Positions 1 to 64,000 of a stretch of 64,000 bases of DNA are shown here, piece by piece; the stretch's first letter is position 1; each line of letters opens with the position of its first letter. The stretch comes from Neptuniibacter caesariensis (lineage in GTDB: Bacteria; Pseudomonadota; Gammaproteobacteria; Pseudomonadales; Balneatricaceae): positions 447,738-511,737 of the forward strand of contig NZ_CH724125.1 in NCBI RefSeq assembly GCF_000153345.1. Reading direction: 5' to 3'. Made by a program: the position numbers and the translations under genes. Under the pieces are notes generated by a model. It was given only the letters and a program-made list of their open reading frames with translations. It searched no databases and was not told the origin of the DNA.

Positions 1-164
1 TTTGCCATTTTAGTGCCCCATCAAAAAACCAAGTTAATAATATTATGTTATCAAGTGGAGAAAATAAATGATTTGATGTTATTTGCTCTTGAGGTGACCA
101 TAGATACCGATTCAGGCGGTTCCCGTACTGAGACAGGATTTCCGAACATAATAAGAGAGAACCC
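1..164 (+). promoter_or_regulatory. Leader of the TRAP operon
   Basis: No gene is visible in this AT-rich stretch. It should carry the promoter for the TRAP transporter operon. A purine-rich ribosome binding site (AAGAGAGA, about 153-160) precedes the first start codon. I could not assign a convincing -35/-10 pair. Confidence 0.3.
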
Positions 165-728
165 ATGGAAACCTTTTTTCGATACACACTGACACTGTTA
201 ATCAGTACTGTGGCTGGTTTTCAGTTTGTGCAAGTGATTACCCGTTATGTCTTTGAGACACCCGTGATGGGCCTAGAAGAGGTGGCGGTTATCCCAACCC
301 TTTGGCTTTACATTCTTGGAGCAATTAATGCTTCACGTGAAGATACCCAGATCAGAGCGAATGTTCTCGATATCTTTCTGGATACCGAGCGTGCAAGACA
401 TATCCTGCTGATCATTTCAGAAACACTGAGCATCGCTATCTCGATCTGGCTCACTATCTGGGCATGGGATTATCTCAATTATGCCTGGCGTGTCTGGAAA
501 GAAACGCCAACCCTGTATTTGCCGACTTTCATCTATGACAGTGCCTTATTTACCGGTTTGTTATTTATGACGCTATTTACCGGTTGGCATTTACTTAAAA
601 ACATCCAGTTCATGATCAAGGGTGGTCCCTCTGCGGATCAAGCTGTAGACCATGACTACCCGGATACCTCTGAGGTAGCTGAATTTTCCGTACTCGATAA
701 TCATGAAGAGGGGCGCAGTCGTGGTTGA
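165..728 (+). CDS. TRAP transporter small permease (DctQ family)
   Basis: Small integral membrane subunit of a tripartite ATP-independent periplasmic transporter, which uses an ion gradient to import a solute delivered by a periplasmic binding protein. The 187-residue protein has four predicted membrane segments and the family region around RYVFETPVMGLEE (about residues 27-39). The C-terminus is a hydrophilic tail. It is the first gene of a dctQ-dctM-dctP set, and its stop overlaps the large permease gene. The substrate is not readable from this subunit; the downstream dehydrogenase genes suggest an amino-acid-like compound (inference). Confidence 0.9.
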   Translation: METFFRYTLTLLISTVAGFQFVQVITRYVFETPVMGLEEVAVIPTLWLYILGAINASREDTQIRANVLDIFLDTERARHILLIISETLSIAISIWLTIWAWDYLNYAWRVWKETPTLYLPTFIYDSALFTGLLFMTLFTGWHLLKNIQFMIKGGPSADQAVDHDYPDTSEVAEFSVLDNHEEGRSRG

Positions 729-2019
729 GATTGCACTGTTAGGTTTTGTTGTTCTTATTTTATTGCTGACCCTGGGCGTTCCGCTTCCTTATTGCTTTGG
801 TGCTGGCCTGATGGTGATGACTATCATCGGTGATGCCACGATGAAAGGGATGATGGTTTGGGGCTTTAATCAGTTGACGAATCCGGTCCTTTTGGCACTG
901 CCTCTGTTCGTGTTTGCTGGCACGATTATGAGTGTGAGTGGCATCGCCGGTAGCTTGTTGAACTTTGTTAACGTGTTTGTCGGTCGTGTCCGCGGCGGAC
1001 TTGGCGTTGTCGCTTCTGTCAGTTGTGCAATTATTGGCGCGATCTCAGGAAGCGGGCTTACGGGTATTGCCGCGATTGGCCCACTATTGATTCCTGAGAT
1101 GGAAAAGAAAGGTTATCCGCGTGCCTATGCAACTGCTTTGGTGGCTAACTCTTCTATCCTGGGTCTGCTGATTCCTCCTAGCGTAACCATGATTGTTTAT
1201 GGCTGGGTGACTGAAACCTCTATTCTGGCGTGCTTCCTGGCTACGTTAGGGCCTGGGCTGCTAATCACCTTTAACTTTGCAGTCATCAACTTGATTGTTT
1301 CCAGAAAGTTTCCGCTGGTGTTGGACGAGCCAATGGAATTCAAGGCGATGATGAAAGAGGCCGGTAAACGAACCTTTAATGCGGTTCCTGCTTTGCTGAT
1401 GCCGGTCATTATTCTGGGTGGTATCTATGGCGGGGTAATGACTCCAACCGAAGCTGCCGCGGTTGCAGTGATCTACGCATTGCCTGTGGGCTTTATGATC
1501 TATAAAGGACTGACCTGGAAGACTTTCCTGGCATCAGGCAAAGAGTCTGCGACTGCAGTAGGTTCTATCTTAATCATGATTTTGTTCAGTCTGATGCTGA
1601 GCCAGATCTATGTCATGGAAGATATTCCCCAGGCATTGGTTGAGAAGATCTTTGAGCTAACAACCGATAAGACCTTACTGCTTATTCTGGTCAATATCTT
1701 TCTCTTCGCGATTGGCATGATCGTGAATGACATCACGGCAATTATCTTAACCGCGCCGCTGCTTTTACCGCTGATGACAGCGATAGGAGTTGGGCCGGTG
1801 CAATTTGCTGCGATCATCGGTGTGAATACAGCTATGGGTGGTGTGACACCTCCTTACGCGAGCATTTTGTATCTGGGGGCACGCATTGGTGAGGTGAAAT
1901 TCACTGAAATAGTGAAGCCGGCCATGATGCTGATCCTGTTTGGCTATGTACCGGTAGTGTTCCTGGTTTCTTTGTGGCCTGACTTATCTGAATTTATTCC
2001 AAGAGCTTTTGGCTATTAA
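721..2019 (+). CDS. TRAP transporter large permease (DctM family)
   Basis: Large, 12-helix transport subunit of the TRAP system, which forms the translocation pathway in the inner membrane. The protein is hydrophobic throughout, with family features such as SGSGLTGIAAIGPLLIPEM (about residues 105-125) and GGVTPPYAS near the C-terminus. I prefer the GTG at 721: it gives the usual start MVEIALLGF and has a GAGGGG ribosome site at 707-712. The ATG at 703 has no such site. This start leaves an 8-bp overlap with the small permease, consistent with translational coupling. About 432 residues, normal for the family. Confidence 0.9.
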   Translation: MVEIALLGFVVLILLLTLGVPLPYCFGAGLMVMTIIGDATMKGMMVWGFNQLTNPVLLALPLFVFAGTIMSVSGIAGSLLNFVNVFVGRVRGGLGVVASVSCAIIGAISGSGLTGIAAIGPLLIPEMEKKGYPRAYATALVANSSILGLLIPPSVTMIVYGWVTETSILACFLATLGPGLLITFNFAVINLIVSRKFPLVLDEPMEFKAMMKEAGKRTFNAVPALLMPVIILGGIYGGVMTPTEAAAVAVIYALPVGFMIYKGLTWKTFLASGKESATAVGSILIMILFSLMLSQIYVMEDIPQALVEKIFELTTDKTLLLILVNIFLFAIGMIVNDITAIILTAPLLLPLMTAIGVGPVQFAAIIGVNTAMGGVTPPYASILYLGARIGEVKFTEIVKPAMMLILFGYVPVVFLVSLWPDLSEFIPRAFGY

Positions 2020-2095
2020 AGCCATTCACATTAATTACTAAAGCGATCCAGTCATTCGGGCAGAGTGACCATGATCAATCATGAGGAAAATAAAA

Positions 2096-3097
2096 ATGAA
2101 TAAACCTATGTTAAAGCGTCTTGCCCTGGCTTTGTCCCTATCAATTTCGGCAGTGGGTATGGCACAAGCTGCAACGTTGAAACTATCTCACGTTCGCCCG
2201 CAGGGGACTGCAATTGATAACGATGCCAAATGGTTCGCTGGCAAAGTTAAAGAAGCCACTGATGGAAAGATCAAAGTAAAGATCTATGCGGCAAACGCTT
2301 TAGGTGATTACACGGTTGTTCAGGAACGTGTCTCCATGGGTGCCGTTGATATGGCGGTTCAACCACCAGCATCCGGTGTAGATAAACGCTTCCAGATCAT
2401 CTACATGCCTTACATGGTTAAGGATTGGGATGATGCGCGCAAAGTGTTCGCCCCTGGCTCTGCGATGCGAAATACCGTATCCGATCTGTACGCTAAGCAA
2501 GATATTAAAGTATTAGGTGCTTGGCCGGTTTATTTTGGAGGTATCGCACTTAACAAACAGGTTGAAGGTGCGGCTGATGCCAATGTAGATAAAGGCGTCA
2601 AAGTACGTGTGCCGCCGATTAAAACTTTCCAGATGCTGGCTGACAACACCGGTTACATTGGTTCACCTCTGCCTTTCTCCGAAGCATTTACAGCGGTTCA
2701 AACCGGCGTAGTTGATGGGGTAATCGGTTCTGGTGCAGAAGGGTACTTTGCGTCATTCCGCGATGTAACTAAATCATACATTCCTTTGAATACACACTTT
2801 GAAATTTGGTTCCTGGTGATCAATCAGGAGCGCTTTAACGATCTGGACGCTGATCAGCAGAAAGCCTTGGAAGCGGCTTCACTAGAGTTTGAAAACCGTC
2901 GCTGGGAAAGCGCGCAGACAGACCAAAAAGCCAATGAAAAGCGCCTGGCTGATGCAGGTGCAACCATTGTTGATGTGACTCCAGAGCAGATTGATGCAAC
3001 GGCAGATAAGGTTCGCGCAAATGTATGGCCTGAGATTATGAAAGATCTTGGTCAGGATTGGGCGAAAGATGTGCTTAAAGACGTTGTCGCACGCTAA
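2096..3097 (+). CDS. TRAP substrate-binding protein (DctP family)
   Basis: Periplasmic solute-binding subunit that hands substrate to the membrane subunits. A signal peptide (basic start, hydrophobic core, cleavage near AQA, about residue 25) precedes a DctP fold that begins with LKLSHVRPQGTAIDND. The conserved region PLPFSEAFTAVQTGVVDG (about residues 190-210) is the usual signature including the substrate-contacting loop. I chose the ATG at 2096 because AGGA at 2084-2087 is correctly spaced; the ATG at 2081 would place the ribosome site inside the gene. Two strong stem-loops follow the stop codon and probably raise its yield relative to its neighbours (inference). Confidence 0.92.
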   Translation: MNKPMLKRLALALSLSISAVGMAQAATLKLSHVRPQGTAIDNDAKWFAGKVKEATDGKIKVKIYAANALGDYTVVQERVSMGAVDMAVQPPASGVDKRFQIIYMPYMVKDWDDARKVFAPGSAMRNTVSDLYAKQDIKVLGAWPVYFGGIALNKQVEGAADANVDKGVKVRVPPIKTFQMLADNTGYIGSPLPFSEAFTAVQTGVVDGVIGSGAEGYFASFRDVTKSYIPLNTHFEIWFLVINQERFNDLDADQQKALEAASLEFENRRWESAQTDQKANEKRLADAGATIVDVTPEQIDATADKVRANVWPEIMKDLGQDWAKDVLKDVVAR

Positions 3098-3108
3098 ATA
3101 GTATGTAG

Positions 3109-3168
3109 CGCCCCAGTATTGGGGCGTGTAGCGCTTCGATAAAGGTTCCCCCGTTATTCGGGGGAGCC
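3109..3168 (+). other. Two intercistronic stem-loops after dctP
   Basis: The first hairpin pairs CGCCCCA (3109-3115) with TGGGGCG (3120-3126) around a GTAT loop. The second pairs GGTTCCCCCG (3144-3153) with CGGGGGAGCC (3159-3168) around TTATT, with one G-T pair. Neither has a following T-run, so they look like RNA processing or stability elements or partial terminators. The second ends just before the ribosome site AAGGAATAAG of the next gene. Confidence 0.75.
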
Positions 3169-3181
3169 CCAAGGAATAAGT

Positions 3182-4312
3182 ATGACGAATAAACAGACAG
3201 CAACGCCTTATGACGCAGATGTGGCCATCATCGGAGGTGGTTTAGTCGGTCTGGCGATTGCCGTTGGATTGATCAAGAAAAACCTCAACGTGGTGATCTT
3301 CGATGAAGGTGATCAGGCATTTCGTGCGTCGCGGGGTAATTTCGGTCTTGTGTGGGTGCAAGGAAAGGGCGATACCTGTGTTGAATATGCACGTTTATCA
3401 AGGTTGTCAGCGGAATTGTGGCCTGGCCTGGCCGATGAGTTAAGTGCAGTCACAGGTATTGATGTCCAGTTAGAACAGGATGGCGGTTTTTTCTTCTGTT
3501 TTAGCGAAGAAGAGCTTGAGCAGCGTATCGAAATGCTTAAAAGCATGCGTGACGCGCAAGATGGGGATTATCCATTTGAAGTATTGAGGCAGGATGAATT
3601 GAAAAAGCGTCTGCCCGACATTGGTCCGGATGTCACGGGGGCAACCTTTGGCCCACTGGATGGGCATGTAAACCCATTACTGATGCTGCGTGCGTTGACG
3701 GAATACTTTATTAAACGAGGCGGTAAGTTTGTTAACAACGGCACCGTGAAGGAAATAACACCAGAAGCTACAGGTTTCTCTGTCGTTTCGGAGGGTCAGA
3801 CTTATCGGTATGGAAAAGTCGTTCTGGCTGCTGGGTTGGGTAATAAAGCCCTGGCGCCGTTATTGGGCTTGGAGGCTCCTGTTGAACCTAACCGAGGCCA
3901 GGTGCTGGTTGCTGAAAGAGTTGAACCATTTCTGCAATATCCGACATCCCATGTACGTCAAACCCGCGAGGGGACAATCCAATGTGGGGATTCCAAAGAA
4001 GATGTCGGCTTCGATGAGGGGACGACAACAGAAGTGATGGCGCAAATTGCTAAACGCGCAGTCACGCTGTTCCCTAAATTAGCTCAGGCCCAGTTAGTGA
4101 GAGCCTGGGGAGCATTGCGCATCATGACACCTGATGGTTATCCAGTCTATGAACAGTCTCAGCAATACCCAGGCGCTTATGTAGTGACCTGCCATAGCGG
4201 TGTAACACTGGCGGCTGCCCATGCAGGCCCCATTGCGAACTGGATTGCAGGTGAGGGTTTTAATCTCGATTTCTCGATGGAGGTATTCAGTGCCAAACGT
4301 TTCTCAGTTTAA
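3182..4312 (+). CDS. FAD-dependent amine/imino acid dehydrogenase subunit (DadA/HcnC-like)
   Basis: Catalytic flavoprotein of the D-amino-acid-oxidase superfamily, expected to oxidise the C-N bond of an amino or imino acid. The dinucleotide-binding motif IIGGGLVGLAIAVGL lies at residues 16-30, and a second FAD contact near residue 215 (LAAGLGNKALAPLLG). The length (376) fits the beta subunits of opine oxidases, D-hydroxyproline dehydrogenase and HcnC. It is followed by the matching [2Fe-2S] and NAD/FAD-fold subunits, in the order catalytic, iron-sulfur, second flavoprotein. With the TRAP genes upstream and RidA downstream, I infer catabolic oxidation of an imported amino-acid-like substrate rather than cyanide synthesis. 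Confidence 0.8.
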   Translation: MTNKQTATPYDADVAIIGGGLVGLAIAVGLIKKNLNVVIFDEGDQAFRASRGNFGLVWVQGKGDTCVEYARLSRLSAELWPGLADELSAVTGIDVQLEQDGGFFFCFSEEELEQRIEMLKSMRDAQDGDYPFEVLRQDELKKRLPDIGPDVTGATFGPLDGHVNPLLMLRALTEYFIKRGGKFVNNGTVKEITPEATGFSVVSEGQTYRYGKVVLAAGLGNKALAPLLGLEAPVEPNRGQVLVAERVEPFLQYPTSHVRQTREGTIQCGDSKEDVGFDEGTTTEVMAQIAKRAVTLFPKLAQAQLVRAWGALRIMTPDGYPVYEQSQQYPGAYVVTCHSGVTLAAAHAGPIANWIAGEGFNLDFSMEVFSAKRFSV

Positions 4313-4691
4313 CCGTCTGAAGACTCGATCAGCTTCGAAGGTTGAGGTCTTTATCGAGGGTGAAAAAGTAGAAGCCTATGCCGGCGAAAGTGCTGCTTCT
4401 GTGGTGTTACGTGCAGGTATGCTGCCATCGAGGACAACCAGTGTTTCTGGTGAAGGTAGAGCTCCTTACTGCATGATGGGTGTGTGTTTCGAATGTCTTT
4501 TGGAAATTGATGGTATCGCAAACGTGCAGGGCTGTATGACACCCGTTGTAGATGGAATGGAGATCCGTCGCCAAAATGGTGCAAGAGCCCTGATGACAAC
4601 CGCTATCGAAACGAAAAACCAGAAGGCTGAGATCTGCCACCCAACAAAGAATAGTGAACTGATCGAAGGGAGGGTTGCAGGTGAAGTATGA
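4290..4691 (+). CDS. [2Fe-2S] ferredoxin-like dehydrogenase subunit
   Basis: Small electron-transfer subunit of the heteromeric amine dehydrogenase. After an N-terminal extension it shows a plant-type [2Fe-2S] pattern in CMMGVCFECLLEIDG: C-x4-C-x2-C, then a fourth Cys 12 residues later (GCM). The open frame extends upstream into the flavoprotein gene, but a GTG at 4290 is preceded by ATGGAGG (4277-4283) and gives a normal 133-residue protein, so I use it. It overlaps the gene before by 23 bp and the next by 11 bp, which supports assembly as one complex. Confidence 0.82.
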   Translation: MPNVSQFNRLKTRSASKVEVFIEGEKVEAYAGESAASVVLRAGMLPSRTTSVSGEGRAPYCMMGVCFECLLEIDGIANVQGCMTPVVDGMEIRRQNGARALMTTAIETKNQKAEICHPTKNSELIEGRVAGEV

Positions 4692-6075
4692 ACTGGCGGT
4701 GATTGGTGCCGGGCCTGCGGGCATGGCGGCTGCGCTTAATGCGGCAGATCAGGGGGTTAGTGTTGTTGTTTTCGATGAGCAGGCCGTTGCCGGTGGGCAG
4801 ATTTATCGGTCTGTTTCACAACCCTTACTGGCAGATGAAAAAATACTGGGCAAAGATTATTACTACGGCGCAGGTCTAGTGAATCGTTTCAATAAGCGAT
4901 TGCAGGGCGATATCGATTTTGTCAGTAATGCCAGCGTTTGGGAGATTACCCGAGATAAAGAGATTAATGTATCGGTAGCCGGTCAAAGCTATACCTATCA
5001 GGCAGATAAAGTCATTCTGGCTAGTGGTGCTCAAGAGCGCCCCGTTCCATTTCCTGGTTGGACGTTGCCTGGTGTCATGACCTGCGGATCGGCGCAAATC
5101 TTATTGAAAAGCAGTGCCGTGGTTCCGGCTGAACCCCTGGTTATTGCCGGAAGCGGACCTCTGCTTCTATTGATTACCTGTCAGTTACTTCGAGCCGGTG
5201 TGAAAGTTGACGCCGTGCTGGATACAACCCCTTCCGATAATTACAGGACCTCAGCAAAGCACTTTTTTAGCGCGCTGAAAGGATGGAGATATCTGGCAAA
5301 AGGCCTTGGCTTGTTACTGGAGTTAAAGCGATCAGGTATCCGGTATATATCACAGGCATCGGCGCTTGAAGCTAAGGCTGGCGAAGATGGTCGGCTTTCT
5401 GAAATTACCTTTAAGCATAAAGATCAACGTCAAACACTACCATGCACCACTTTGCTTGTTCATCAGGGGGTTATTCCTAATGTGCAATTGAGCCGTTCGG
5501 TTGAGATTGCTCATAAGTGGTCTGAAATTCAGTCTTGCTGGCACCCAGACACCGATGAATATGGCGCAAGCCTTAGTCATCCAGATATCTATGTAGCCGG
5601 TGATGGTAAGGGCATTGTTGGGGCATTAGCAGCAGAAATTTCGGGTGCATGTACAGGAACTCAGGTTGCCTTCATGCTCAATAAAATTGCGGCTAACGAG
5701 CGTGATTTAATTATCGAACCTTTGCATAAAGAGATGTTGAAGCAAATGGCGATAAGGCCATTCTTAGACGAGCTCTATAAACCAGAGAAAGCTTTTAGGC
5801 TACCTTCAGACAATACGGTGGTATGTCGATGTGAAGAGGTCACTGCAGGGGAAATTCGCAGCTACGTCAGGGCAGGGTGTAAAGGGCCTAACCAAACAAA
5901 AGCGTTCGGCAGACCAGGTATGGGTCCTTGCCAAGGACGTATGTGCGGTATCACCGTATCTAATCTAATCGCGGAAGAGTCAGATCTCCCAATAGAAACA
6001 GTGGGTTATTACAAGGTGAGAGCCCCTATAAAACCGCTCAAGTTGGGTGAACTTGCGCAGATGTCTAAACAATAG
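4681..6075 (+). CDS. NAD(P)/FAD-binding dehydrogenase subunit with BFD-like [2Fe-2S] domain
   Basis: Large subunit of the same amine dehydrogenase (OoxA/HcnB type). It has an N-terminal FAD fold (VIGAGPAGMAAALNAADQG, residues 7-25), a second Rossmann motif (IAGSGPLLLL, about 155) and the flavin end motif VAGDGKGIVGA (about 300). A C-terminal BFD-like cluster follows, with CRC near residue 381 and GPCQGRMC about 40 residues on. I prefer the GTG at 4681, 6 bases after GGGAGGG; a TTG at 4675 is also open. It likely passes electrons between the catalytic flavin and the iron-sulfur subunit (family knowledge). Confidence 0.82.
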   Translation: MKYELAVIGAGPAGMAAALNAADQGVSVVVFDEQAVAGGQIYRSVSQPLLADEKILGKDYYYGAGLVNRFNKRLQGDIDFVSNASVWEITRDKEINVSVAGQSYTYQADKVILASGAQERPVPFPGWTLPGVMTCGSAQILLKSSAVVPAEPLVIAGSGPLLLLITCQLLRAGVKVDAVLDTTPSDNYRTSAKHFFSALKGWRYLAKGLGLLLELKRSGIRYISQASALEAKAGEDGRLSEITFKHKDQRQTLPCTTLLVHQGVIPNVQLSRSVEIAHKWSEIQSCWHPDTDEYGASLSHPDIYVAGDGKGIVGALAAEISGACTGTQVAFMLNKIAANERDLIIEPLHKEMLKQMAIRPFLDELYKPEKAFRLPSDNTVVCRCEEVTAGEIRSYVRAGCKGPNQTKAFGRPGMGPCQGRMCGITVSNLIAEESDLPIETVGYYKVRAPIKPLKLGELAQMSKQ

Positions 6076-6093
6076 CTTTTATAAGGAGTGCAG

Positions 6094-6456
6094 ATGAGCA
6101 TTCAGCGTCTTCATACGGGCCCAAGAATGAGCCGAACGGTTATTCATCAGAACACGGTTTATCTCTGTGGCCAGGTTGGAAGTGATCCTAAATCAGGTAT
6201 TAAAGAACAAACCGCAACAATGCTTGAAAAGGTGGATAGCCTACTGGCAGAGGCGGGTAGTAGCCGTGAGAGTATTTTATCGGCCACCCTGTATATAAAA
6301 GATATGGTTTATTTTTCTGAAATGAACGAAGTATGGGATGCCTGGGTACCCGAAGGTGCAGCACCAGCCCGAGCCTGTGTTGAAGCCGCAATGGCATCCC
6401 CTGAGTTACTTGTTGAGGTGTCTGTCATCGCGGCGGTTTCTCAAAGCCCGGAATAA
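6094..6456 (+). CDS. RidA/YjgF-family enamine/imine deaminase
   Basis: A 120-residue Rid protein. The family removes reactive enamines or imines, the products expected from an amino-acid dehydrogenase like the one encoded just upstream. The conserved Arg lies in PARACVEA (about residue 94), followed by the glutamate-containing strand [10 protein letters not shown], as in the active RidA-type subgroup. The ATG at 6094 has an AAGGAG site at 6083-6088; a GTG at 6088 overlaps that site and is rejected. It is the last gene of the TRAP/dehydrogenase operon, before a terminator. Confidence 0.88.
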
Positions 6457-6493
6457 GCATTCATTGGCGAGGCTCTTTTGATCAAGAGTTATT

Positions 6494-6519
6494 GGCGGCC
6501 TTTTAAAGCCGCCTTTTTT
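6494..6519 (+). terminator. Rho-independent terminator of the TRAP/dehydrogenase operon
   Basis: GGCGGC (6494-6499) pairs with GCCGCC (6508-6513) and is followed at once by six T residues. It lies 37 bases after the rid gene. The convergent DUF1127 gene ends in its T-run. Confidence 0.88.
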
Positions 6520-6748
6520 ATTTCTGCCAAAAGGTTTTTTTTGCCTCTTCTAACGCTTCACTTCGACTAATGCCGATGTCTGATAGGATTCGGTTATCCA
6601 TCTGCAACAAGGTTTTCCTTGTGTGATGGTTATGTCGCCAAAGCCTTAGTTTTTGTTTTGCGCTAACCCAGAATGAGAATAGTTTTAGTGAATTGTTCTC
6701 AATGCTTCGGTTGGAGCATTTATCAAGTCTAATAGCTTCACATGTCAT
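6518..6748 (-). CDS. DUF1127 (YjiS-like) small protein
   Basis: A 76-residue basic protein whose C-terminal half (RHNHHTRKTLLQMDNRILSD, then IGISRSEALEEAKKTFW) matches the DUF1127 pattern. Short members of this family in other bacteria have been linked to RNA binding and to phosphate or carbon metabolism. I chose the ATG whose complement is 6746-6748 because AAGGAGC sits 7 bases before it on that strand; an upstream start would add 17 unrelated residues. It lies between the catabolic operon and its probable LysR regulator, transcribed towards the operon end. Confidence 0.8.
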   Translation of the reverse strand: MTCEAIRLDKCSNRSIENNSLKLFSFWVSAKQKLRLWRHNHHTRKTLLQMDNRILSDIGISRSEALEEAKKTFWQK

Positions 6749-6852
6749 TTTGTTGCTCCTTACTGTCGTGTTTATGTTGTTATGATGTCGCTTTGACACC
6801 TATGCTGACAAACGAGTAATATTTCTTTTCACTTAAGAAAAAGTTAACTGAT

Positions 6853-7764
6853 ATGGAAAGGCTTCCCCCTTTAAAAGCGCTAAGGGTTTTTCAGGTTGCA
6901 GCGGAACTAGGTAGCTTCAAGCTGGCAGCGGATAGATTACATGTGACCCAGGCGGCCGTTAGTCAGCAGATTCGTTTGCTGGAAGAGTATTTCGATGAGG
7001 CTTTATTTGTCCGCCTGAACCGAGAGGTGCAGCTAACGCCTGCGGCAATGACATTGTTGCCCTATTTACAGAAAGCTTTTGAGCTGATTAGTGAAGGGGC
7101 CAGAACCCTATCGCAGGATCCTAATCCGGACCAGCTTAAGATTACGACGATCGCTTCTTTTGCCGCGCGCTGGTTAGTGCCACGATTAAACGGGTTTCAG
7201 CGTGAGAACCCTGAATTAAGTTGTTATGTCTCGACAACGGATACGGTATTTAACTTCAGTGACAGCTCTCAGGATATCGCGATTCGATTTAGCCCGGGAG
7301 GAACCTCGGGTCTCCATGAGGCATTACTGTCAACCGACTATGTGCTGCCGTTATGTCATCCGACACTTCTAGTGCAACAAACCGATAAGCAGCTTCCTCT
7401 ACTTATCGACGACTCCAGCGATATTCGAGAGGTCAATGCGTCGTTTATTGAGCTATTTGGTGGTGATCAGCATGTGGCTTTGAAAATGCGCGATTCATCG
7501 ATACTGATCGATGCTGCACTAAATGGGCAGGGGATTGCTGCGGTACGTTATAGTCTTGCGATGGAGCAGATTAAGCATGGCCTGTTGGTGCCTGCGAGAT
7601 CTATCTACTGGAATTCCCCTTATAGTTATTATCTTGTGGCGCCTGAGCCATTCTTTAAACGCCCTAAGGTTGCAGCCTTTATCAATTGGGTGATGGCGGA
7701 AGCGAAGGTGATTGAGGAACACTGGCAAAAATTCTGCGTTGACCAGCACCTAAAGCATGTTTGA
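6853..7764 (+). CDS. LysR-family regulator (GcvA type)
   Basis: A 303-residue transcription factor. The N-terminal winged helix begins MERLPPLKALRVFQVAAELG and has the recognition segment TQAAVSQQIRLLEEYF (about residues 33-48). The C-terminal region is a substrate-binding-like effector domain (KITTIASFAARWLVPRL). The opening PPLKALRVF is typical of the GcvA subgroup, which often controls amino-acid metabolism. By position it may regulate the TRAP/amine dehydrogenase operon just upstream, or the DUF1127 gene divergent from it; neither is shown by the sequence. Confidence 0.88.
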   Translation: MERLPPLKALRVFQVAAELGSFKLAADRLHVTQAAVSQQIRLLEEYFDEALFVRLNREVQLTPAAMTLLPYLQKAFELISEGARTLSQDPNPDQLKITTIASFAARWLVPRLNGFQRENPELSCYVSTTDTVFNFSDSSQDIAIRFSPGGTSGLHEALLSTDYVLPLCHPTLLVQQTDKQLPLLIDDSSDIREVNASFIELFGGDQHVALKMRDSSILIDAALNGQGIAAVRYSLAMEQIKHGLLVPARSIYWNSPYSYYLVAPEPFFKRPKVAAFINWVMAEAKVIEEHWQKFCVDQHLKHV

Positions 7765-7775
7765 TTTGCTCACAA

Positions 7776-10211
7776 TCAGTTTAGTTGCTGAGTAGTGCGA
7801 ACATTACTCACAAGGTTTCGGCCATTTTGTTTCGCATAATACATGCAGTCATCTGCTGCAGAGAGTAGTTCGCTGGCCTGAACGATCTCAGGCATTTGGT
7901 TGAGACTGGCAACGCCAATAGACGTTGTTAGTTTCAGTGTATGAGCCTGGTATTTTATCTCAAGGGATTCAATGGCTTCGCGCAGCCTTTCAGCAAGAAT
8001 TAATGCATCATCTTCGCTTGTATCTGGCAGTAGAATCGCAAATTCTTCGCCGCCGATGCGTCCAGCCATATCGGATTCGCGTAGCATAGCTTCCATTATT
8101 TTAGCGACCTCAACCAACACACTATCTCCGGCGCTATGACCGTTATCATCATTGATGCGCTTGAAATGATCGAGGTCCAGCATACATAACGAAAGTTCTC
8201 TGTGATAACGTTTCGCCCGAGCCAGCTCAGCTTCTAAGGTTGTCAAAAACTTACGTCGATTGGCTAGTGAGGTGAGCTCATCTGTTGTTGCCAGTCGATG
8301 CAGGTTCGCTTCTGTTTGTTGCTCTTCAATCAGCAGGCTAACAAAATCAGCGGTACGTGTAATCAGGTATAAGTCTCTATCTATAGGGCTGCAGGCATTT
8401 TCATGATAGATCGCGAACGTACCCAAAAGGCGGCCTTTTTTACCAAAAATCGGTTCTGACCAGCAGCTCCCTAAAGAGTGTACTGCAGCAAGTTCCTTGA
8501 AAGCAGCCCAGTAGGGGTGAGTCTGTATATCTTCGACGATGACGCGCTTTTGATGGAATGCAGCAGTACCGCATGAACCGACACCGTCGCCAATCTGAAC
8601 CCCATCAATGGCCTGATTGTAGGCTTCAGGAAGGGAAGGCGCAGCACAACCCATCAGGTGTTGCCCTGAATCGTCAAGTAACAGGATTGAGCACTGACTT
8701 CCGGGGTTGAGTCTTTCTATACCTTTAAGCACTTTGTCTAGAATTTTGTTGAGCGATGAGCCTTCAAGAGCGGATTGCATCGCTTCGCTTCTGATCCTGT
8801 CGAGCGTGGAGAAGTAGTGCTTTTGCGTAATATCTTCTCCTGCACTCAGCATGCCGGTCAGATTCCCGTCATCATCAAACTGAAGTTTGTTATGCCAGGC
8901 GATAATCAGATGATTACCATCGCTATCCAGCACTGCGTTTTCCGTGTATTCGAGATCCTTAGATAGGTACCCGCGCTCAATTGATTTCAGATAACTCTGG
9001 TAACGATCTTCCATCTCTGAGATATAGCGAGGGCTGTACCAGAGGCTATGTAGAATATCAGTTTCTTCATAACCCAGAATCTCACAACCTTTGCGATTGA
9101 TCATGGTAATACGGCCCTCTGTATCCAAAACCATCATCATGGTTTCTACAGTATCGAGGTAACTCTGCGCACGGTCACGTTCTCGAATAATGTCCCTTTG
9201 TGCTTTCGATAAGCGCAACAGAATCATAGCCAGGATAAAGGTGAACCCTAACCCACCGATTAAAACCCAAATTGCTCTGTCAGAGTGATCCATTAATGCA
9301 GGGTGCTTAGGTGAAACTGAGAGTTCTAACTGCCACAATCGTCCCAGTGATTCGAAGACGACACTTTGGCTTAGCCAGGATGAGCCTATCTGGTCTTGCC
9401 CGGTATTAGCCATTTCGGTTGATCTGTTGCCAATGAGGTCACTGAGCTTAACAGCCATCTTATCGTCATGTACGGAGAGGATATCCAGAATAGTTTGTGG
9501 CTTTACCAGCGCGACAATGTAACCGCGGATAGTTTGAAAGCGAGTGAGTGGTACAGACTGAATATCAGCATTTCGGAAAACAGGTCTGAAAAACAGAACG
9601 GAAGCGCTACCTTCATTATCCTGAACCAACTTGAAAGGTGCAGATGATAGAAAGTCGATGTCCTGGCTTAGTGTTTTGATCATCACCTCTTTATTGATCT
9701 TTCTGGATGCCACATTAAATCCAATTATGCTGCGGTTTTTTTCCAGTGGCTGGGTCAGCAGAACGGGATAATATTCTTCCTGATGAGAAGAAGGGGCGAG
9801 GGTGTTGGTCGTAGCTTGCAGTTCAGTAATGCCCTGGTTGTAGCCCAGGTTTTTAAGTTGTTCTTCAAAGAATGGCCTTTGATCGTGTAAAACTCGAGGG
9901 GCCCAGTGTACAGCCCAAAACTCAGGGTGCCGTTTAAGAATAGGGTTTATAAAAGATCTGTAGCTCTCTTCCGTAGGATTTGGCGTATTCGATATGTAAC
10001 TGGCAACGGCATCCAGTATTTCTATCGTTGTTGCAATCTCAGTTTGTAATAGCGCCTGTCGTTCTCCAATAAGCTTATCCAGGGCTGATTGCTTCTTTTG
10101 AGCTTCAAGCTCAGCACTGTAAAGATAGCCAAACACACTAAGTGCCGTTCCGATCAAGCCGATCAGAATTACATTTAGGTGTTTTTTTAAAGGCGAAAAA
10201 CTTTCCAACAT
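7776..10211 (-). CDS. Membrane diguanylate cyclase: CHASE-PAS-GAF-GGDEF
   Basis: Predicted sensor that makes c-di-GMP. Order (811 residues): TM helix (about 15-35), extracytoplasmic CHASE domain (about 40-260), second TM helix (about 305-330), PAS (about 345-460), GAF (about 490-625), GGDEF (about 650-805). The active-site motif is GGEEF, and RESD five residues before it is the product-inhibition I-site, so it should be an active, feedback-inhibited cyclase. I prefer the ATG at 10211 to a TTG 21 bases upstream; its ribosome site is weak (CGAGAGA). The ligand of the CHASE domain is unknown. It faces the preceding LysR gene, ending 12 bases from its stop. Confidence 0.88.
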   Translation of the reverse strand: MLESFSPLKKHLNVILIGLIGTALSVFGYLYSAELEAQKKQSALDKLIGERQALLQTEIATTIEILDAVASYISNTPNPTEESYRSFINPILKRHPEFWAVHWAPRVLHDQRPFFEEQLKNLGYNQGITELQATTNTLAPSSHQEEYYPVLLTQPLEKNRSIIGFNVASRKINKEVMIKTLSQDIDFLSSAPFKLVQDNEGSASVLFFRPVFRNADIQSVPLTRFQTIRGYIVALVKPQTILDILSVHDDKMAVKLSDLIGNRSTEMANTGQDQIGSSWLSQSVVFESLGRLWQLELSVSPKHPALMDHSDRAIWVLIGGLGFTFILAMILLRLSKAQRDIIRERDRAQSYLDTVETMMMVLDTEGRITMINRKGCEILGYEETDILHSLWYSPRYISEMEDRYQSYLKSIERGYLSKDLEYTENAVLDSDGNHLIIAWHNKLQFDDDGNLTGMLSAGEDITQKHYFSTLDRIRSEAMQSALEGSSLNKILDKVLKGIERLNPGSQCSILLLDDSGQHLMGCAAPSLPEAYNQAIDGVQIGDGVGSCGTAAFHQKRVIVEDIQTHPYWAAFKELAAVHSLGSCWSEPIFGKKGRLLGTFAIYHENACSPIDRDLYLITRTADFVSLLIEEQQTEANLHRLATTDELTSLANRRKFLTTLEAELARAKRYHRELSLCMLDLDHFKRINDDNGHSAGDSVLVEVAKIMEAMLRESDMAGRIGGEEFAILLPDTSEDDALILAERLREAIESLEIKYQAHTLKLTTSIGVASLNQMPEIVQASELLSAADDCMYYAKQNGRNLVSNVRTTQQLN

Positions 10212-10246
10212 ATCTCTCGTTATTACAGGCAAACACTAAAAACAGT

Positions 10247-10265
10247 CTCAGCTAATTTAGCTGAG
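10247..10265. repeat. 19-bp palindrome near the diguanylate cyclase start
   Basis: CTCAGCTAA, a central T, then TTAGCTGAG: a perfect 9-bp inverted repeat. It lies about 36 bases upstream of the cyclase start on the minus strand, so it may be an operator for that gene. There is no T-run on either side. Confidence 0.5.
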
Positions 10266-10429
10266 TTGGCAAGATTGAGCACAATCTTTCCCATTGTATC
10301 TTTTGTTGGTTTTATATGCGCTGCAACTAATTAATAAATATTTATGACAAAAATTCTATTCGAAGAACGGAAGTGGGACTAATTATCCAAATAAAGATGG
10401 ATCGAATCGTAAATATAACAATAGAAAAC

Positions 10430-10445
10430 TGGCACAAAGGCTGCA
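10430..10445 (+). promoter_or_regulatory. Candidate sigma-54 promoter for the transporter-kinase fusion
   Basis: TGGCACAAAGGCTGCA matches the -24/-12 consensus TGGCACGN4TTGCA at all but two defined bases, with the required 12-base step between the GG and GC elements. Transcription would start about 10457 and leave a leader of about 140 bases before the fusion gene. Sigma-54 control would fit nitrogen limitation (inference). Confidence 0.65.
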
Positions 10446-10530
10446 CTATGCAAAGGCATTAACGGTTGTTGATGCCTTCTATTCTGAGAAATGCCCGTAG
10501 CAGGGCGGTTCAACAACCCTCTAAGTCAAT

Positions 10531-10561
10531 GAGCGTGCATTGCTATGCACTGCTCTGGTGC
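10531..10561 (+). promoter_or_regulatory. Leader hairpin with overlapping GCAC-N7-GTGC dyad
   Basis: GAGC plus GTGCAT (10531-10540) pair with ATGCAC (10545-10550) and GCTC (10552-10555), with one bulged T and a TGCT loop. A second dyad, GCAC-N7-GTGC (10547-10561), has the form of an NtrC site and overlaps the 3' arm. It lies downstream of the predicted start point, so it could act as an RNA structure or a repressing site. A run of six T follows at 10570-10575. Confidence 0.45.
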
Positions 10562-10596
10562 TGCTGTGCTTTTTTGGTGCGGATTTGGGTTAAGGG

Positions 10597-13500
10597 ATGA
10601 GTGCAAGCCAGCGAATTTTTAAAGAACGCCGCCATTACAACAAGTGGGTGGCTAATCAGACCTTAGAAGATTATGCCTTGCGGTTTACAGCGGTGGGCGG
10701 CAGGCATATGAGTATCTCCAAGGTAGGCATGACCGCGCTTGGGGCAACTTCGTTTCTGGCTTTAGAAGGGTTAGCTGCCGCGGTAACGCTGAGTTATGGT
10801 TTTGTTAATACTCTCTGGGCGATGCTCGCAGTATGTTTTGTTCTGTTTATCACAGGATTTCCAATTGCGTATCACTGCGCCAAAAATGGGCTGGATATTG
10901 ATCTGCTAACCCGGGGGGCTGGATTCGGCTATTTGGGTTCTACCATCACATCGCTTATCTATGCTTCTTTCACCTTTATTTTCTTTGCCATAGAAGCAGC
11001 CATACTTGCGTCTGCCTTGAAGGCCTTGATGGGAATACCGCTTTTTATTGGTTACATCATCTGCGCGGTTGCCGTTATTCCTATTGTGACTCACGGTATT
11101 ACTGCGATCAGCAAATTTCAGTTAGGCACTCAGTTTGTCTGGTTGCTCCTTCAGATCTCAGCGTTGGTTGTTGTGATTGGCTATGAGTCTGAAAAGTTGG
11201 TTGGCTGGAGTGAGTATACGGTGCCCGAACTGCCACAAAGTGCTGGATTTGATCTGGCACTATTTGGCGCAGCGGTTTCAGTTCTTATCGCTCTGATAGC
11301 GCAGATTGGGGAGCAGGCCGATTACTTGAGGTTTATGCCACCGAAAACCAGAAAGAACCGAAAGAGCTGGTGGTTCTGGGTTGTTTTATCCGGACCCGGT
11401 TGGGTTTGGGTTGGGCTGATAAAAATGCTGTTGGGCTCATTTCTGGCATACCTGGCGATAACTGAGTTGATCCCTTTTGAAGACGCTACCGATCCGACTT
11501 ACATGTATCAGCGTGTATTCCAGGATCTGACACAATCGCCTGCTTTGTCGCTTATTTTGGCTGCGGTTATGGTGATCCTGTGCCAGATGAAGATTAATGT
11601 GACCAATGCTTATGCAGGCTCGATCGCGTGGTCTAATTTCTTTTCACGCTTAACCCACAGCCATCCAGGCCGGGTCGTTTGGCTGGTTTTCAATGTGGCA
11701 ATAGCGTTATTGCTAATGGAGCTGGGAATCTATCAGGCCCTTGAAGCGATTCTGGGAACCTTTGCCATTCTGGCTTTAGCCTGGTTGGGCTCATTATCTG
11801 CAGACCTGCTGATCAACCGGCCTTTAGGGTTCAGCCCAAAACAGATCGAGTTCAAAAGGGCTCACCTCTACGACATAAACCCCGTGGGTATAGGTTCTAT
11901 GCTGATCTCAACAATCGTGGGGTTTACCGCATTTCTGGGCGTCTTTGGAGAAGCCGCCCAGCACCTTTGTCACTTTGTTACGTTGCTCAGTTGTCTGATC
12001 TGTGTACCACTGATCGCCATATTGACCAAAGGGCGCTATTACTTAGCTCGGGATGCAGTTGATCTAAGCAGCTATGTGGGAGGGGAGTATGACTTCGGGC
12101 TTATCCATCCTGTTTCGAAATCGACGATTAAATGCGGTATTTGCGAGAATCGTTTCGAACATCAGGACATGACCTTTTGCCCGGCTTATCAGCAACCCAT
12201 CTGTTCATTATGTTGCTCGCTTGATGTGCGTTGTCTGGATGCCTGCAAGCCTAAAGCAGGGTTAGCGCATAGTGTTTTAAGAAATTTATACCGTTATCTT
12301 CCCCGTCGTTTTGTGCGCGGTTTATATTCACGCCTTGGGCGCTTCGTGGTTTTAGTCATCAGTGCAAACAGCCTTTTAGCCGGTTTGCTGATGCTGATTT
12401 TTAATCAGATAGGTGCTTCATCAGCCACAGAATCTGCTCTGCTTGAGAAAGCGCTGATTACGCTATTCATCGTGCTATTTATCGCTTCGGGGGTTATTGC
12501 CTGGTTATTTCTTCTGGCTCATGAGAGCCGGTTAACTGCGCAAAAAGAGTCGAACCATCAAAGTGCCAAACTGACTCGAGAAATTGATGCTCATGAACAA
12601 ACTGACCGTGAGCTACAAGAAGCCAAAGAGCAGGCAGAAAGAGCTAATGAAGCGAAAAGTCGTTATCTTACCGGGATAAGCCACGAACTTCGGACTCCTT
12701 TGCAATCCATACTTGGCTATGCCCAGTTGCTTTCCGAGAAAGAAGAGGTGGCTTCTGATCAGAAACGTGGCTTAAAGATTATTCATCGCAGCGGTCAGTA
12801 TCTGACAGACCTGATAGAAGGCTTGCTGGACATTTCCAAGATCGAAGCGGGCCGTTTGGATCTGTTCAGGAATCAGGTCAACCTGCCTGAGCTTATCGAT
12901 CAGATGGTTGAGATGTTTCGAGTGCAGGCAGATAAAAAATCACTGGTTTTGAATTTTACCCTGGATGGGCGATTACCCGATTATGTGATGACCGATGAGA
13001 AACGTCTTCGCCAGATTCTTATCAATTTGTTATCCAACGCCATCAAATACACGGATAAAGGTAAGGTCGATTTCCATATTCGCTATCGAAATCAGGTTGC
13101 AGAATTCGTTGTAAGGGATACAGGGCCAGGAATTGAGAAAGAAAACCTGGATAGGGTCTTTCAGCCATTCGAGCGGGTTCGAAACTCTAGTAATGCACAT
13201 CGTCCAGGAACAGGCTTAGGGCTGACAATCGTTAAGCTGTTAACAGAGATTATGGGGGGGGATCTGCAGGTTAAAAGTGAGATCGGAACCGGTAGTGAGT
13301 TCAGAGTCAGTCTGCTATTGCCTTGGTTGGATCAAAGTCAGGCTGAAGATACATCCAAAAGTCAGATTCTGGGATATGAAGGCTTCCAGAAAACACTGTT
13401 ACTTGCCGATGATGACCCTATCTTACGTGGACTTCTGTCAGATTTATTGGTTCCGCTAGGTTTCAATGTTATCGAGGCTCATGATGGTGAAAATGCCCTA

Positions 13501-14031
13501 GAGCTTCTGGAGAATAATCACCCTGATCTGTTCCTGTTAGATATATCTATGCCAGGGATGAGTGGGCTTGAGCTTGCTCAGGAGCTGAGGCGTTGCGAAG
13601 TGAAATCTCCGATCATTATGCTTTCAGCTAATGTTGAAGATGACAGCCATAAAAGCGTTTATAGAAAGCACTATGACGATTATCTGGTTAAACCGGTGAA
13701 CAATCATCAATTGCTGGAGCGAATAGGTCAGTGGCTGGATATTAAATGGATCTATCGCGGAGAGCCAATTAAGCGTGATGATCAGCTCAGATCATTTGAT
13801 CCTGTGTCGGCTGTTCACGAAGAGAACAGGACGCTGCCGATTGACCATGAGTTGCTGATCGAGCTTAAAGCCTATGCAGAGATGGGTTATCAAAAAGGTG
13901 TTACTAAAAGCCTGATAAAAATCAGAGATGAGCAGCTATTGAGTGATGAAGTTATGGGTGTTTTACAGCGGCTCAGTGAAGGATTCCAGTTAGAGAAACT
14001 CGCCCAGCACATAGAGGAAGGAAGAGTATGA
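10597..14031 (+). CDS. NCS1 permease-histidine kinase-receiver fusion sensor
   Basis: A 1144-residue hybrid. Residues about 1-495 form a multi-helix NCS1 (purine/cytosine/allantoin permease) domain. A cysteine-rich segment follows (eight Cys between C513 and C550: C-x2-C-x11-C-x7-C-x2-CC-x5-C-x3-C). Two more TM helices (about 590-650), a coiled coil, a histidine kinase with phospho-acceptor H696 (SHELRTP), a full ATPase domain, and a receiver with D982 (LLDISMPG) come next, then a helical tail. By analogy with CbrA (a transporter-kinase fusion) it should sense or transport a nucleobase, ureide or related compound and signal to the response regulator overlapping its stop codon. Only one start codon fits, and its ribosome site (AAGGG) is unusually close. 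Confidence 0.88.
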   Translation: MSASQRIFKERRHYNKWVANQTLEDYALRFTAVGGRHMSISKVGMTALGATSFLALEGLAAAVTLSYGFVNTLWAMLAVCFVLFITGFPIAYHCAKNGLDIDLLTRGAGFGYLGSTITSLIYASFTFIFFAIEAAILASALKALMGIPLFIGYIICAVAVIPIVTHGITAISKFQLGTQFVWLLLQISALVVVIGYESEKLVGWSEYTVPELPQSAGFDLALFGAAVSVLIALIAQIGEQADYLRFMPPKTRKNRKSWWFWVVLSGPGWVWVGLIKMLLGSFLAYLAITELIPFEDATDPTYMYQRVFQDLTQSPALSLILAAVMVILCQMKINVTNAYAGSIAWSNFFSRLTHSHPGRVVWLVFNVAIALLLMELGIYQALEAILGTFAILALAWLGSLSADLLINRPLGFSPKQIEFKRAHLYDINPVGIGSMLISTIVGFTAFLGVFGEAAQHLCHFVTLLSCLICVPLIAILTKGRYYLARDAVDLSSYVGGEYDFGLIHPVSKSTIKCGICENRFEHQDMTFCPAYQQPICSLCCSLDVRCLDACKPKAGLAHSVLRNLYRYLPRRFVRGLYSRLGRFVVLVISANSLLAGLLMLIFNQIGASSATESALLEKALITLFIVLFIASGVIAWLFLLAHESRLTAQKESNHQSAKLTREIDAHEQTDRELQEAKEQAERANEAKSRYLTGISHELRTPLQSILGYAQLLSEKEEVASDQKRGLKIIHRSGQYLTDLIEGLLDISKIEAGRLDLFRNQVNLPELIDQMVEMFRVQADKKSLVLNFTLDGRLPDYVMTDEKRLRQILINLLSNAIKYTDKGKVDFHIRYRNQVAEFVVRDTGPGIEKENLDRVFQPFERVRNSSNAHRPGTGLGLTIVKLLTEIMGGDLQVKSEIGTGSEFRVSLLLPWLDQSQAEDTSKSQILGYEGFQKTLLLADDDPILRGLLSDLLVPLGFNVIEAHDGENALELLENNHPDLFLLDISMPGMSGLELAQELRRCEVKSPIIMLSANVEDDSHKSVYRKHYDDYLVKPVNNHQLLERIGQWLDIKWIYRGEPIKRDDQLRSFDPVSAVHEENRTLPIDHELLIELKAYAEMGYQKGVTKSLIKIRDEQLLSDEVMGVLQRLSEGFQLEKLAQHIEEGRV

Positions 14032-14939
14032 ATATGAAGATATCCAACGATATTGTGCTGGTCGTTGATGATTCGCCGGATGCATTAAGTCTGATAAATG
14101 ATGCACTAGAGGATGCCGGCATGGATGTGCTGGTAGCCCTTGAAGGCAAGCAGGCCTTAACGATTGCGAAGCGTATACGTCCTGACATTATTCTGTTAGA
14201 TGCGATCATGCCGACTATGGATGGTTTTGAAACCTGTGAAAACCTCAAAGCGGATCCTCTTCTTGCAGATATTCCCGTGATATTTATGACAGGTTTAACC
14301 GATACTTGCGATGTGGTTAGAGGCCTGGATGTTGGCGGGGTCGATTACCTGACTAAGCCTATCAACCCAAGTGAATTATTGGCACGAATGCGGGTACATC
14401 TAAAAAACGCCAGACAAACAAGTAATGTACAAAATGCGCTTGATAGTAGTGGGCAGTATCTTATGACACTTAATTATACTGGTAGTGTTCTATGGGGGTC
14501 CCCGCAAGCCTATGCGCAGCTAGCTAAGGTCGGAATGGATGAGGCCTGGCTTAAAGAAACTCTACCTGGCAGATTGATTCCATTACTGGCTGATCCAGGC
14601 TTAAGCCAGAACAATATCAGGCTGGAAAAAGACGGGCATTGTCTCGAACTTAAAGTACTTTCTCTTCAGGAAAACAATCAGTTGTTGGTGCGTTTAATCG
14701 ACGGTAATCGTTTAGCTGGATCTGCGTTGCTAAAAGAGAAACTTGAAATTACTGAGCGCGAGTCTGAAGTATTACACTGGATTGCTAACGGAAAGACAAA
14801 CCGGGAAATTGCTGAAATCCTTGGTATGAGTCCACGTACGGTCAACAAGCATCTAGAACAGCTTTTCCCTAAGCTTGGAGTAGAAAACCGTACTGCGGCG
14901 GCAGGGGTTGCGCTAAGAATTCAGGCTGTTGAATCATAG
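14028..14939 (+). CDS. NarL/LuxR-type response regulator
   Basis: A 303-residue regulator: receiver domain (residues about 8-125) with phospho-acceptor D58 in ILLDAIMP, DD at 14-15 and the lysine in YLTKPINP. A middle segment of about 100 residues follows, then a C-terminal LuxR helix-turn-helix (TERESEVLHWIANGKTNREI, then AEILGMSPRTVNKHLEQLF, about 242-280). Its ATG overlaps the TGA of the fusion kinase as ATGA, so the two are almost certainly a cognate pair. NarL-family regulators bind heptamer pairs, and such a pair (7-2-7) lies ahead of urtA 6.5 kb downstream. Control of urea uptake is therefore a testable inference. Confidence 0.9.
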   Translation: MNMKISNDIVLVVDDSPDALSLINDALEDAGMDVLVALEGKQALTIAKRIRPDIILLDAIMPTMDGFETCENLKADPLLADIPVIFMTGLTDTCDVVRGLDVGGVDYLTKPINPSELLARMRVHLKNARQTSNVQNALDSSGQYLMTLNYTGSVLWGSPQAYAQLAKVGMDEAWLKETLPGRLIPLLADPGLSQNNIRLEKDGHCLELKVLSLQENNQLLVRLIDGNRLAGSALLKEKLEITERESEVLHWIANGKTNREIAEILGMSPRTVNKHLEQLFPKLGVENRTAAAGVALRIQAVES

Positions 14940-14958
14940 TGCTTAAAGACCAAGCATT

Positions 14959-14988
14959 AATAAGTTAGTGGCGCGCCCTGAACTTATT
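14959..14988 (+). other. Stem-loop after the response regulator gene
   Basis: AATAAGTT (14959-14966) pairs with AACTTATT (14981-14988); the loop contains the self-complementary GGCGCGCC. It lacks a T-run but sits 20 bases after the stop codon, so it may end or protect the two-component transcript. Confidence 0.45.
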
Positions 14989-15037
14989 CGTTAACGTTCT
15001 AATATCTTACCTTCCCGAATAGTGATCAAAATACGTT

Positions 15038-16099
15038 ATGGCAAACTACTTAGAGTCGATTCCCTCAACGATGAAAGGCATTCAGCTGGTTGGGCATGGT
15101 GGTCTTGACCAGCTAGTACTTAATCAACAGATTGATACCCCTATACCTTGTGCATCTGATGTTCTCATAAAAGTGGGGGCTGCTGGTGTCAATAATACTG
15201 ATCTTAATACCCGTATCGGCTGGTACTCAAAAAATGATAACGATAGTGAGGACGCCAGTTGGGCAGGGACGGCGCTTAAACTGCCTTTAATTCAAGGGGC
15301 TGATGTATGTGGTGTAGTTGTAGCTGTAGGGGAGAGGGCTGATAAACAGCTACTGGGCAAGCGTGTTTTGATTGAGCCAAGCTTGTGGGAGGTCGATGGG
15401 AAAAAACTTCAGCATGCGTGGTACTTCGGTTCTGAGTGCAATGGTGGTTTCGCCGAGTATGCAAAAGTATCGGCAAAACACGCACACGTAATTGAATGTG
15501 ATCTGACCGATGAGGAGTTGGCATCGTTCCCTTGTTCCTATTCAACAGCTGAAAATCTACTGACCCGCGCAAAGGTTAAACCGGGCGATAGGGTGCTGAT
15601 AACCGGAGCTTCTGGTGGCGTTGGCTCAGCAGCTATACAGCTCGCTAAGGCACGCGGAGCTGGAGTTGTTGCAATCACATCTGGCAGTAAGGCAGAGGGT
15701 ATCCGTAATATTGGCGCTGATCTGGTGGTCGATCGAGAGCAGTCGCTCGTAGAGACATTAGGTGAAAATAGTGTTGATGTTGTAATCGATCTTGTTGCTG
15801 GAGAAGTCTGGCCGCAGCTGTTAGAGGTGATGAAACCATTTGGTCGATATGCTGTGTCTGGCGCAATCGGTGGGCCTATGGTCCAGTTAGATGTGCGTAC
15901 TCTCTACCTAAAAGATCTGAGTTTCTTCGGCTGTACGGTCCTTGAGCCTGAAGTATTTCCCAATCTTATAAAACGTATAGAGGCGGGTGATATTAAACCG
16001 CTGGTTGATAAAGTTTATCCTCTCGAAGAGATTCATGAGGCTCAAACCCAGTTTGCCACTAAGAAGCATATAGGGAAAATCGTTTTGAAAATCAGTTAA
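15038..16099 (+). CDS. MDR-family (zinc alcohol dehydrogenase/quinone reductase-like) oxidoreductase
   Basis: A 353-residue medium-chain dehydrogenase/reductase. The N-terminal GroES-like half (VGAAGVNNTDLNTRIGWY, GADVCGVVVAVGE) is followed by a Rossmann NAD(P) domain with ITGASGGVGSAAIQLAKARG (about residues 187-206). The catalytic-zinc cysteine near residue 45 of classic alcohol dehydrogenases is not present (GVNNTDLN), which points to the zinc-free quinone-oxidoreductase branch. The substrate is unknown. It starts 98 bases after the response regulator with no obvious ribosome site, and probably has its own transcript. Confidence 0.8.
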   Translation: MANYLESIPSTMKGIQLVGHGGLDQLVLNQQIDTPIPCASDVLIKVGAAGVNNTDLNTRIGWYSKNDNDSEDASWAGTALKLPLIQGADVCGVVVAVGERADKQLLGKRVLIEPSLWEVDGKKLQHAWYFGSECNGGFAEYAKVSAKHAHVIECDLTDEELASFPCSYSTAENLLTRAKVKPGDRVLITGASGGVGSAAIQLAKARGAGVVAITSGSKAEGIRNIGADLVVDREQSLVETLGENSVDVVIDLVAGEVWPQLLEVMKPFGRYAVSGAIGGPMVQLDVRTLYLKDLSFFGCTVLEPEVFPNLIKRIEAGDIKPLVDKVYPLEEIHEAQTQFATKKHIGKIVLKIS

Positions 16100-16162
16100 A
16101 GACAGGCTTTACATGTTTTCAGCATTTATTGGCCCGTAGCTGTTTTGATGAGGCTTTTAACC

Positions 16163-16168
16163 TATAAT
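16163..16168 (+). promoter_or_regulatory. Candidate -10 element for the rsgA transcript
   Basis: A perfect TATAAT with a poor -35 region. It would start a transcript near 16175, leaving a leader of about 220 bases before rsgA that carries a short ORF and a strong hairpin. Confidence 0.4.
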
Positions 16169-16206
16169 AGCCACTCTATTTTTATATTTCCGAAGGGGGC
16201 GTTTGC

Positions 16207-16251
16207 ATGATTGTTATCCGTGATTTACAGGCTTGGAGTAAGCAGAGTTAA
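16207..16251 (+). CDS. Possible 14-codon leader peptide
   Basis: ATG at 16207 to TAA at 16251 encodes MIVIRDLQAWSKQS. A purine-rich ribosome site (GAAGGGGG, 16192-16199) is well placed. The peptide resembles nothing I know. It precedes a hairpin of CCCGGC (16303-16308) and GCCGGG (16314-16319) and then rsgA, the layout of a translated leader. It could also be chance. Confidence 0.3.
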   Translation: MIVIRDLQAWSKQS

Positions 16252-16302
16252 GCTTTTTTAATTGTTCATCTCTGAGCATTTAGCTTAATTCGCCTGTAAT
16301 TA

Positions 16303-16319
16303 CCCGGCCTGTAGCCGGG
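16303..16319 (+). other. GC-rich leader hairpin before rsgA
   Basis: CCCGGC and GCCGGG form a perfect 6-bp stem around CTGTA in an otherwise AT-rich leader. No T-run follows, so it is not a complete terminator. It may control rsgA expression. Confidence 0.45.
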
Positions 16320-16393
16320 GTTCACGAGAATCCCAATGTTGCGCATACAAAGTTTGTATGTGCCTTTTGTTATGCATTTTTGGGATAGACAAC

Positions 16394-17464
16394 ATGCAGA
16401 TTAACACCCTAATCGACTTAGGCTGGAACCACTTTTTTCAGTCTCAATTAGATCTCACAGAACTAGAAAACCTTCTGCCTTTTCGTGTGGTTAATGTACA
16501 GCGTAATCTGATCGACTGTATTGGATTGAATTCGGATTATCAGGCTGAGCAAATACAGCTTTCAACTTATCACTGGCGTAATGAAGAACCTGAAGATCAC
16601 CCTACGGTAGGTGATTGGCTAATGCTGGATAGTGACTTTCAGCCGGTAAAACGGTTGGAGCGTAAAACCCGGATACAGCGAAGAGCGGCGGGTCATCAGT
16701 CATATATTCAGATGATTGCAGCCAATATCGATACTTTGTTTATTACCAGTTCCTGCAATGATGACTTTAATCTCAATCGCATCGAGCGCTATTTGGCGAT
16801 TGCTGCTGAAAGCCATATTCATTGTGTATTAGTGCTGACTAAAATGGATCTTTGTAATGATCCATCGGTCTATCTGGATCAATTGAAAATCAGCCATCCG
16901 TCTCTTTCGGTGGAGTTGGTTAATGCAATTGATGCCGAATCGATTGCCGGGCTGAGGCAATGGATTGCTTCTGGGCAAACGGTCGCACTGGTGGGCTCAT
17001 CCGGGGTTGGTAAATCAACGCTGATCAATGGGCTTAAAGGGAGTGATGATCAGGAAACCGCTTCCATTCGGGAGCATGATAGTAAGGGCAGGCATACCAC
17101 GACATCCAGAAGTCTGCATCTTCTTCCACAAGGGGGATTATTGCTTGATACCCCAGGTATGCGCGAGCTTCAGATCGTCGATAGTGCAGCGGGAATAAAT
17201 AGCGCTTTTGATGATATCAATGAATTGGCTCGGGGGTGTCGGTTTACTGACTGTACCCATCACAATGAACCCGGTTGTACGGTCGTTGATGCAGTTGAAG
17301 CGGGCCGACTAGAGCCCCGGCGATTGTTTAACTATCAAAAGTTATTGGTGGAACAAGCACGAAATAATGAGACGCTGGCAGAGCGCCGACAGAGTGATCG
17401 TGCTTTAGGTAAGTTTTATAAACAAGCGAAGCTAAGTTCAGGTCGTTTTAAGAAAGGCGAATAG
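16394..17464 (+). CDS. rsgA: Ribosome small-subunit-dependent GTPase A
   Basis: Circularly permuted GTPase that binds the maturing 30S subunit and hydrolyses GTP during late ribosome assembly. Order: N-terminal OB-like region, G4 (LTKMDL), G1 P-loop (GSSGVGKST, about residue 210), the switch region with RHTTTSR, G3 (LLDTPGMREL), then the C-terminal zinc motif CRFTDCTHHNEPGC. All are intact. I chose the ATG at 16394, which gives the usual MQINTLIDLGW start (356 residues); an ATG 36 bases upstream adds 12 unrelated residues. It stands alone, with convergent ykvA-like and other genes downstream. Confidence 0.95.
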   Translation: MQINTLIDLGWNHFFQSQLDLTELENLLPFRVVNVQRNLIDCIGLNSDYQAEQIQLSTYHWRNEEPEDHPTVGDWLMLDSDFQPVKRLERKTRIQRRAAGHQSYIQMIAANIDTLFITSSCNDDFNLNRIERYLAIAAESHIHCVLVLTKMDLCNDPSVYLDQLKISHPSLSVELVNAIDAESIAGLRQWIASGQTVALVGSSGVGKSTLINGLKGSDDQETASIREHDSKGRHTTTSRSLHLLPQGGLLLDTPGMRELQIVDSAAGINSAFDDINELARGCRFTDCTHHNEPGCTVVDAVEAGRLEPRRLFNYQKLLVEQARNNETLAERRQSDRALGKFYKQAKLSSGRFKKGE

Positions 17465-17568
17465 CTGAATGGCAGTCAAAAGCGGTTAAGGACGGCTGCA
17501 TACGGCTAAAGCCTGTTGAAAACAGTTCAGGCAAATAAAAAAAAGGGCAGGCCAGGGAGGGCTGATCC

Positions 17569-18030
17569 TTATTCGTCACTATGAAATAGTTTGTTATAAG
17601 TCTTCTCAGCCTTTGCTTTAATTTCATCATCGATCACATCAATCAAGGCATAAACTGCAGCTGAAAGCACCGTAAGGTCATCGGTATAGCCAAAGAATGG
17701 TGTTAAATCGGGTACTGCATCGATGAGCGTAATCAGATAACCAAGCGCGCCATAAAGAATTGCTTTATGTTTTAGACTCAGGTTTTTGCTTTGCGATGCA
17801 TAGAATAGAATCAGTGCGTTCTTGATGCCTTGTTCGCCAATATTTTTGAACTGAGACTTAGCTTTAGACCAAAAACTATCATCCGAGTACGCATCTTTGT
17901 ATCGCGTGTCCAACTGATCAACATCGGGAACATCGACTAATAATTCATCGTCGATGATCTCTACTTTGCCCTCTGCTTCGAGTTCTTTTGCAGCGGATCT
18001 GCCTTTAATTATGGGTAGTCGGATTTTCAT
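17569..18030 (-). CDS. YkvA-family DUF1232 protein
   Basis: A 153-residue protein with the DUF1232 core KHKAILYGALGYLITLIDAV followed by PDLTPFFGYTDDLTVL (about residues 87-120), which carries the family's PD-x-x-P motif. The core has one or two short hydrophobic helices and may be membrane associated. Its function is not known. The N-terminal third is charged and variable. It is transcribed towards rsgA and forms its own unit; a run of eight T follows its stop on the minus strand, which may help termination. Confidence 0.75.
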   Translation of the reverse strand: MKIRLPIIKGRSAAKELEAEGKVEIIDDELLVDVPDVDQLDTRYKDAYSDDSFWSKAKSQFKNIGEQGIKNALILFYASQSKNLSLKHKAILYGALGYLITLIDAVPDLTPFFGYTDDLTVLSAAVYALIDVIDDEIKAKAEKTYNKLFHSDE

Positions 18031-18150
18031 TTTGAGTATCCTGAATATTCATAAGACGTGGTTGTTAGGTAACAAACACTGGCAAATTCTACGCCTGTGA
18101 AGTAAAACGTCTTTTCGGTACCTTAATAATCCTAACGGCAGGATAATATA

Positions 18151-18468
18151 ATGATAACCGTTATTTCTGAGTTCAGGTTACCTGAACCTGTTACCAAAGA
18201 GCAGGGGCAAGCACTGTTCCTTGGTTCGGCACCAAAGTATCAGCAGGCAGATGGATTGATTCGTAAATATTATCTGCTTTCCGAGGATGGCAGTACGGTG
18301 TCAGGGGTCTACCTTTGGGATAATCGCCCAGCGGCGGAGGCCATGTTTGATGCTGGCTGGAAGGCCTTCATTCAGGAAAAGTATGGATCAGAGCCTAAGG
18401 TGACTTACTTCGATACGCCGGTGGTGGTTGATAATGTAACGAATGAAGTCGTGGAAGTCGAGTATTGA
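18151..18468 (+). CDS. Small dimeric alpha/beta-barrel (YdhR/monooxygenase-like) protein
   Basis: A 105-residue protein resembling the ferredoxin-like alpha+beta barrel superfamily of small monooxygenases (YdhR type). It has an initial strand (MITVISEFRLPEP), the segment GLIRKYYLLSEDGSTVSGVY (about 36-55) and WDNRPAAEAMF. No catalytic residues can be assigned with confidence, so the activity is unknown. It sits 18 bases before a second small barrel protein of the DUF1330 type, probably in one operon. Confidence 0.65.
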   Translation: MITVISEFRLPEPVTKEQGQALFLGSAPKYQQADGLIRKYYLLSEDGSTVSGVYLWDNRPAAEAMFDAGWKAFIQEKYGSEPKVTYFDTPVVVDNVTNEVVEVEY

Positions 18469-18486
18469 AGGCTAAGGATGAATGCT

Positions 18487-18784
18487 ATGTATGAAATGCT
18501 GGTTGGGCTTGAAGTGACCGACGATCAGATTTACCAAAGCTACCGTGAGGCAATGCGACCTATTCTGGAGTTTTATGGTGGTGAATTTGGCTATGATTTC
18601 CGAGTTTCAGAAGTCTTAAAGAATATCCGAAGAAGATATAAACCGTGTGTTCACCATTCGCTTTCCATCGGAGAACGCGCAGGAGTCATTCTTTGCCGAT
18701 ACTGACTATCAGGCTGTAAAGACCGAGTTCTTTGACGCTTCAGTGAAGAGTATCAATATCATTGCTGGGTATTCTAAACCATAA
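18487..18784 (+). pseudogene. DUF1330-family protein gene broken by a frameshift
   Basis: The first half (MYEMLVGLEVTDDQIYQSYR, about to SEVLKN) and the second half (EDINRVFTIRFPSENAQESF to SINIIAGYSKP) together make one DUF1330-like protein of about 98 residues. They lie in different frames: the shift falls between about 18617 and 18640, in the A-rich stretch AAAGAATATCCGAAGAAG. As written, the first frame runs on to a stop at 18705. The second frame stays open to the TAA at 18782-18784. Intact coding sense on both sides suggests a recent one-base change or a sequencing error. ATG 18487 has an AAGG ribosome site at 18474-18477. Confidence 0.72.
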
Positions 18785-18800
18785 ACGTTATTTCAGATGG

Positions 18801-19238
18801 TTACTCATGTAACTTAGTAGGCAGTTTATGGATCAACCAATAACCGATACTCATCGCAATAGCGATTGCCGCCAGGCCATAGATGTAGGGTGGTGTAACT
18901 GTTTCAAAATCCAAAACGATCACTTTTCGCGCTACAGCCATTAATGCGGTTGCCATCACGATCTTTACGTGAATAACATCGTCCCGCAGATAGACTGTGA
19001 TATTGATTAGAATCTCAATGGCGATCAGCACGGCCATAAACGCGCCGAAGGTCGCCAGCATATCTGAGATTGTCAGTATATAGACGGGCGGTGAATTGAG
19101 CTTTTCATAGATCGTCCAACCAACATCGATAACTCCCATAATGATGACAAGCACCATGAGAACGGAAAGTATTCTTACACAGAACCTCACTGCCAGATAA
19201 AGCCTGTTTGTTAATACATCATCTGAATGCTCTTTCAT
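18801..19238 (-). CDS. PsiE-family membrane protein
   Basis: A 145-residue protein with four predicted membrane helices, matching the phosphate-starvation-inducible PsiE family (length and pattern ILTISDMLATFGAFMAVLIA, then RDDVIHVKIVMATALMAVAR). The biochemical function of PsiE is not established. It lies 35 bases downstream of the universal stress protein gene on the same strand, so the two are likely co-transcribed as a stress unit. Confidence 0.78.
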   Translation of the reverse strand: MKEHSDDVLTNRLYLAVRFCVRILSVLMVLVIIMGVIDVGWTIYEKLNSPPVYILTISDMLATFGAFMAVLIAIEILINITVYLRDDVIHVKIVMATALMAVARKVIVLDFETVTPPYIYGLAAIAIAMSIGYWLIHKLPTKLHE

Positions 19239-19273
19239 AATTATCTCTCTTTATTTGCTAAGGTTTGAAGCTC

Positions 19274-20203
19274 CTATTGGTAGCGTAATACGGGTGATAC
19301 AAAGCCCGTAGGCTTGACGGTAATCATCGATGAATGGGTGGTTAGAATAATGTTTTCTGCGGTATTGCCGATCAAATAGCCGGGTATCCCGGTTCGCGAG
19401 AAAGTTCCCATCACCAGAATGTTATGATGCTGGGTATTCATAAACTGTGAAATGACATGGCTGGCTTCGCCTTTTATCAAAAGGTGTTCATTCTGCCCAC
19501 AACGATGCAGAAAGCTTTTCATTAACTCTTTATTCTTGGTTTCTTCCAAAGCAGTGAGATTCGCCAGATCCAGATCATCAACACGTAGGAAAGGGTTACG
19601 GTGCAGGCTTTCTTCACCGCTTAAGTTCCAGCAGGACAATACTAAGATCTCAAGATCCAGTGCATCAGAAAGCTTATGGGCAATCGACATAATCTGGTTA
19701 TTGATCTCCTGACCGCTCTCATTTTGTTCCAGGCTAAGATCAATCGCACAGATCATTTTGTTACTGGTTTCGTAGCACTGTTTCTTCTCGACAAACAGGG
19801 GGATTTGCGATTTACGTAACAGGTGAAGGTCCAGGCTGCTGATTGCCTCCTGTTGAATCTCTCGCGATTTGACCACGATGTCGAACTGCCCCTCGACGCT
19901 CTCTCTGATGATCTCAATAAAGGGAACTCCAAGAAGGACTTTTACCTCGATCTCATCTATCAGGGTCATCGGAATCTGAAGCTTAATTTGTTCATGGGCT
20001 TTGCTCAGATAGTCTTTTTTGACTTTCTCGAACGACACCAGGTTCAAGACATTAAATCCCGGAATATCTTCCTCTTTGATGGCGGTCACTACACAAAGCT
20101 GCGCCTGATTTCGTTCAACAATTCTCATGCAGCGTTGGAATGCAGGGTCATCCATAACCAGAATGTTTTCGTTTGCTATAAACAGAATTTTTTTAATCTT
20201 CAT
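19274..20203 (-). CDS. Tandem universal stress protein (UspA family)
   Basis: A 309-residue protein made of two Usp domains. The second (from about residue 150, MICAIDLSLEQNESG) ends with the nucleotide-binding pattern GTFSRTGIPGYLIGNTAENI then LTTHSS. The first domain starts KKILFIANENILVMDD and lacks a clear glycine motif. UspE-like tandem proteins act in the cytoplasm under stress. I chose the ATG whose complement ends at 20203, 9 bases after CAGGAG; two upstream ATGs are in the same frame. It precedes the PsiE gene. Confidence 0.85.
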   Translation of the reverse strand: MKIKKILFIANENILVMDDPAFQRCMRIVERNQAQLCVVTAIKEEDIPGFNVLNLVSFEKVKKDYLSKAHEQIKLQIPMTLIDEIEVKVLLGVPFIEIIRESVEGQFDIVVKSREIQQEAISSLDLHLLRKSQIPLFVEKKQCYETSNKMICAIDLSLEQNESGQEINNQIMSIAHKLSDALDLEILVLSCWNLSGEESLHRNPFLRVDDLDLANLTALEETKNKELMKSFLHRCGQNEHLLIKGEASHVISQFMNTQHHNILVMGTFSRTGIPGYLIGNTAENIILTTHSSMITVKPTGFVSPVLRYQ

Positions 20204-20283
20204 AGGGTTCATCTCCTGATACTTATTTGATGCTATCAACGCTCATCGGTTGGAAGGAGCAGGTTTTATAAGAGGGATAATCC

Positions 20284-20310
20284 TAAAAAAGCGCAGATAG
20301 CCTATCTGCG
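20284..20310 (-). terminator. Orphan intrinsic terminator on the minus strand
   Basis: On the minus strand CGCAGATA pairs with TATCTGCG (20292-20299 with 20303-20310) and is followed by six T (20285-20290 complement). No protein gene on that strand ends here: the next gene upstream is aspartoacylase on the other strand. It may end a short transcript starting inside 20310-20440. Confidence 0.6.
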
Positions 20311-20438
20311 TATTGGTGATAGATGATTTCTGTCGTTAATGTTAGTTTGTGGCAAAGCTGAACAAACGCTAAGGCCTCTTTTATTGAAATCGCATATCTG
20401 TGCAGGCCTAACGCAAGTAGAAGAAGTATAAGAACCTT

Positions 20439-21338
20439 ATGAATGAGCAAATTAAGAATGTAGCGATCACCGGTGGTACACACGGAAATGAATTAACCGG
20501 TGTTCATCTTGTTAAGCATTGGTCTGAAAACCCACAAGAAGTAAAACGTGACAGTTTCGCAACAGAGTTACATCTGGCTAACCCCGAAGCGAATCAAGTG
20601 GTAAGACGTTATATTGATCAGGATCTGAATCGGCAGTTCAATATTGATGATCTAAAGAATCAGAGCCTGCAAGGCTGCGAGCAGCAAAGGGCTAAGGCAT
20701 TGGATGCTATTCTGGGGCCTAAGGAGAACCCAAGGGTCGATTTTATTATTGATCTGCACACCACCACTGCGAATATGGGGATGTCCTTAATATTTAATAC
20801 GGATGATCCACTTCAGGTTGGTATGGCTTTCTACATTAAGCAAAAGATGCCTGAGGCTACGCTGTTTTTTAACCCTAGTGAGCGGCTGGAGGATAATTTT
20901 CTAACCTCATTGGGCCGGTTAAATGGTTTTCTGATTGAGGTAGGCCCGATTGCTCAGGGATTACTGAATTATCAGGTCTATTCGGACACGCATACTGCAG
21001 TTATGCACGCTTTGGATTATCTGGAGCTGAAGAATACCGGGCAGACTCCAGATCTTCCGATGCAGATGGGTGGATATCGTTTTACCAAGAAAATACGCTT
21101 GCCGGAAAACGAGGAGGGGGATATTACAGCGATGATCCATCCCAATCTTCAGAATAAGGATTATGAAGAGATTCGACCAGGCGATCCGCTATTTATAACA
21201 CTCGGTGGAGAGACGATCCCTTATCAAGGAGACAAAGCTGTATATGGCGCGTTCATAAATGAGGCTGCATATTATGATCAGCACATTGGTTTGAGCTTTA
21301 TGGAGAAAATTAATATCGAGCTTAAACAGGAAGGTTGA
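20439..21338 (+). CDS. Aspartoacylase (AspA/AstE family)
   Basis: Predicted zinc hydrolase that splits N-acetylaspartate to acetate and aspartate. The family zinc ligands are visible in GGTHGNE (H20, E23) and the later DLHTTTANMG (about residue 107); the substrate-binding DLNRQF (about 67) and the catalytic glutamate in EVGPIAQG (about 167) are also present. The length (299) is typical of aspartoacylase, shorter than succinylglutamate desuccinylase. It is a single-gene unit between the stress genes and the urea region. An acylated amino acid other than N-acetylaspartate cannot be excluded. Confidence 0.87.
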   Translation: MNEQIKNVAITGGTHGNELTGVHLVKHWSENPQEVKRDSFATELHLANPEANQVVRRYIDQDLNRQFNIDDLKNQSLQGCEQQRAKALDAILGPKENPRVDFIIDLHTTTANMGMSLIFNTDDPLQVGMAFYIKQKMPEATLFFNPSERLEDNFLTSLGRLNGFLIEVGPIAQGLLNYQVYSDTHTAVMHALDYLELKNTGQTPDLPMQMGGYRFTKKIRLPENEEGDITAMIHPNLQNKDYEEIRPGDPLFITLGGETIPYQGDKAVYGAFINEAAYYDQHIGLSFMEKINIELKQEG

Positions 21339-21383
21339 TAAACAATTCGGTATGAAAGAATACTGATATAAGATGTTTCGTTT

Positions 21384-21420
21384 TGGGTATCGGCTGATAA
21401 GCTTTAATCAGCCGAACCCA
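21384..21420 (+). other. Hairpin downstream of aspartoacylase
   Basis: TGGGT, a bulged A and TCGGCTGAT (21384-21398) pair with ATCAGCCGAACCCA (21407-21420) around AAGCTTTA. It is in the right place to be the aspartoacylase terminator but has no T-run, because the 3' arm continues directly into the tandem repeat. Confidence 0.65.
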
Positions 21421-21474
21421 GCCGAACCCAGCCGAACCCAGCCGAACCCAGCCGAACCCAGCCGAACCCAGCCG
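21411..21474 (+). repeat. Six perfect copies of a 10-bp tandem repeat
   Basis: The unit GCCGAACCCA is repeated six times without change (21411-21470), followed by a partial GCCG. The first copy is also the 3' arm of the preceding hairpin. The 10-bp period is close to one DNA turn, and perfect identity suggests recent slippage and probable length variation between strains. Confidence 0.97.
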
Positions 21475-21512
21475 CAGTTTTCTGAACTTACCCGCATAAT
21501 ATATTTCAAATA

Positions 21513-21528
21513 TACGTCAAATGACGTA
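21513..21528. promoter_or_regulatory. 7-2-7 inverted repeat upstream of urtA
   Basis: TACGTCA, AA, TGACGTA: perfect 7-bp arms with a 2-base spacer. This is the arrangement bound by NarL-type dimers, and an overlapping TACCTCT heptamer follows at 21527-21533. It lies about 140 bases upstream of urtA. A NarL/LuxR regulator paired with the permease-kinase fusion is encoded at 14028-14939. Confidence 0.6.
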
Positions 21529-21669
21529 CCTCTGTGCGTCAATCACCGAATACCTCCGATAACCGCTTTCCCTTACCTTTATTGCAATGCAAAACGAAAG
21601 GGGCCAATCAAGATGATGAGCCCTGAACTGCACAGCAATTTTCGATTAATACGAAGGGAAGGGCACACG

Positions 21670-22956
21670 ATGAAACTGAAAACTCTAGCAGCTGGTATTG
21701 CGCTTTCGATGGGCGCAACCGTAATGAGCTTTAACGCAATGGCAGCGGAAGACACGATTAAGGTCGGTGTACTTCACTCTCTGTCCGGGACTATGGCGAT
21801 CTCTGAGACGACGTTGAAAGATACAGTGTTGATGATGATCGAAGAGCAGAACAAAAAAGGCGGCCTGCTGGGCAAAAAACTTGAGCCTGTCGTTGTAGAC
21901 CCTGCGTCAAACTGGCCTCTGTTTGCTGAGAAAACCAGAGAACTGATCACCAAAGAAGGTGTTGATGTAATTTTCGGTTGCTGGACATCAGTGTCACGTA
22001 AGTCCGTTTTGCCAGTGATTGAAGAGCTGAACGGTTTAATGTTCTACCCAGTTCAGTATGAAGGTGAAGAATCTTCTAAAAACGTATTCTACACAGGTGC
22101 AGCGCCAAACCAGCAGGCAGTACCAGCGGTTGATTACCTGATGAACGAACTTGGCGTAGAGCGTTGGGTTCTGGCAGGTACTGACTATGTTTACCCACGT
22201 ACAACAAACAAGATTCTGGAAGCATACCTGAAGTCTAAGGGTGTGGCTGAAGAAGACATCATGATCAACTACACGCCATTCGGTCACTCTGACTGGCAGT
22301 CGATCGTTTCTGATGTGAAGAAGTTTGGTAGCGCAGGTAAGAAAACTGCCGTTGTCTCTACGATCAATGGTGATGCAAACGTTCCGTTCTACAAAGAGCT
22401 GGGTAACCAGGGCATCTCTTCTGAAGACATTCCGGTTGTTGCTTTCTCTGTAGGTGAAGAGGAACTGTCGGGTATCGATACGAAACCGCTGGTGGGCCAT
22501 CTGGCTGCATGGAACTACTTCCAGAGCGTTGACAACGAAGCGAATGAAGAATTTATCGAGAAGTGGAAAGCCTACACCAGCGATGAGCGTGTAACGAATG
22601 ATCCGATGGAAGCGACCTATATCGGCTTCAACATGTGGGCTAATGCCGTAACTCAGGCGGGCACGACTGAAGTAGACGCAGTAGGTCAGGCGATGATAGG
22701 TCAGAAATCACCGAACCTTACGGGTGGTATGGCTGTGATGAATAAAAACCATCACCTGAGTAAACCGGTACTGATCGGTGAGATCCAGGGTGATGGCCAG
22801 TTTGAAGTGGTATGGGAAACCGAGAGCATTGTGATGGGCGATGCTTGGTCTGACTACCTGCCGGGTTCTAAAGATCTGATTGCTGACTGGACGGATCCAG
22901 TTAAGTGCGGCAACTACAACACTAAGACTAAGACCTGTTCAGGTCAGAACTACTAA
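21670..22956 (+). CDS. urtA: Urea ABC transporter, substrate-binding protein
   Basis: Periplasmic urea receptor of the UrtABCDE importer. A signal peptide (KLKTLAAGIALSMGATVMSF, cleavage near AMA, about residue 26) is followed by KVGVLHSLSGTMAISETTLK and FGCWTSVSRKSVLPVIEE, the hallmark of UrtA rather than other branched-chain-type binding proteins. Length 428, typical. The frame is open far upstream through a repeat, but the ATG at 21670 with GAAGGGA before it gives the proper signal peptide. A strong stem-loop after the stop probably lifts urtA expression above the membrane genes. Confidence 0.95.
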   Translation: MKLKTLAAGIALSMGATVMSFNAMAAEDTIKVGVLHSLSGTMAISETTLKDTVLMMIEEQNKKGGLLGKKLEPVVVDPASNWPLFAEKTRELITKEGVDVIFGCWTSVSRKSVLPVIEELNGLMFYPVQYEGEESSKNVFYTGAAPNQQAVPAVDYLMNELGVERWVLAGTDYVYPRTTNKILEAYLKSKGVAEEDIMINYTPFGHSDWQSIVSDVKKFGSAGKKTAVVSTINGDANVPFYKELGNQGISSEDIPVVAFSVGEEELSGIDTKPLVGHLAAWNYFQSVDNEANEEFIEKWKAYTSDERVTNDPMEATYIGFNMWANAVTQAGTTEVDAVGQAMIGQKSPNLTGGMAVMNKNHHLSKPVLIGEIQGDGQFEVVWETESIVMGDAWSDYLPGSKDLIADWTDPVKCGNYNTKTKTCSGQNY

Positions 22957-22978
22957 GCGATCTGATTGCCTACGGAAA

Positions 22979-23007
22979 GCGATAAACCAAAGCGTTTGGT
23001 TTGTCGC
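22979..23007 (+). other. Stem-loop between urtA and urtB
   Basis: GCGATAAACCAAA (22979-22991) pairs with TTTGGTTTGTCGC (22995-23007), 13 pairs with one G-T wobble and a GCG loop. No T-run follows. Such hairpins after binding-protein genes commonly protect the upstream message or cause partial termination. Confidence 0.75.
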
Positions 23008-23128
23008 ACTCCCCCAAACGGGCTTTACTTATTTGCTTGCGCAGGTATTTAAAGCCCTCCCTATTCCAGATGTGTACTCCTAAATAATAAAAATTCCAGG
23101 GGTGTGCCATCATGACTGGAGCGTTTGT

Positions 23129-24751
23129 GTGAGACACCTGTTCGCCATAATGAGCGTCTGTCTGGCTCTGTTCTCTGTCTCGGTACAGGCCAACGAGCAG
23201 ACAACAAATGAATCGTCTATCTCGCCTAATTCAGCTGCGTTAATTGCACAATTAGCTGAGGTAAAGCTATCAAAAACCCTGCCTGTTCTGGAACAGTTGG
23301 AAGCCGTCGGTGGTGCTGAACTTCTGCCGCTTTTTACCACGTTGCTTGAAGGCAAACTTTATTACGTTAAAGCCTCTAAACAGATTGTCGCTGTTGAGAA
23401 AAAGGGCAGTGATTATCTGGTAAGTGACCTTTTTAGTGCTCAGTTACTGGGCGCTATGAAGAAGAAAGAGATTAAAAAGATTCGGGTGAATAACAAACTC
23501 CGTGTCTTTCTTCGTCAAGCGATTGCCCGTTTACAGATTAAGAGCCCTGAGCCTGAGAAACGTTTAATCGCCATAAAAGCTCTATATGGCAGCTTAACGG
23601 ATAGCACGATCGATACGCTGAAAAAAGTATATCCGGACGAAACTAACCTTGAAGTTAAAGAAGCGATAGAGCTGGCATTTGCGCTTTATGAAAGTAAAAG
23701 CCCGCTTGCAGAAAAACGACTGGCTGCCGTGAATGGTTTAGCTGAAAGCCTGGAAAATGAAGCGCGCAACAGTCTGACCTATTTGGTCGAAAATGACTCC
23801 GACAAAAAGGTACAAATGGCCGCTGGCGCTGCGTTGAAGAAGATCAATGAGCGTATCGAGTTTTATGATTTTGTTGATCAGCTCTTCTTTGGCCTTAGCC
23901 TGGGTTCTGTTTTATTGCTGGCAGCGATTGGTCTGGCTATCACCTTTGGGGTGATGGGGGTCATTAACATGGCCCACGGTGAGATGATCATGCTGGGTGC
24001 ATACACCACCTATGTGGTGCAGCTGTTAATGCCAGATGCGATTGAGTACTCATTGTTGGTAGCCGTGCCTGCTGCATTTGTTGTCTCAGGTTTGGTCGGT
24101 ATTCTGATCGAACGGGGTGTGATCCGGTTCCTGCATGGCCGCCCATTGGAAACGCTGCTAGCGACCTTTGGTATCAGCCTGATTTTGCAGCAACTGGTAC
24201 GTACCGTGTTTTCACCGCTTAACCGTCAGGTGGAGTCACCGCTATGGATGAGTGGTTCTTTAGAGATTAATCCGGTACTCAGTCTGACTCTGAACCGTTT
24301 ATACATTCTGGCGTTTGCTTTGTTGGTGTTTGGCTTGTTGCTGATCATCCTCAGAAAGACCTCGTTAGGTCTGAATGTTCGCGCTGTATCGCAAAACCGT
24401 AGTATGGCAAAAGCGATGGGTATTCGTACGGACTGGGTGGATGCAATGACCTTCGGCCTGGGCTCAGGTATTGCGGGTATCGCCGGTGTAGCCTTGAGTC
24501 AATTAACCAACGTAGGGCCAAACCTTGGACAGTCCTACATCATCGACTCCTTTATGGTTGTAGTGTTCGGTGGCGTCGGCAACCTGTGGGGCACCCTGGT
24601 AGCCGCATTCTCACTAGGTGTGGCGAACAAATTCCTGGAACCGGTAACCGGCGCGGTGTTGGCCAGCATTCTGGTTCTGGTCTTTATTATCCTGTTTATT
24701 CAGAAAAAACCTAAGGGCCTGTTCCCGCAAAAAGGGAGGGCTGCAGAATGA
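23129..24751 (+). CDS. urtB: Urea ABC transporter, permease subunit UrtB
   Basis: Inner-membrane permease. A signal sequence (RHLFAIMSVCLALFSVSVQA) and a periplasmic region of about 230 residues with HEAT-like helical repeats (two segments with PxxEKRLxAxxxL) precede a LivH-type membrane domain (GLSLGSVLLLAAIGLAITFG, then NMAHGEMIMLGAYTTYVV). This architecture is normal for UrtB. I use the GTG at 23129, 7 bases after GGAG; a GTG at 23102 is possible but lacks a good ribosome site. Its stop overlaps urtC as ATGA. Confidence 0.93.
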   Translation: MRHLFAIMSVCLALFSVSVQANEQTTNESSISPNSAALIAQLAEVKLSKTLPVLEQLEAVGGAELLPLFTTLLEGKLYYVKASKQIVAVEKKGSDYLVSDLFSAQLLGAMKKKEIKKIRVNNKLRVFLRQAIARLQIKSPEPEKRLIAIKALYGSLTDSTIDTLKKVYPDETNLEVKEAIELAFALYESKSPLAEKRLAAVNGLAESLENEARNSLTYLVENDSDKKVQMAAGAALKKINERIEFYDFVDQLFFGLSLGSVLLLAAIGLAITFGVMGVINMAHGEMIMLGAYTTYVVQLLMPDAIEYSLLVAVPAAFVVSGLVGILIERGVIRFLHGRPLETLLATFGISLILQQLVRTVFSPLNRQVESPLWMSGSLEINPVLSLTLNRLYILAFALLVFGLLLIILRKTSLGLNVRAVSQNRSMAKAMGIRTDWVDAMTFGLGSGIAGIAGVALSQLTNVGPNLGQSYIIDSFMVVVFGGVGNLWGTLVAAFSLGVANKFLEPVTGAVLASILVLVFIILFIQKKPKGLFPQKGRAAE

Positions 24752-25905
24752 ATCAGTTAATGCGTTTTACCCGGGTACATGGTGATAGTAAGGTTGCACC
24801 TTTTGTCGCGATCCTGGTCATCCTGACCGCGCTGGCGTCACTGGGCAACCTGCTGATGCCACAGGACTCGATCTTCTATGTCAGTACATACACTATCACT
24901 CTACTAGGCAAGTATTTGTGTTATGCAATGCTGGCACTGGCGGTTGATGTAATCTGGGGCTATTGCGGAATTCTAAGCCTTGGACACGGCGCATTCTTTG
25001 CGTTGGGTGGCTATGGCATGGGGATGTATCTGATGCGTCAGATCGGTGATCGTGGCGTTTACGGTAATCCTGAACTTCCAGACTTCATGGTCTTCCTTAA
25101 CTGGACCGAGCTTCCTTGGTTTTGGTATGGATTTGATCAGTTCTGGTTTGCCATGCTGATGGTGCTTTTGATACCTGGCACGTTGGCATTTATCTTTGGT
25201 TGGTTAGCGTTCCGCTCTCGGGTGACGGGGGTCTATCTGTCGATTATGACCCAGGCACTAACCTATGCCTTGCTGCTTGCGTTTTTCCGAAATGAGATGG
25301 GTTTTGGCGGCAACAATGGCCTGACTGACTTTAAAGATATTCTCGGTTTTGATCTGCAGTCAGACAACACCCGTGTTGCACTGTTTGCGACCACGGCATT
25401 TCTGTTAGGTCTGACCTTTATCATCAGCCATAAAATCCTTAAATCCCGAATGGGCAAAGTAATCGTTGCGATCCGCGACGGTGAGAGCCGTGCGCGCTTC
25501 CTGGGCTACCGAACTGAGCGCTATAAAGTTTGGTTATTTGTCTATTCGGCCATGATCGCTGGCATTGCCGGGGCTTTGTATGTTCCGCAAGTGGGAATTA
25601 TCAATCCGGGTGAGTTCTCACCACTTAACTCAATTGAAATAGTTATCTGGGTTGCTGTAGGTGGTCGAGGCACACTGATCGGAGCGATCGTGGGGGCGTT
25701 GCTAGTGAACTATGCGAAAACCAAGTTCACCGCCATTATGCCTGATGGCTGGCTATTCGCATTGGGAGCGATGTTCGTTCTGGTAACCCTATTCCTACCT
25801 CAGGGGCTGGTGGGTCTGTTCAATAAATTCAAAGGTAATAAACCTGATAACAATGCAGGTAGTCATGCCTTAGAGCCAAAGGCAACAGAGGACGCTAAAG
25901 CATGA
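24748..25905 (+). CDS. urtC: Urea ABC transporter, permease subunit UrtC
   Basis: Second permease (LivM type), 385 residues, with about ten membrane helices. Recognisable regions are DVIWGYCGILSLGHGAFFAL (about 68-87), YLSIMTQALTYALLLAFFRN and GGNNGLTDFKDILGF, as in UrtC. The hydrophilic C-terminal tail is short. Starts inside the urtB stop (ATGA) and ends in an ATGA with urtD, so translation of the three is coupled. With UrtB it forms the urea channel of the importer. Confidence 0.95.
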   Translation: MNQLMRFTRVHGDSKVAPFVAILVILTALASLGNLLMPQDSIFYVSTYTITLLGKYLCYAMLALAVDVIWGYCGILSLGHGAFFALGGYGMGMYLMRQIGDRGVYGNPELPDFMVFLNWTELPWFWYGFDQFWFAMLMVLLIPGTLAFIFGWLAFRSRVTGVYLSIMTQALTYALLLAFFRNEMGFGGNNGLTDFKDILGFDLQSDNTRVALFATTAFLLGLTFIISHKILKSRMGKVIVAIRDGESRARFLGYRTERYKVWLFVYSAMIAGIAGALYVPQVGIINPGEFSPLNSIEIVIWVAVGGRGTLIGAIVGALLVNYAKTKFTAIMPDGWLFALGAMFVLVTLFLPQGLVGLFNKFKGNKPDNNAGSHALEPKATEDAKA

Positions 25906-26735
25906 ATGCATTAACTGATGTACGCGAAGTGATGCGACGTGACCGTGTTTGGTCTTTTCTGCAAGAAGATCATAAAGAGGTCGATGTCTCTCATGATGTG
26001 ATCCTTTACGTTGAAGGTCTGAATCTAAGCTTTGATGGTTTTAAGGCGCTCAATGATCTGAACCTGTATGTAAATGATGGTGAATTGCGTTGCCTGATCG
26101 GTGCAAATGGCGCGGGTAAAACGACGCTCATGGATGTTATCACCGGTAAAACAACGCCGGATAGCGGAAGTGTATATTTCGGCCAAACACTTAACCTTTT
26201 ACAGCATGATGAAGCGGATATTGCCAATCTGGGAATCGGAAGAAAGTTCCAGAAACCCACCGTATTTGAAGCGCATTCTGTATTCGACAACCTGGAGCTG
26301 TCTCTTAAGCAGCAAAAGGGCGTGATGCCAACATTGTTTGCCAGATTAAGCCCATCTGAAATCGATCGGATCGATGAGGTTTTGGCAATCATCGGCTTAA
26401 AAGAGCAGCGTTTCATGATGGCAGGGGCGTTATCGCACGGGCAGAAACAGTGGCTCGAGATCGGCATGCTACTGATGGCGGAGCCTCGGCTGCTTTTGGT
26501 TGATGAGCCGGTTGCCGGAATGACCGCGCAGGAGACGGAACGTACTGCAGAACTGCTGACCTCACTGGCAGGCGATCATACGGTGATCGTAGTTGAGCAT
26601 GATATGGAGTTTGTTCGAAGTATTGCCCGAACAGTCACTGTATTGCATCAAGGTACAGTGCTGGCGGAGGGGACAATGGATCAGGTGCAAAACAACCCTG
26701 ATGTGATCGAAGTCTATCTGGGGGAAGCGCCATGA
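25902..26735 (+). CDS. urtD: Urea ABC transporter, ATP-binding subunit UrtD
   Basis: ATPase subunit that powers urea import. Walker A GANGAGKTTL (about residue 68), signature LSHGQKQWLEIGMLL (about 173), Walker B LLLVDEP (about 198) and the H-loop VEHDMEFV are intact. The signature has SHGQ in place of SGGQ, as is usual in UrtD. An N-terminal extension of about 30 residues precedes the core. It overlaps urtC and urtE by ATGA each. Confidence 0.95.
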   Translation: MNALTDVREVMRRDRVWSFLQEDHKEVDVSHDVILYVEGLNLSFDGFKALNDLNLYVNDGELRCLIGANGAGKTTLMDVITGKTTPDSGSVYFGQTLNLLQHDEADIANLGIGRKFQKPTVFEAHSVFDNLELSLKQQKGVMPTLFARLSPSEIDRIDEVLAIIGLKEQRFMMAGALSHGQKQWLEIGMLLMAEPRLLLVDEPVAGMTAQETERTAELLTSLAGDHTVIVVEHDMEFVRSIARTVTVLHQGTVLAEGTMDQVQNNPDVIEVYLGEAP

Positions 26736-27427
26736 TTGAGATCTCTAAAGTAAACCAGCGCTATGGTGGCACCCAGATTCTCTGGGATCTGGATTTGGAT
26801 ATTAAGCCCGGTTCATGTACCTGCATCATGGGACGTAACGGAGTCGGGAAAACCACCTTGCTGAAATGCCTGATGGGGCTTCTTCCCGTTCAGAGTGGCG
26901 AGATTCTGTTAGATGGTCAGCCGCTACAAAACAAACCAGCTGAATTTCGTGCTCCGGCCGGTATAGGGTACGTACCCCAGGGGCGCGACATCTTTCCGAT
27001 GCTTACCGTTGAGGAGAATCTGCGTATTGGCCTGCCAATCCGAAAGGATAAGGCGAAGGAGATACCAGAGAAGATATTTGAACTATTTCCGGTGCTTAAA
27101 GAGATGCTGCATCGCCGTGGTGGCGACCTTTCAGGTGGTCAGCAACAGCAGCTGGCAATTGGTCGGGCGTTGGTGATCGAACCTAAAGTGCTGATTCTCG
27201 ATGAGCCTAATGAAGGGATACAGCCAAACATCGTTCAGCAGATTGGCGATGTCATTCTCAAGCTCAATGAAGAGGAAGGGTTGACCGTCATTCTGGTCGA
27301 ACAGAAGCTTGGCTTTGCCCGCCGTGTAGGTAAAGAGTTTCGCCTGATGGAAAAGGGGCGTGTGGTTGCCAGCGATCAAATGGCAAACCTTAGTGAAGAC
27401 CTGATCAAACAGTATCTGGCGGTATAA
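26732..27427 (+). CDS. urtE: Urea ABC transporter, ATP-binding subunit UrtE
   Basis: Second ATPase of the urea importer, 231 residues, LivF type. Walker A GRNGVGKTTLLKCLMG (about 33), signature DLSGGQQQQLAIGRAL (about 130), Walker B VLILDEPNEGIQP (about 151), with the Q-loop in GYVPQGRDIFPML. The DEPNEGIQP variant distinguishes UrtE from LivF. Nine bases separate it from ureD, so transporter and urease form one transcription unit. Confidence 0.95.
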   Translation: MIEISKVNQRYGGTQILWDLDLDIKPGSCTCIMGRNGVGKTTLLKCLMGLLPVQSGEILLDGQPLQNKPAEFRAPAGIGYVPQGRDIFPMLTVEENLRIGLPIRKDKAKEIPEKIFELFPVLKEMLHRRGGDLSGGQQQQLAIGRALVIEPKVLILDEPNEGIQPNIVQQIGDVILKLNEEEGLTVILVEQKLGFARRVGKEFRLMEKGRVVASDQMANLSEDLIKQYLAV

Positions 27428-27436
27428 GGGGGCGGT

Positions 27437-28339
27437 ATGAACGCAATTACATCGCCTACAGATACGAACAAGCCGTTTGATACGAACAGTACCTGGCAGG
27501 CACTTTTGGATCTGGGCTTGGCAAAGACAGAGCGTGGAACGGTTCTGCGCCGCTGCAGCCACAAAGGACCGTTATACGTTCAGAAACCTTTTTATCCAGA
27601 GGGGCGGGAGCTTGCCCATCTCTACCTGCTTCACCCTCCGGGTGGCATGGTTTCGGGTGATGATCTGCAAATCAGTGTGACCACTGAGGCAGATGCTCAG
27701 GCATTGATCACGACCCCGGGGGCGGGTCGTGTCTACCGGGCGCGCCCAGACCGTACTCTGCAAAAACAAAACATCCAATTAGATGTTCAATCGCGTAGTA
27801 CTCTGGAATGGTTACCGCTTGAAAACATCATCTTTCCAGATGCCTGTACTGATCTGTCAATGGATATTCAGCTAGCCGATGATGCATCCGTTATCGCCTG
27901 GGAGATCACGTGCTTTGGGCTCCAAGCCAGTCATGAGCCATTTGATCGGGGCCAGGTTCGTCAGCAGTTACAGGTGTTTCGTAACAAACGTCTTAAGTTA
28001 CGCGAAGCGCTGAACCTTAATCCCGAGCAGAACCCTCTGATGCTCAACAGAGCAGGATTAAACGGCTGTTCGGTTAATGGATTGTTGATCGCAGGTCCCT
28101 TTGATTTCGCAACAGATGTAACCGGGCAAGCGGTCTCTGATCTGATCGATAACCTCCGTTTATGTTGTTCAGAGTCGGAAGATCTCGCCGCGATTACCCT
28201 AAACGATGAATTTATACAGGTGCGCTATCTGGGCAACTGCTCTGAGGCTGCACGTTTGCTGTTTACTCAATGCTGGAAACTGATTCGTCCGCAACTTATC
28301 GGTCGTGATGGTTGCGAGCCACGAATTTGGGCCACTTGA
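27437..28339 (+). CDS. ureD: Urease accessory protein UreD
   Basis: Chaperone that binds the urease apoprotein and recruits UreF and UreG for nickel insertion. Family regions are seen: [20 protein letters not shown] (about 61-80), [10 protein letters not shown] (about 93), [14 protein letters not shown] (about 118-131) and [14 protein letters not shown]. Length 300 is typical. The ATG follows GGGGGCGG. It is the first urease gene, directly after urtE. Confidence 0.95.
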
Positions 28340-28352
28340 AGAGAGAATAACT

Positions 28353-28655
28353 ATGGAACTGTTACCAAGAGAGAAAGATAAGCTGCTGGTGTTCACAGCA
28401 GCACTTTTGGCCGAGCGGCGCCTGAACCGTGGCCTGAAACTAAATTACCCGGAAGCGATGGCGTACATCACGATGGAGATTATTGAAGGGGCACGTGACG
28501 GTAAAACGGTCGCTGAACTGATGAGCTACGGAAAAAGCCTGTTGAGTGCAGAACAAGTGATGGATGGGGTGCCTGAACTGATACACGAAGTGCAGGTTGA
28601 AGCCACTTTCCCAGACGGTACCAAGTTGGTCACCGTTCATAACCCCATTAGCTGA
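28353..28655 (+). CDS. ureA: Urease gamma subunit
   Basis: Smallest structural subunit of nickel urease, 100 residues, full length. Starts [20 protein letters not shown] and contains [20 protein letters not shown] then [16 protein letters not shown], the family core; ends in the usual [10 protein letters not shown]. The ATG at 28353 is the correct start; the frame is open 48 bases further, into ureD. Separate gamma, beta and alpha genes are the common bacterial arrangement. Confidence 0.97.
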
Positions 28656-28665
28656 GGTAGTGACA

Positions 28666-28992
28666 ATGATTCCAGGAGAGATTCAGGCTGCCGAAGGCAG
28701 TATCGAATTAAATGTAGGGCGTAAGACTGTTCGTTTACGCGTCGAAAATAGTGGCGATCGTCCGGTACAAGTAGGTTCCCACTATCACTTTTACGAGGTT
28801 AATCCAGCCCTGGTCTTTGAGCGCGAACTGGCCAAAGGCTATCGATTGAATATTGCTTCAGGTACTGCCGTGCGGTTTGAACCCGGTCAGGGGCGTGAAG
28901 TCGAGCTAGTGGCTTATGCCGGCAGCAAAACAATCTATGGGTTTAGGGGTGATGTCATGGGGCCTCTTGAAGAGCAGGGAGGTGCATCATGA
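28666..28992 (+). CDS. ureB: Urease beta subunit
   Basis: Structural subunit of urease, 108 residues. Starts [20 protein letters not shown] and includes [20 protein letters not shown] (about 30-49) and the conserved [16 protein letters not shown] then YGFRGDVMG. The ATG at 28666 is preceded by GAGG; upstream in-frame starts overlap ureA. Its stop overlaps the ureC start as ATGA, which couples the beta and alpha chains. Confidence 0.97.
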
Positions 28993-30695
28993 GTCAGATG
29001 GATCGTACTAGCTACGCACAGATGTTTGGGCCTACCGTGGGTGATCGTGTCCGTCTGGGTGATACGGAGCTTTGGATTCAGGTCGAAAAGGATCACACAA
29101 CCTACGGTGACGAAGTGAAGTTTGGTGGTGGCAAGGTGATCCGTGACGGGATGGGCCAGAGCCAGTGCACCAATGAGATTGCGATGGATCTGGTGATCAC
29201 TAATGCACTTATTTTGGATTACTGGGGAATCGTTAAAGCGGATGTCGGTGTTAAAGAAGGTCGTATTGCCAAGATAGGTAAAGCCGGTAATCCCGACGTT
29301 CAGGACAACGTCGATATCGTTATTGGTCCGGGTACTGAAGTGATCGCTGGAGAGGGATCTATCCTGACAGCAGGGGGGATCGATGCGCATATCCATTTCA
29401 TCTGTCCGCAACAGATCGAAGAAGCGTTAATGTCCGGTGTCACCACCATGATTGGCGGTGGAACCGGCCCCGCGACAGGGACAAATGCGACGACTTGTAC
29501 CCCAGGGCCCTGGTATATGGGCAAGATGTTACAAGCTACCGACGATATGCCGATGAATCTGGGTTTTTTGGGTAAAGGTAATGCAAGCCTCCCTGATGCT
29601 CTGGAAGAGCAAATCAATGCAGGAGCATGCGGCCTGAAACTTCATGAAGACTGGGGTACGACCCCGGCTTCGATCGATAACTGTCTAACGGTAGCCGAGA
29701 AATACGATGTTCAGGTGGCCATTCATACCGATACCCTTAATGAATCAGGGTTTGTTGATGACACCATAGGTGCGTTTAAAGGGAGGGTTATTCATACCTA
29801 CCACACTGAAGGGGCGGGTGGTGGACATGCTCCGGATATTATTCGTGCCTGCGCGTATCCAAATGTGATGCCCTCTTCAACCAATCCAACCCGGCCTTAC
29901 ACCCACAATACCGTGGATGAGCATCTGGATATGTTGATGGTCTGTCACCATCTGGATAGCAATATTCCGGAAGATGTCGCCTTTGCCGATTCACGTATCC
30001 GTAAGGAGACCATTGCCGCGGAAGATATCTTCCATGATCGTGGTGCGTTTAGCATGATCTCATCGGATTCTCAGGCGATGGGGCGGGTCGGTGAAGTTGT
30101 TACTCGTACCTGGCAGACCGCCCACAAAATGAAAGTGCAGTTTGGCTTATTGGCAGAAGATAAAGAGTGCGGTACGGATAACTTCCGAGCTAAGCGCTAT
30201 ATCGCTAAATACACAATCAATCCGGCAATTACGCATGGTGTATCCCATGAAATCGGTTCCATTGAGGAAGGTAAACTGGCTGATCTGGTGCTTTGGAAAC
30301 CCGCTTTCTTTGGTGTTAAACCTTCAATGATTATCAAGGGTGGCATGATTGCCGCAGCGCCAATGGGTGATCCAAATGCATCCATTCCTACACCTCAGCC
30401 GGTTCATTATCGTCCCATGTTTGGCGCTTATGGCTCAGCGCCTGCGAAAACCTCAGTAACTTTTGTCAGCCAAGCCGCGCTGGATAATAACGTCGGTGAA
30501 GAATTGGGGCTTAAGCGCCGTCTGGTTGCTTGTAAAAACACGCGAAACATCACTAAGTCCGACATGATCCTCAATGACTGGATGCCAGATATTACGGTGG
30601 ACCCACAAACCTATGAGGTTCGGGCGGATGGTGAGTTACTGACCTGCGAACCGGCAGAAGAGCTGCCACTTGCACAGTTATATACCCTGTTTTAA
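28989..30695 (+). CDS. ureC: Urease alpha (catalytic) subunit
   Basis: Nickel enzyme that hydrolyses urea to ammonia and carbamate. All active-site residues are present at their classical numbers: nickel ligands H134 and H136 (DAHIHFICP), carbamylated K217 (GLKLHEDWG), H246 and H272 ([11 protein letters not shown]), D360 (SSDSQAMGR), and flap residues C319 and H320 (MVCHHLD). Length 568, normal. It should be fully active. The ammonia would feed nitrogen assimilation. Confidence 0.98.
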
Positions 30696-30721
30696 TCAAC
30701 GTACTGAGTGGAGATTTACCC

Positions 30722-31165
30722 ATGTTAGAAGTGTATGAACGTTTAGGTACACACTGCCACGAAGACGTGGACAGTGTTGTGGTTTTGAATCACGAACAGC
30801 GTGACAGAGGACGTTTACGTCTGACCAGTGAGTCTGGAGAAGAAGTCCGGGTCTTTCTGGACCGTGGAAAACCTCTGCTGGTTGGTGAGTATCTGAAAAC
30901 CAATTGTGGTCGTTTTGTTAAGGTCGAAGGAGCTGAAGAACCGGTTGCCCATGCCTCTTGTGATGATTGGCACACCTTTGCACGTGCCTGTTACCACTTG
31001 GGTAACCGCCATACAAAAATGGAGGTTGGCGAGCGGTGGTTGCGAATTAAACCTGATCATGTGCTTGAAGAGATGTTGGTCCAGTTAGGCCTGGTTGTCA
31101 GTCATGAAGAAGCTGTTTTTGTCCCTGAATCCGGAGCCTATAGCCATGGACATCACCACCACTGA
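30722..31165 (+). CDS. ureE: Urease nickel chaperone UreE
   Basis: Metallochaperone that delivers nickel to urease. N-terminal peptide-binding domain (VYERLGTHCHEDVDSVVVLN, GRLRLTSESGEEVRVFLDRG), central metal-binding domain with ACYHLGNRHTKMEV (about 90-103), and a C-terminal His-rich tail (SHGHHHH) after residue 140. Length 147. The last 20 bases overlap ureF, so the His tail is encoded over the ureF start. Confidence 0.95.
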   Translation: MLEVYERLGTHCHEDVDSVVVLNHEQRDRGRLRLTSESGEEVRVFLDRGKPLLVGEYLKTNCGRFVKVEGAEEPVAHASCDDWHTFARACYHLGNRHTKMEVGERWLRIKPDHVLEEMLVQLGLVVSHEEAVFVPESGAYSHGHHHH

Positions 31166-31832
31166 TGCCAGTCTGATAAGGCTGCTACAACTAAGCAGTG
31201 TTAGCTTGCCGGTGGGAGGCTATTCCTTCTCACAGGGGATGGAGTATGCCATCGATACGGGTTGGTTGAGGAAGAAAGAGCAGGTCTATGACTGGCTTGA
31301 GATGCAACTTCTGCATTCGGTCGCTCAGGTGGATCTGCCGTTACTTAAGCTGTTTATGGAAGCGGCAGAAAAGGATGATCGGGAGGAGTTGTACCGACTG
31401 AATGATCTGGCTCTGGCGTGTCGGGAAACCAAAGAACTTCGCCTGACAGATACCGCAATGGGAGAGGCCCTGGTGCGCCTTCTGAATAGTCTTGATGTTC
31501 CGCAACCCTTTGCCCATGGCCCCAGTGCAGAAGATGTCAGTTTTGTCACGCTTTTCGCTATTGCTGCTGTGCATTGGAGGATTAATACGGAAACGGCCAT
31601 GTTGGGTTTCAGTTGGGCGTGGGTAGAAAACCAGGTTGCCGCGGCAACAAAACTGGTTCCATTAGGCCAAACACAATCGCAGATCTTACTCGGCGAGCTT
31701 CAGCCGGTGATCAGTGAAGCGATCAGCATAGCTCAGACAATTGAAGAAGATCACATTGGTGCAGGCTTGCCAGCACTTGCCATCGCAAGCGCGCTGCACG
31801 AACAACAGTATTCACGTTTATTCCGTTCTTAA
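31146..31832 (+). CDS. ureF: Urease accessory protein UreF
   Basis: All-helical accessory protein that joins UreD and UreG on the apoenzyme and activates the UreG GTPase. Recognised by LLQLSSVSLPVGGYSFSQGM (about 11-30) near the N-terminus and RETKELRLTDTAMGEALVRL (about 97-116). I use the ATG at 31146 (228 residues), inside the end of ureE; an upstream in-frame start would run 50 bases further into ureE. Confidence 0.94.
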   Translation: MDITTTDASLIRLLQLSSVSLPVGGYSFSQGMEYAIDTGWLRKKEQVYDWLEMQLLHSVAQVDLPLLKLFMEAAEKDDREELYRLNDLALACRETKELRLTDTAMGEALVRLLNSLDVPQPFAHGPSAEDVSFVTLFAIAAVHWRINTETAMLGFSWAWVENQVAAATKLVPLGQTQSQILLGELQPVISEAISIAQTIEEDHIGAGLPALAIASALHEQQYSRLFRS

Positions 31833-31852
31833 CGGGGTAACAGGAGGAAAAA

Positions 31853-32500
31853 ATGAGTAAACCAAAACAAACATTACGTGTCGGTGTCGGTGGCCCAGTC
31901 GGTTCCGGTAAGACAGCACTTTTAAGATCACTTTGTGCGGCTATGCGTCATCACTATGATATTGCCGTTGTGACTAATGATATCTATACCCAGGAAGATG
32001 CGAAGTTTCTAACACGTCATGAAGCACTGGATACCGATCGTATCATTGGTGTGGAAACCGGGGGCTGCCCACATACCGCAATCCGTGAGGATGCATCGAT
32101 GAACCTGGCAGCTATTGACCAATTGATCGATCGTCACGGTGCCCTGGACGTAGTTTTTGTTGAAAGTGGCGGTGATAACCTGAGCGCAACGTTTAGCCCG
32201 GAGCTATCAGACCTGACTATCTATGTGATTGATGTTTCAGCGGGCGATAAGATCCCTCGTAAAGGCGGCCCGGGTATCACGAAATCGGATCTTCTGATTA
32301 TCAATAAGATCGATCTTGCACCTTTGGTTGGGGCTTCATTGGATGTTATGGATCAGGATGCGACGAAGATGCGCGGTGATCGTCCATTTGTATTCTCAAA
32401 CCTTAAACAAGCTAAAGGCTTAGACGATATTATCCAGTTCATCATTACTGAAGGTATGTTAGAAGCTAAAGAACTACCGCCAGCTAAAGCGGTTGTCTAA
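31853..32500 (+). CDS. ureG: Urease accessory GTPase UreG
   Basis: SIMIBI-class GTPase that hydrolyses GTP to drive nickel transfer. P-loop [18 protein letters not shown] (about 11-28), the metal-binding CPH in [33 protein letters not shown], and NKID specificity motif ([11 protein letters not shown]) are all intact. Length 215. A strong ribosome site (ACAGGAGGAA) precedes the ATG. It ends the classical urease set and is followed 13 bases later by a tiny membrane protein gene. Confidence 0.97.
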
Positions 32501-32513
32501 AGAGGAAACTTAC

Positions 32514-32717
32514 ATGAAAAATTATATGTCTATATTTTCACTCGCGCTGATCGCTCTTTCTTCGACGACAGCTACGGCGCATGATGGCTCAGAGCAAACC
32601 AGTGTATTAAAGGGTCTTATCCATTTTATGACGGAACCTGACCATCTGCTGGCTTCAGGAGTAGTCGCTGCTGGTTTGATCTATTTCATTCGTAAAGCCT
32701 CAACGAAACGCAGCTGA
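32514..32717 (+). CDS. Small exported/membrane protein resembling a piece of HupE/UreJ
   Basis: A 67-residue protein: signal peptide (MKNYMSIFSLALIALSSTTA, cleavage near ATA), a short periplasmic segment beginning with HDGSEQ, and one TM helix (LLASGVVAAGLIYFI). The segment GLIHFMTEPDHLLA recalls the H-x-x-x-x-x-DHLL region of the nickel permease HupE/UreJ, which often follows ureG, but HupE has several more helices. It may be a reduced or remnant form. ATG 32514 has AGAGGA before it; it is the last gene before the operon terminator. Confidence 0.7.
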   Translation: MKNYMSIFSLALIALSSTTATAHDGSEQTSVLKGLIHFMTEPDHLLASGVVAAGLIYFIRKASTKRS

Positions 32718-32736
32718 TAGTGGTTGCTACTGTTGT

Positions 32737-32767
32737 GCCCGATTGATTCCAGTCGGGCTTCATTTTT
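32737..32767 (+). terminator. Rho-independent terminator of the urt-ure operon
   Basis: GCCCGA (32737-32742) pairs with TCGGGC (32753-32758), then TTCATTTTT. It lies 20 bases after the last small gene. Confidence 0.78.
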
Positions 32768-32928
32768 CGTCAATCCTCATGCCACCTTTCGTCATCTAGC
32801 TCATTCTGTTGTGCAGTATTTATTCAATATTGCTGTAATTCTCTATACAGTAAGGATATTAAAACAGGGCATAGGTTGAGCAATACCAGGGAGTCATGTC
32901 CATATAATTAATCAAGGAGAGATGATCC

Positions 32929-34161
32929 ATGGGCACTTCTGTTTTCACCCAAAACGCTCGGGTTCTTGAGCATATCGAACAAATCAAGCTGATCAGTCAG
33001 AGTAAACGTTTCTCTGATATCCAGGATGCTGAAGGGTTTCAGTATGTTGATCTTGTGATGGAGGGAGGAGGAGTACTTGGACTAGCCCTTGTGGGGTACA
33101 CCTATGCGTTAGAACAAGCGGGTATTCGCTTCCGATCAACCGCAGGTACATCAGCTGGGGCTATCAACGCACTGTTTTTACAGGTGGTCGGTGCGCCTAA
33201 TGAAGCAAAAAGCACACATATGGTTAAAGTGGTGGCGGATATGCCAATGGCGGAGTTTCAGGATGGAAACCCGGCGGGGAAGCTTGCAGTTTCAGGGATG
33301 CTCGAAGGCTCTGTTGTGATGCCGGTTATTTTTTCTGTATTTGGTGGGGTGCTGAGTGATTTAGGTTTAAATCCTGGGCTCAGATTTCATCAGTGGGTAA
33401 CCGACTCGATGAAGCAGTATGGAATACGTAATTGGGCACAGCTTAAAGCGCAGATGAATATACCCATTGACGGATTAGCTAAATGTGATGAGGAAGGTTT
33501 CGCTGAGACGCCTGTTTCCGAAGAGAGCTGGTCTCCTCAACTTAAAGTGGTTGCTGCTGAAGTTTCGACAACGACCAAGTTAACTCTACCTGAGCCTGAT
33601 GGTGAGTTGTTGTACCTTGATATTGATGAAGCTAATCCCGCTGATTTTGTTAGAGCATCGATGTCAGTGCCAGTGTTTTTTGAACCCTACCGGATAAAGG
33701 GGTTACCTCGGTCTAAATTCATAAAAGAGGAGTGGGAAAAACGAGGGCATTCAGGAACTGTACCTGATGAGGCAGTCTTTATTGATGGTGGGGTAATATC
33801 AAACTTTCCTATTGCCGCTTTCCATACTCAGGCGAGTATTCCAAGAATGCCAACATTTGGTATCAAGCTGGGTGTTGAGAAAGGCGAACCTACTAAGATT
33901 GATAGCCTGGTAAAGCTTTTTGGTGGAACTGTCAGCCTGATGCGGTCTGATGCGGATGATGAGTTTATTCGAGCCAACCCGGATTACAAACAAGTCGTTA
34001 AAGAGATACCCACTGGGCATCACCACTGGTTGAATTTTTCGTTAGAGGATGACGCAAAAGTAGACCTTTTTGCACGTGGGGTTGAGGCAGCTAAAGAATT
34101 TCTTCAGACATTTGACTGGGAAAACTATAAACAAACCCGAGCCGCGCTATTGAAAGCTTGA
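32929..34161 (+). CDS. Patatin-like phospholipase
   Basis: A 410-residue acyl hydrolase of the patatin family. The glycine-rich oxyanion motif MEGGGVLGLALVG (about 44-56), nucleophile GTSAGA (Ser about 80) and the catalytic Asp in DGGVISNFP (about 286) are all present, so it should be active on lipid or phospholipid esters. No signal peptide, so it is cytoplasmic or injected; no secretion genes are adjacent. An AAGGAGAG site precedes the ATG. A hairpin-type terminator follows. Confidence 0.88.
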   Translation: MGTSVFTQNARVLEHIEQIKLISQSKRFSDIQDAEGFQYVDLVMEGGGVLGLALVGYTYALEQAGIRFRSTAGTSAGAINALFLQVVGAPNEAKSTHMVKVVADMPMAEFQDGNPAGKLAVSGMLEGSVVMPVIFSVFGGVLSDLGLNPGLRFHQWVTDSMKQYGIRNWAQLKAQMNIPIDGLAKCDEEGFAETPVSEESWSPQLKVVAAEVSTTTKLTLPEPDGELLYLDIDEANPADFVRASMSVPVFFEPYRIKGLPRSKFIKEEWEKRGHSGTVPDEAVFIDGGVISNFPIAAFHTQASIPRMPTFGIKLGVEKGEPTKIDSLVKLFGGTVSLMRSDADDEFIRANPDYKQVVKEIPTGHHHWLNFSLEDDAKVDLFARGVEAAKEFLQTFDWENYKQTRAALLKA

Positions 34162-34167
34162 TGATGC

Positions 34168-34217
34168 GAGGATGGAGGCTAGACTCCCTTTCCCGTCTCC
34201 ATTATCCTCCACTTTTT
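34168..34217 (+). terminator. Probable terminator after the patatin gene
   Basis: GAGGAT and GGAG (34168-34177) pair with CTCC and ATCCTC (34197-34209) with a small bulge. CACTTTTT follows. Confidence 0.5.
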
Positions 34218-34236
34218 ACTCCTTATTGGAATCGCT

Positions 34237-34635
34237 ATGTCTCAACCATCTGATATTGCCTCAATCCTAAAAATGGATTCTGAACAATTGTATTTCCATT
34301 TCGTCTCTGAGGCTGTTGCGCAACAACAGATCTGGATTCTCATGGACCATTACGGCAGCGTTATGCTGAATACCGAAGACGAAGATTGTGTGCCTGTATG
34401 GCCCAGTCAGGAACTTGCGGAGGCCTGGGCGACGGAAGAGTGGGGTGAGTGCAAAGCTGAGGCGATTCCACTTAGTAAGTGGTATAGCAATTGGACGCCG
34501 GGGCTTGAAGATGATGGTTTTGCGGTGGTCATCTGCCCGATTGAAGATCAGGACGGAGTGATCGCATATGCAGATGACCTTGATGCGGCTCTGCGTAAAA
34601 AAGAACAGAAGGTCGCCAAGAAAAATGGGTCGTAA
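34237..34635 (+). CDS. DUF2750 family protein
   Basis: A 132-residue acidic cytoplasmic protein. The pattern QIWILMDHYGSVMLNTEDED (about 33-52), VPVWPSQELAEAWA and the end of the central strand FAVVICP match DUF2750. Nothing is known of its activity, and the neighbours (patatin upstream, LysR convergent downstream) give no clear hint. Confidence 0.72.
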   Translation: MSQPSDIASILKMDSEQLYFHFVSEAVAQQQIWILMDHYGSVMLNTEDEDCVPVWPSQELAEAWATEEWGECKAEAIPLSKWYSNWTPGLEDDGFAVVICPIEDQDGVIAYADDLDAALRKKEQKVAKKNGS

Positions 34636-34675
34636 CCCATTGATCTATAAAGGTCGATGTTAATAATTTAGATTG

Positions 34676-35587
34676 TTAACGTGGTTGGTTAAAAGCATTA
34701 TCGATCACTTCTCGCATCCAGCGATGTGCCGCATCATCATGGTAGCGACTATGCCATAGCAATCGAATAGGTACTTCAGGAATAGGCTGATCAGATATAA
34801 AAGGTATTCTTGTAAGCTCATCTGATCTGGGTGATCGTTGCGATATGAGTGATCCACCGATCATCACCATTTCCGAGTCACAGATAGCGTTTAGCGCGGT
34901 GACCATGTTATTGGTTTCCAGAAAAATCTCTCTATCGGTAAATAACCAATCGGGAAGCTCATGGCCGGAAAAGCCATGAACGATAAAGTCGACATGCCGC
35001 TGCCGTCGATAGGTTGCCTGATCCATCTCAGGAAGATCGGCCATAGGGTGGGTGTGGCTTAACATACAGACGGGTAGCTCGTTGGCGATTAGGCGAGAGT
35101 GAATATTCGCAGGCGCTTCGTTGCCAAAATTGATAATAAAGTCCAGTTGTCCGGCAATCAGATCGTCCATACTGTAACTTTCCAGATTGCGCACTATCAG
35201 TTTAACCCCCGGTGCATGTTCTGCCAGATATTCCAAAAGAGGCGTGATTAGCCCTTGGGAGATGGGGTCAATCATGCTGATGTTAAAAGTGCGCTCTAGT
35301 TTTGCTGGGTCTAACTGTACCGGTGATACAAGCCTTAGAATATCATCCAGCAGAGGCTGTAACTGTTGATGCAGTTGTTCAGCTCTTGGGCTGGGAGACA
35401 AACCATGGGACTGGCGACTGAACAGTTCATCGCCGAAAAGGTCCCTAAGTTGACGCAGATTTCGGCTCATTGCCGGCTGTGACGAATCTAGGCGGTCTGC
35501 TGCGCGGGTTACACTGCGCTCCTCCATGAGCGCGTTAAATGCAACTAAAAGGCGCAAATCGACTTTACTTAAGTCATCCGGCTTCAT
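34676..35587 (-). CDS. LysR-family regulator coupled to the RND efflux operon
   Basis: A 303-residue regulator with an N-terminal helix-turn-helix (SVTRAADRLDSSQPAMSRNL, about 25-44) and an effector domain resembling the NodD/NahR branch. Its start codon overlaps the stop of the RND pump gene as ATGA, so it is the third gene of the pump operon rather than a divergent regulator. Autoregulation of the operon is a likely role (inference). Paralogous LysR genes elsewhere in the window are not similar outside the DNA-binding region. Confidence 0.88.
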   Translation of the reverse strand: MKPDDLSKVDLRLLVAFNALMEERSVTRAADRLDSSQPAMSRNLRQLRDLFGDELFSRQSHGLSPSPRAEQLHQQLQPLLDDILRLVSPVQLDPAKLERTFNISMIDPISQGLITPLLEYLAEHAPGVKLIVRNLESYSMDDLIAGQLDFIINFGNEAPANIHSRLIANELPVCMLSHTHPMADLPEMDQATYRRQRHVDFIVHGFSGHELPDWLFTDREIFLETNNMVTALNAICDSEMVMIGGSLISQRSPRSDELTRIPFISDQPIPEVPIRLLWHSRYHDDAAHRWMREVIDNAFNQPR

Positions 35588-38500
35588 ATATCCCTCATAT
35601 CGGACGGCGAACGGTATTTGATTCTATAAGCCATTGCATAAAGTACCGGGACCACGATCAGAGTAAGTACCGTTGCAACGCCCAACCCAAAACTAATGAC
35701 TACAGCCATACTGGCAAAAAAATCATCAAATAGTAAAGGAATCATACCTAATATGGTGGTGATCGCCGCCATACAAACTGGGCGTACACGTGAAACGGCT
35801 GATTCAAAAACAGCAGCGTAGGGCTCTTTTCCTGAATCCAGTTCAATATTGATCTGGTCGAGCAAAACGATACCATTTTTTAGCAGCATGCCTGATAAGC
35901 TGAGGAATCCCAGCATTGCCATAAATCCAAACGGAAGATCTAATGCCAGCAAGCCTAATGTTACCCCGGTTATAGCTAAGGGCACAGTCGCCCAAATAAC
36001 CAGAGGCTTACGAACTGAGTTAAACAGGGAAATGGTGATCAAGAACATCGCCAGAAAACCCAGAGGCATCGCTGTAAATATCGGTTTCTGAGCATCCCTT
36101 GAGCTTTCATATTCTCCGCCCCACTGAATACTGTACCCGGTCGGCAGATTGATCTGCTCAATCTGAGGTTTAATACGCGTTAATAAAGCGGCTGCGGTAT
36201 CGGTACTGAACAGGTTCGGATCGGTCATGAGTGTTAGCGTACGTTTACGGTCACGACGGATAATTAAAGAATCTTCCCAGACGACATCAAAGCTCCCCAC
36301 AACCTGATCTACCGGTACCCAGTTCTGATAACGCGGGCTCCAGATCGTAAGATCCTGAAGATTATCAATATTTAACCGCTCTTTGTCTGGCGTACGAGCG
36401 ATGATAGGTAACAGAGTGGTTCCATCACGGTACAGGCCAATTGTTTCGCCGCTGAAATTCATCTGCAGCATGCTGTCTAGATCCTGTTTGCTGATACCGG
36501 CACGTCGTGCCTGTGCTTCAAGGAACTGCGGCCTTATCAGTTTGGTCCGTTCGCGCCAGTCATGACGAATGTTGATTGCAGAAGGATCTTCCCGAAATAC
36601 GTCAGCAGCCTGAGCCGCAATTCCGCGCAGCACATCAGGGTCTGCACCGCTGATTCTTAATTCAATCTTAGCATCGGTTGAGGGGCCAATTTCGAGACGT
36701 TTGAGTTTAAACTCAGCCTCAGCAAACTGTGCTTTTAGATGGTGATCCAAATCATGGAGTACTGCATCAATGACCTTATTATCAACAGTACGTACCATCA
36801 ACTGCCCATAGGCCGCGTACTGTTTTTCGGGACCGTATGTCAGCATAAACCGTTGCGCACCCTGGCCCGTGGTTGTGGCCACGTACTCAATACGTTCATC
36901 GGTTAAGAGCCAGTTCTCTAATTGACGCATATCTTCAGCTGTCGCACGTATATCGGTACCTTGGATGCGCCAATAATCGACGAGAAACATCGCGGTAGTA
37001 GACGGCGGGAAGAAAGCCTGGCGGACCTGAGAAAAGCCCGCTATCGATGCCATCGTTGCAACAATGACGACAACTATAGTGGCTAAGCGCCAGCGCATAC
37101 AAAGATCGAGCAGAGCTTTATAGATAGTGAAGATAAAGCCTTTATAGGGATCGACTGCATCAGTTTCTGCATCTATGTCATTCTCTTTAAATAATATATG
37201 GCAGAAAAAGGGTGTTAGCGTTATTGCAGTGACCCAGGATAGCATGAGCGAAATCAATAATACCCAGAATAGAGATCCTGCAAACTCGCCGGTTGCATCA
37301 GGTGACAGGCCGATTGGCGCAAAGGCGATAACAGCAATAATGGTGGCACCCAATAGAGGCCACTGGTTTTGAGTCACAACCTGTTTAGCCGCTTCAAGTC
37401 GGCTATAACCACGTTTGATGTTAATAATAATGCCCTCTGTGACCACGATGGCATTATCAACCAGCATCCCCAGGGCGATTATCAACGCGCCAAGTGAGAT
37501 ACGTTGCAGATTAATATCCAGTACCTGCATAAATATGAAGGTACCGAGAATGGTCAACATCAGTATTGAGCTGATCAACAAACCACTCTGAATACCCATA
37601 AATACCAGTAAAACCACGGCAACAATGGCTACCGCAGCGAGCAGGTTATATAAAAAGTTACTGACTGAGTTATCAACTTCTGTAGGCTGGTTATAAAGCG
37701 TGAAAATCTCCATACCAATAGGGCGGGCGTATTCAAGCTCCGTGAGCTTGGCCGTTATCGCTTTACCTACTTCAACAACGTTAACGCCGCTGGTAAATGA
37801 GATACCCAAGTGCAGGGCCGGATTACCATTATAGGAAACAAGGTTGTCGGGAATTTCAGCATAGCCCCGTTTGATTTCGGCGACATCTGCCAGACGAATT
37901 AACTCGGATGATCCAGCCTCACTAATAATTAAGCGACCAAGCTCAGAAACGTCATTAAACTCACCGGTTGGGGAGATACGGATGTATTCGCTTCCAACAC
38001 GCACAGACCCTGCATTGGAAACTACGTTTTGGGTGGCGAGCAAATCGTAAATTCTATCGAGTGAAATGCCTAATGTATTCAAACGGATACGAGATATCTC
38101 TACATTTACTTGTTCACGTTGATTGCCGGAAACATTGACCTTACTGACGCCATCCACTAGGACAAGTTCACGCCTGAGAAAGTCTGTGTAATCGTTGAGC
38201 TCTTCGTAGTTATAACCATCACCCGTGATCGCAAGCAGAACACCAAAAACGTCCCCAAAATCATCATTTACCCATGGTGTGTTAACACCAGGAGGGAGTT
38301 TGGAATGGTGGTCGGTAATTTTACGACGTAGCTCGTCCCAGATCTGGCGTAATGCATCACCTGCATAGATACTCTTAATTTCAACGGTGATCTGTGACAA
38401 ACCGGGAGATGAGATAGATTTAACTTTATCTACCCAGGCTAATTGCTGAATCTGGTTTTCAAGAGGGTAAGTCACTTCCTCTTCGACCTGCTGAGCAGAT

Positions 38501-38661
38501 GCTCCAGGATACGAAGTAATAACCATCGCCTCTTTAATCGTAAAGGGAGGATCTTCCAACTGCCCAAGCCCGAAAAAAGCAAAAGCTCCACCTAAACCGA
38601 GTATCAGAGCAAAAACCCAACTGGAAACTTTGTGGCTTATGAAATATTCAGCACTGTTCAT
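35584..38661 (-). CDS. RND efflux transporter, inner-membrane pump
   Basis: A 1025-residue proton-driven pump with 12 TM helices and two large periplasmic loops. The proton-relay region GALIIALGMLVDNAIVVTEG (TM4, about 390-409) contains the conserved Asp. N-terminal features (VMVITSYPGASAQQVEEEVT) resemble the subgroup of short hydrophobe/multidrug pumps with LysR or TetR partners. Substrate unknown. It starts 2 bases after the adaptor gene and shares an ATGA with the LysR gene. No outer-membrane channel gene is adjacent, so a channel encoded elsewhere is needed. Confidence 0.92.
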   Translation of the reverse strand: MNSAEYFISHKVSSWVFALILGLGGAFAFFGLGQLEDPPFTIKEAMVITSYPGASAQQVEEEVTYPLENQIQQLAWVDKVKSISSPGLSQITVEIKSIYAGDALRQIWDELRRKITDHHSKLPPGVNTPWVNDDFGDVFGVLLAITGDGYNYEELNDYTDFLRRELVLVDGVSKVNVSGNQREQVNVEISRIRLNTLGISLDRIYDLLATQNVVSNAGSVRVGSEYIRISPTGEFNDVSELGRLIISEAGSSELIRLADVAEIKRGYAEIPDNLVSYNGNPALHLGISFTSGVNVVEVGKAITAKLTELEYARPIGMEIFTLYNQPTEVDNSVSNFLYNLLAAVAIVAVVLLVFMGIQSGLLISSILMLTILGTFIFMQVLDINLQRISLGALIIALGMLVDNAIVVTEGIIINIKRGYSRLEAAKQVVTQNQWPLLGATIIAVIAFAPIGLSPDATGEFAGSLFWVLLISLMLSWVTAITLTPFFCHILFKENDIDAETDAVDPYKGFIFTIYKALLDLCMRWRLATIVVVIVATMASIAGFSQVRQAFFPPSTTAMFLVDYWRIQGTDIRATAEDMRQLENWLLTDERIEYVATTTGQGAQRFMLTYGPEKQYAAYGQLMVRTVDNKVIDAVLHDLDHHLKAQFAEAEFKLKRLEIGPSTDAKIELRISGADPDVLRGIAAQAADVFREDPSAINIRHDWRERTKLIRPQFLEAQARRAGISKQDLDSMLQMNFSGETIGLYRDGTTLLPIIARTPDKERLNIDNLQDLTIWSPRYQNWVPVDQVVGSFDVVWEDSLIIRRDRKRTLTLMTDPNLFSTDTAAALLTRIKPQIEQINLPTGYSIQWGGEYESSRDAQKPIFTAMPLGFLAMFLITISLFNSVRKPLVIWATVPLAITGVTLGLLALDLPFGFMAMLGFLSLSGMLLKNGIVLLDQINIELDSGKEPYAAVFESAVSRVRPVCMAAITTILGMIPLLFDDFFASMAVVISFGLGVATVLTLIVVPVLYAMAYRIKYRSPSDMRDI

Positions 38662-38663
38662 AA

Positions 38664-39758
38664 TTAAAGCCCTCGCTCACGTTCCCACTGACGTACTTTC
38701 ATACCTTCACGCATATAATTAGCGCCTGCAACGACAACAATATCACCGACATCAAGACCGGAAGTCACTTGCAGACCTTTGGATGTGATATTGCCAACTT
38801 CGACATCAGCACGATGGACACGCATGGTCTCCGGATCAACTTTCCATATTTGTCTTTTTGTTGAATTAAGTGGTTGAGTTTCATCTGAGATCACTGCTTC
38901 TACTGGAAGGACAAAGCCGCTTTGTTCGATGAAAAAGACTTTACTGAGATCGACACTAACACTGGCTGCCATACCCGGATAAATCTGGAGCGACACAGGT
39001 TTAGGCATGGTTAGGGTAATGGTATAAGCACCCGTTGCAGGATCCGCTTCGGTGGTCCTTTCTCGATAAACCGCTTTAAAGATTTTGTCTGGTATTACGT
39101 CAAAAACTACATCAGCTTGATAGTTCAGCGCTTCAGGGCGTGTTTGTTGAGAAATGATCGCTTCAGAAAGCTGAAATTCTATATCGAGTTTGTTGTTAGA
39201 CTGAAGGATCAGGACAGGTTGTTTAGCTTGCAGGTTCTGAAAATTTTCCACCAGGCGTTGCGAGATTACACCATCATAAGGGGCATGAATCTCGGTGTAT
39301 TTTCGATTAAGTCGAGCCTGGCGGAGGGCAGCGCGGGTAATACTGAGTTCTGCGGCTTTTTCGTCGTATTGAGATTGCGATACAAGTTTGCGTTGAAGCA
39401 TGGTTTTAATTCGCTCAAACTGTTGTTTGGCCAATTTATATTCTGCTTCGTAACGCTGAAGTGTCACGTCGTAATCGGTAGGGTCAATCCTGGCCAGTAG
39501 CTGATCTTTTTTGACCTCTTCACCTTCGCTAACTTTCAGTGCTATCAATTCACCGGAAACTCTAAATGCGAGTTCTGTTCGTGCTGTAGCTTTCACTTCT
39601 CCAGGAAATGTACGTACAGATTGCGAAGCAGGGTCCTGAATGGTCATCAGTTTAGCTGGACGAACGATCTCCTCTTGCAAAGATGTAAGTTCATTAGCTA
39701 AGGCTGTACTAGAGATTCCCGCCAGTAGAGATGCTAAAAAAAGCCCGCGAACGCTCAT
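38664..39758 (-). CDS. RND efflux periplasmic adaptor (membrane fusion protein)
   Basis: A 364-residue adaptor with a signal peptide (MSVRGLFLASLLAGISSTALA), a biotinyl-lipoyl-like domain (ALKVSEGEEVKKDQLLARID, about 73-92), a helical hairpin (about 100-150), the second lipoyl half (IHAPYDGVISQRLVENFQNL), and a beta-barrel with the membrane-proximal domain. It links the pump to an outer-membrane channel. First gene of the pump operon, with 2 bases to the pump gene. Confidence 0.9.
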   Translation of the reverse strand: MSVRGLFLASLLAGISSTALANELTSLQEEIVRPAKLMTIQDPASQSVRTFPGEVKATARTELAFRVSGELIALKVSEGEEVKKDQLLARIDPTDYDVTLQRYEAEYKLAKQQFERIKTMLQRKLVSQSQYDEKAAELSITRAALRQARLNRKYTEIHAPYDGVISQRLVENFQNLQAKQPVLILQSNNKLDIEFQLSEAIISQQTRPEALNYQADVVFDVIPDKIFKAVYRERTTEADPATGAYTITLTMPKPVSLQIYPGMAASVSVDLSKVFFIEQSGFVLPVEAVISDETQPLNSTKRQIWKVDPETMRVHRADVEVGNITSKGLQVTSGLDVGDIVVVAGANYMREGMKVRQWERERGL

Positions 39759-39953
39759 GTTGAGTACCTTTATGTATGGAGTGGATAACTGATATTCGTG
39801 AACTATATTTGAATAGATAAATGGATAACATAGTGAAAAACAGATATATGATATCCATTAAGTAAATATCAGGAGGTTGTTTTTAGGTTTAGTTTATCTA
39901 TAGAAGTGCCGTTTAATCGGTCTATTAAATGGCGTCGAACCTCATTGCACACT

Positions 39954-40376
39954 TCAAATAGGTATAAGTCGTTCATTAAGCCATTCCCGCGCCGCGGCTT
40001 CTTGTTTCAGTTGCTCACAAGGCAGCTCAGAATCCTTAAATAGCTGGTTTATAATGTACTGCTGGACTGTGTTATGAATGGTATAAGCCACTGCTGAGCA
40101 TCCTTCTCTTTGGCACCATGCAAAGAATTGTTCTACGTCATGCAGAGCATCAGGGGGCAACAAAGTATCATCATTCCCAAGTTTAATAAGAAATGCCCAA
40201 TAAAGAACTTCACGAGTTTCAATTAGCGCTTTTGCTTTATTGATACATACTAAAGCCCCTTCAATATTAAACCCATCCGATAGCTCCATAATGAGTATAT
40301 TTTTTTCCCAGTAAACGCGGCTATCTCCATGTGGTTCCCAAGCCTGATTCATATCTGATTGATTTTGAATGATCAT
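39954..40376 (-). CDS. Hypothetical protein, STAS/SpoIIAA-like in size
   Basis: A 140-residue protein I do not recognise. It shows an initial strand pair (RVYWEKNILIMELSDG), a helix containing ALVCINKAKALIE, and later AVAYTIHNTVQQYIINQLF. The strand-helix pattern is reminiscent of STAS-type domains, but I see no diagnostic motif. Four cysteines are scattered. It lies 21 bases downstream of the ABM monooxygenase gene and is probably in its operon, under the MarR-type operators upstream. Confidence 0.55.
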   Translation of the reverse strand: MIIQNQSDMNQAWEPHGDSRVYWEKNILIMELSDGFNIEGALVCINKAKALIETREVLYWAFLIKLGNDDTLLPPDALHDVEQFFAWCQREGCSAVAYTIHNTVQQYIINQLFKDSELPCEQLKQEAAAREWLNERLIPI

Positions 40377-40397
40377 TACGGTTTACCTTGCAATTAC

Positions 40398-40769
40398 TTA
40401 AGCAACACAGTGGCCTGGTACATTTATTTTCTTGAATAGATGAGGTGCAGCAATTGCGCTATCAGGATATCCATTAATGCGTTTCTGAAATTCAGGGTTC
40501 GTGAAGGCGTTCTTAAAAGCCTCCACGCTTTCCCAAATGGCATAGTTTATATATGTGCTGCTTCCAGCTATTCCTTTATGTAATTGAGTGGAAATGTAAC
40601 CAGGTTGGGCGCGCATGAAGTCAGCGTCATGTTGCCAAGCTTTGACCAATGCCTCTTCATCTTGGGAGTCAACAGTGAACACATTAACTAAGACAATGGA
40701 GCCATCTTCATTTGAGTACATCTGGTCAGCTAAGCTAACTTGGTCATTTAGTTCTCTAAATTCAGCCAT
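40398..40769 (-). CDS. Antibiotic biosynthesis monooxygenase (ABM) domain protein
   Basis: A 123-residue ABM-fold protein. The core DGSIVLVNVFTVDSQDEEAL (about 22-41), ADFMRAQPGYISTQLHKGI and YAIWESVEAF fits small dimeric oxygenases that act on quinone-like or aromatic compounds or on haem. The last residues include a lone Cys (GHCVA). Strong ribosome site AGGAG before the ATG. Its promoter region carries two copies of the MarR-type operator, so it belongs to the redox regulon around 40-43.7 kb. Confidence 0.82.
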   Translation of the reverse strand: MAEFRELNDQVSLADQMYSNEDGSIVLVNVFTVDSQDEEALVKAWQHDADFMRAQPGYISTQLHKGIAGSSTYINYAIWESVEAFKNAFTNPEFQKRINGYPDSAIAAPHLFKKINVPGHCVA

Positions 40770-40803
40770 TTTTTTCTCCTACTAGAATAAGAATGTGGAC
40801 CCA

Positions 40804-40873
40804 GCGCCTGATTGCAGGCGCAGAAATATACAGAACAAATCAGTTCACGCTCAGTACTCATTTATAAATGAGT
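40804..40873 (-). promoter_or_regulatory. Leader hairpin and palindrome before the ABM gene
   Basis: GCGCCTG and CAGGCGC (40804-40821, loop ATTG) would form a hairpin in the ABM gene's 5' leader. ACTCATTTATAAATGAGT (40856-40873) is a perfect 18-bp palindrome upstream, a possible operator distinct from the MarR boxes. Confidence 0.55.
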
Positions 40874-40918
40874 ATGTACTAACAATGTGTTAATTCTGTA
40901 TCGCTTTAATTGCCAATA

Positions 40919-40964
40919 TGACAGCATGTTGTCACAAATTTGGCTTATATGCAACATGTTGTCA
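40919..40964. promoter_or_regulatory. Pair of MarR-type operators upstream of the ABM gene
   Basis: TGACAGCATGTTGTCA (40919-40934) and ATGCAACATGTTGTCA (40949-40964) are variants of the dyad TGACAACATGTTGTCA, with centres 30 bp apart (about three turns, same DNA face). The same dyad occurs twice at 41761-41804. Confidence 0.75.
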
Positions 40965-41139
40965 AAATTGGATGCAGGATTACATAACTGAAACTGCTGG
41001 TAACTTGTTGCATAGATACCGAACAGGAACAGTAAGGCCTGAACAATTAAGGGGTTAAGTATTGATCAAACTTTTCTTTGAACACGTTTCATCGACGTAG
41101 TTAACTGGATATTAGCAATTGTGGATGTGCATCTAGATG

Positions 41140-41167
41140 ATCGATCTATATAGGCTCGCAGATCGAT
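41140..41167. repeat. 8-bp inverted repeat in the intergenic region
   Basis: ATCGATCT (41140-41147) and AGATCGAT (41160-41167) with a 12-base spacer. It lies about 140 bases beyond the MarR gene's stop. Possible hairpin of a transcript tail; no T-run. Confidence 0.35.
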
Positions 41168-41308
41168 AAGCTATGCGAACTCAGAATATAGTTGTTAGCT
41201 CGTAGGTACAAATACAAAGAGAATGGTCCGGAAATGGTTAGAAGAGGTTCAATTGTTTAAAAGTTGAATGATAAACCCTGGACCGCTGAAAGTTATATCT
41301 GATAGCTT

Positions 41309-41740
41309 TTAACGACTTATTTGTTTTAAGACTTCTAGCGTTCTTTCTAAGTTTTTTTTATCTATATCAGCAGAATATTTTTTAGCCCAGTCAATCTGTT
41401 TTACATACAAGCGTTCATGAATCTTTTGTCCTAGTTTTGTCAGCTTAATATATTTAGCACGCTTATGATTTGGGTTTTCTTCCATAATAAGAAGCCCATC
41501 ATCCAGCATAATATCGACTAATCGCTGTACTGCTTGGCGACTCTGGCCTACATGGCGACTAATTTCAGAGACAGTTAAAAGCTGCTTAGAAAGGCCAATT
41601 GTTCCAAGTACCTTCCATCTTGAAGCAGTTAAATTGAATTCCCTCGACATATTGTCTCCGTCAATATTTAACTGACCTACAACTTTAAAAACTTCTAATA
41701 CAACTAATGTAAAAATTTCATGCTTGGGTTGGATTATCAT
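41309..41740 (-). CDS. MarR-family repressor (paralogue 1)
   Basis: A 143-residue winged-helix regulator. The DNA-binding part includes TVSEISRHVGQSRQAVQRLV (about 70-89) and the wing ENPNHKRAKYIKLT. It is very similar along its length to the MarR protein at 43223-43675 (shared NIDGD, LTASRWK, GQSRQAVQRLVD, NPNHKRAKYI). It is divergent from the membrane/cytochrome operon, with the paired 16-bp operators between them, so it very probably represses both directions. There is no Cys-based sensor motif; the inducer is unknown. Confidence 0.88.
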   Translation of the reverse strand: MIIQPKHEIFTLVVLEVFKVVGQLNIDGDNMSREFNLTASRWKVLGTIGLSKQLLTVSEISRHVGQSRQAVQRLVDIMLDDGLLIMEENPNHKRAKYIKLTKLGQKIHERLYVKQIDWAKKYSADIDKKNLERTLEVLKQISR

Positions 41741-41760
41741 ATTTTATCTAAAAGCCATAT

Positions 41761-41804
41761 TGACAACATAGTGTCAAATATACAACAATGACATCGTGTT
41801 GTCA
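41761..41804. promoter_or_regulatory. Pair of MarR-type operators between divergent genes
   Basis: TGACAACATAGTGTCA (41761-41776) and TGACATCGTGTTGTCA (41789-41804), centres 28 bp apart, lie between the MarR gene and the membrane protein gene starting at 41826. They match the two sites upstream of the ABM gene. Confidence 0.8.
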
Positions 41805-41825
41805 TGTTTGATTCTGGAGAATTCT

Positions 41826-42257
41826 ATGAAGTCATCAATCCATAAGGCCGCTGCTGTTGTAGCAACTCTGTGCATAGTGGCATTTTTTACAAGTACTGTT
41901 ATTAGCGAGTTGTTTTTCGATCTAGAGACCGTAGCGAGAGTCAAAAGCCTAATAGTATTACCTGGACTTTTCATCTTAATACCTGCAATTGCGATCACAG
42001 GTGCGACCGGTTTTGCTATGGCCAAAAAAACTGTTAAAGGTGTCATTGGTCAGAAGAAGAAGCGAATGCCATTCATTGGTGTCAATGGGGTGCTTATCCT
42101 TGTGCCATGTGCAATATTCCTTAATCTCTGGGCCTCGGCTGGGCAATTCGATACAACCTTTTACGTGGTACAGGCAATAGAAATCATTGCCGGAGCAACC
42201 AATATTTTTTTAATGGCTCTGAACATTCGTGATGGCCGTAAACTTACTCGTAGATAA
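41826..42257 (+). CDS. Four-helix membrane protein of unknown function
   Basis: A 143-residue protein with four predicted membrane helices (about 8-27, 40-62, 80-100, 110-128) and basic loops (KKTVKGVIGQKKKR). I do not recognise a family. It is the first gene of an operon with a c-type cytochrome and cytochrome b561, which suggests a membrane redox role. The ATG at 41826 has GGAGA before it; the frame is open upstream across the operators, but a start there would place the binding sites inside the gene. Confidence 0.65.
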   Translation: MKSSIHKAAAVVATLCIVAFFTSTVISELFFDLETVARVKSLIVLPGLFILIPAIAITGATGFAMAKKTVKGVIGQKKKRMPFIGVNGVLILVPCAIFLNLWASAGQFDTTFYVVQAIEIIAGATNIFLMALNIRDGRKLTRR

Positions 42258-42270
42258 AGGGCTATCAGCA

Positions 42271-42606
42271 ATGAATCCATCATTGAAAGCAAAAGCAACG
42301 ATCAAATTCTTTGTATTGGCTACTGCTTTATCGGCTAGTCCTATGCTCTTGGCTGAAGGAAACCCAACTTTTGAGAAGGTCTGTAGTTCCTGCCATACAG
42401 GAGGGTTCAAAGGCTGGGTCACAGGTGCGCCAAACATTCACAAAAAGGAAGAATGGTCATCATATCTTGATAGGGACTCTGTGGAGAGAATGAAAGAAAT
42501 TGTTCTAAAAGGGGCCGAAGATCATAAAGTGAAAGGAGGTTGCTCAACGTGCTCAAATGGCTCAATTCTTAATGCAGTTGATTACATCATATCCGAAGTT
42601 AGGTAA
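42271..42606 (+). CDS. Cytochrome c5-like monohaem protein with an unusual sixth-ligand position
   Basis: A 111-residue exported cytochrome: signal peptide (about 1-29, ending LLAEG), haem motif CSSCH (about 38-42), TGAPN, and the c5-type ending KGGCSTCSNGSILNAVDYI with its Cys pair. In cytochrome c5 proteins the axial Met lies in the segment AMPPKGGC; here it reads DHKVKGGC, with His where Met belongs. Bis-His haem ligation is therefore possible. It is flanked by a membrane protein and cytochrome b561, so electron transfer between membrane and periplasm is likely. Confidence 0.78.
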   Translation: MNPSLKAKATIKFFVLATALSASPMLLAEGNPTFEKVCSSCHTGGFKGWVTGAPNIHKKEEWSSYLDRDSVERMKEIVLKGAEDHKVKGGCSTCSNGSILNAVDYIISEVR

Positions 42607-42620
42607 GCGGGACTTAAACA

Positions 42621-43139
42621 ATGAAAAGTTATCCTTTGGCTATGATAATCCTACACTGGTTTTTAGCCCCTATCATTCTTCTAGCTTTGTTCATGGGTAA
42701 TGACATAGCTCAGTTATCTAATGATTTGGACCTAAAAGTAGACCGGCTTGAAGTTCATATGGCAGTGGGCATTGGTGTAGGGATGCTCTTTGTAATTCGA
42801 CTCTTCATAAAGCTAGCGTCAGTACGCCAGCCAATACCTGAGAAAGGAAATAAGCTGTTAGCCAAAGCCGCTACTTGGGCCCATATTTTTATTTACATTC
42901 TTGTATTTGGAGTTGTCATAACTGGCATGGCTATCGCTGCACAAGTCGATATGCCTAGTATTATCATACATGGTTATATAATGCCTCAGGGCTTATCTGA
43001 CTTACCAGTACGAATCGTTCACGGGATCCTGACTAAGCTGCTACTTTTTGTTGTAGCGATACACATCTCTGCAGCCTTTTATCATCAATTTGTATTGAGG
43101 GACGGCTTATTATCGAAGATGTGGTTAAGCAAAGAATAA
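42621..43139 (+). CDS. Cytochrome b561-family membrane protein
   Basis: A 172-residue, four-helix di-haem protein of the bacterial cytochrome b561 family. Candidate haem ligands are in MIILHWFLAP (H12), EVHMAVGIGV (H46), RIVHGILTKL and VVAIHISAAFYHQF. It is the third gene of the MarR-controlled operon and the likely membrane partner of the c-type cytochrome encoded just upstream. It resembles CybB-type proteins that oxidise quinol or pass electrons to oxygen species. Confidence 0.88.
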   Translation: MKSYPLAMIILHWFLAPIILLALFMGNDIAQLSNDLDLKVDRLEVHMAVGIGVGMLFVIRLFIKLASVRQPIPEKGNKLLAKAATWAHIFIYILVFGVVITGMAIAAQVDMPSIIIHGYIMPQGLSDLPVRIVHGILTKLLLFVVAIHISAAFYHQFVLRDGLLSKMWLSKE

Positions 43140-43174
43140 AGGGTGAACAATTTGCCCTGAGGTTTGTGAAGCTT

Positions 43175-43196
43175 TTCCTCTCTCATGAGAGAGGAA
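43175..43196. other. Perfect 22-bp palindrome between convergent genes
   Basis: Arms TTCCTCTCTCA and TGAGAGAGGAA meet with no spacer, between the cytochrome b561 gene and the convergent second MarR gene. It would form a long stem in both transcripts, but neither side has a T-run. Confidence 0.6.
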
Positions 43197-43222
43197 TATT
43201 GCTTCGATCTCAGAAAGGCAAT

Positions 43223-43675
43223 TCAGGCTGAAATTTGTTTGGCGATATGTTTAAGTACTTTCAAGGCACTCTCCATTTCTGATGTAGAAAGGTCGGATGA
43301 CAGTCCTTCTGCCCACTTAACTTGCTTCATATCTAACTGTTTATAGATATCAACAGCCTTAGTCGTCATTTGAATATATTTAGCCCGCTTGTGGTTTGGG
43401 TTTTCAGTCATAGTCAAGAGACCGTCCTTCGCCATTACATCTACAAGACGTTGAACAGCTTGACGGCTTTGGCCCATATATCGACCAATCTCAGGAACTG
43501 TGACAGGGTTGTCGGATAACATAATCGCCCCAAGAATCTTCCAACGGGAAGCTGTTAAGCCGAATTCCTTTGTTAGCTTATCGCCATCAATGTTTAGTAA
43601 GCCACCGACTTTAAAAACTTCTAAAACAACTTGGGTAAAAATCTCATTCTTAGGTGCTGAACTCATAACACACAT
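43223..43675 (-). CDS. MarR-family repressor (paralogue 2)
   Basis: A 150-residue winged-helix protein, closely related to the MarR gene at 41309-41740 and separated from it by the three-gene redox operon. The DNA-contacting helix QSRQAVQRLV is identical, so it should recognise the same or a very similar dyad. The C-terminal helices differ more, which suggests a different inducer or dimer partner. Starts ATGTGTGTTATG, with AGGA 5 bases before; the second ATG is also possible. Confidence 0.86.
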   Translation of the reverse strand: MCVMSSAPKNEIFTQVVLEVFKVGGLLNIDGDKLTKEFGLTASRWKILGAIMLSDNPVTVPEIGRYMGQSRQAVQRLVDVMAKDGLLTMTENPNHKRAKYIQMTTKAVDIYKQLDMKQVKWAEGLSSDLSTSEMESALKVLKHIAKQISA

Positions 43676-44084
43676 CTGTATCCTGAAAATATAGTGTAAT
43701 TATGTCAGATGAAGAAATTTGTATGAAGTAGCTTTACACATATCAGGTGAGTCTCCGCCTTTTCATATTACTTTCTGTACTTGCTTAATGCTGCTTCATT
43801 GAGATAAATAGATAAGGTCGTTCGTACAATCGTTTCATATCTAATGATTATGTTTTCTTTCTGATAAGAGTGAGCAAAAACTATATAAAATAGCAGTTTT
43901 CCACCCATTTTAAATATCCTTATGGCGGAATTTCGCCTTTTTAGTACTTTCTAATCTATCAGTGAGTTTCCTTAAACCCCAATGAAATAAGTTAATTAAG
44001 CTTGTTTTAGACTTTGGTCTATTGGTTGGCACTGTTCTTGCCCCTGTCTTTTGTCACAACAATAACAATTGAACGAGTGCGGCA
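43676..44084. other. 409-base AT-rich intergenic region
   Basis: Between the divergent second MarR gene and the chemoreceptor. No gene seen. A weak hairpin of GGCG and CGCC followed by five T lies at 43924-43942 and would read as a + strand terminator, although no + strand gene precedes it. No copy of the MarR dyad was found here. Confidence 0.5.
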
Positions 44085-46115
44085 ATGAAAATGACCATTG
44101 GATTTAAATTGGGTGGCTGCTTTTTATTAACCTTGGTTGTGCTAATGCTGAGTAGCTTATATGCACTGACCGGGGTAAATAAAATTCGTGATTCTTTAGA
44201 GCACATTGCGGGTGAAGCCTGGAGCAGCTCTGAAAATTCTGCAGTATTGAGCCTTAACGTAAGCCAAAGTACTGGCTTACTGCAAAACAGTCTGTTCTAT
44301 GCGGAACCGATTACTGCGCAGGTGCTGGCTAAGATGGACCTTCATCTTAAACAATCAGTCTCTGCTTTAACCTACCTTGACGGCAGCAGCTATCAGTCAG
44401 AAAGCCAGACTTTACACAGTATGATGGATCAGCTCAAAGCGCTTAAAAGCAAGGTGATTGAACAGCATGGGTTGTATGTAGATGCTATCAAACGCTCAGC
44501 TGAAAACGTGGCAGCTTTTAACAAGTTTATGAAGCGGCTAGGCTTCTACGCCAACTATCAGGTATCAAGTCTGGAGGATGCTTTTCAGCGGAATCAGGTT
44601 ACTTCCTGGAGTGGCGATGTAGAAGATAAATGGGAGTTTGTGATTGCCATTTACAGTGCTCAGATCGCATTAGGAAACTCCGTCTCTTCTCTACAAAAGC
44701 AGTTGCAATCTATGCAACCTGGTGAAGAAACCGAGCTGGTATTGTCTTCACTAGATGACTTAGCAGAACAGCTTTCTGAAATTACGTCTTCACCACTAGC
44801 TACAGGGATTATTAATAGTGGAAGCTGGAAGGGTAAAAGTTATGCAGAAGCTTCAAAGATAATGCTGCAAACCCATGTTCAGGGTACACAAGAGATTCAG
44901 AAACTGCAGGCCGAATTTACGTTGACCAGGGATAAACTCGTTACGTTAGTTTCTGCATTGGAAAACCATACATCACAACTGTCCGCATCGATCGCATCGC
45001 AGGTGCAGGAGCAAACCCGCTCTACAGAGAGTCAGGCAGATTTTTTGAAAGCAACAATGGCGTCAACATTACCCATTGGGGTTTTATTAACGCTGCTTGC
45101 GATCTGGTTGAGCTTCCGAATGGTGATCTCCCCGGTTAAGAAGGCTAGCAGCCAGATGGCTGAAATCGCTTCTGGAGAAGGGGATCTGAGTGTTCGTTTA
45201 CCCGTAAAAGGTGAAGATGAAATTGCTCAGCTTGCCGGTAATTTCAATGAGTTTGTGTCAAAAATCTCTAATGCGGTCTCTTCTGTTTCGGAAAATGCAC
45301 ATAGTCTTTTGCATACATCTGAACATCTGAAGTCCAATTCAGCATCGACTCAATTTGCGGTGGAAACGCAGAATTCCGAATGCGAAAAAGCAGTCACAGC
45401 GATGGCTGAAATAAGTATGACGGTTAATGATATCGCGTCTAATGCCAGTCAGGCAGCTAAGTGTAGTGATGAGGTTAAATCGAGTACCTGCCATGGACGG
45501 GATATCGTCAACCAAAATCGCGTTGCTACCGAAGCACTGTCGGGTGAGATCGTTCAAGCGACAGAGGTCATTTCGAACCTGGCTGAAGAAAGTAATAAGG
45601 TGGGCAGCATCATCGCCGTTATCCAGGGCATTGCTGAACAGACGAACCTGCTTGCATTGAATGCAGCGATTGAAGCTGCCAGAGCCGGAGACCAGGGGCG
45701 AGGCTTTGCTGTGGTAGCGGATGAAGTCAGGGCTTTGTCTCATAGTACTCAGAATGCAACAGAAGAGATAAAGGGCCTATTAGATACGCTGCAGCAAAAA
45801 GCTAATCAGGCGGTATCAGTGATGAAGGGAGGGCAGTCTTTAGCAGAAGATAATGTGCGGCTTTCTGAACAGGTCAACGAGTTGATCTCTAATGTTGCGG
45901 ATGAAGTTGATCAGATAAATCAGCTTAACCTGCTCATCGCTACAGCCACGGAGCAGCAAGCTCAGGTTACAACGTTGACCCGGGATAATCTGGAGCAAAT
46001 AGGCAGCGCTGCTTTAGAGACAGCTACGAGTGCCCGGAGTAATAGCGATATTAGCCTGAGACTGGAGAACCAGGCATCTCAACTTAAGGATATCTTATCC
46101 CAGTTCAGGGTTTGA
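44085..46115 (+). CDS. Methyl-accepting chemotaxis protein
   Basis: A 676-residue chemoreceptor: TM helix (about 8-30), a helical periplasmic ligand domain (about 31-325), second TM helix (about 328-350), HAMP (about 350-402, ending [14 protein letters not shown]), and a signalling domain with the highly conserved hairpin tip [20 protein letters not shown] (about 524-543) then [15 protein letters not shown]. The ligand is unknown. It is a single transcription unit next to c-di-GMP genes, so it may share their regulation. Confidence 0.93.
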
Positions 46116-46183
46116 TCCTTTGCTGATGGATATCGATTCACCCTGCTTATCGGTTGCGATAAGTGGGGTGGGGAGATGCGTAA

Positions 46184-48796
46184 ATGAAAATTCGTACCAT
46201 TCTTCTGACCTTAACGGTCTTCTGCTGCCTGCTCGCAGGAGGCAGTGTCATTGTTCATTACAAACAATCAGATTTTGCGGCTCAGACAGCCGAGAAAAAT
46301 GCGATTAAAACATCCGGAAAACTGTTAGCTGTCGAGCTAGATACAGCGTTCAAAAGCTATAAAAATGTGGCTGCGACGATGGCTGCGATGCCTGAAATCA
46401 GTTCATTTATGCACGCGCAAAGCCAAGCGGGAATAATCGGTAGGCGTGGTGATGAGCCAAGCTTATATGCTCAGGCGAAAGAGGTTTTGAACCGGTTTTG
46501 TGTTAGCAATGAGGCAAGCCTTTGTTATCTCTTGTCATCAAACGGTGATGTTCTGTTAGAGAATCGCTTTAAACCCTCCAAGTCTCTTGAGGGAGATAAC
46601 TATTCATTCAGGCCATATTTCTTTAAGGCGCTCAAAGAGGGGCACACGGTTTATGCCGCCTATGGATTGAGAACCCAGCAGCGTGGTATCTATTTCGGAA
46701 ATACGATTACAAACCGAGAGGGTGATGTGCTGGGTGTAGCGGTCGTAAAAGTAAAAATGACTAAATTCGAAGGAGCCTTTGACGAGTTAGGTGGAACACC
46801 ATTATTAGTTGACCCGCAGGGGATTGTCTTTGCGACCTCCAGACATGACTGGTTATTAAAAAGTTTGTGGCCACTCAGTGAAAAGGTTCAGGCTTTGATA
46901 AAAGCAAATAGACAATATGCTGGTATCCACATTAATGATCTTGGATTCAACGACTTCGCCGATAAAACGGGTATGTACCGCGAAGGTTATGAAGAAGCTT
47001 ACCTAACTGCTGAATCCTTTTTAAGCCAGCTACCTGGTTGGCGTTTGTTGTATTTCAAACCCGTACGGGTGACCGGTTTTTTTTCAGACTCTATCATTTC
47101 AGTTGTTAGCCTTTTGTTCCTTATCGCTTCTTTCACTTCTGTGATGTTATTTAAGGTTGGTTTGATTGACTTAAAGAGAAGGCGAAGTGCAGAAGAGGAG
47201 TTAATTAACAGTGAGTTACGCCTTCGTCAATTATCAGAGTTGAGTAATGAAGGCATTCTCATTCATCAACAAGGTCGGATTCTGGATAGTAACAAAGCCG
47301 CGGAGCAAATCTTTGGTTACAGCCGTGAAGAGCTCCTTAATTCGGATATCTGGAACTTGATGGCTCCGGATTGTGTCTCTACGGCCGTTAGCAATATGTT
47401 GTCAGGCTATGAACGTCCCTACGATATCGAAGGTAAACACCGGGATGGCGGTATTTTCCCTGTTGAAATTTGTGCCCGGGATAGTTTGTTAAGAGGCAAC
47501 GGGGTTAGGGTTTGTTGTATCAGGGATTTAAGTCAGAGTCAGACTCAGGTGACTGATCGAATGGATAAAGCCATTGAATCAGCCCGTCAACGTGATGCCA
47601 AACTAAGTGTTATCTATATGGACCTGGATAACTTCAAACGTTTCAATGATAACTGGGGGCATGAATTCGGCGATCGAATTCTCATGGCCACAGCGCAAAG
47701 ATTAAGGGCTACTCTGACGAAAAATGACAGTTTAATTCGTTACGGTGGAGATGAATTTGTAATTATTTTCTCCGGAACAGGTGACGAACAACAGGTTGTC
47801 GAAAAGGTTAATGATCTTATTCAAAAACTAAAATCTGAGTGGCTTATCGACGATAGAAAAGTTTGTCTAACCGCGACATTTGGTATTGCTGTTTATCCTG
47901 AACATGGGGGGAACTCTAAAGAGCTAATGCAAAATGCAGAGCTAGCCATGTATCGTTGCCGAGAGCAGGGTGTTCAGGGCCACTTTTCATTCTATTCTAA
48001 CGAAATGAGTCTTGCCGTTAAGGAGCAATTGCTGATTGAACAGCATCTGAGAGAGGTGCTCCGGTTGGGAGAACTTAGCCTGGTTTATCAACCGGTTTAT
48101 GCAGAGAGAAGTAACAAACTGCATTTGGCTTCAGCCGAAGTTTTGCTGCGTTGGAATAGTGGTGTATTGGGTGTTGTTGGCCCTGATAAATTTATCCCTA
48201 TTGCGGAACACACAGGCCAGATCATTGAAATAGGGCAATGGGTGCTAACTCGTTCATGCAGACAGGGAAAGTTATGGATCGATCAGGGGCATAAGCTCAC
48301 ATTGGCAGTCAATGTATCCCCCCGACAGTTAAGGCATCCGGATTATATTAGCCAGCTTGAAAAGGTTCTGTACGAAACAGAATTTCCGGCCGAACAACTT
48401 TGCCTTGAGGTGACGGAAGGCATATTGCTCGAAGATGACCAGTATGTTGAGACCATATTACGCCAGATAAAGGCGATGGGTGTCATGCTCTCTATTGATG
48501 ATTTTGGAACGGGTTATTCTTCCTTGTCCTATTTGAAGCGTTACCCCTTTGATACATTGAAGATAGATCGAAGTTTTATGATGGACCTGGAAGAACATAG
48601 TAGCCATCAACAATTGGTTAAAGCCTGTATTCTCATGGCCCATGGACTTAACCTAAATGTTGTCGCAGAGGGTGTTGAAACTGATTTTCAGTTAGGCATG
48701 CTCAAGAACCTGAATTGTGATTATTTTCAGGGGTATTTGCTCAACCGGCCCTTACCCGATAACGATCTTACTGATCTTCTCCGAAAGCAATCATAG
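46184..48796 (+). CDS. Membrane GGDEF-EAL protein with DctB-like sensor and PAS
   Basis: An 870-residue protein: TM, extracytoplasmic dCache-like sensor (about 30-300) with NYSFRPYFFKALKEGHTVYA, which resembles the sensory domain of DctB, second TM (about 302-325), PAS (about 345-460), GGDEF (about 465-620; motif YGGDEF intact, no RxxD I-site), then EAL (about 635-865). The EAL signature reads EVLLRW, a variant, while DDFGTGYSS and the other metal ligands are intact. It probably degrades c-di-GMP, and may also make it. It has an AGGGGAG-like ribosome site (GGGAG, 46171-46175). Confidence 0.88.
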   Translation: MKIRTILLTLTVFCCLLAGGSVIVHYKQSDFAAQTAEKNAIKTSGKLLAVELDTAFKSYKNVAATMAAMPEISSFMHAQSQAGIIGRRGDEPSLYAQAKEVLNRFCVSNEASLCYLLSSNGDVLLENRFKPSKSLEGDNYSFRPYFFKALKEGHTVYAAYGLRTQQRGIYFGNTITNREGDVLGVAVVKVKMTKFEGAFDELGGTPLLVDPQGIVFATSRHDWLLKSLWPLSEKVQALIKANRQYAGIHINDLGFNDFADKTGMYREGYEEAYLTAESFLSQLPGWRLLYFKPVRVTGFFSDSIISVVSLLFLIASFTSVMLFKVGLIDLKRRRSAEEELINSELRLRQLSELSNEGILIHQQGRILDSNKAAEQIFGYSREELLNSDIWNLMAPDCVSTAVSNMLSGYERPYDIEGKHRDGGIFPVEICARDSLLRGNGVRVCCIRDLSQSQTQVTDRMDKAIESARQRDAKLSVIYMDLDNFKRFNDNWGHEFGDRILMATAQRLRATLTKNDSLIRYGGDEFVIIFSGTGDEQQVVEKVNDLIQKLKSEWLIDDRKVCLTATFGIAVYPEHGGNSKELMQNAELAMYRCREQGVQGHFSFYSNEMSLAVKEQLLIEQHLREVLRLGELSLVYQPVYAERSNKLHLASAEVLLRWNSGVLGVVGPDKFIPIAEHTGQIIEIGQWVLTRSCRQGKLWIDQGHKLTLAVNVSPRQLRHPDYISQLEKVLYETEFPAEQLCLEVTEGILLEDDQYVETILRQIKAMGVMLSIDDFGTGYSSLSYLKRYPFDTLKIDRSFMMDLEEHSSHQQLVKACILMAHGLNLNVVAEGVETDFQLGMLKNLNCDYFQGYLLNRPLPDNDLTDLLRKQS

Positions 48797-48986
48797 CAAG
48801 GGGAGGCATATTTGAGGTTGACCTACATGGCGTCAGAACCGTTTCAAATGTTCCTGCCAACAATAGAAAAGAATAAAGCTTGTCATGTGTCAGCCAATTC
48901 ATTCTTATCGGCGTGTATTATTTCTATATTTTTGAACGATCAACTATATTGAAGGCTGTAATTTTTAATAGCCTAAATGGATCACC

Positions 48987-49787
48987 ATGAAAGGACTAAT
49001 GCATCAGCGAATTCAACTTGCAGGAAGCAGAATCTCAATGGTTAAGATGGCCAGCTGGATTTTGTTCATTATGGGGATCTCTACAGGTTCGTTAGCCGCG
49101 AGCAAAACGCCTGACATTATCTTATACACCATTGATTACCCACCCTATACCATTGTGTCAGGCAATAAAGTTAATGGAATTGATGTCGATGTGGTGAAAG
49201 CTGCTTTTTCAGAAGTAAGTATTAATGCGGAGATACAAGCAGCCCCCTGGAAGAGGATACTAAAGAATATTGAGCACGGGCGTGTCGTTGGCACTATCAG
49301 CTGTTCACGCAGGCAAGATCGTGAAACCTTTATGATCTTTAGTGATCCGATCAGCGAAATCCTTCAGGTTGCGGTGATGTCTGAACAGGTTGATGATCGA
49401 AGCATCAATGAGCGAATTGATCTGAAAGCCTACTCAGTTCTGGCAGTTGAGGGCTGGGGAGTAGAGAAAGAACTAACTAATAATCAGATCGAATACAGTA
49501 CAACCCCGAGTATGGATAGCGGATTGAACGCTGTGGTTTATCGAGGCGCTGGTGTTTTTTATACCGGTGAGCTGGTTACTAAGTACCGTGCCCGACAGTT
49601 GGGGTTGCTGGATAAGATAAAGATCAAACGTCTTGATGATGTCATGCCGAATAAGCTGCATTTATGTCTTAGCCGAGATTATCCGGGTAATGAGCAGTTG
49701 TTAACCGAGTTTAATAAAGGCTTAAAGGCGATCATGGAAAATGGTCGTTATCAGGAAATATACGATCGCTATCTGTTAAAGAAATAA
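48987..49787 (+). CDS. Periplasmic amino-acid-type binding protein (SBP family 3)
   Basis: A 266-residue solute-binding protein of the type-3 fold: signal peptide (WILFIMGISTGSLAA), then PDIILYTIDYPPYTIVSGNK and GIDVDVVKAAF. No ABC permease or ATPase gene is nearby. Instead a GGDEF-EAL sensor starts 15 bases after the stop, so it is likely a ligand-sensing partner for that protein rather than a transport component (inference). The exact start is unclear: several ATGs in the first 60 bases are in frame. Confidence 0.8.
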   Translation: MKGLMHQRIQLAGSRISMVKMASWILFIMGISTGSLAASKTPDIILYTIDYPPYTIVSGNKVNGIDVDVVKAAFSEVSINAEIQAAPWKRILKNIEHGRVVGTISCSRRQDRETFMIFSDPISEILQVAVMSEQVDDRSINERIDLKAYSVLAVEGWGVEKELTNNQIEYSTTPSMDSGLNAVVYRGAGVFYTGELVTKYRARQLGLLDKIKIKRLDDVMPNKLHLCLSRDYPGNEQLLTEFNKGLKAIMENGRYQEIYDRYLLKK

Positions 49788-49802
49788 TCAAAGGTTAGGT
49801 TA

Positions 49803-52268
49803 ATGAAACTACAGCTAAGACACCGTATTGCCTATAAGCAGGCGAAAGCTGTCTTAGTGATTGCTATTCTGCTCGGCCTTATTTCGACTGGCTTCCAGGT
49901 TCTTCTTGATCTGGAAGAGGAGAAAAAAAACGCGGTTGAAGATATTCATCGGGTCATTGCATCTCACAAAGATACTGCGGCGAGTGCCGTTTACAATCTT
50001 AATCATGATCAGGCGCGTGACATTACTAAAAACCTGCTCTCCCACCCGGCCATTATTTACGCATCTTTGCAGGACGATTTCGGTGATACGTTAGCTGAAA
50101 ATAGCCGTGTTCCTCATAACGGTAACCGAGGCGCGATGATACTTGGAAACTTGTTAGTTGATATCAATACGAGCATTGATACTAAGCTGGATGTTGCGAA
50201 CCAGCAGTCAGAGAAAGCGATCCTGAGAGTTAAGCTGGATTCGCAATTTATCACCAATCGATTATCTAAACGCACCTTGAACAGCCTTGTATTTGGTGTA
50301 TTGCACAATGTCATTCTGGCTTTAATTCTTCTTGTTCTGTTTTATCGTTATCTCTCTCAACCGATATTGAACATCGTTGACTGGATCAATGGACTTCGGG
50401 ACGGTGGTGCGGACCAGCCTCCGTATAAAGCCAATGATGAACTAGGTAGTCTGGTCGATAGCTTTTCTAAACTGTGGCTTGAAAAGAAAGAGACGACAGA
50501 TCGACTTAATGAAAGCGTCCTTGAGTTATCACGCAGTGAATCATTCTCCCGTTCGTTAATGGAAAACGCGGGCGATGCGATGTTTCTGTGTAAGTCTGAC
50601 ACTTCAATCGTTCGCACTAACCGACAGGCTGAACTGACTTTAAAGATAGACAGCAACAAAATTATTGGGCGAAGCCTGGCAGATTTTAGTGAGTCTTTTA
50701 CAGTCGCTGAGTTGGAAAAGCGGTTTGATGAATTAAGCGATGATCAGGTGTCAACGTTTGAAGATCTGCAGATAGACAGTACTGGTAGTGCCTTTCCGAT
50801 AGAAGCGAGGGGTATTAAGGTTCATCTCGAAGAGCAGCTGTATATTCTGATCATGGCGCGTGATATTACCGCGCGTAAAGCAGCTGAAAAACAGGTTTAT
50901 GAACTCGCTTTCTTCGATACATTAACTGGCATGGCTAATCGCCGATTGTTTATGGATCGGCTAAGTTCATCTCTGGTTTTGCACCAGACAAATGGCAAAT
51001 ATGGTGCAGTGCTTTACATGGACCTTGATCGTTTTAAAACAATCAATGATTCATTGGGGCACGGAGCGGGGGATCTGTTGCTCAAGGCAATCAGTGGCAG
51101 AATTAACAGTATCATCCCAACTGGCGCAACGTCAGCTCGATTTGGTGGTGATGAGTTCGTCATTCTGTTGCCTGAGGCTGGTATTGATAAAGAAAGCTGT
51201 ATAGAAGCCGCAGCCCATCTTGCTGAAGACATCATACAGCAATTTACAGATCCATTTTTAGTAGACTCTCACTCTCTTTACTGCACCATAAGTGTGGGTA
51301 TAGCTCTTTTCCCAGAGCAAAACTCCAATTCCGGTGACATTCTGCGTCGTGCGGATACAGCGCTTTATCGGGTAAAAGCGAAAAGTCGTAACGGGTTCCA
51401 GTTCTATGATCCCGAGATGCAGTCGAGTGCACAGGAGCGATTGAATGTTGAGAAAGGTTTACATCAGGCAATCGAGCACGGTGAATTAGAGCTGTGGTAT
51501 CAACCGCAAATCGGGGCGAAAGGGGAGTGCATTGGGGCGGAAGCACTGCTTCGTTGGAATCACCCAGAGCGGGGCCTGGTATTCCCTGGTGATTTTATTC
51601 AAATAGCGGAAGATAGCGGACAGATTGTCGAGATTGGTAATTGGGTGCTGGCTCAAGGTGTCAGCCAACTTAAGGGCTGGATGGAAAGGGGGCTCCCTTC
51701 AACATTCCGCCGTTTAGCGGTTAACGTGAGTCCGTTGCAGTTTATGCAAGTTGATTTTGTCGATCGGGTTTCAACGCTTCTGGATGAAAGTGGAATTCCC
51801 GGCTTCATGCTTGAGTTGGAAATCACAGAGAATATGCTGCTCAACAACTTCGAGATTGCTAGCCAGAAAATGAAACTTTTGAAGAAAAAAGGGGTTTCAT
51901 TTGCGATCGACGACTTTGGCACAGGTTATTCATCACTGAAATATCTGCGTCATCTACCTTTAGATATTTTGAAGATTGATCGGTCCTTTGTGACAGACTT
52001 ACGCCCTCACTCTGAACAGGCTGCAATAGTACAGGTCATCATTGCCACTGCAGACCGCTTAGATCTGGTGGTTATTGCTGAAGGTGTAGAAACAACCGAG
52101 GAGTGTAATACGCTGTCACAACTCGGCTGCAATTGCTTTCAGGGTTATCTATTTTCTAAGCCTGTTCAGGCAGAGACGTTTTTTAGTTATGTAACTGAGC
52201 GTGAGCAACAGTTAAAAGAACAGGTTGAGAAGACAGAGGTCGTTTCACCCGACAGAAGGGGTAGGTAG
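49803..52268 (+). CDS. Membrane HAMP-PAS-GGDEF-EAL protein
   Basis: An 821-residue sensor: TM (about 15-35), a short periplasmic region (about 36-155), second TM (about 160-183), HAMP-like segment, PAS (about 245-365), GGDEF (about 370-540; FGGDEF, no I-site) and EAL (about 555-805; motif EALLRW, DDFGTGYSS intact). It looks like a phosphodiesterase with a possible regulatory or active cyclase domain. The periplasmic region is short, which fits docking of the binding protein encoded 15 bases upstream. Confidence 0.88.
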   Translation: MKLQLRHRIAYKQAKAVLVIAILLGLISTGFQVLLDLEEEKKNAVEDIHRVIASHKDTAASAVYNLNHDQARDITKNLLSHPAIIYASLQDDFGDTLAENSRVPHNGNRGAMILGNLLVDINTSIDTKLDVANQQSEKAILRVKLDSQFITNRLSKRTLNSLVFGVLHNVILALILLVLFYRYLSQPILNIVDWINGLRDGGADQPPYKANDELGSLVDSFSKLWLEKKETTDRLNESVLELSRSESFSRSLMENAGDAMFLCKSDTSIVRTNRQAELTLKIDSNKIIGRSLADFSESFTVAELEKRFDELSDDQVSTFEDLQIDSTGSAFPIEARGIKVHLEEQLYILIMARDITARKAAEKQVYELAFFDTLTGMANRRLFMDRLSSSLVLHQTNGKYGAVLYMDLDRFKTINDSLGHGAGDLLLKAISGRINSIIPTGATSARFGGDEFVILLPEAGIDKESCIEAAAHLAEDIIQQFTDPFLVDSHSLYCTISVGIALFPEQNSNSGDILRRADTALYRVKAKSRNGFQFYDPEMQSSAQERLNVEKGLHQAIEHGELELWYQPQIGAKGECIGAEALLRWNHPERGLVFPGDFIQIAEDSGQIVEIGNWVLAQGVSQLKGWMERGLPSTFRRLAVNVSPLQFMQVDFVDRVSTLLDESGIPGFMLELEITENMLLNNFEIASQKMKLLKKKGVSFAIDDFGTGYSSLKYLRHLPLDILKIDRSFVTDLRPHSEQAAIVQVIIATADRLDLVVIAEGVETTEECNTLSQLGCNCFQGYLFSKPVQAETFFSYVTEREQQLKEQVEKTEVVSPDRRGR

Positions 52269-52271
52269 ACA

Positions 52272-52297
52272 AGCTGGTAAAACACCCTTTACCAGCT
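52272..52297. other. Stem-loop between convergent genes
   Basis: AGCTGGTAAA (52272-52281) and TTTACCAGCT (52288-52297) form a perfect 10-bp stem around ACACCC, between the GGDEF-EAL gene and the convergent HCCA-like gene. It may act in both directions, although no T-run adjoins it. Confidence 0.55.
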
Positions 52298-52312
52298 CGA
52301 TGATAAGAACAC

Positions 52313-52903
52313 TTATTTTTCTTGAAGTGCTGCTTCAACCCATTCAAGTCGATCCTGGCCGAAGTGCAATTCATTGCCAACTATAAATGTCGGTGCACCA
52401 AAAACACCGTTTTTAACGGCTTCATTTGTTGCCTGAATCAATGCTTCTTTTATCTCCGGCTGAGAGGTTGCTTCAAGAATCTCCGCAGGATTAAAGTCAG
52501 CAGCCTCAAGTATCTCAGAAAGAACTTCTTTGTCGGAAAGATCCTTTCCATCAGCCCACGCTGCGGTATACATGGCTGTGTTGTAATCTTCGATACGACC
52601 TGCGGCTTGCGCCCATAGTGCGCCACGTAGTGCAGTTACCGTGCTGAAAATGAAATGAGGATTAAGCTGATAAGGCACCTGGTATTTATCCGCGTAGCGC
52701 TGGAAGTCTTTACTAATCCATTCCCATTTAGCCTGATTAGTAATTGGGCTTGTATTACCTGAGGCTTTAAATACGCCACCCAAAAGCATCGGTTTGTAAT
52801 TTATCGTGGCACCTGTATCCGCTTTCAGCTTTTCTAGCTGTGTCCATGCCAGATAGGAGGCAGGGCTAATAAAATCGTAGTAGAAGTCAACATGTTTACT
52901 CAT
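52313..52903 (-). CDS. 2-hydroxychromene-2-carboxylate isomerase-like (DsbA-fold) protein
   Basis: A 196-residue thioredoxin-fold protein of the HCCA isomerase/GST-kappa group. Starts VDFYYDFISPASYLAWTQLE; the kappa-class segment YKPMLLGGVFKASGN (about 36-50) and the cis-Pro loop GVFGAPTFIVGNELHFGQDRL (about 167-187) are clear. It has no CxxC, so it is not a DsbA oxidoreductase. HCCA isomerase acts in naphthalene breakdown, but no such pathway is nearby; the true substrate is unknown. It follows an SDR gene in the same direction. Confidence 0.85.
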   Translation of the reverse strand: MSKHVDFYYDFISPASYLAWTQLEKLKADTGATINYKPMLLGGVFKASGNTSPITNQAKWEWISKDFQRYADKYQVPYQLNPHFIFSTVTALRGALWAQAAGRIEDYNTAMYTAAWADGKDLSDKEVLSEILEAADFNPAEILEATSQPEIKEALIQATNEAVKNGVFGAPTFIVGNELHFGQDRLEWVEAALQEK

Positions 52904-52925
52904 GAGTTAGTCCTTGAATGGGTTG

Positions 52926-53648
52926 TTACCATACCTCTTTGAACGGGCGAACGTCCTGTTCAAAGGTCCAGGTGGATTTATGTTGCTTATGTAGTTGCCA
53001 GTATATTTCTGCCAGTTGGTCGGGTTGGAGAACGCCATCTTCCCCTTTGCTGGCATACATATCTGGGAACAGACTTGCGGTGTTATCGTTTTCAATAAGG
53101 CCATCTACAATGACATGGGCGACATGGATACCCTGAGGGCCCAGTTCTCTTGCCATACTTTGTGCCAATGCTCTCAGGGCGTGTTTTCCTCCGGAAAATG
53201 CTGCAAACCCGCTACTTCCTCTAAGGCTGGCTGATGCGCCTGTAAATAGAATGGTTCCCTTGCTTCGGGGCAGCATTTTTCGGGCAACTTCTCGTCCAAC
53301 CAAAAATCCAGCAAGAGCACACATCTCCCATACTTTGCGATAGACCTGAGTAGTCGTTTCAGTAAGGCCATATCTGACATTTCCCCCCACATTGAAAACA
53401 GTGACGTTGATTGGGCCAATCTCGGTCTCTACCTTTTCTATGAGTTGAACAACCTGTTGTTCATCTCGCGCATCTGAATGGATTGTGGTTATTGCGCCAC
53501 CCGAACTTTCAATTTGATTTTTGAGGGTTTCAAGATCGCCTCGACGGCGAGTGGCGACAATATGGAAGCCTTCGTTTGCAAAGCGTCTGGCGATAGCTGA
53601 GCCAAGATAGTCACCTGCACCGATGATTAGAGCTACCTGTTTAGTCAT
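52926..53648 (-). CDS. Short-chain dehydrogenase lacking the catalytic Tyr
   Basis: A 240-residue SDR. The cofactor motif reads GAGDYLGSAIARRF (about 11-24) and the structural VFNVGGN replaces the usual NNAG. The catalytic Ser is present in GASASLRGSSGF (about 140-150), but where YxxxK is expected the protein has FSGGK (FAAFSGGKHALRAL): Phe in place of Tyr. It may be inactive as a dehydrogenase or have another role. An AAGGAG site precedes the ATG at 53648; a GTG just before is also open. Confidence 0.82.
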   Translation of the reverse strand: MTKQVALIIGAGDYLGSAIARRFANEGFHIVATRRRGDLETLKNQIESSGGAITTIHSDARDEQQVVQLIEKVETEIGPINVTVFNVGGNVRYGLTETTTQVYRKVWEMCALAGFLVGREVARKMLPRSKGTILFTGASASLRGSSGFAAFSGGKHALRALAQSMARELGPQGIHVAHVIVDGLIENDNTASLFPDMYASKGEDGVLQPDQLAEIYWQLHKQHKSTWTFEQDVRPFKEVW

Positions 53649-53754
53649 CACTTTCTCCTTAGGCTCCTTAGGGATTGGTTGCCAAAAGCTTAGTATGAGA
53701 ACTAAAATAATTAAAATCGATTGTTTTGATGGCTATGATAGATGGTGGTTATGT

Positions 53755-54627
53755 ATGGAGTTGCAACAACTCAGGCTATTTCTCGCTGCGGCTGAATCGG
53801 AAAGCTTTACGCGCGGGGCGGAGCGCGCATTTGTATCACAACCTGCATTGTCTGCTTCAATCTCAAAACTTGAGGCCGAGATGGGGGTAAAACTTTTTAC
53901 CCGTAACAAACGCAACGTGGTATTGACTCCGGCGGGCAGAAAATTACTCAAGCGCGCAAGATTGATTGTAGGTGAGTGTGCCAAAGCCAAAGACGAACTT
54001 AAACATCATGAAGTGCAAAGGCGTCTCAGAATAGGTGTTATCAATACACTATCTATTAGTCATGTTGCTAGGTTGGTCGAGCAATACCGACGTGAGCACC
54101 CCGATCTGCAGTTGGATGTGATTGATGCCAGTGCAATTGAGATGGATAAGCTCGAAGAAGAAGATAAGATCGATCTGGCTTTAACGGTGCTACCCGATTC
54201 ACCCCGTTCTTCAAGAAAGTTCATCAATACGCATCTTTTGTTTACTGAGCCTTATGTATTAGCGCTGCCATTAAATCACCATTTAAGCCGCTCAAGCTCG
54301 ATTAGTTTATCAGAGCTGGAAGGAGAGCCGTTTATCGCTCGGTCACATTGTGAACATCGTAGGGTAGTGCAAGGCTTACTGAAAGCGCATAACGTCAGAC
54401 TTAATTTAGCCTATGTGGCCAATCAGGATGACAGGGCGCTGGCGCTGGTTTCTGCAGAAGTAGGTATTGCTATCGTACCGCAACATTATGAAGTGAGTAA
54501 CATCGTAAAGCTGCCGCTCGCTGAGGATCAGATCATGCGAAGTGTAGGCTTTGAGTGGGGTGAGGGAGGTAATATTGATGAGGTTAAACAGTTTGTAGAT
54601 TTTGCCGCTACGGCCCCGTGGGGCTAA
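53755..54627 (+). CDS. LysR-family regulator (CynR/BenM type)
   Basis: A 290-residue regulator with an N-terminal helix-turn-helix (MELQQLRLFLAAAESESFTR; VSQPALSASISKLEAEMG) and a periplasmic-binding-like effector domain (RRLRIGVINTLSISHVARLV). It is divergent from the SDR/HCCA-isomerase operon with about 100 bases between them, the classic layout for LysR control of its neighbour. The frame is open upstream, but the ATG at 53755 gives the normal start; its ribosome site is weak. Confidence 0.88.
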   Translation: MELQQLRLFLAAAESESFTRGAERAFVSQPALSASISKLEAEMGVKLFTRNKRNVVLTPAGRKLLKRARLIVGECAKAKDELKHHEVQRRLRIGVINTLSISHVARLVEQYRREHPDLQLDVIDASAIEMDKLEEEDKIDLALTVLPDSPRSSRKFINTHLLFTEPYVLALPLNHHLSRSSSISLSELEGEPFIARSHCEHRRVVQGLLKAHNVRLNLAYVANQDDRALALVSAEVGIAIVPQHYEVSNIVKLPLAEDQIMRSVGFEWGEGGNIDEVKQFVDFAATAPWG

Positions 54628-54641
54628 TAGGTAGAAGAGTG

Positions 54642-55976
54642 TTATGTGGCTATCTTTACACAGTTTCTTCCAGCGCGTTTGGCGGAATAGAGCGCAATAT
54701 CAGCGGCATTCAATAGATCACCGACTTCATTCATCGAGGCGTTGTAAGTCGCAACCCCGAAGCTGGCTGTCAGGTCAATCGATTCATTTTCTGTTTCAAT
54801 GACCATCTCTTCAATACGAAGGCGTACCTTTTCCGCAAACTTATACGCCTGATGCAGGTCGGTATTGGGCAGGATAAGCGCAAATTCTTCACCCCCGTAT
54901 CGAGCCGCAATATCGGTCCTTCTTATGGATTGTTTAAGTAAATCACCTACCAGCTTTATCGCATGATCACCAATGTTATGGCCCCAGGTGTCATTTATCT
55001 TTTTAAAGTAATCGATATCGATTACTACAGCACAGAGGTGATCAGTCGAGCGGTTTAGGAATTTTAAAATTTCGTCGCACTTTTGGTACAAAGATCGCCG
55101 ATTATCCAAGCCCGTCATTACATCAGTATGGGCGAGTCGCTCCGCTTTTTGGCGTGCTTCCTCTAAACGATAGTTGTGCTGCATCTGCTGGGTGAGATCG
55201 GTAAATGTGGCAAGGATAGCCGCTTTACTGTTATAGAAAATTTGCCTGGCATTCAAAGAAAGGTGAAATACTTGCCCCTCTTTAACATGCTCAAAGCGAT
55301 GGGAATCTATAAGAGCACCCTCGGCAAGTTTATCGCAGAGTTCCTGGGGGAAGTTAAACTGAGAAAACAAGCTGGTATCAAAATCACTTTTGTTACGCTC
55401 TTCAATCTGAAATAACGAGTTAGCTGCGTCATTATAGAAGAGGTGATCACCGTCAGAGATTCGGGTTACGGTAATGGGAAGGGGTGATGCACTGAATATA
55501 TAACGAAGGTTTTCTTCGTTGGTACGGTAGGCTTCTCGGCGTCTTCGGTCATCCGTTACATCAATCCCGCTGCATGCCAGGCCAATAATGGCCTGTGATT
55601 CAGGATCTCGCAGGGGCTCTACAACCAGGTCGAAGTACTCACAGTTTGGATCTCCCAAAACAGTTGGCATCTCAACCCGTTCACCAATGCCTGTTTCAAG
55701 TACTCGGCGTTTAATGACGCCCATACGATCTGCCAGATCTTTATCCAGAATGTCCCAGTCGGTTTTGCCAAGAACATCATCCTGTACAAAGCCCATATGC
55801 CCATTATAGAGCCAGGTATAGCGAAGTTCTGTATCGTGATGACAAAGAGCCATCGGACTCAGGCGTAGTGCAGTGAGGAAATTCTGCTCAGAGCGTTCAG
55901 CTCTTTCACAGCGTTTCCTTAGCTGCTCGATTTCACTTTTAAGTGAAGCGATAAGTTGTACCTGAGTATCTGGCAT
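54642..55976 (-). CDS. Cytoplasmic PAS-PAS-GGDEF diguanylate cyclase
   Basis: A 444-residue protein without TM helices: coiled coil (about 5-35), first PAS (about 36-150), second PAS (about 158-270), GGDEF (about 285-440). The active motif YGGEEF and the I-site RRTD five residues before it are intact, so it should be a feedback-regulated cyclase. The second PAS has a linker to the GGDEF that contains the helical LEEARQKAERLAHTDVMTGL. ATG at 55976 preferred to a TTG three codons earlier. Its neighbours give no clue to its signal. Confidence 0.9.
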   Translation of the reverse strand: MPDTQVQLIASLKSEIEQLRKRCERAERSEQNFLTALRLSPMALCHHDTELRYTWLYNGHMGFVQDDVLGKTDWDILDKDLADRMGVIKRRVLETGIGERVEMPTVLGDPNCEYFDLVVEPLRDPESQAIIGLACSGIDVTDDRRRREAYRTNEENLRYIFSASPLPITVTRISDGDHLFYNDAANSLFQIEERNKSDFDTSLFSQFNFPQELCDKLAEGALIDSHRFEHVKEGQVFHLSLNARQIFYNSKAAILATFTDLTQQMQHNYRLEEARQKAERLAHTDVMTGLDNRRSLYQKCDEILKFLNRSTDHLCAVVIDIDYFKKINDTWGHNIGDHAIKLVGDLLKQSIRRTDIAARYGGEEFALILPNTDLHQAYKFAEKVRLRIEEMVIETENESIDLTASFGVATYNASMNEVGDLLNAADIALYSAKRAGRNCVKIAT

Positions 55977-56120
55977 ATGTTTCAATATGGCACTTAAAGC
56001 CTGTTATCTTTGGGTTTGTAAGTATTTTAGCGTATGAATATTGCAATAAATGTGTCCTAATAAACTAGCTGATTTCCATTTGCCGGAAAAGCATCTTTAC
56101 TATTCTGTTTGGTTCTATGT

Positions 56121-56603
56121 CTATTCAACAGGAATGGCTGTGTCGTTCTTTACCTCACGTAGGGCGAAATTGGATTTCACCTGACTAACGCCGGGCAAGG
56201 AGAAGATCTTTTCATTTAGAAAACGATCGTAGGCAGCCATATTCTGAATAACGACACGTAGTATATAGTCGGCATCACCCGTAACTGCGAAGCATTGCAG
56301 CACTTCCGGATAATCTTTAACTGCGGCTTGAAACTCGGTTGCGTGATCCTGTTGATGCCTGATCAGGCTGACCATAATGATAACGCTGAGGTCGTATCCG
56401 AGCGCTTCCGGATCGATAATAGTCGTATGTTTCTTAAGTACCCCGTTTTCATCAAGTGCTTTTACTCGGCGCCAACAAGCGGCTGAAGATAGCCCAACCT
56501 GATCGGCGAGTTGCTGGTTTGAGATACGTCCATCCTGTTGCAAAATGTTGATGATTTGACGGTCGTAACGATCGAGTTCTATTGTCATGTATTCGTTTTT
56601 CAT
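56121..56603 (-). CDS. Lrp/AsnC-family regulator
   Basis: A 160-residue regulator: AsnC-type helix-turn-helix (DRQIINILQQDGRISNQQLA; VGLSSAACWRRVKAL, about 12-50), then the ligand-binding RAM domain (about 70-150) with VTGDADYILRVVIQNMAAYD. It is divergent from the indolepyruvate oxidoreductase operon, so it is the probable amino-acid-sensing regulator of that operon, comparable to BkdR or other Lrp proteins that activate catabolism. A 13-bp palindrome starts 10 bases before its start codon. Confidence 0.9.
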   Translation of the reverse strand: MKNEYMTIELDRYDRQIINILQQDGRISNQQLADQVGLSSAACWRRVKALDENGVLKKHTTIIDPEALGYDLSVIIMVSLIRHQQDHATEFQAAVKDYPEVLQCFAVTGDADYILRVVIQNMAAYDRFLNEKIFSLPGVSQVKSNFALREVKNDTAIPVE

Positions 56604-56612
56604 TTTTAAAAT

Positions 56613-56625
56613 GAAAGATTCTTTC
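56613..56625. promoter_or_regulatory. Palindrome at the Lrp-type gene start
   Basis: GAAAGATTCTTTC is a perfect 13-bp dyad around a central T, in the intergenic region shared with the oxidoreductase operon. AT-rich imperfect dyads are typical Lrp-family targets, so it may be an autoregulatory site. Related CTTTC segments recur at 56653 and 56693. Confidence 0.45.
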
Positions 56626-56842
56626 TATTAAATGCTACCACATTAATGTTCCTTTCATAAATAGACTGTATTGGCTGTAATTTCGAAAGCACCTTTCTCC
56701 GGAAACCTCATACACTGTCCAACCATTAATCAAAGGTAATTGATTCAGGTCAATGCGCTGAGGGGCGTTAATAGATCTGACCTGCTGGGCTAGCCCGCTT
56801 AATTACCTGAATAACTATAAAGACAAGATTGAGGTGGATGGC

Positions 56843-59800
56843 ATGGGCCATTACGACAAGCGCTTGGAGCAGGTTTCCGACGATAAAAAAATTCAGGCTG
56901 AAGAGATTACGGTTAAAAACTCTGAGGTTCTGAATGATCCTTCCCTGAATGGCAATGAATCAGTTCAATTAGATAACTATGAGCTTAATGATCGTTATAC
57001 ACGAGAAACAGGGCGTGTATTTCTGACAGGTACTCAGGCTTTAGTACGTCTGCCAATGATGCAGCGCCAGTTAGACCGGAAGAACGGTCTGAAAACAGCG
57101 GGTTTTATTAGTGGTTATCGAGGTTCACCACTTGGTGGTTATGACCAGGCACTATGGCAGGCTAAATCTCTCTTAAAAGATCACGACATTGAGTTTATCC
57201 CTGCAGTCAATGAAGAGTTGGGTGCTACGCTGGTTCTGGGTTCTCAGCAGGTGGAAACGTCAGCGGATAAAAATGTCGATGGTGTGTTCGGTATTTGGTA
57301 CGGCAAAGGCCCCGGTGTTGACCGTGCAGCCGACGCGCTGAAGCATGGTAATGCTTTCGGTAGCTCTCCAACAGGCGGTGTTCTGGTTGTTGCGGGTGAT
57401 GACCACGGTTGTGTTTCTTCCAGCATGCCTCATCAGTCGGATGCGGTGTTCATCTCATTCTTTATGCCAACCATTAACCCTGCCAACATCTCCGAGTATT
57501 TCGAATACGGTCTTTGGGGCATCGCGCTATCACGATTCAGCGGTACATGGGTAGGTTTCAAAGCGATCTCTGAAACTGTGGAAAGTGCAGCGTCGATGGA
57601 AATTGGCGAGCTACCTGAATTCAACATTCCAGAAGATTTCACCCCTCCGGCAGATGGCCTTCACTATCGTTGGCCTGATCTGCCGGGACCTCAGATGGAA
57701 ACGCGTATAGAGAAGAAACTGGAAGCGGTCGCTGCATTTGCTCGTGCTAACCCGTTGGATCGTCGCATTCTCGATGTTGAAGATGCCCGTATGGGTATCG
57801 TCACTACAGGTAAAGGTTATCTTGATCTGTTGGCTGCACTGGAAATGCTCGGCTTGGACGAAGACAAGCTACGCGCTCTGGGTATCGATATCTACAAGGT
57901 AGGTCTGGTTTGGCCTATTGAGAAAACCGGCATGATGGACTTTATCCGTGGTAAGGAAGAAGTGCTGGTAGTTGAAGAGAAGCGCGGCATTATCGAAAGC
58001 CAGATCAAAGAGCATATGTCGGCACCAGATGAAACTATCAATGTTCGTGTTGTTGGTAAGTATGACGAGCATGGCGAGCCTCTGGTTCCTTATGTAGGCG
58101 AACTTGGTCCGAATATGTTGGCCAAAGTTGTTGCCGATCGTATTACCCAACTGTTGGGTTCAGACTTCCGCGACCAGCTAGAGAAAATTGGTGTTCGAGG
58201 CAGTACCGCTTGTGATCCACAAGGTGTGCGACGCCTGCCATATTTCTGTTCAGGCTGTCCTCATAACAGCTCAACCAAAGTACCTGAAGGCAGTAAGGCT
58301 CAGGCAGGTATAGGCTGCCACGTAATGGCAAGCTGGATGGATCGTAATACTGAATCCCTGACTCAGATGGGTGGAGAGGGTGTTAACTGGGCATCTAAGT
58401 CTATCTTCCTTGAGAACAAGCATATCTTCCAGAACCTGGGTGAGGGCACTTACTTCCACTCCGGTTCCCTGGCGATTCGTCAGGCGGTGGCAGCAAAAAC
58501 CAATATTACCTTCAAAATTCTGTTTAATGATGCGGTTGCTATGACCGGTGGTCAGCCTGTTGACGGTGTGATTACCGTTCCTGCCATTGCGAATCAGGTT
58601 CACGCAGAAGGTGTGAAACGCGTAGCTATTGTCAGCGATGAGATCGAAAAGTATTCCGATAAAAGCATCTTCCCTGCATCTGCAACATTCCATGATCGTG
58701 CTGAGATGGACATTCTTCAGCGCGAACTACGTGAAGTAGAGGGTACGACGGTACTTATCTACGATCAGACCTGTGCAGCTGAGAAGCGTCGCCGTCGTAA
58801 GCGTGGCCAGTTTCCAGATCCGCAGAAACGTGCATTTATTAACCACAACGTTTGTGAAGGCTGTGGCGACTGCTCAGTACAGTCGAACTGCTTGTCCATT
58901 GTTCCTCTTGAGACAGAAAAAGGCCGTAAGCGCCGTGTTGATCAGTCTTCGTGTAACAAAGATTACTCTTGCGTTAAGGGGTTCTGCCCAAGCTTTGTAA
59001 CCATTGAAGGTGGTCAGCTACGCAAGGCTGCTGGTGTATCGCTAGGCGAAGCTTTTACTCAGAAACTAACCGGTTTACCACTACCAAAAGTCCCTGCATT
59101 AAATAGCCATTACAACCTATTGGTTGGCGGTGTGGGTGGTACGGGCATCGTGACGGTGGGTGCATTGATCACGATGGCTGCTCACCTGGAATCAAAAGGG
59201 GCTTCTGTACTCGATTTCATGGGCTTTGCTCAAAAGGGTGGCACGGTACTTAGCTACGTACGTCTTGCTCCTAAACCGAATGACCTTCATCAGGTTCGTA
59301 TAGAAACCGCTCAGGCGGATGCCATGATCGCTTGTGACATGGTAGTCGCAACAACGGATAAAGCACTAACGGTTTTACGTAAAGACCACAGCCGCGCTGT
59401 GTTAAACCTTGCTGAAATTGCGACGGCGGATAACGTCCTGTACCGCGACGCAGACATGGAATCAACACGGCGTGTGCGAATTCTTAATGAAGCAATGGGC
59501 GACGATCGTCTTGAATCAATTGATGCGAATCGATTGGCTGAAGCTCTGCTAGGTGACACCGTATTTTCAAATGTAATGATGCTTGGCTTTGCATGGCAGA
59601 GCGGGTTGATCCCGGTCTCTCTTGATGCATTGTTGCGTGCGATTGAGCTGAACGGCGTTGCCATCGACAAAAATAAGACCGCATTTAACTGGGGGCGAAT
59701 TGCCGCAGTTGAGCCTGACTTTGTAGAGCAGTCTGCCGGTGGCCATAAACCAGCACCTGAACTGACACTGGATGAAAAGATAAAGCGTAACACTGATGAG

Positions 59801-60403
59801 TTGGTTAAGTATCAGGATCAGGCTTATGCCGATCGATACAGCCAGCTGATTAGCCAGATCCGAAAAGCCGATGAAGCTCAGGGTAATAGCCTTGCGCTGA
59901 CTGAAACTGTGGTAACCCAGTTGTTCCGTCTAATGGCTTACAAAGATGAATATGAAGTTGCTCGTCTCTATACCGATTCTGATTTCTTAGAGCAGGTAGC
60001 GCAGACATTTGAAGGCGACTACAGCATTAAGTTCCACATGGCTCCGCCACTACTTGCGCGTGCGCTGGATCCTCAGGGGCGTCCGAAGAAGATGGAGTTT
60101 GGCCCATGGATGATGAAAGCACTGAAGTTTGTCGCGGGTTTCCGTAAATATCGCGGCACTATTCTGGACCCATTCTCTCGCCATAGTGATCGTAAACTGG
60201 AGCGCAAACTCCGCGATGACTACATGGTACTGATTGACAAGCTGAGCGCAGGTCTCTCCGCTGACAACTATGAAACAGCCCTGAAATTGGCAGATGCCCC
60301 ATCTGAAATCCGTGGTTTTGGCCCGGTGAAAGAGGAGTCTGCAAAGAAAGCTCAGGTTGTTACAGATGATTTGTTAGCAAATTTTAACAAGGCGGGCGCG
60401 TAA
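56843..60403 (+). CDS. Indolepyruvate ferredoxin oxidoreductase, large fused form
   Basis: A 1186-residue enzyme in which the alpha and beta thiamine-diphosphate subunits and the gamma subunit are fused. Arylpyruvates or related 2-oxoacids are oxidatively decarboxylated to acyl-CoA (family knowledge). Seen: N-terminal ISGYRGSPLGGYDQAL (about 90-105), the cluster-type segment CSGCPHNSS (about 470), an eight-iron-ferredoxin-like region with CEGCGDCSVQSNC (about 672) and CNKDYSCVKGFC, and the gamma domain VGGVGGTGIVTVGALITMAA (about 757-776). ATG 56843 is 8 bases after TTGAGG. The operon context suggests use in aromatic amino acid breakdown. Confidence 0.92.
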   Translation: MGHYDKRLEQVSDDKKIQAEEITVKNSEVLNDPSLNGNESVQLDNYELNDRYTRETGRVFLTGTQALVRLPMMQRQLDRKNGLKTAGFISGYRGSPLGGYDQALWQAKSLLKDHDIEFIPAVNEELGATLVLGSQQVETSADKNVDGVFGIWYGKGPGVDRAADALKHGNAFGSSPTGGVLVVAGDDHGCVSSSMPHQSDAVFISFFMPTINPANISEYFEYGLWGIALSRFSGTWVGFKAISETVESAASMEIGELPEFNIPEDFTPPADGLHYRWPDLPGPQMETRIEKKLEAVAAFARANPLDRRILDVEDARMGIVTTGKGYLDLLAALEMLGLDEDKLRALGIDIYKVGLVWPIEKTGMMDFIRGKEEVLVVEEKRGIIESQIKEHMSAPDETINVRVVGKYDEHGEPLVPYVGELGPNMLAKVVADRITQLLGSDFRDQLEKIGVRGSTACDPQGVRRLPYFCSGCPHNSSTKVPEGSKAQAGIGCHVMASWMDRNTESLTQMGGEGVNWASKSIFLENKHIFQNLGEGTYFHSGSLAIRQAVAAKTNITFKILFNDAVAMTGGQPVDGVITVPAIANQVHAEGVKRVAIVSDEIEKYSDKSIFPASATFHDRAEMDILQRELREVEGTTVLIYDQTCAAEKRRRRKRGQFPDPQKRAFINHNVCEGCGDCSVQSNCLSIVPLETEKGRKRRVDQSSCNKDYSCVKGFCPSFVTIEGGQLRKAAGVSLGEAFTQKLTGLPLPKVPALNSHYNLLVGGVGGTGIVTVGALITMAAHLESKGASVLDFMGFAQKGGTVLSYVRLAPKPNDLHQVRIETAQADAMIACDMVVATTDKALTVLRKDHSRAVLNLAEIATADNVLYRDADMESTRRVRILNEAMGDDRLESIDANRLAEALLGDTVFSNVMMLGFAWQSGLIPVSLDALLRAIELNGVAIDKNKTAFNWGRIAAVEPDFVEQSAGGHKPAPELTLDEKIKRNTDELVKYQDQAYADRYSQLISQIRKADEAQGNSLALTETVVTQLFRLMAYKDEYEVARLYTDSDFLEQVAQTFEGDYSIKFHMAPPLLARALDPQGRPKKMEFGPWMMKALKFVAGFRKYRGTILDPFSRHSDRKLERKLRDDYMVLIDKLSAGLSADNYETALKLADAPSEIRGFGPVKEESAKKAQVVTDDLLANFNKAGA

Positions 60404-60410
60404 GCGCCCG
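60393..60410 (+). other. Stem-loop over the oxidoreductase stop codon
   Basis: CGGGCGC (60393-60399) pairs with GCGCCCG (60404-60410), and the GTAA loop contains the TAA stop codon itself (60401-60403). There is no T-run, and the aminotransferase follows within 42 bases, so it is probably an RNA stability or processing element. Confidence 0.65.
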
Positions 60411-60451
60411 AGTCTTAGAAAGACAGACCCTTAAGAGATTAGGAATCAGCT

Positions 60452-61651
60452 ATGTTCGAAGGTTTACACGCAGTTCCCCAAGATCCGATTCTAGCGATGC
60501 TGGCGAGCTATCGAGAAGATACACACCCGCAGAAAATCGATCTGGGTATCGGGGTTTATAAAAATGATCAGGGTGATACCCCGATTATGCGAGCGGTACA
60601 GGTAGCAGAGGCCAGACTGCTGGCGACTGAAACCACAAAGAGTTATACAGCTCCCGCTGGCTCGCCTGTTTATAACGAACGTGTCGCTAAGTTGGTTTTT
60701 GGTTCAGACCATCCTGTACTTAACGATAAGCGAGTTGTTTCAGCTCAGACCCCGGGTGGCTGTGGAGCCCTACGCATGGCGGCTGAGTTTCTAAGAGGCT
60801 GTAACGAGGATAGTAAGGTATGGGTTAGCACACCCACGTGGGCAAATCATATGCCTTTGTTGGGTGGTGCGGGTCTAGAGATCTGCATGTACCCATACTA
60901 CGACCATGACAACAAAAACATCGATTTTCAGGCGATGCTTGATGCGCTGGAAAGCGCTGTGGCAGGGGATATCGTGTTGCTTCATGGTTGCTGCCATAAC
61001 CCAAGTGGCGCTGACCTTAATAAAGAACAGTGGCATGCCATAGCAGATCTGATGGAGCGCAAGGGCCTGATTCCATTTGTCGATATGGCCTATCAGGGCC
61101 TAGGTGCAGGAATCGATGAAGATGCCTACGGCTTGCGTATGTTGGCTGCACGTTTCCCGGAAATGGTTGCAGCGACTTCCTGCTCAAAGAACTTTGGCCT
61201 CTATCGGGAGCGCACAGGCACGCTGTTTATTGTTGCAGCAACACCAGAGCAGGCAGCAAATGCCGGCAGTCAGCTGTTCAGTAAGATCCGTAGTCATTAC
61301 TCCATGCCACCTTCTCATGGTGCAGCCATTGTAGAAACCATTCTGGGTGATACCGAGCTTTCTCAGACCTGGTTGGATGAGCTGGCTGTGATGCGTAACC
61401 GCATTCAAGGGTTACGTCAGAGTCTGGTTGCAAAAATTAGAGATTCAGCGATCGATCGTGACTTCTCTTTTATAGAGCAGCAATTTGGCATGTTCTCCTT
61501 TCTGGGGATTACCAGTGCTCAGGTCGAGGCACTGCGTTCACAGCACAGTATTTACATGATTGATTCCAGCCGCATGAACGTAGCGGGTTTGAATGATGAA
61601 TGTATGGACTATTTCGTATCTGCGTTAGGCGAGGTATTGCGAGCCAGCTAA
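60452..61651 (+). CDS. Class I aminotransferase (aromatic/aspartate type)
   Basis: A 399-residue PLP enzyme of the AspC/TyrB group. Seen: LGIGVYKNDQGDTPIMRAVQ (about 32-51), SYTAPAGSP, the HNPSGAD motif (about 185), DMAYQGLGAG (about 215) and the PLP-lysine in SCSKNFGLYRERTG (about 250). Between a 2-oxoacid ferredoxin oxidoreductase and an amino-acid dehydrogenase it is well placed to convert aromatic amino acids to arylpyruvates (inference). Aspartate as substrate cannot be excluded. Confidence 0.9.
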   Translation: MFEGLHAVPQDPILAMLASYREDTHPQKIDLGIGVYKNDQGDTPIMRAVQVAEARLLATETTKSYTAPAGSPVYNERVAKLVFGSDHPVLNDKRVVSAQTPGGCGALRMAAEFLRGCNEDSKVWVSTPTWANHMPLLGGAGLEICMYPYYDHDNKNIDFQAMLDALESAVAGDIVLLHGCCHNPSGADLNKEQWHAIADLMERKGLIPFVDMAYQGLGAGIDEDAYGLRMLAARFPEMVAATSCSKNFGLYRERTGTLFIVAATPEQAANAGSQLFSKIRSHYSMPPSHGAAIVETILGDTELSQTWLDELAVMRNRIQGLRQSLVAKIRDSAIDRDFSFIEQQFGMFSFLGITSAQVEALRSQHSIYMIDSSRMNVAGLNDECMDYFVSALGEVLRAS

Positions 61652-61706
61652 CGTTTTAAAAATTACATTTTCGCAAATTATAAAAATAAATAAGAGCCAA
61701 AAAATA

Positions 61707-62756
61707 ATGAACACAGTTCTATTCGATCATCCCGAATTTGATGGTCACGTGAATATCTTTGCTCACTTTGATGAGAAAACCGGCCTTAAAGCCATGAGCG
61801 CAGTTCACCGTTCCTGGAACGGTAAGCCTGCCGTAGGTGGATGCCGTCTACGCAACTATGCTTCAGCTGACGAGGCCTTTACTGACCTCTTGCGCCTGTC
61901 AAAAGGGATGACCTACAAATCGGTACTGGCGGGTTTAGATTACGGCGGTTCCAAGTCCGTGATGATTGCCAATCCTGAAACCATGGATCGTCGCGATACT
62001 TTCCTGGCGATGGGTGATTTTGTAGAAAGTCTGGGCGGTAAAATCAGTACCGGTGTAGATGTTGGCTTGACCGCAGCGGATGTTGAAGTCATGGGTGAGC
62101 GGACATCTTACTTGGGCGGTCGCGGTGCTTTAGCACCTGATCTTGTAACTGCTTATGGCGTGCTTACCTCAATACTTGCCGCGGTAAGGCACCGCAAAGG
62201 CAATGACGACCTTACCGGTATGCACGTTGCGGTGCAGGGATTGGGTAAGGTCGGCTATAAGCTCGTTGAACTGCTTCTTGAAAGGGGCGCAAAGGTTGTT
62301 GCAGCTGAGGTAAATGAAGACTCAGTGGCCCGCGCCCGTGATAACTATTCAATCGACATCGTCGATCCTTCTGTGATCCATGCTCAAGATGTCGATATCT
62401 ACAGCCCCTGTGCATTAGGCATGGTGATAAATGACCAGAGTATCAATGAGATCTCTGCGGGCATTGTTGCCGGGGCTGCCAATAACCAACTTACTTTGCC
62501 TGGGCATGGTGTGTCTCTGGCGAAGAAGGGTGTTCTGTACGTACCAGACTATATCAGTAACTGCGGTGGTCTTTTAGCCGTTGCCAATGATCTCGAGAAA
62601 AGCGATGAGAGTTGGGTCTGGGACAAAGTAGCCGAGATTGCAGGCACCCTGGACGAAGTTTTTACTCTTGCTGACCGTGAGGGAATTGCAACCAGTGATG
62701 CGGCCGATCAGATCGGCGCTGCACGCATTGCTGCGTTCGATAAACAGCAGGGGTAA
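61707..62756 (+). CDS. Glu/Leu/Phe/Val dehydrogenase
   Basis: A 349-residue NAD-dependent amino-acid dehydrogenase of the leucine/phenylalanine dehydrogenase size class, which deaminates amino acids to 2-oxoacids. Seen: the substrate-binding lysines in RLSKGMTYKSVLAGLDYGG then SKSVM (about 68-93), GVDVGLTAADVEVM, and the Rossmann motif VAVQGLGKVGYKLVELLLER (about 172-191). The exact amino acid is not readable here; phenylalanine or branched-chain amino acids fit the operon. A gene-less 436-base structured region follows. Confidence 0.9.
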   Translation: MNTVLFDHPEFDGHVNIFAHFDEKTGLKAMSAVHRSWNGKPAVGGCRLRNYASADEAFTDLLRLSKGMTYKSVLAGLDYGGSKSVMIANPETMDRRDTFLAMGDFVESLGGKISTGVDVGLTAADVEVMGERTSYLGGRGALAPDLVTAYGVLTSILAAVRHRKGNDDLTGMHVAVQGLGKVGYKLVELLLERGAKVVAAEVNEDSVARARDNYSIDIVDPSVIHAQDVDIYSPCALGMVINDQSINEISAGIVAGAANNQLTLPGHGVSLAKKGVLYVPDYISNCGGLLAVANDLEKSDESWVWDKVAEIAGTLDEVFTLADREGIATSDAADQIGAARIAAFDKQQG

Positions 62757-63192
62757 AAAACCATTCAGTCGAAATTCAACCCGGCTGATAAGAAACCCAA
62801 AAGGTTCGACAACGAGGGAACCTGAGAATAAGTCTCGGACTTTCTCAGTGGACAATAAAACGGCTTAGTGCGCGAAAGGCAGTGCAGTGTAATGACGAGT
62901 CCTTTCCAAACTGCCTGACAAAGCAGGAAGCCGTTTTAGTGCCCACCCAAAGGGGCTTACAGAGCGATTCAATCTCTGCGTTAACGATCTTCGACGTACA
63001 ACCAGTATGTCTGTAATCGTTGCCTTGATCTTGAACCGCTCTGAAAGCCTGAGTCGTTCAAGGTTTGTTCGCAGGTTCCCTGGCTTTTAACAGGAGAGCC
63101 GTGCTTAACCCAGGCCTGGTGGCCAACACAAAGTCCTGACTTTCATGCACGGATCGTCAGGACTCTTATAACAATAATTGGAGTGCCCAAAA
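62757..63192 (+). ncRNA. Candidate large structured leader RNA (unknown class)
   Basis: No protein gene, but many helices on the + strand, with perfect pairing unless stated. P0: GTCGAA/TTCGAC (62768/62805). P1, long range: AGGGAACCTG/CAGGTTCCCT (62815-62824 with 63072-63081). P2: CTGAGAA-AGTC/GACT-TTCTCAG (62822-62848, shares 3 bases with P1). P3: TAAAACGGCTT/AAGCCGTTTTA (62856-62866 with 62928-62938), inner GGCAGT/ACTGCC or alternatively GAAAGG/CCTTTC. P3b: GCCC/GGGC (62941/62953). P4: CAGAG/CTCTG (62960/62974). P5: AACGAT/ATCGTT (62983/63016) with inner GACGTAC/GTATGTC (one G-T). P6: CTTGAAC/GTTCAAG (63030/63056). P7: GGCT/AGCC (63082/63097). P9: AGTCCTGAC/GTCAGGACT (63132/63156). P1 would enclose P2-P6 as a multibranch domain. 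No match to a riboswitch, RNase P or tmRNA I know. It ends at the ribosome site of the next gene, so a cis-regulatory leader is likely. Confidence 0.6.
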
Positions 63193-64000
63193 ATGAAACT
63201 ACGCAACTATCTGGCAGCGGCAGTTACTGCTGCATCTTTTTCACTTTCTGCTTCTATGACTGTCCAGGCTGAGCCTGTTTATGTCGCTGCCACAGCGATT
63301 GTTGAACATCCCGCGTTAGACGCTGTACGTGATGGCCTTAAAGAAACACTGGCTAAAAACGGCTATAGCGATAATGATCTGAAATTTACCTATGAAAGTG
63401 CTCAGGGTAACCCAGCAATTGCCGCGCAGATTGCACGCAAGCTGGTGGGCGATAGTCCTGATGTTATCGTTGCGATCTCTACTCCCTCGGCGCAAAGCGC
63501 AGTTAGCGCAACACAAGATATTCCGGTGGTATTTTCTGCGGTTACTGACCCGTTAAGCGCTAAACTGGTAAGCAATTTTGATAAACCTGGTAAGAACGTT
63601 ACAGGTTTGTCGGATATGTCTCCGGTACAGCAGCACTTGGAACTGATGCAAGAAGTTCTGCCAAATCTGGAAAAAGTAGGCGTACCTTACAACCCAGGCG
63701 AGCCAAATGCGGTTGCACTGGTTGAATTGCTCAAGATTGAAGCGTTCAAAATGGGCCTGGAAATTGTAGAAGCGCCGTCTCCAAAATCCTCTGATGTAAT
63801 GATTGCTACACAAAAGTTGATTGGCAAAGTTGATGCGATCTATTGCCCTACAGATAACACCATCCTGACAGCGCTTGAGTCAGTGGTAAAAGTAGGAATT
63901 GATGCTCAATTGCCTGTATTTGCAGCAGAAACCAATGCCGTACAGCGTGGAGCAATGGCTGCGCTTGGCTTTGATTACGAAGATATCGGTCGCCAGACCG
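63193..64000 (+). CDS. ABC transporter substrate-binding protein (TrpX type), partial
   Basis: The gene runs past the window end; 269 codons are visible. A signal peptide (KLRNYLAAAVTAASFSLSAS, cleavage near VQA) precedes YVAATAIVEHPALDAVRDGL and the family core QIARKLVGDSPDVIVAISTP, DIPVVFSAVTDPLSAKLV and PNLEKVGVPYNPGEPNAV, which fit the ABC_sub_bind family (tryptophan or related ligand binding, TrpX/YtrF-like). GGAG at 63180-63183 is well spaced from the ATG. Permease and ATPase genes are expected just beyond the window. The long structured leader upstream may regulate it. Confidence 0.88.
   Translation, partial: MKLRNYLAAAVTAASFSLSASMTVQAEPVYVAATAIVEHPALDAVRDGLKETLAKNGYSDNDLKFTYESAQGNPAIAAQIARKLVGDSPDVIVAISTPSAQSAVSATQDIPVVFSAVTDPLSAKLVSNFDKPGKNVTGLSDMSPVQQHLELMQEVLPNLEKVGVPYNPGEPNAVALVELLKIEAFKMGLEIVEAPSPKSSDVMIATQKLIGKVDAIYCPTDNTILTALESVVKVGIDAQLPVFAAETNAVQRGAMAALGFDYEDIGRQT

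Follow-up and report, generated by a model that had tools for sequence, protein, structure and literature searches.

A MITE with IS5-type ends beside a TrpX-like transporter gene of Neptuniibacter caesariensis encloses two convergent, putatively structured units that recur in other elements

The interiors of MITEs are often regarded as leftover DNA. Among the described systems that come close to the element reported here, MITEPsy1 of Pseudomonas syringae is, in the accessible text of its report (PMC3189936), a non-autonomous element with IS5-type 18-nt ends and a TCTGAA core, which duplicates 4 nt on insertion at CTAG or YTAA and whose transposition was seen. At 100 nt in total it is too short for two 101-nt units of the kind described below, and it is likened to our element by description only. 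QMITE1 and QMITE2 of Coxiella burnetii, also compared by description only, are structured MITEs of 150-400 bp from a gammaproteobacterium that are transcribed at some sites. Unlike our element, they have direct repeats of 2-3 or 7-11 nt in place of a 4-nt YTAR, and paired convergent units are not reported in the available part of the source (PMC5896051). The bcr1-bcr18 repeats of the Bacillus cereus group, from another phylum and likened again by description only, are interspersed, some of them MITE-like and some with conserved secondary structure, and about half of their copies are transcribed (PMC3446304, PMC2267715; accessible parts). Pseudomonas fluorescens harbors the intergenic repeats R0, R2, R178 and R200 (PMC2718517, excerpt); R0 and R2 share their ends with IS elements, and R178, at 101 bp, has the length of one of our units, a likeness of length only. 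IS5 insertion sequences (NCBIfam NF033581) share with our element the ends and the YTAR target site, which IS5 is reported to duplicate in the accessible portion of PMC10359306; unlike it, they encode a transposase, and the structured unit was absent from the 30 loci searched. A review, seen in part, notes stable stem-loops in MITE transcripts and speculates about riboswitches. In the accessible parts of the literature, with subscription journals thinly covered, we found no MITE with paired convergent units.

The window analyzed here is a stretch of 64,000 nucleotides from N. caesariensis. The original prediction had described its positions 62757-63192 as a 436-base multi-helix RNA of an unnamed class, in which a 10-bp helix closes five others into a multibranch domain, and which would fit a metabolite-sensing leader, or another large regulatory RNA, ahead of the TrpX-type transporter gene. 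We assign the following features to this region and its neighbors.

62817..63079, plus strand: whole mobile element, GGAACC...GGTTCC, 263 bp (repeat boundaries, alignment of copies, position of the target-site duplication)
62817..62836, plus strand: left terminal inverted repeat of IS5 type (consensus of the family, GGAACCTGCGAAYAAGTC; IS5 transposase loci bear similar ends)
63060..63079, minus strand: right terminal inverted repeat (alignment of copies; similar ends on IS5 transposase loci)
62847..62947, plus strand in the modelled sense: putative structured unit 1, or arm 1 (model R1, 111.7 bits, E 3.9e-24; covariation)
62948..62951, no strand: 4-nt spacer between the units, in the small central hairpin (sequence; pairs 131-138 and 132-137)
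62952..63052, minus strand in the modelled sense: putative structured unit 2, or arm 2, inverted homologue of unit 1 (model R2, 106.1 bits, E 4.1e-25; covariation; homology)
62813..62816, no strand: left target-site position CGAG, decayed duplication (sequence against the family rule YTAR)
63080..63083, no strand: right target-site position CTGG, decayed duplication (sequence against the family rule YTAR)
61707..62756, plus strand: upstream host gene, Glu/Leu/Phe/Val-type dehydrogenase (best NCBIfam match Trp_DH_ScyB, 293 bits, below its cut-off of 600)
63193..63999, plus strand: downstream host gene, ABC_sub_bind (best NCBIfam match ABC_SBP_TrpX, 226 bits, below its cut-off of 390; cut by the window end)

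The helices of the predicted RNA are real, and the folding energy of the whole 436-nt stretch is -160 kcal/mol, compared with -118.4 ± 6.0 kcal/mol for shuffled sequences (z -6.9; 0 of 100 shuffles as good). The strong fold is, however, confined to the 263 nt of 62817-63079 (z -7.6; 0 of 200 shuffles as good), and the flanks folded alone are weak (62757-62816, z -1.7; 63080-63192, z -2.4), so that the supposed 436-base RNA amounts to a 263-bp repeat within ordinary spacer. The minus strand of the stretch, too, is far more stable than its shuffles (z -5.4), a result that agrees more closely with a palindromic repeat than with a leader acting on one strand. The pairing of 62815-62824 (AGGGAACCTG) with 63072-63081 (CAGGTTCCCT) is perfect over 10 bp; it is the terminal repeat of the element. 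ORFs within or overlapping the stretch are small mechanical ones of 44-93 aa; as in a MITE, the 263-bp element contains no transposase gene. No promoter-like site was found in 62700-63250. Outside the element, a hairpin at 63132-63164 (GTCCTGAC...GTCAGGAC, loop ATGCACGGATC) lies directly upstream of the TrpX-like gene. Its loop recurs with other stem letters in L177 (by eye) and L178, is absent from the other 20 leaders examined, and the hairpin may constitute a separate, small regulatory element that acts locally.

Copies of the element are dispersed throughout the N. caesariensis genome and beyond. The genome holds 16 full-length copies, the window copy included, at 69-100% identity, along with shorter pieces, and most of the full-length copies match the stretch from query positions 59-61 to 323-325. 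Window copy aside, the own-genome matches end at the element termini or a few bases from them, indicating that the flanking DNA is not common to the copies. The other 15 full-length copies all occupy gaps between ORFs, which by crude ORF calls are convergent in 6 cases, tandem in 7 and divergent in 2. Calls of the same crude kind place 26 class-wide loci in 9 divergent, 7 convergent and 6 tandem settings, with 2 scored inside an ORF and 2 undecided; no clear preference for an insertion context emerges from these two sets. Matches at E<=1e-5 occur in 29 of the 116 genomes of the family, own included, and scanning public genomes for the terminal sequence gave at least 112 stretches. Marinomonas, Neptuniibacter, Marinobacterium, Motiliproteus, Pontibacterium, Amphritea, Endozoicomonas and Neptunomonas are among the genera of the matches listed, and a distant-mode search of plasmid and phage records gave no similar DNA. 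Facing end pairs span exactly 265 bases in 67 of 145 cases among the loci collected, some places being counted twice.

The own genome also contains six copies of just 41-74 bp, which consist essentially of the two ends alone. These derivatives, together with two copies that have rearranged interiors (C3, C4 and C5; L024, L025 and L026-L031), suggest that internal deletion is a regular outcome. A further copy, L043:41-329, lies near a contig end between flanks that are mutually reverse complementary (TAGATGGTGTTG / CAACACCATCTA), reflecting either a palindromic target or an assembly artefact.

After removal of a row at a contig edge from 127, the set used to study the borders contained 126 distinct copies in a common orientation, 104 of them full-length. 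An exact 4-bp duplication outside GGAACC...GGTTCC is present in 46 of the 126, against 14.2 expected when left flanks are cross-paired with the right flanks of different copies. The duplication extends to 5 bp in 0 of the 126, and the target consensus YTAR is found on the left in 77 and on the right in 75. Two end pairs spanning ~1.16 kb enclose transposases (L128, L175): the one from Endozoicomonas matches NF033581, IS5 family, at E 2.9e-102, and the one from Marinomonas balearica is frame-broken, its first part matching NF033581 at E 5e-45. A family-wide search with the enclosed transposase was positive in 61 of 116 genomes (E<=1e-20). Of 30 IS5 loci taken from this search, 25 have similar ends, with at most 4 mismatches each, and an exact 4-bp duplication flanks 14 of these. 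Since ends, duplications and partner loci match, mobilization in trans by IS5 appears likely: an IS5-family transposase would recognize the 18-20-bp ends and insert the element at YTAR with a 4-bp duplication. The identity of 62817-63079 as a mobile element of the MITE kind is secure.

The own genome (98% complete) gave 0 matches to an IS5-family transposase at E<=1e-20, which bears on present mobility, itself unproven, and not on origin. At the window copy, the duplication has decayed to CGAG on the left and CTGG on the right. Taken together with the missing transposase, this indicates that the window copy is probably an old, stranded insertion. Models R1 and R2 detect the structured unit in 0 of the 30 IS5 loci and in neither L128 nor L175; as judged from these searches, the units are not part of IS5.

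Subfamilies of different sequence display a common architecture, running from the ends through CTCAG, arm 1, a small CCC/GGG hairpin, arm 2 and CTGAG to the opposite ends. The predicted fold of each arm starts with a long stem (~18 bp plus 2-3 further pairs), opens into an internal loop and continues through a 7-bp stem to an apical loop that is itself structured. When 32 diverse arm-1 and 27 arm-2 units are aligned, with arm 2 read on the minus strand, the two folds are near-superposable. Aligning all arms together did not yield a consensus fold that could be used, and the units were modelled separately as R1 and R2. The arm-1 profile scores 10.5 against the reverse complement of arm 2, 5.3 against arm 2 unreversed and 4.8 ± 0.6 against shuffled columns, in a copy set that included 7 misoriented copies. 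In a subfamily outside both models (Motiliproteus, Neptuniibacter, Amphritea), R1 finds both arms on opposite strands at nine loci and R2 at two. A joint profile places one arm on each strand in 115 of 169 elements, all 115 convergent, with a single arm in 48 and none in 6; this count keeps one match per strand and element, so that same-strand pairs would count as single arms. The R1 and R2 match lists contain no same-strand pair. The arms are, in their predicted structure and sequence relationship, two homologous units of ~101 nt facing each other. Some elements, 160-189 bp in length, show one unit match only (L094, L134, L135, L142), which makes the unit look like a module.

The paired positions of both units show compensatory changes. 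Such changes affect 26 of 34 pairs in arm 1 and 26 of 35 in arm 2, and ~95% of the pair cells in the two alignments hold standard pairs. For all five covariation measures, the observed value lies beyond those of all 500 shuffles and all slid versions; the structures tested were derived from the same alignments and are therefore favored over the slid versions. On a tree of 132 copies, arm 1 underwent 153 changes from one Watson-Crick pair to another and arm 2 underwent 147; when partners are slid by 1-3 columns, such double changes number only 4-9 and 5-15, respectively. These shuffled and slid controls account for phylogeny in part. In a structure-free scan of column pairs, the stem pairs rank first. 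Comparison of the copies thereby shows a predicted fold that is kept by selection while its sequence drifts. An H-type pseudoknot between internal and apical loop (AAGG:CCTT), seen by eye in many arm-1 type units, was set aside: it is missing from arm 2 of the window and from others, and its pairs are not among the 110 best covarying column pairs.

The unit is not restricted to elements with one kind of end or to a single family of Gammaproteobacteria. R1 matches occur in 27 of 293 genomes of the order and R2 matches in 22 of 369 genomes of the class and 13 of 398 of the phylum, the own genome counted each time, in searches whose filters lose weak matches; three of the phylum genomes are outside the class, all in one family. 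In a ten-genome search, the number of matches per genome varied from 1 to 43 (the latter in G014). The order and class searches supplied 38 loci; the models find both units in 26 of these, always convergent and 3-7 nt apart, and one unit in 12. With L300 and L305 excluded because they lie at contig edges, 36 loci were examined for terminal repeats, which were recognized in 31; the second border was assumed for ten loci. By eye, 24 of the 31 have IS5-like ends (GG.A.C.TCTGAA.AA and variants) and 7 have ends unlike IS5. Both units are present between the non-IS5 ends TAGGG(C/T)CTGTTGACGTTTCGTTGCG (L272, L273), TGTGTAGTGTAT(C/T)GGATAGATT (L282) and CTAGTGTGGTGTAACGAACTAATTGTG (L279), and one unit over threshold in each of L281, L287 and L309. 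At 22 of the 31 loci, the repeat runs into CTCTG or CTCAG at the start of the cassette. A shared cassette with differing ends indicates that the ends were exchanged, or that they diverged past recognition. L289 (G224), whose unit is flanked by repeats (ATGAAAATGCC...) that differ from the usual ends, is possibly a further kind of carrier.

Taken jointly, we consider it very probable that an IS5-mobilized MITE carries a modular pair of structure-selected units, the units probably acting as RNA. Comparison supports the description of the locus as a MITE with IS5-type ends, apparently incidental here, whose convergent units recur in other elements. The question of RNA can be addressed through the strand, since departures from Watson-Crick pairs towards G-U in preference to A-C show which strand is read, pairs being predicted on both strands alike. 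In 132 copies, with 10 set apart as another subfamily and the inferred changes taken as independent, the ratio of G-U to A-C departures in arm 1 is 65:33 (p 0.0016); in arm 2, in its own minus-strand sense, it is 43:30 (p 0.16), not significant alone. Unpaired sites give ~1:1. RNA-derived structures gave 110:56 and 50:92, such structures leaning towards G-U. The modelled sense scores far above the antisense (R1, 111.7 against 37.4 bits; R2, 106.1 against 33.2 bits), so the models agree with an inward sense. The inward-reading strand of each arm is moderately favored as RNA, or as single-stranded DNA, on these sequence-based grounds. The antisense of the window arms folds well too (z -6.3 and -6.7), in arm 1 better than the sense (z -6.3 against -4.3), and together with the lack of significance of arm 2 alone this leaves room for a role at the DNA level.

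Such a role would be that of single-stranded DNA or cruciform hairpins selected for the transposase or the replication machinery and not as RNA. A multicopy element is expected to keep aids to its own transposition, both strands fold, one inward unit per end resembles a subterminal site, and the high proportion of standard pairs agrees with it. We nevertheless find this explanation unlikely, because IS5 loci with similar ends do without units, the cassette also occurs inside different ends, and A-C is rarer than G-U in arm 1, although G-T pairs form in DNA as well.

Rather improbable, in our estimate, is an ordinary MITE with a functionless interior kept by repair between the stem strands. Template switching and gene conversion are able to mend the stems of inverted repeats, and stems could be maintained in this way. 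The mismatch asymmetry in arm 1 speaks against such an origin, as do a unit length held near 101 nt and the loop bases AAGGC, CAG, AA and AAC, which are conserved class-wide in the alignment fitted to model R2. These conserved loop bases argue for a specific partner over bare hairpins.

The same internal- and apical-loop nucleotides, which are among the most conserved positions, would suit small ribozymes, one per strand, cutting any transcript that enters the element; the inward orientation would offer one sense unit for either reading direction. We regard this as very improbable, as no ribozyme family reaches its gathering threshold and no cleavage motif was identified. Rfam 15 gives no match at the gathering threshold for the stretch or for 37 further loci (33 of the 38 and four family loci), and the only match in a permissive search (E up to 10), twister-P3, which scores 15.3 bits (E 6) where the gathering score is 39.9 and falls mostly outside the units, was discarded. 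In this respect, the unnamed structured class of the original prediction stands, its pairs under compensatory change and without an Rfam counterpart. Elsewhere in the window, 29142-29424 on the minus strand match RF02514 (5_ureB_sRNA) with 93.1 bits against a gathering score of 40.

The proposed link to the transporter gene did not survive the comparison with other sites and other genomes. Of the 30 ORFs nearest to the other 15 copies, 26 have a Pfam match, to flagellin, regulators, transporters and hydrolases among others, and none belongs to the ABC_sub_bind or the dehydrogenase family. Four of the 10 other genomes searched, all same-genus, keep both neighbors (L177-L180), and in 4 of 4 the spacer is without the element; in L177, the bases that lead to the insertion point (AAACCCAAAAGGTTCGACA) are preserved, and the spacer continues past them with no element. 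The gene is present at E<=1e-90 in 23 of 116 genomes, own included, and the unit is in the leader of 0 of the 22 other relatives. One of these, L313 (G108, another genus), has an element copy at L313:38-243, ~1.25 kb upstream of its TrpX-like gene, a position unlike that in the window. The TrpX label is itself weak, with 226 bits against a cut-off of 390 for a protein cut by the window end, and no functional tie between the element and the ABC_sub_bind gene was found. A metabolite-sensing leader, whether riboswitch or attenuator, deserves hardly any credence and is refuted as an ancestral leader: its place directly upstream of the gene, strong folding and covariation of the riboswitch kind are outweighed by copy number, varied neighbors, empty sites, relatives' leaders, terminal repeats, target duplications and the missing Rfam match. 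As the comparison of genomes indicates, the copy at the TrpX-like gene is an incidental insertion.

We return to the IS5-mobilized MITE with its modular unit pair. The units would act in cis for the element as nucleic-acid folds, with RNA likelier than single-stranded DNA. As they face inward, a transcript arriving from either side makes one sense unit first. The insertion could thereby be tolerated, with the units taming or processing read-through transcripts or else recruiting an RNA-binding factor of the host. More tentatively, and as a possibility that we do not favor outright, the ~101-nt unit may represent a new class of structured RNA spread as MITE cargo across Gammaproteobacteria, between the ends of several unrelated transposon families, with one job for all of them, e.g., handling run-in transcripts so that the insertion is harmless. 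The modular convergent pair proposed for this class reads CTCWG, unit, short hairpin, inverted unit, CWGAG.

What is new here is the modular unit. Across the elements compared, the interior is common and the ends differ, one folded convergent pair with conserved loops being found within IS5-like and clearly different ends. The finding also calls for caution, in that copies elsewhere should be looked for before a well-folded spacer is called a riboswitch. If the unit acts as RNA, it would constitute a class missing from Rfam 15 that has 20 to 43 matches in some genomes, and it would permit a direct test of how small transposons avoid harm to their host.
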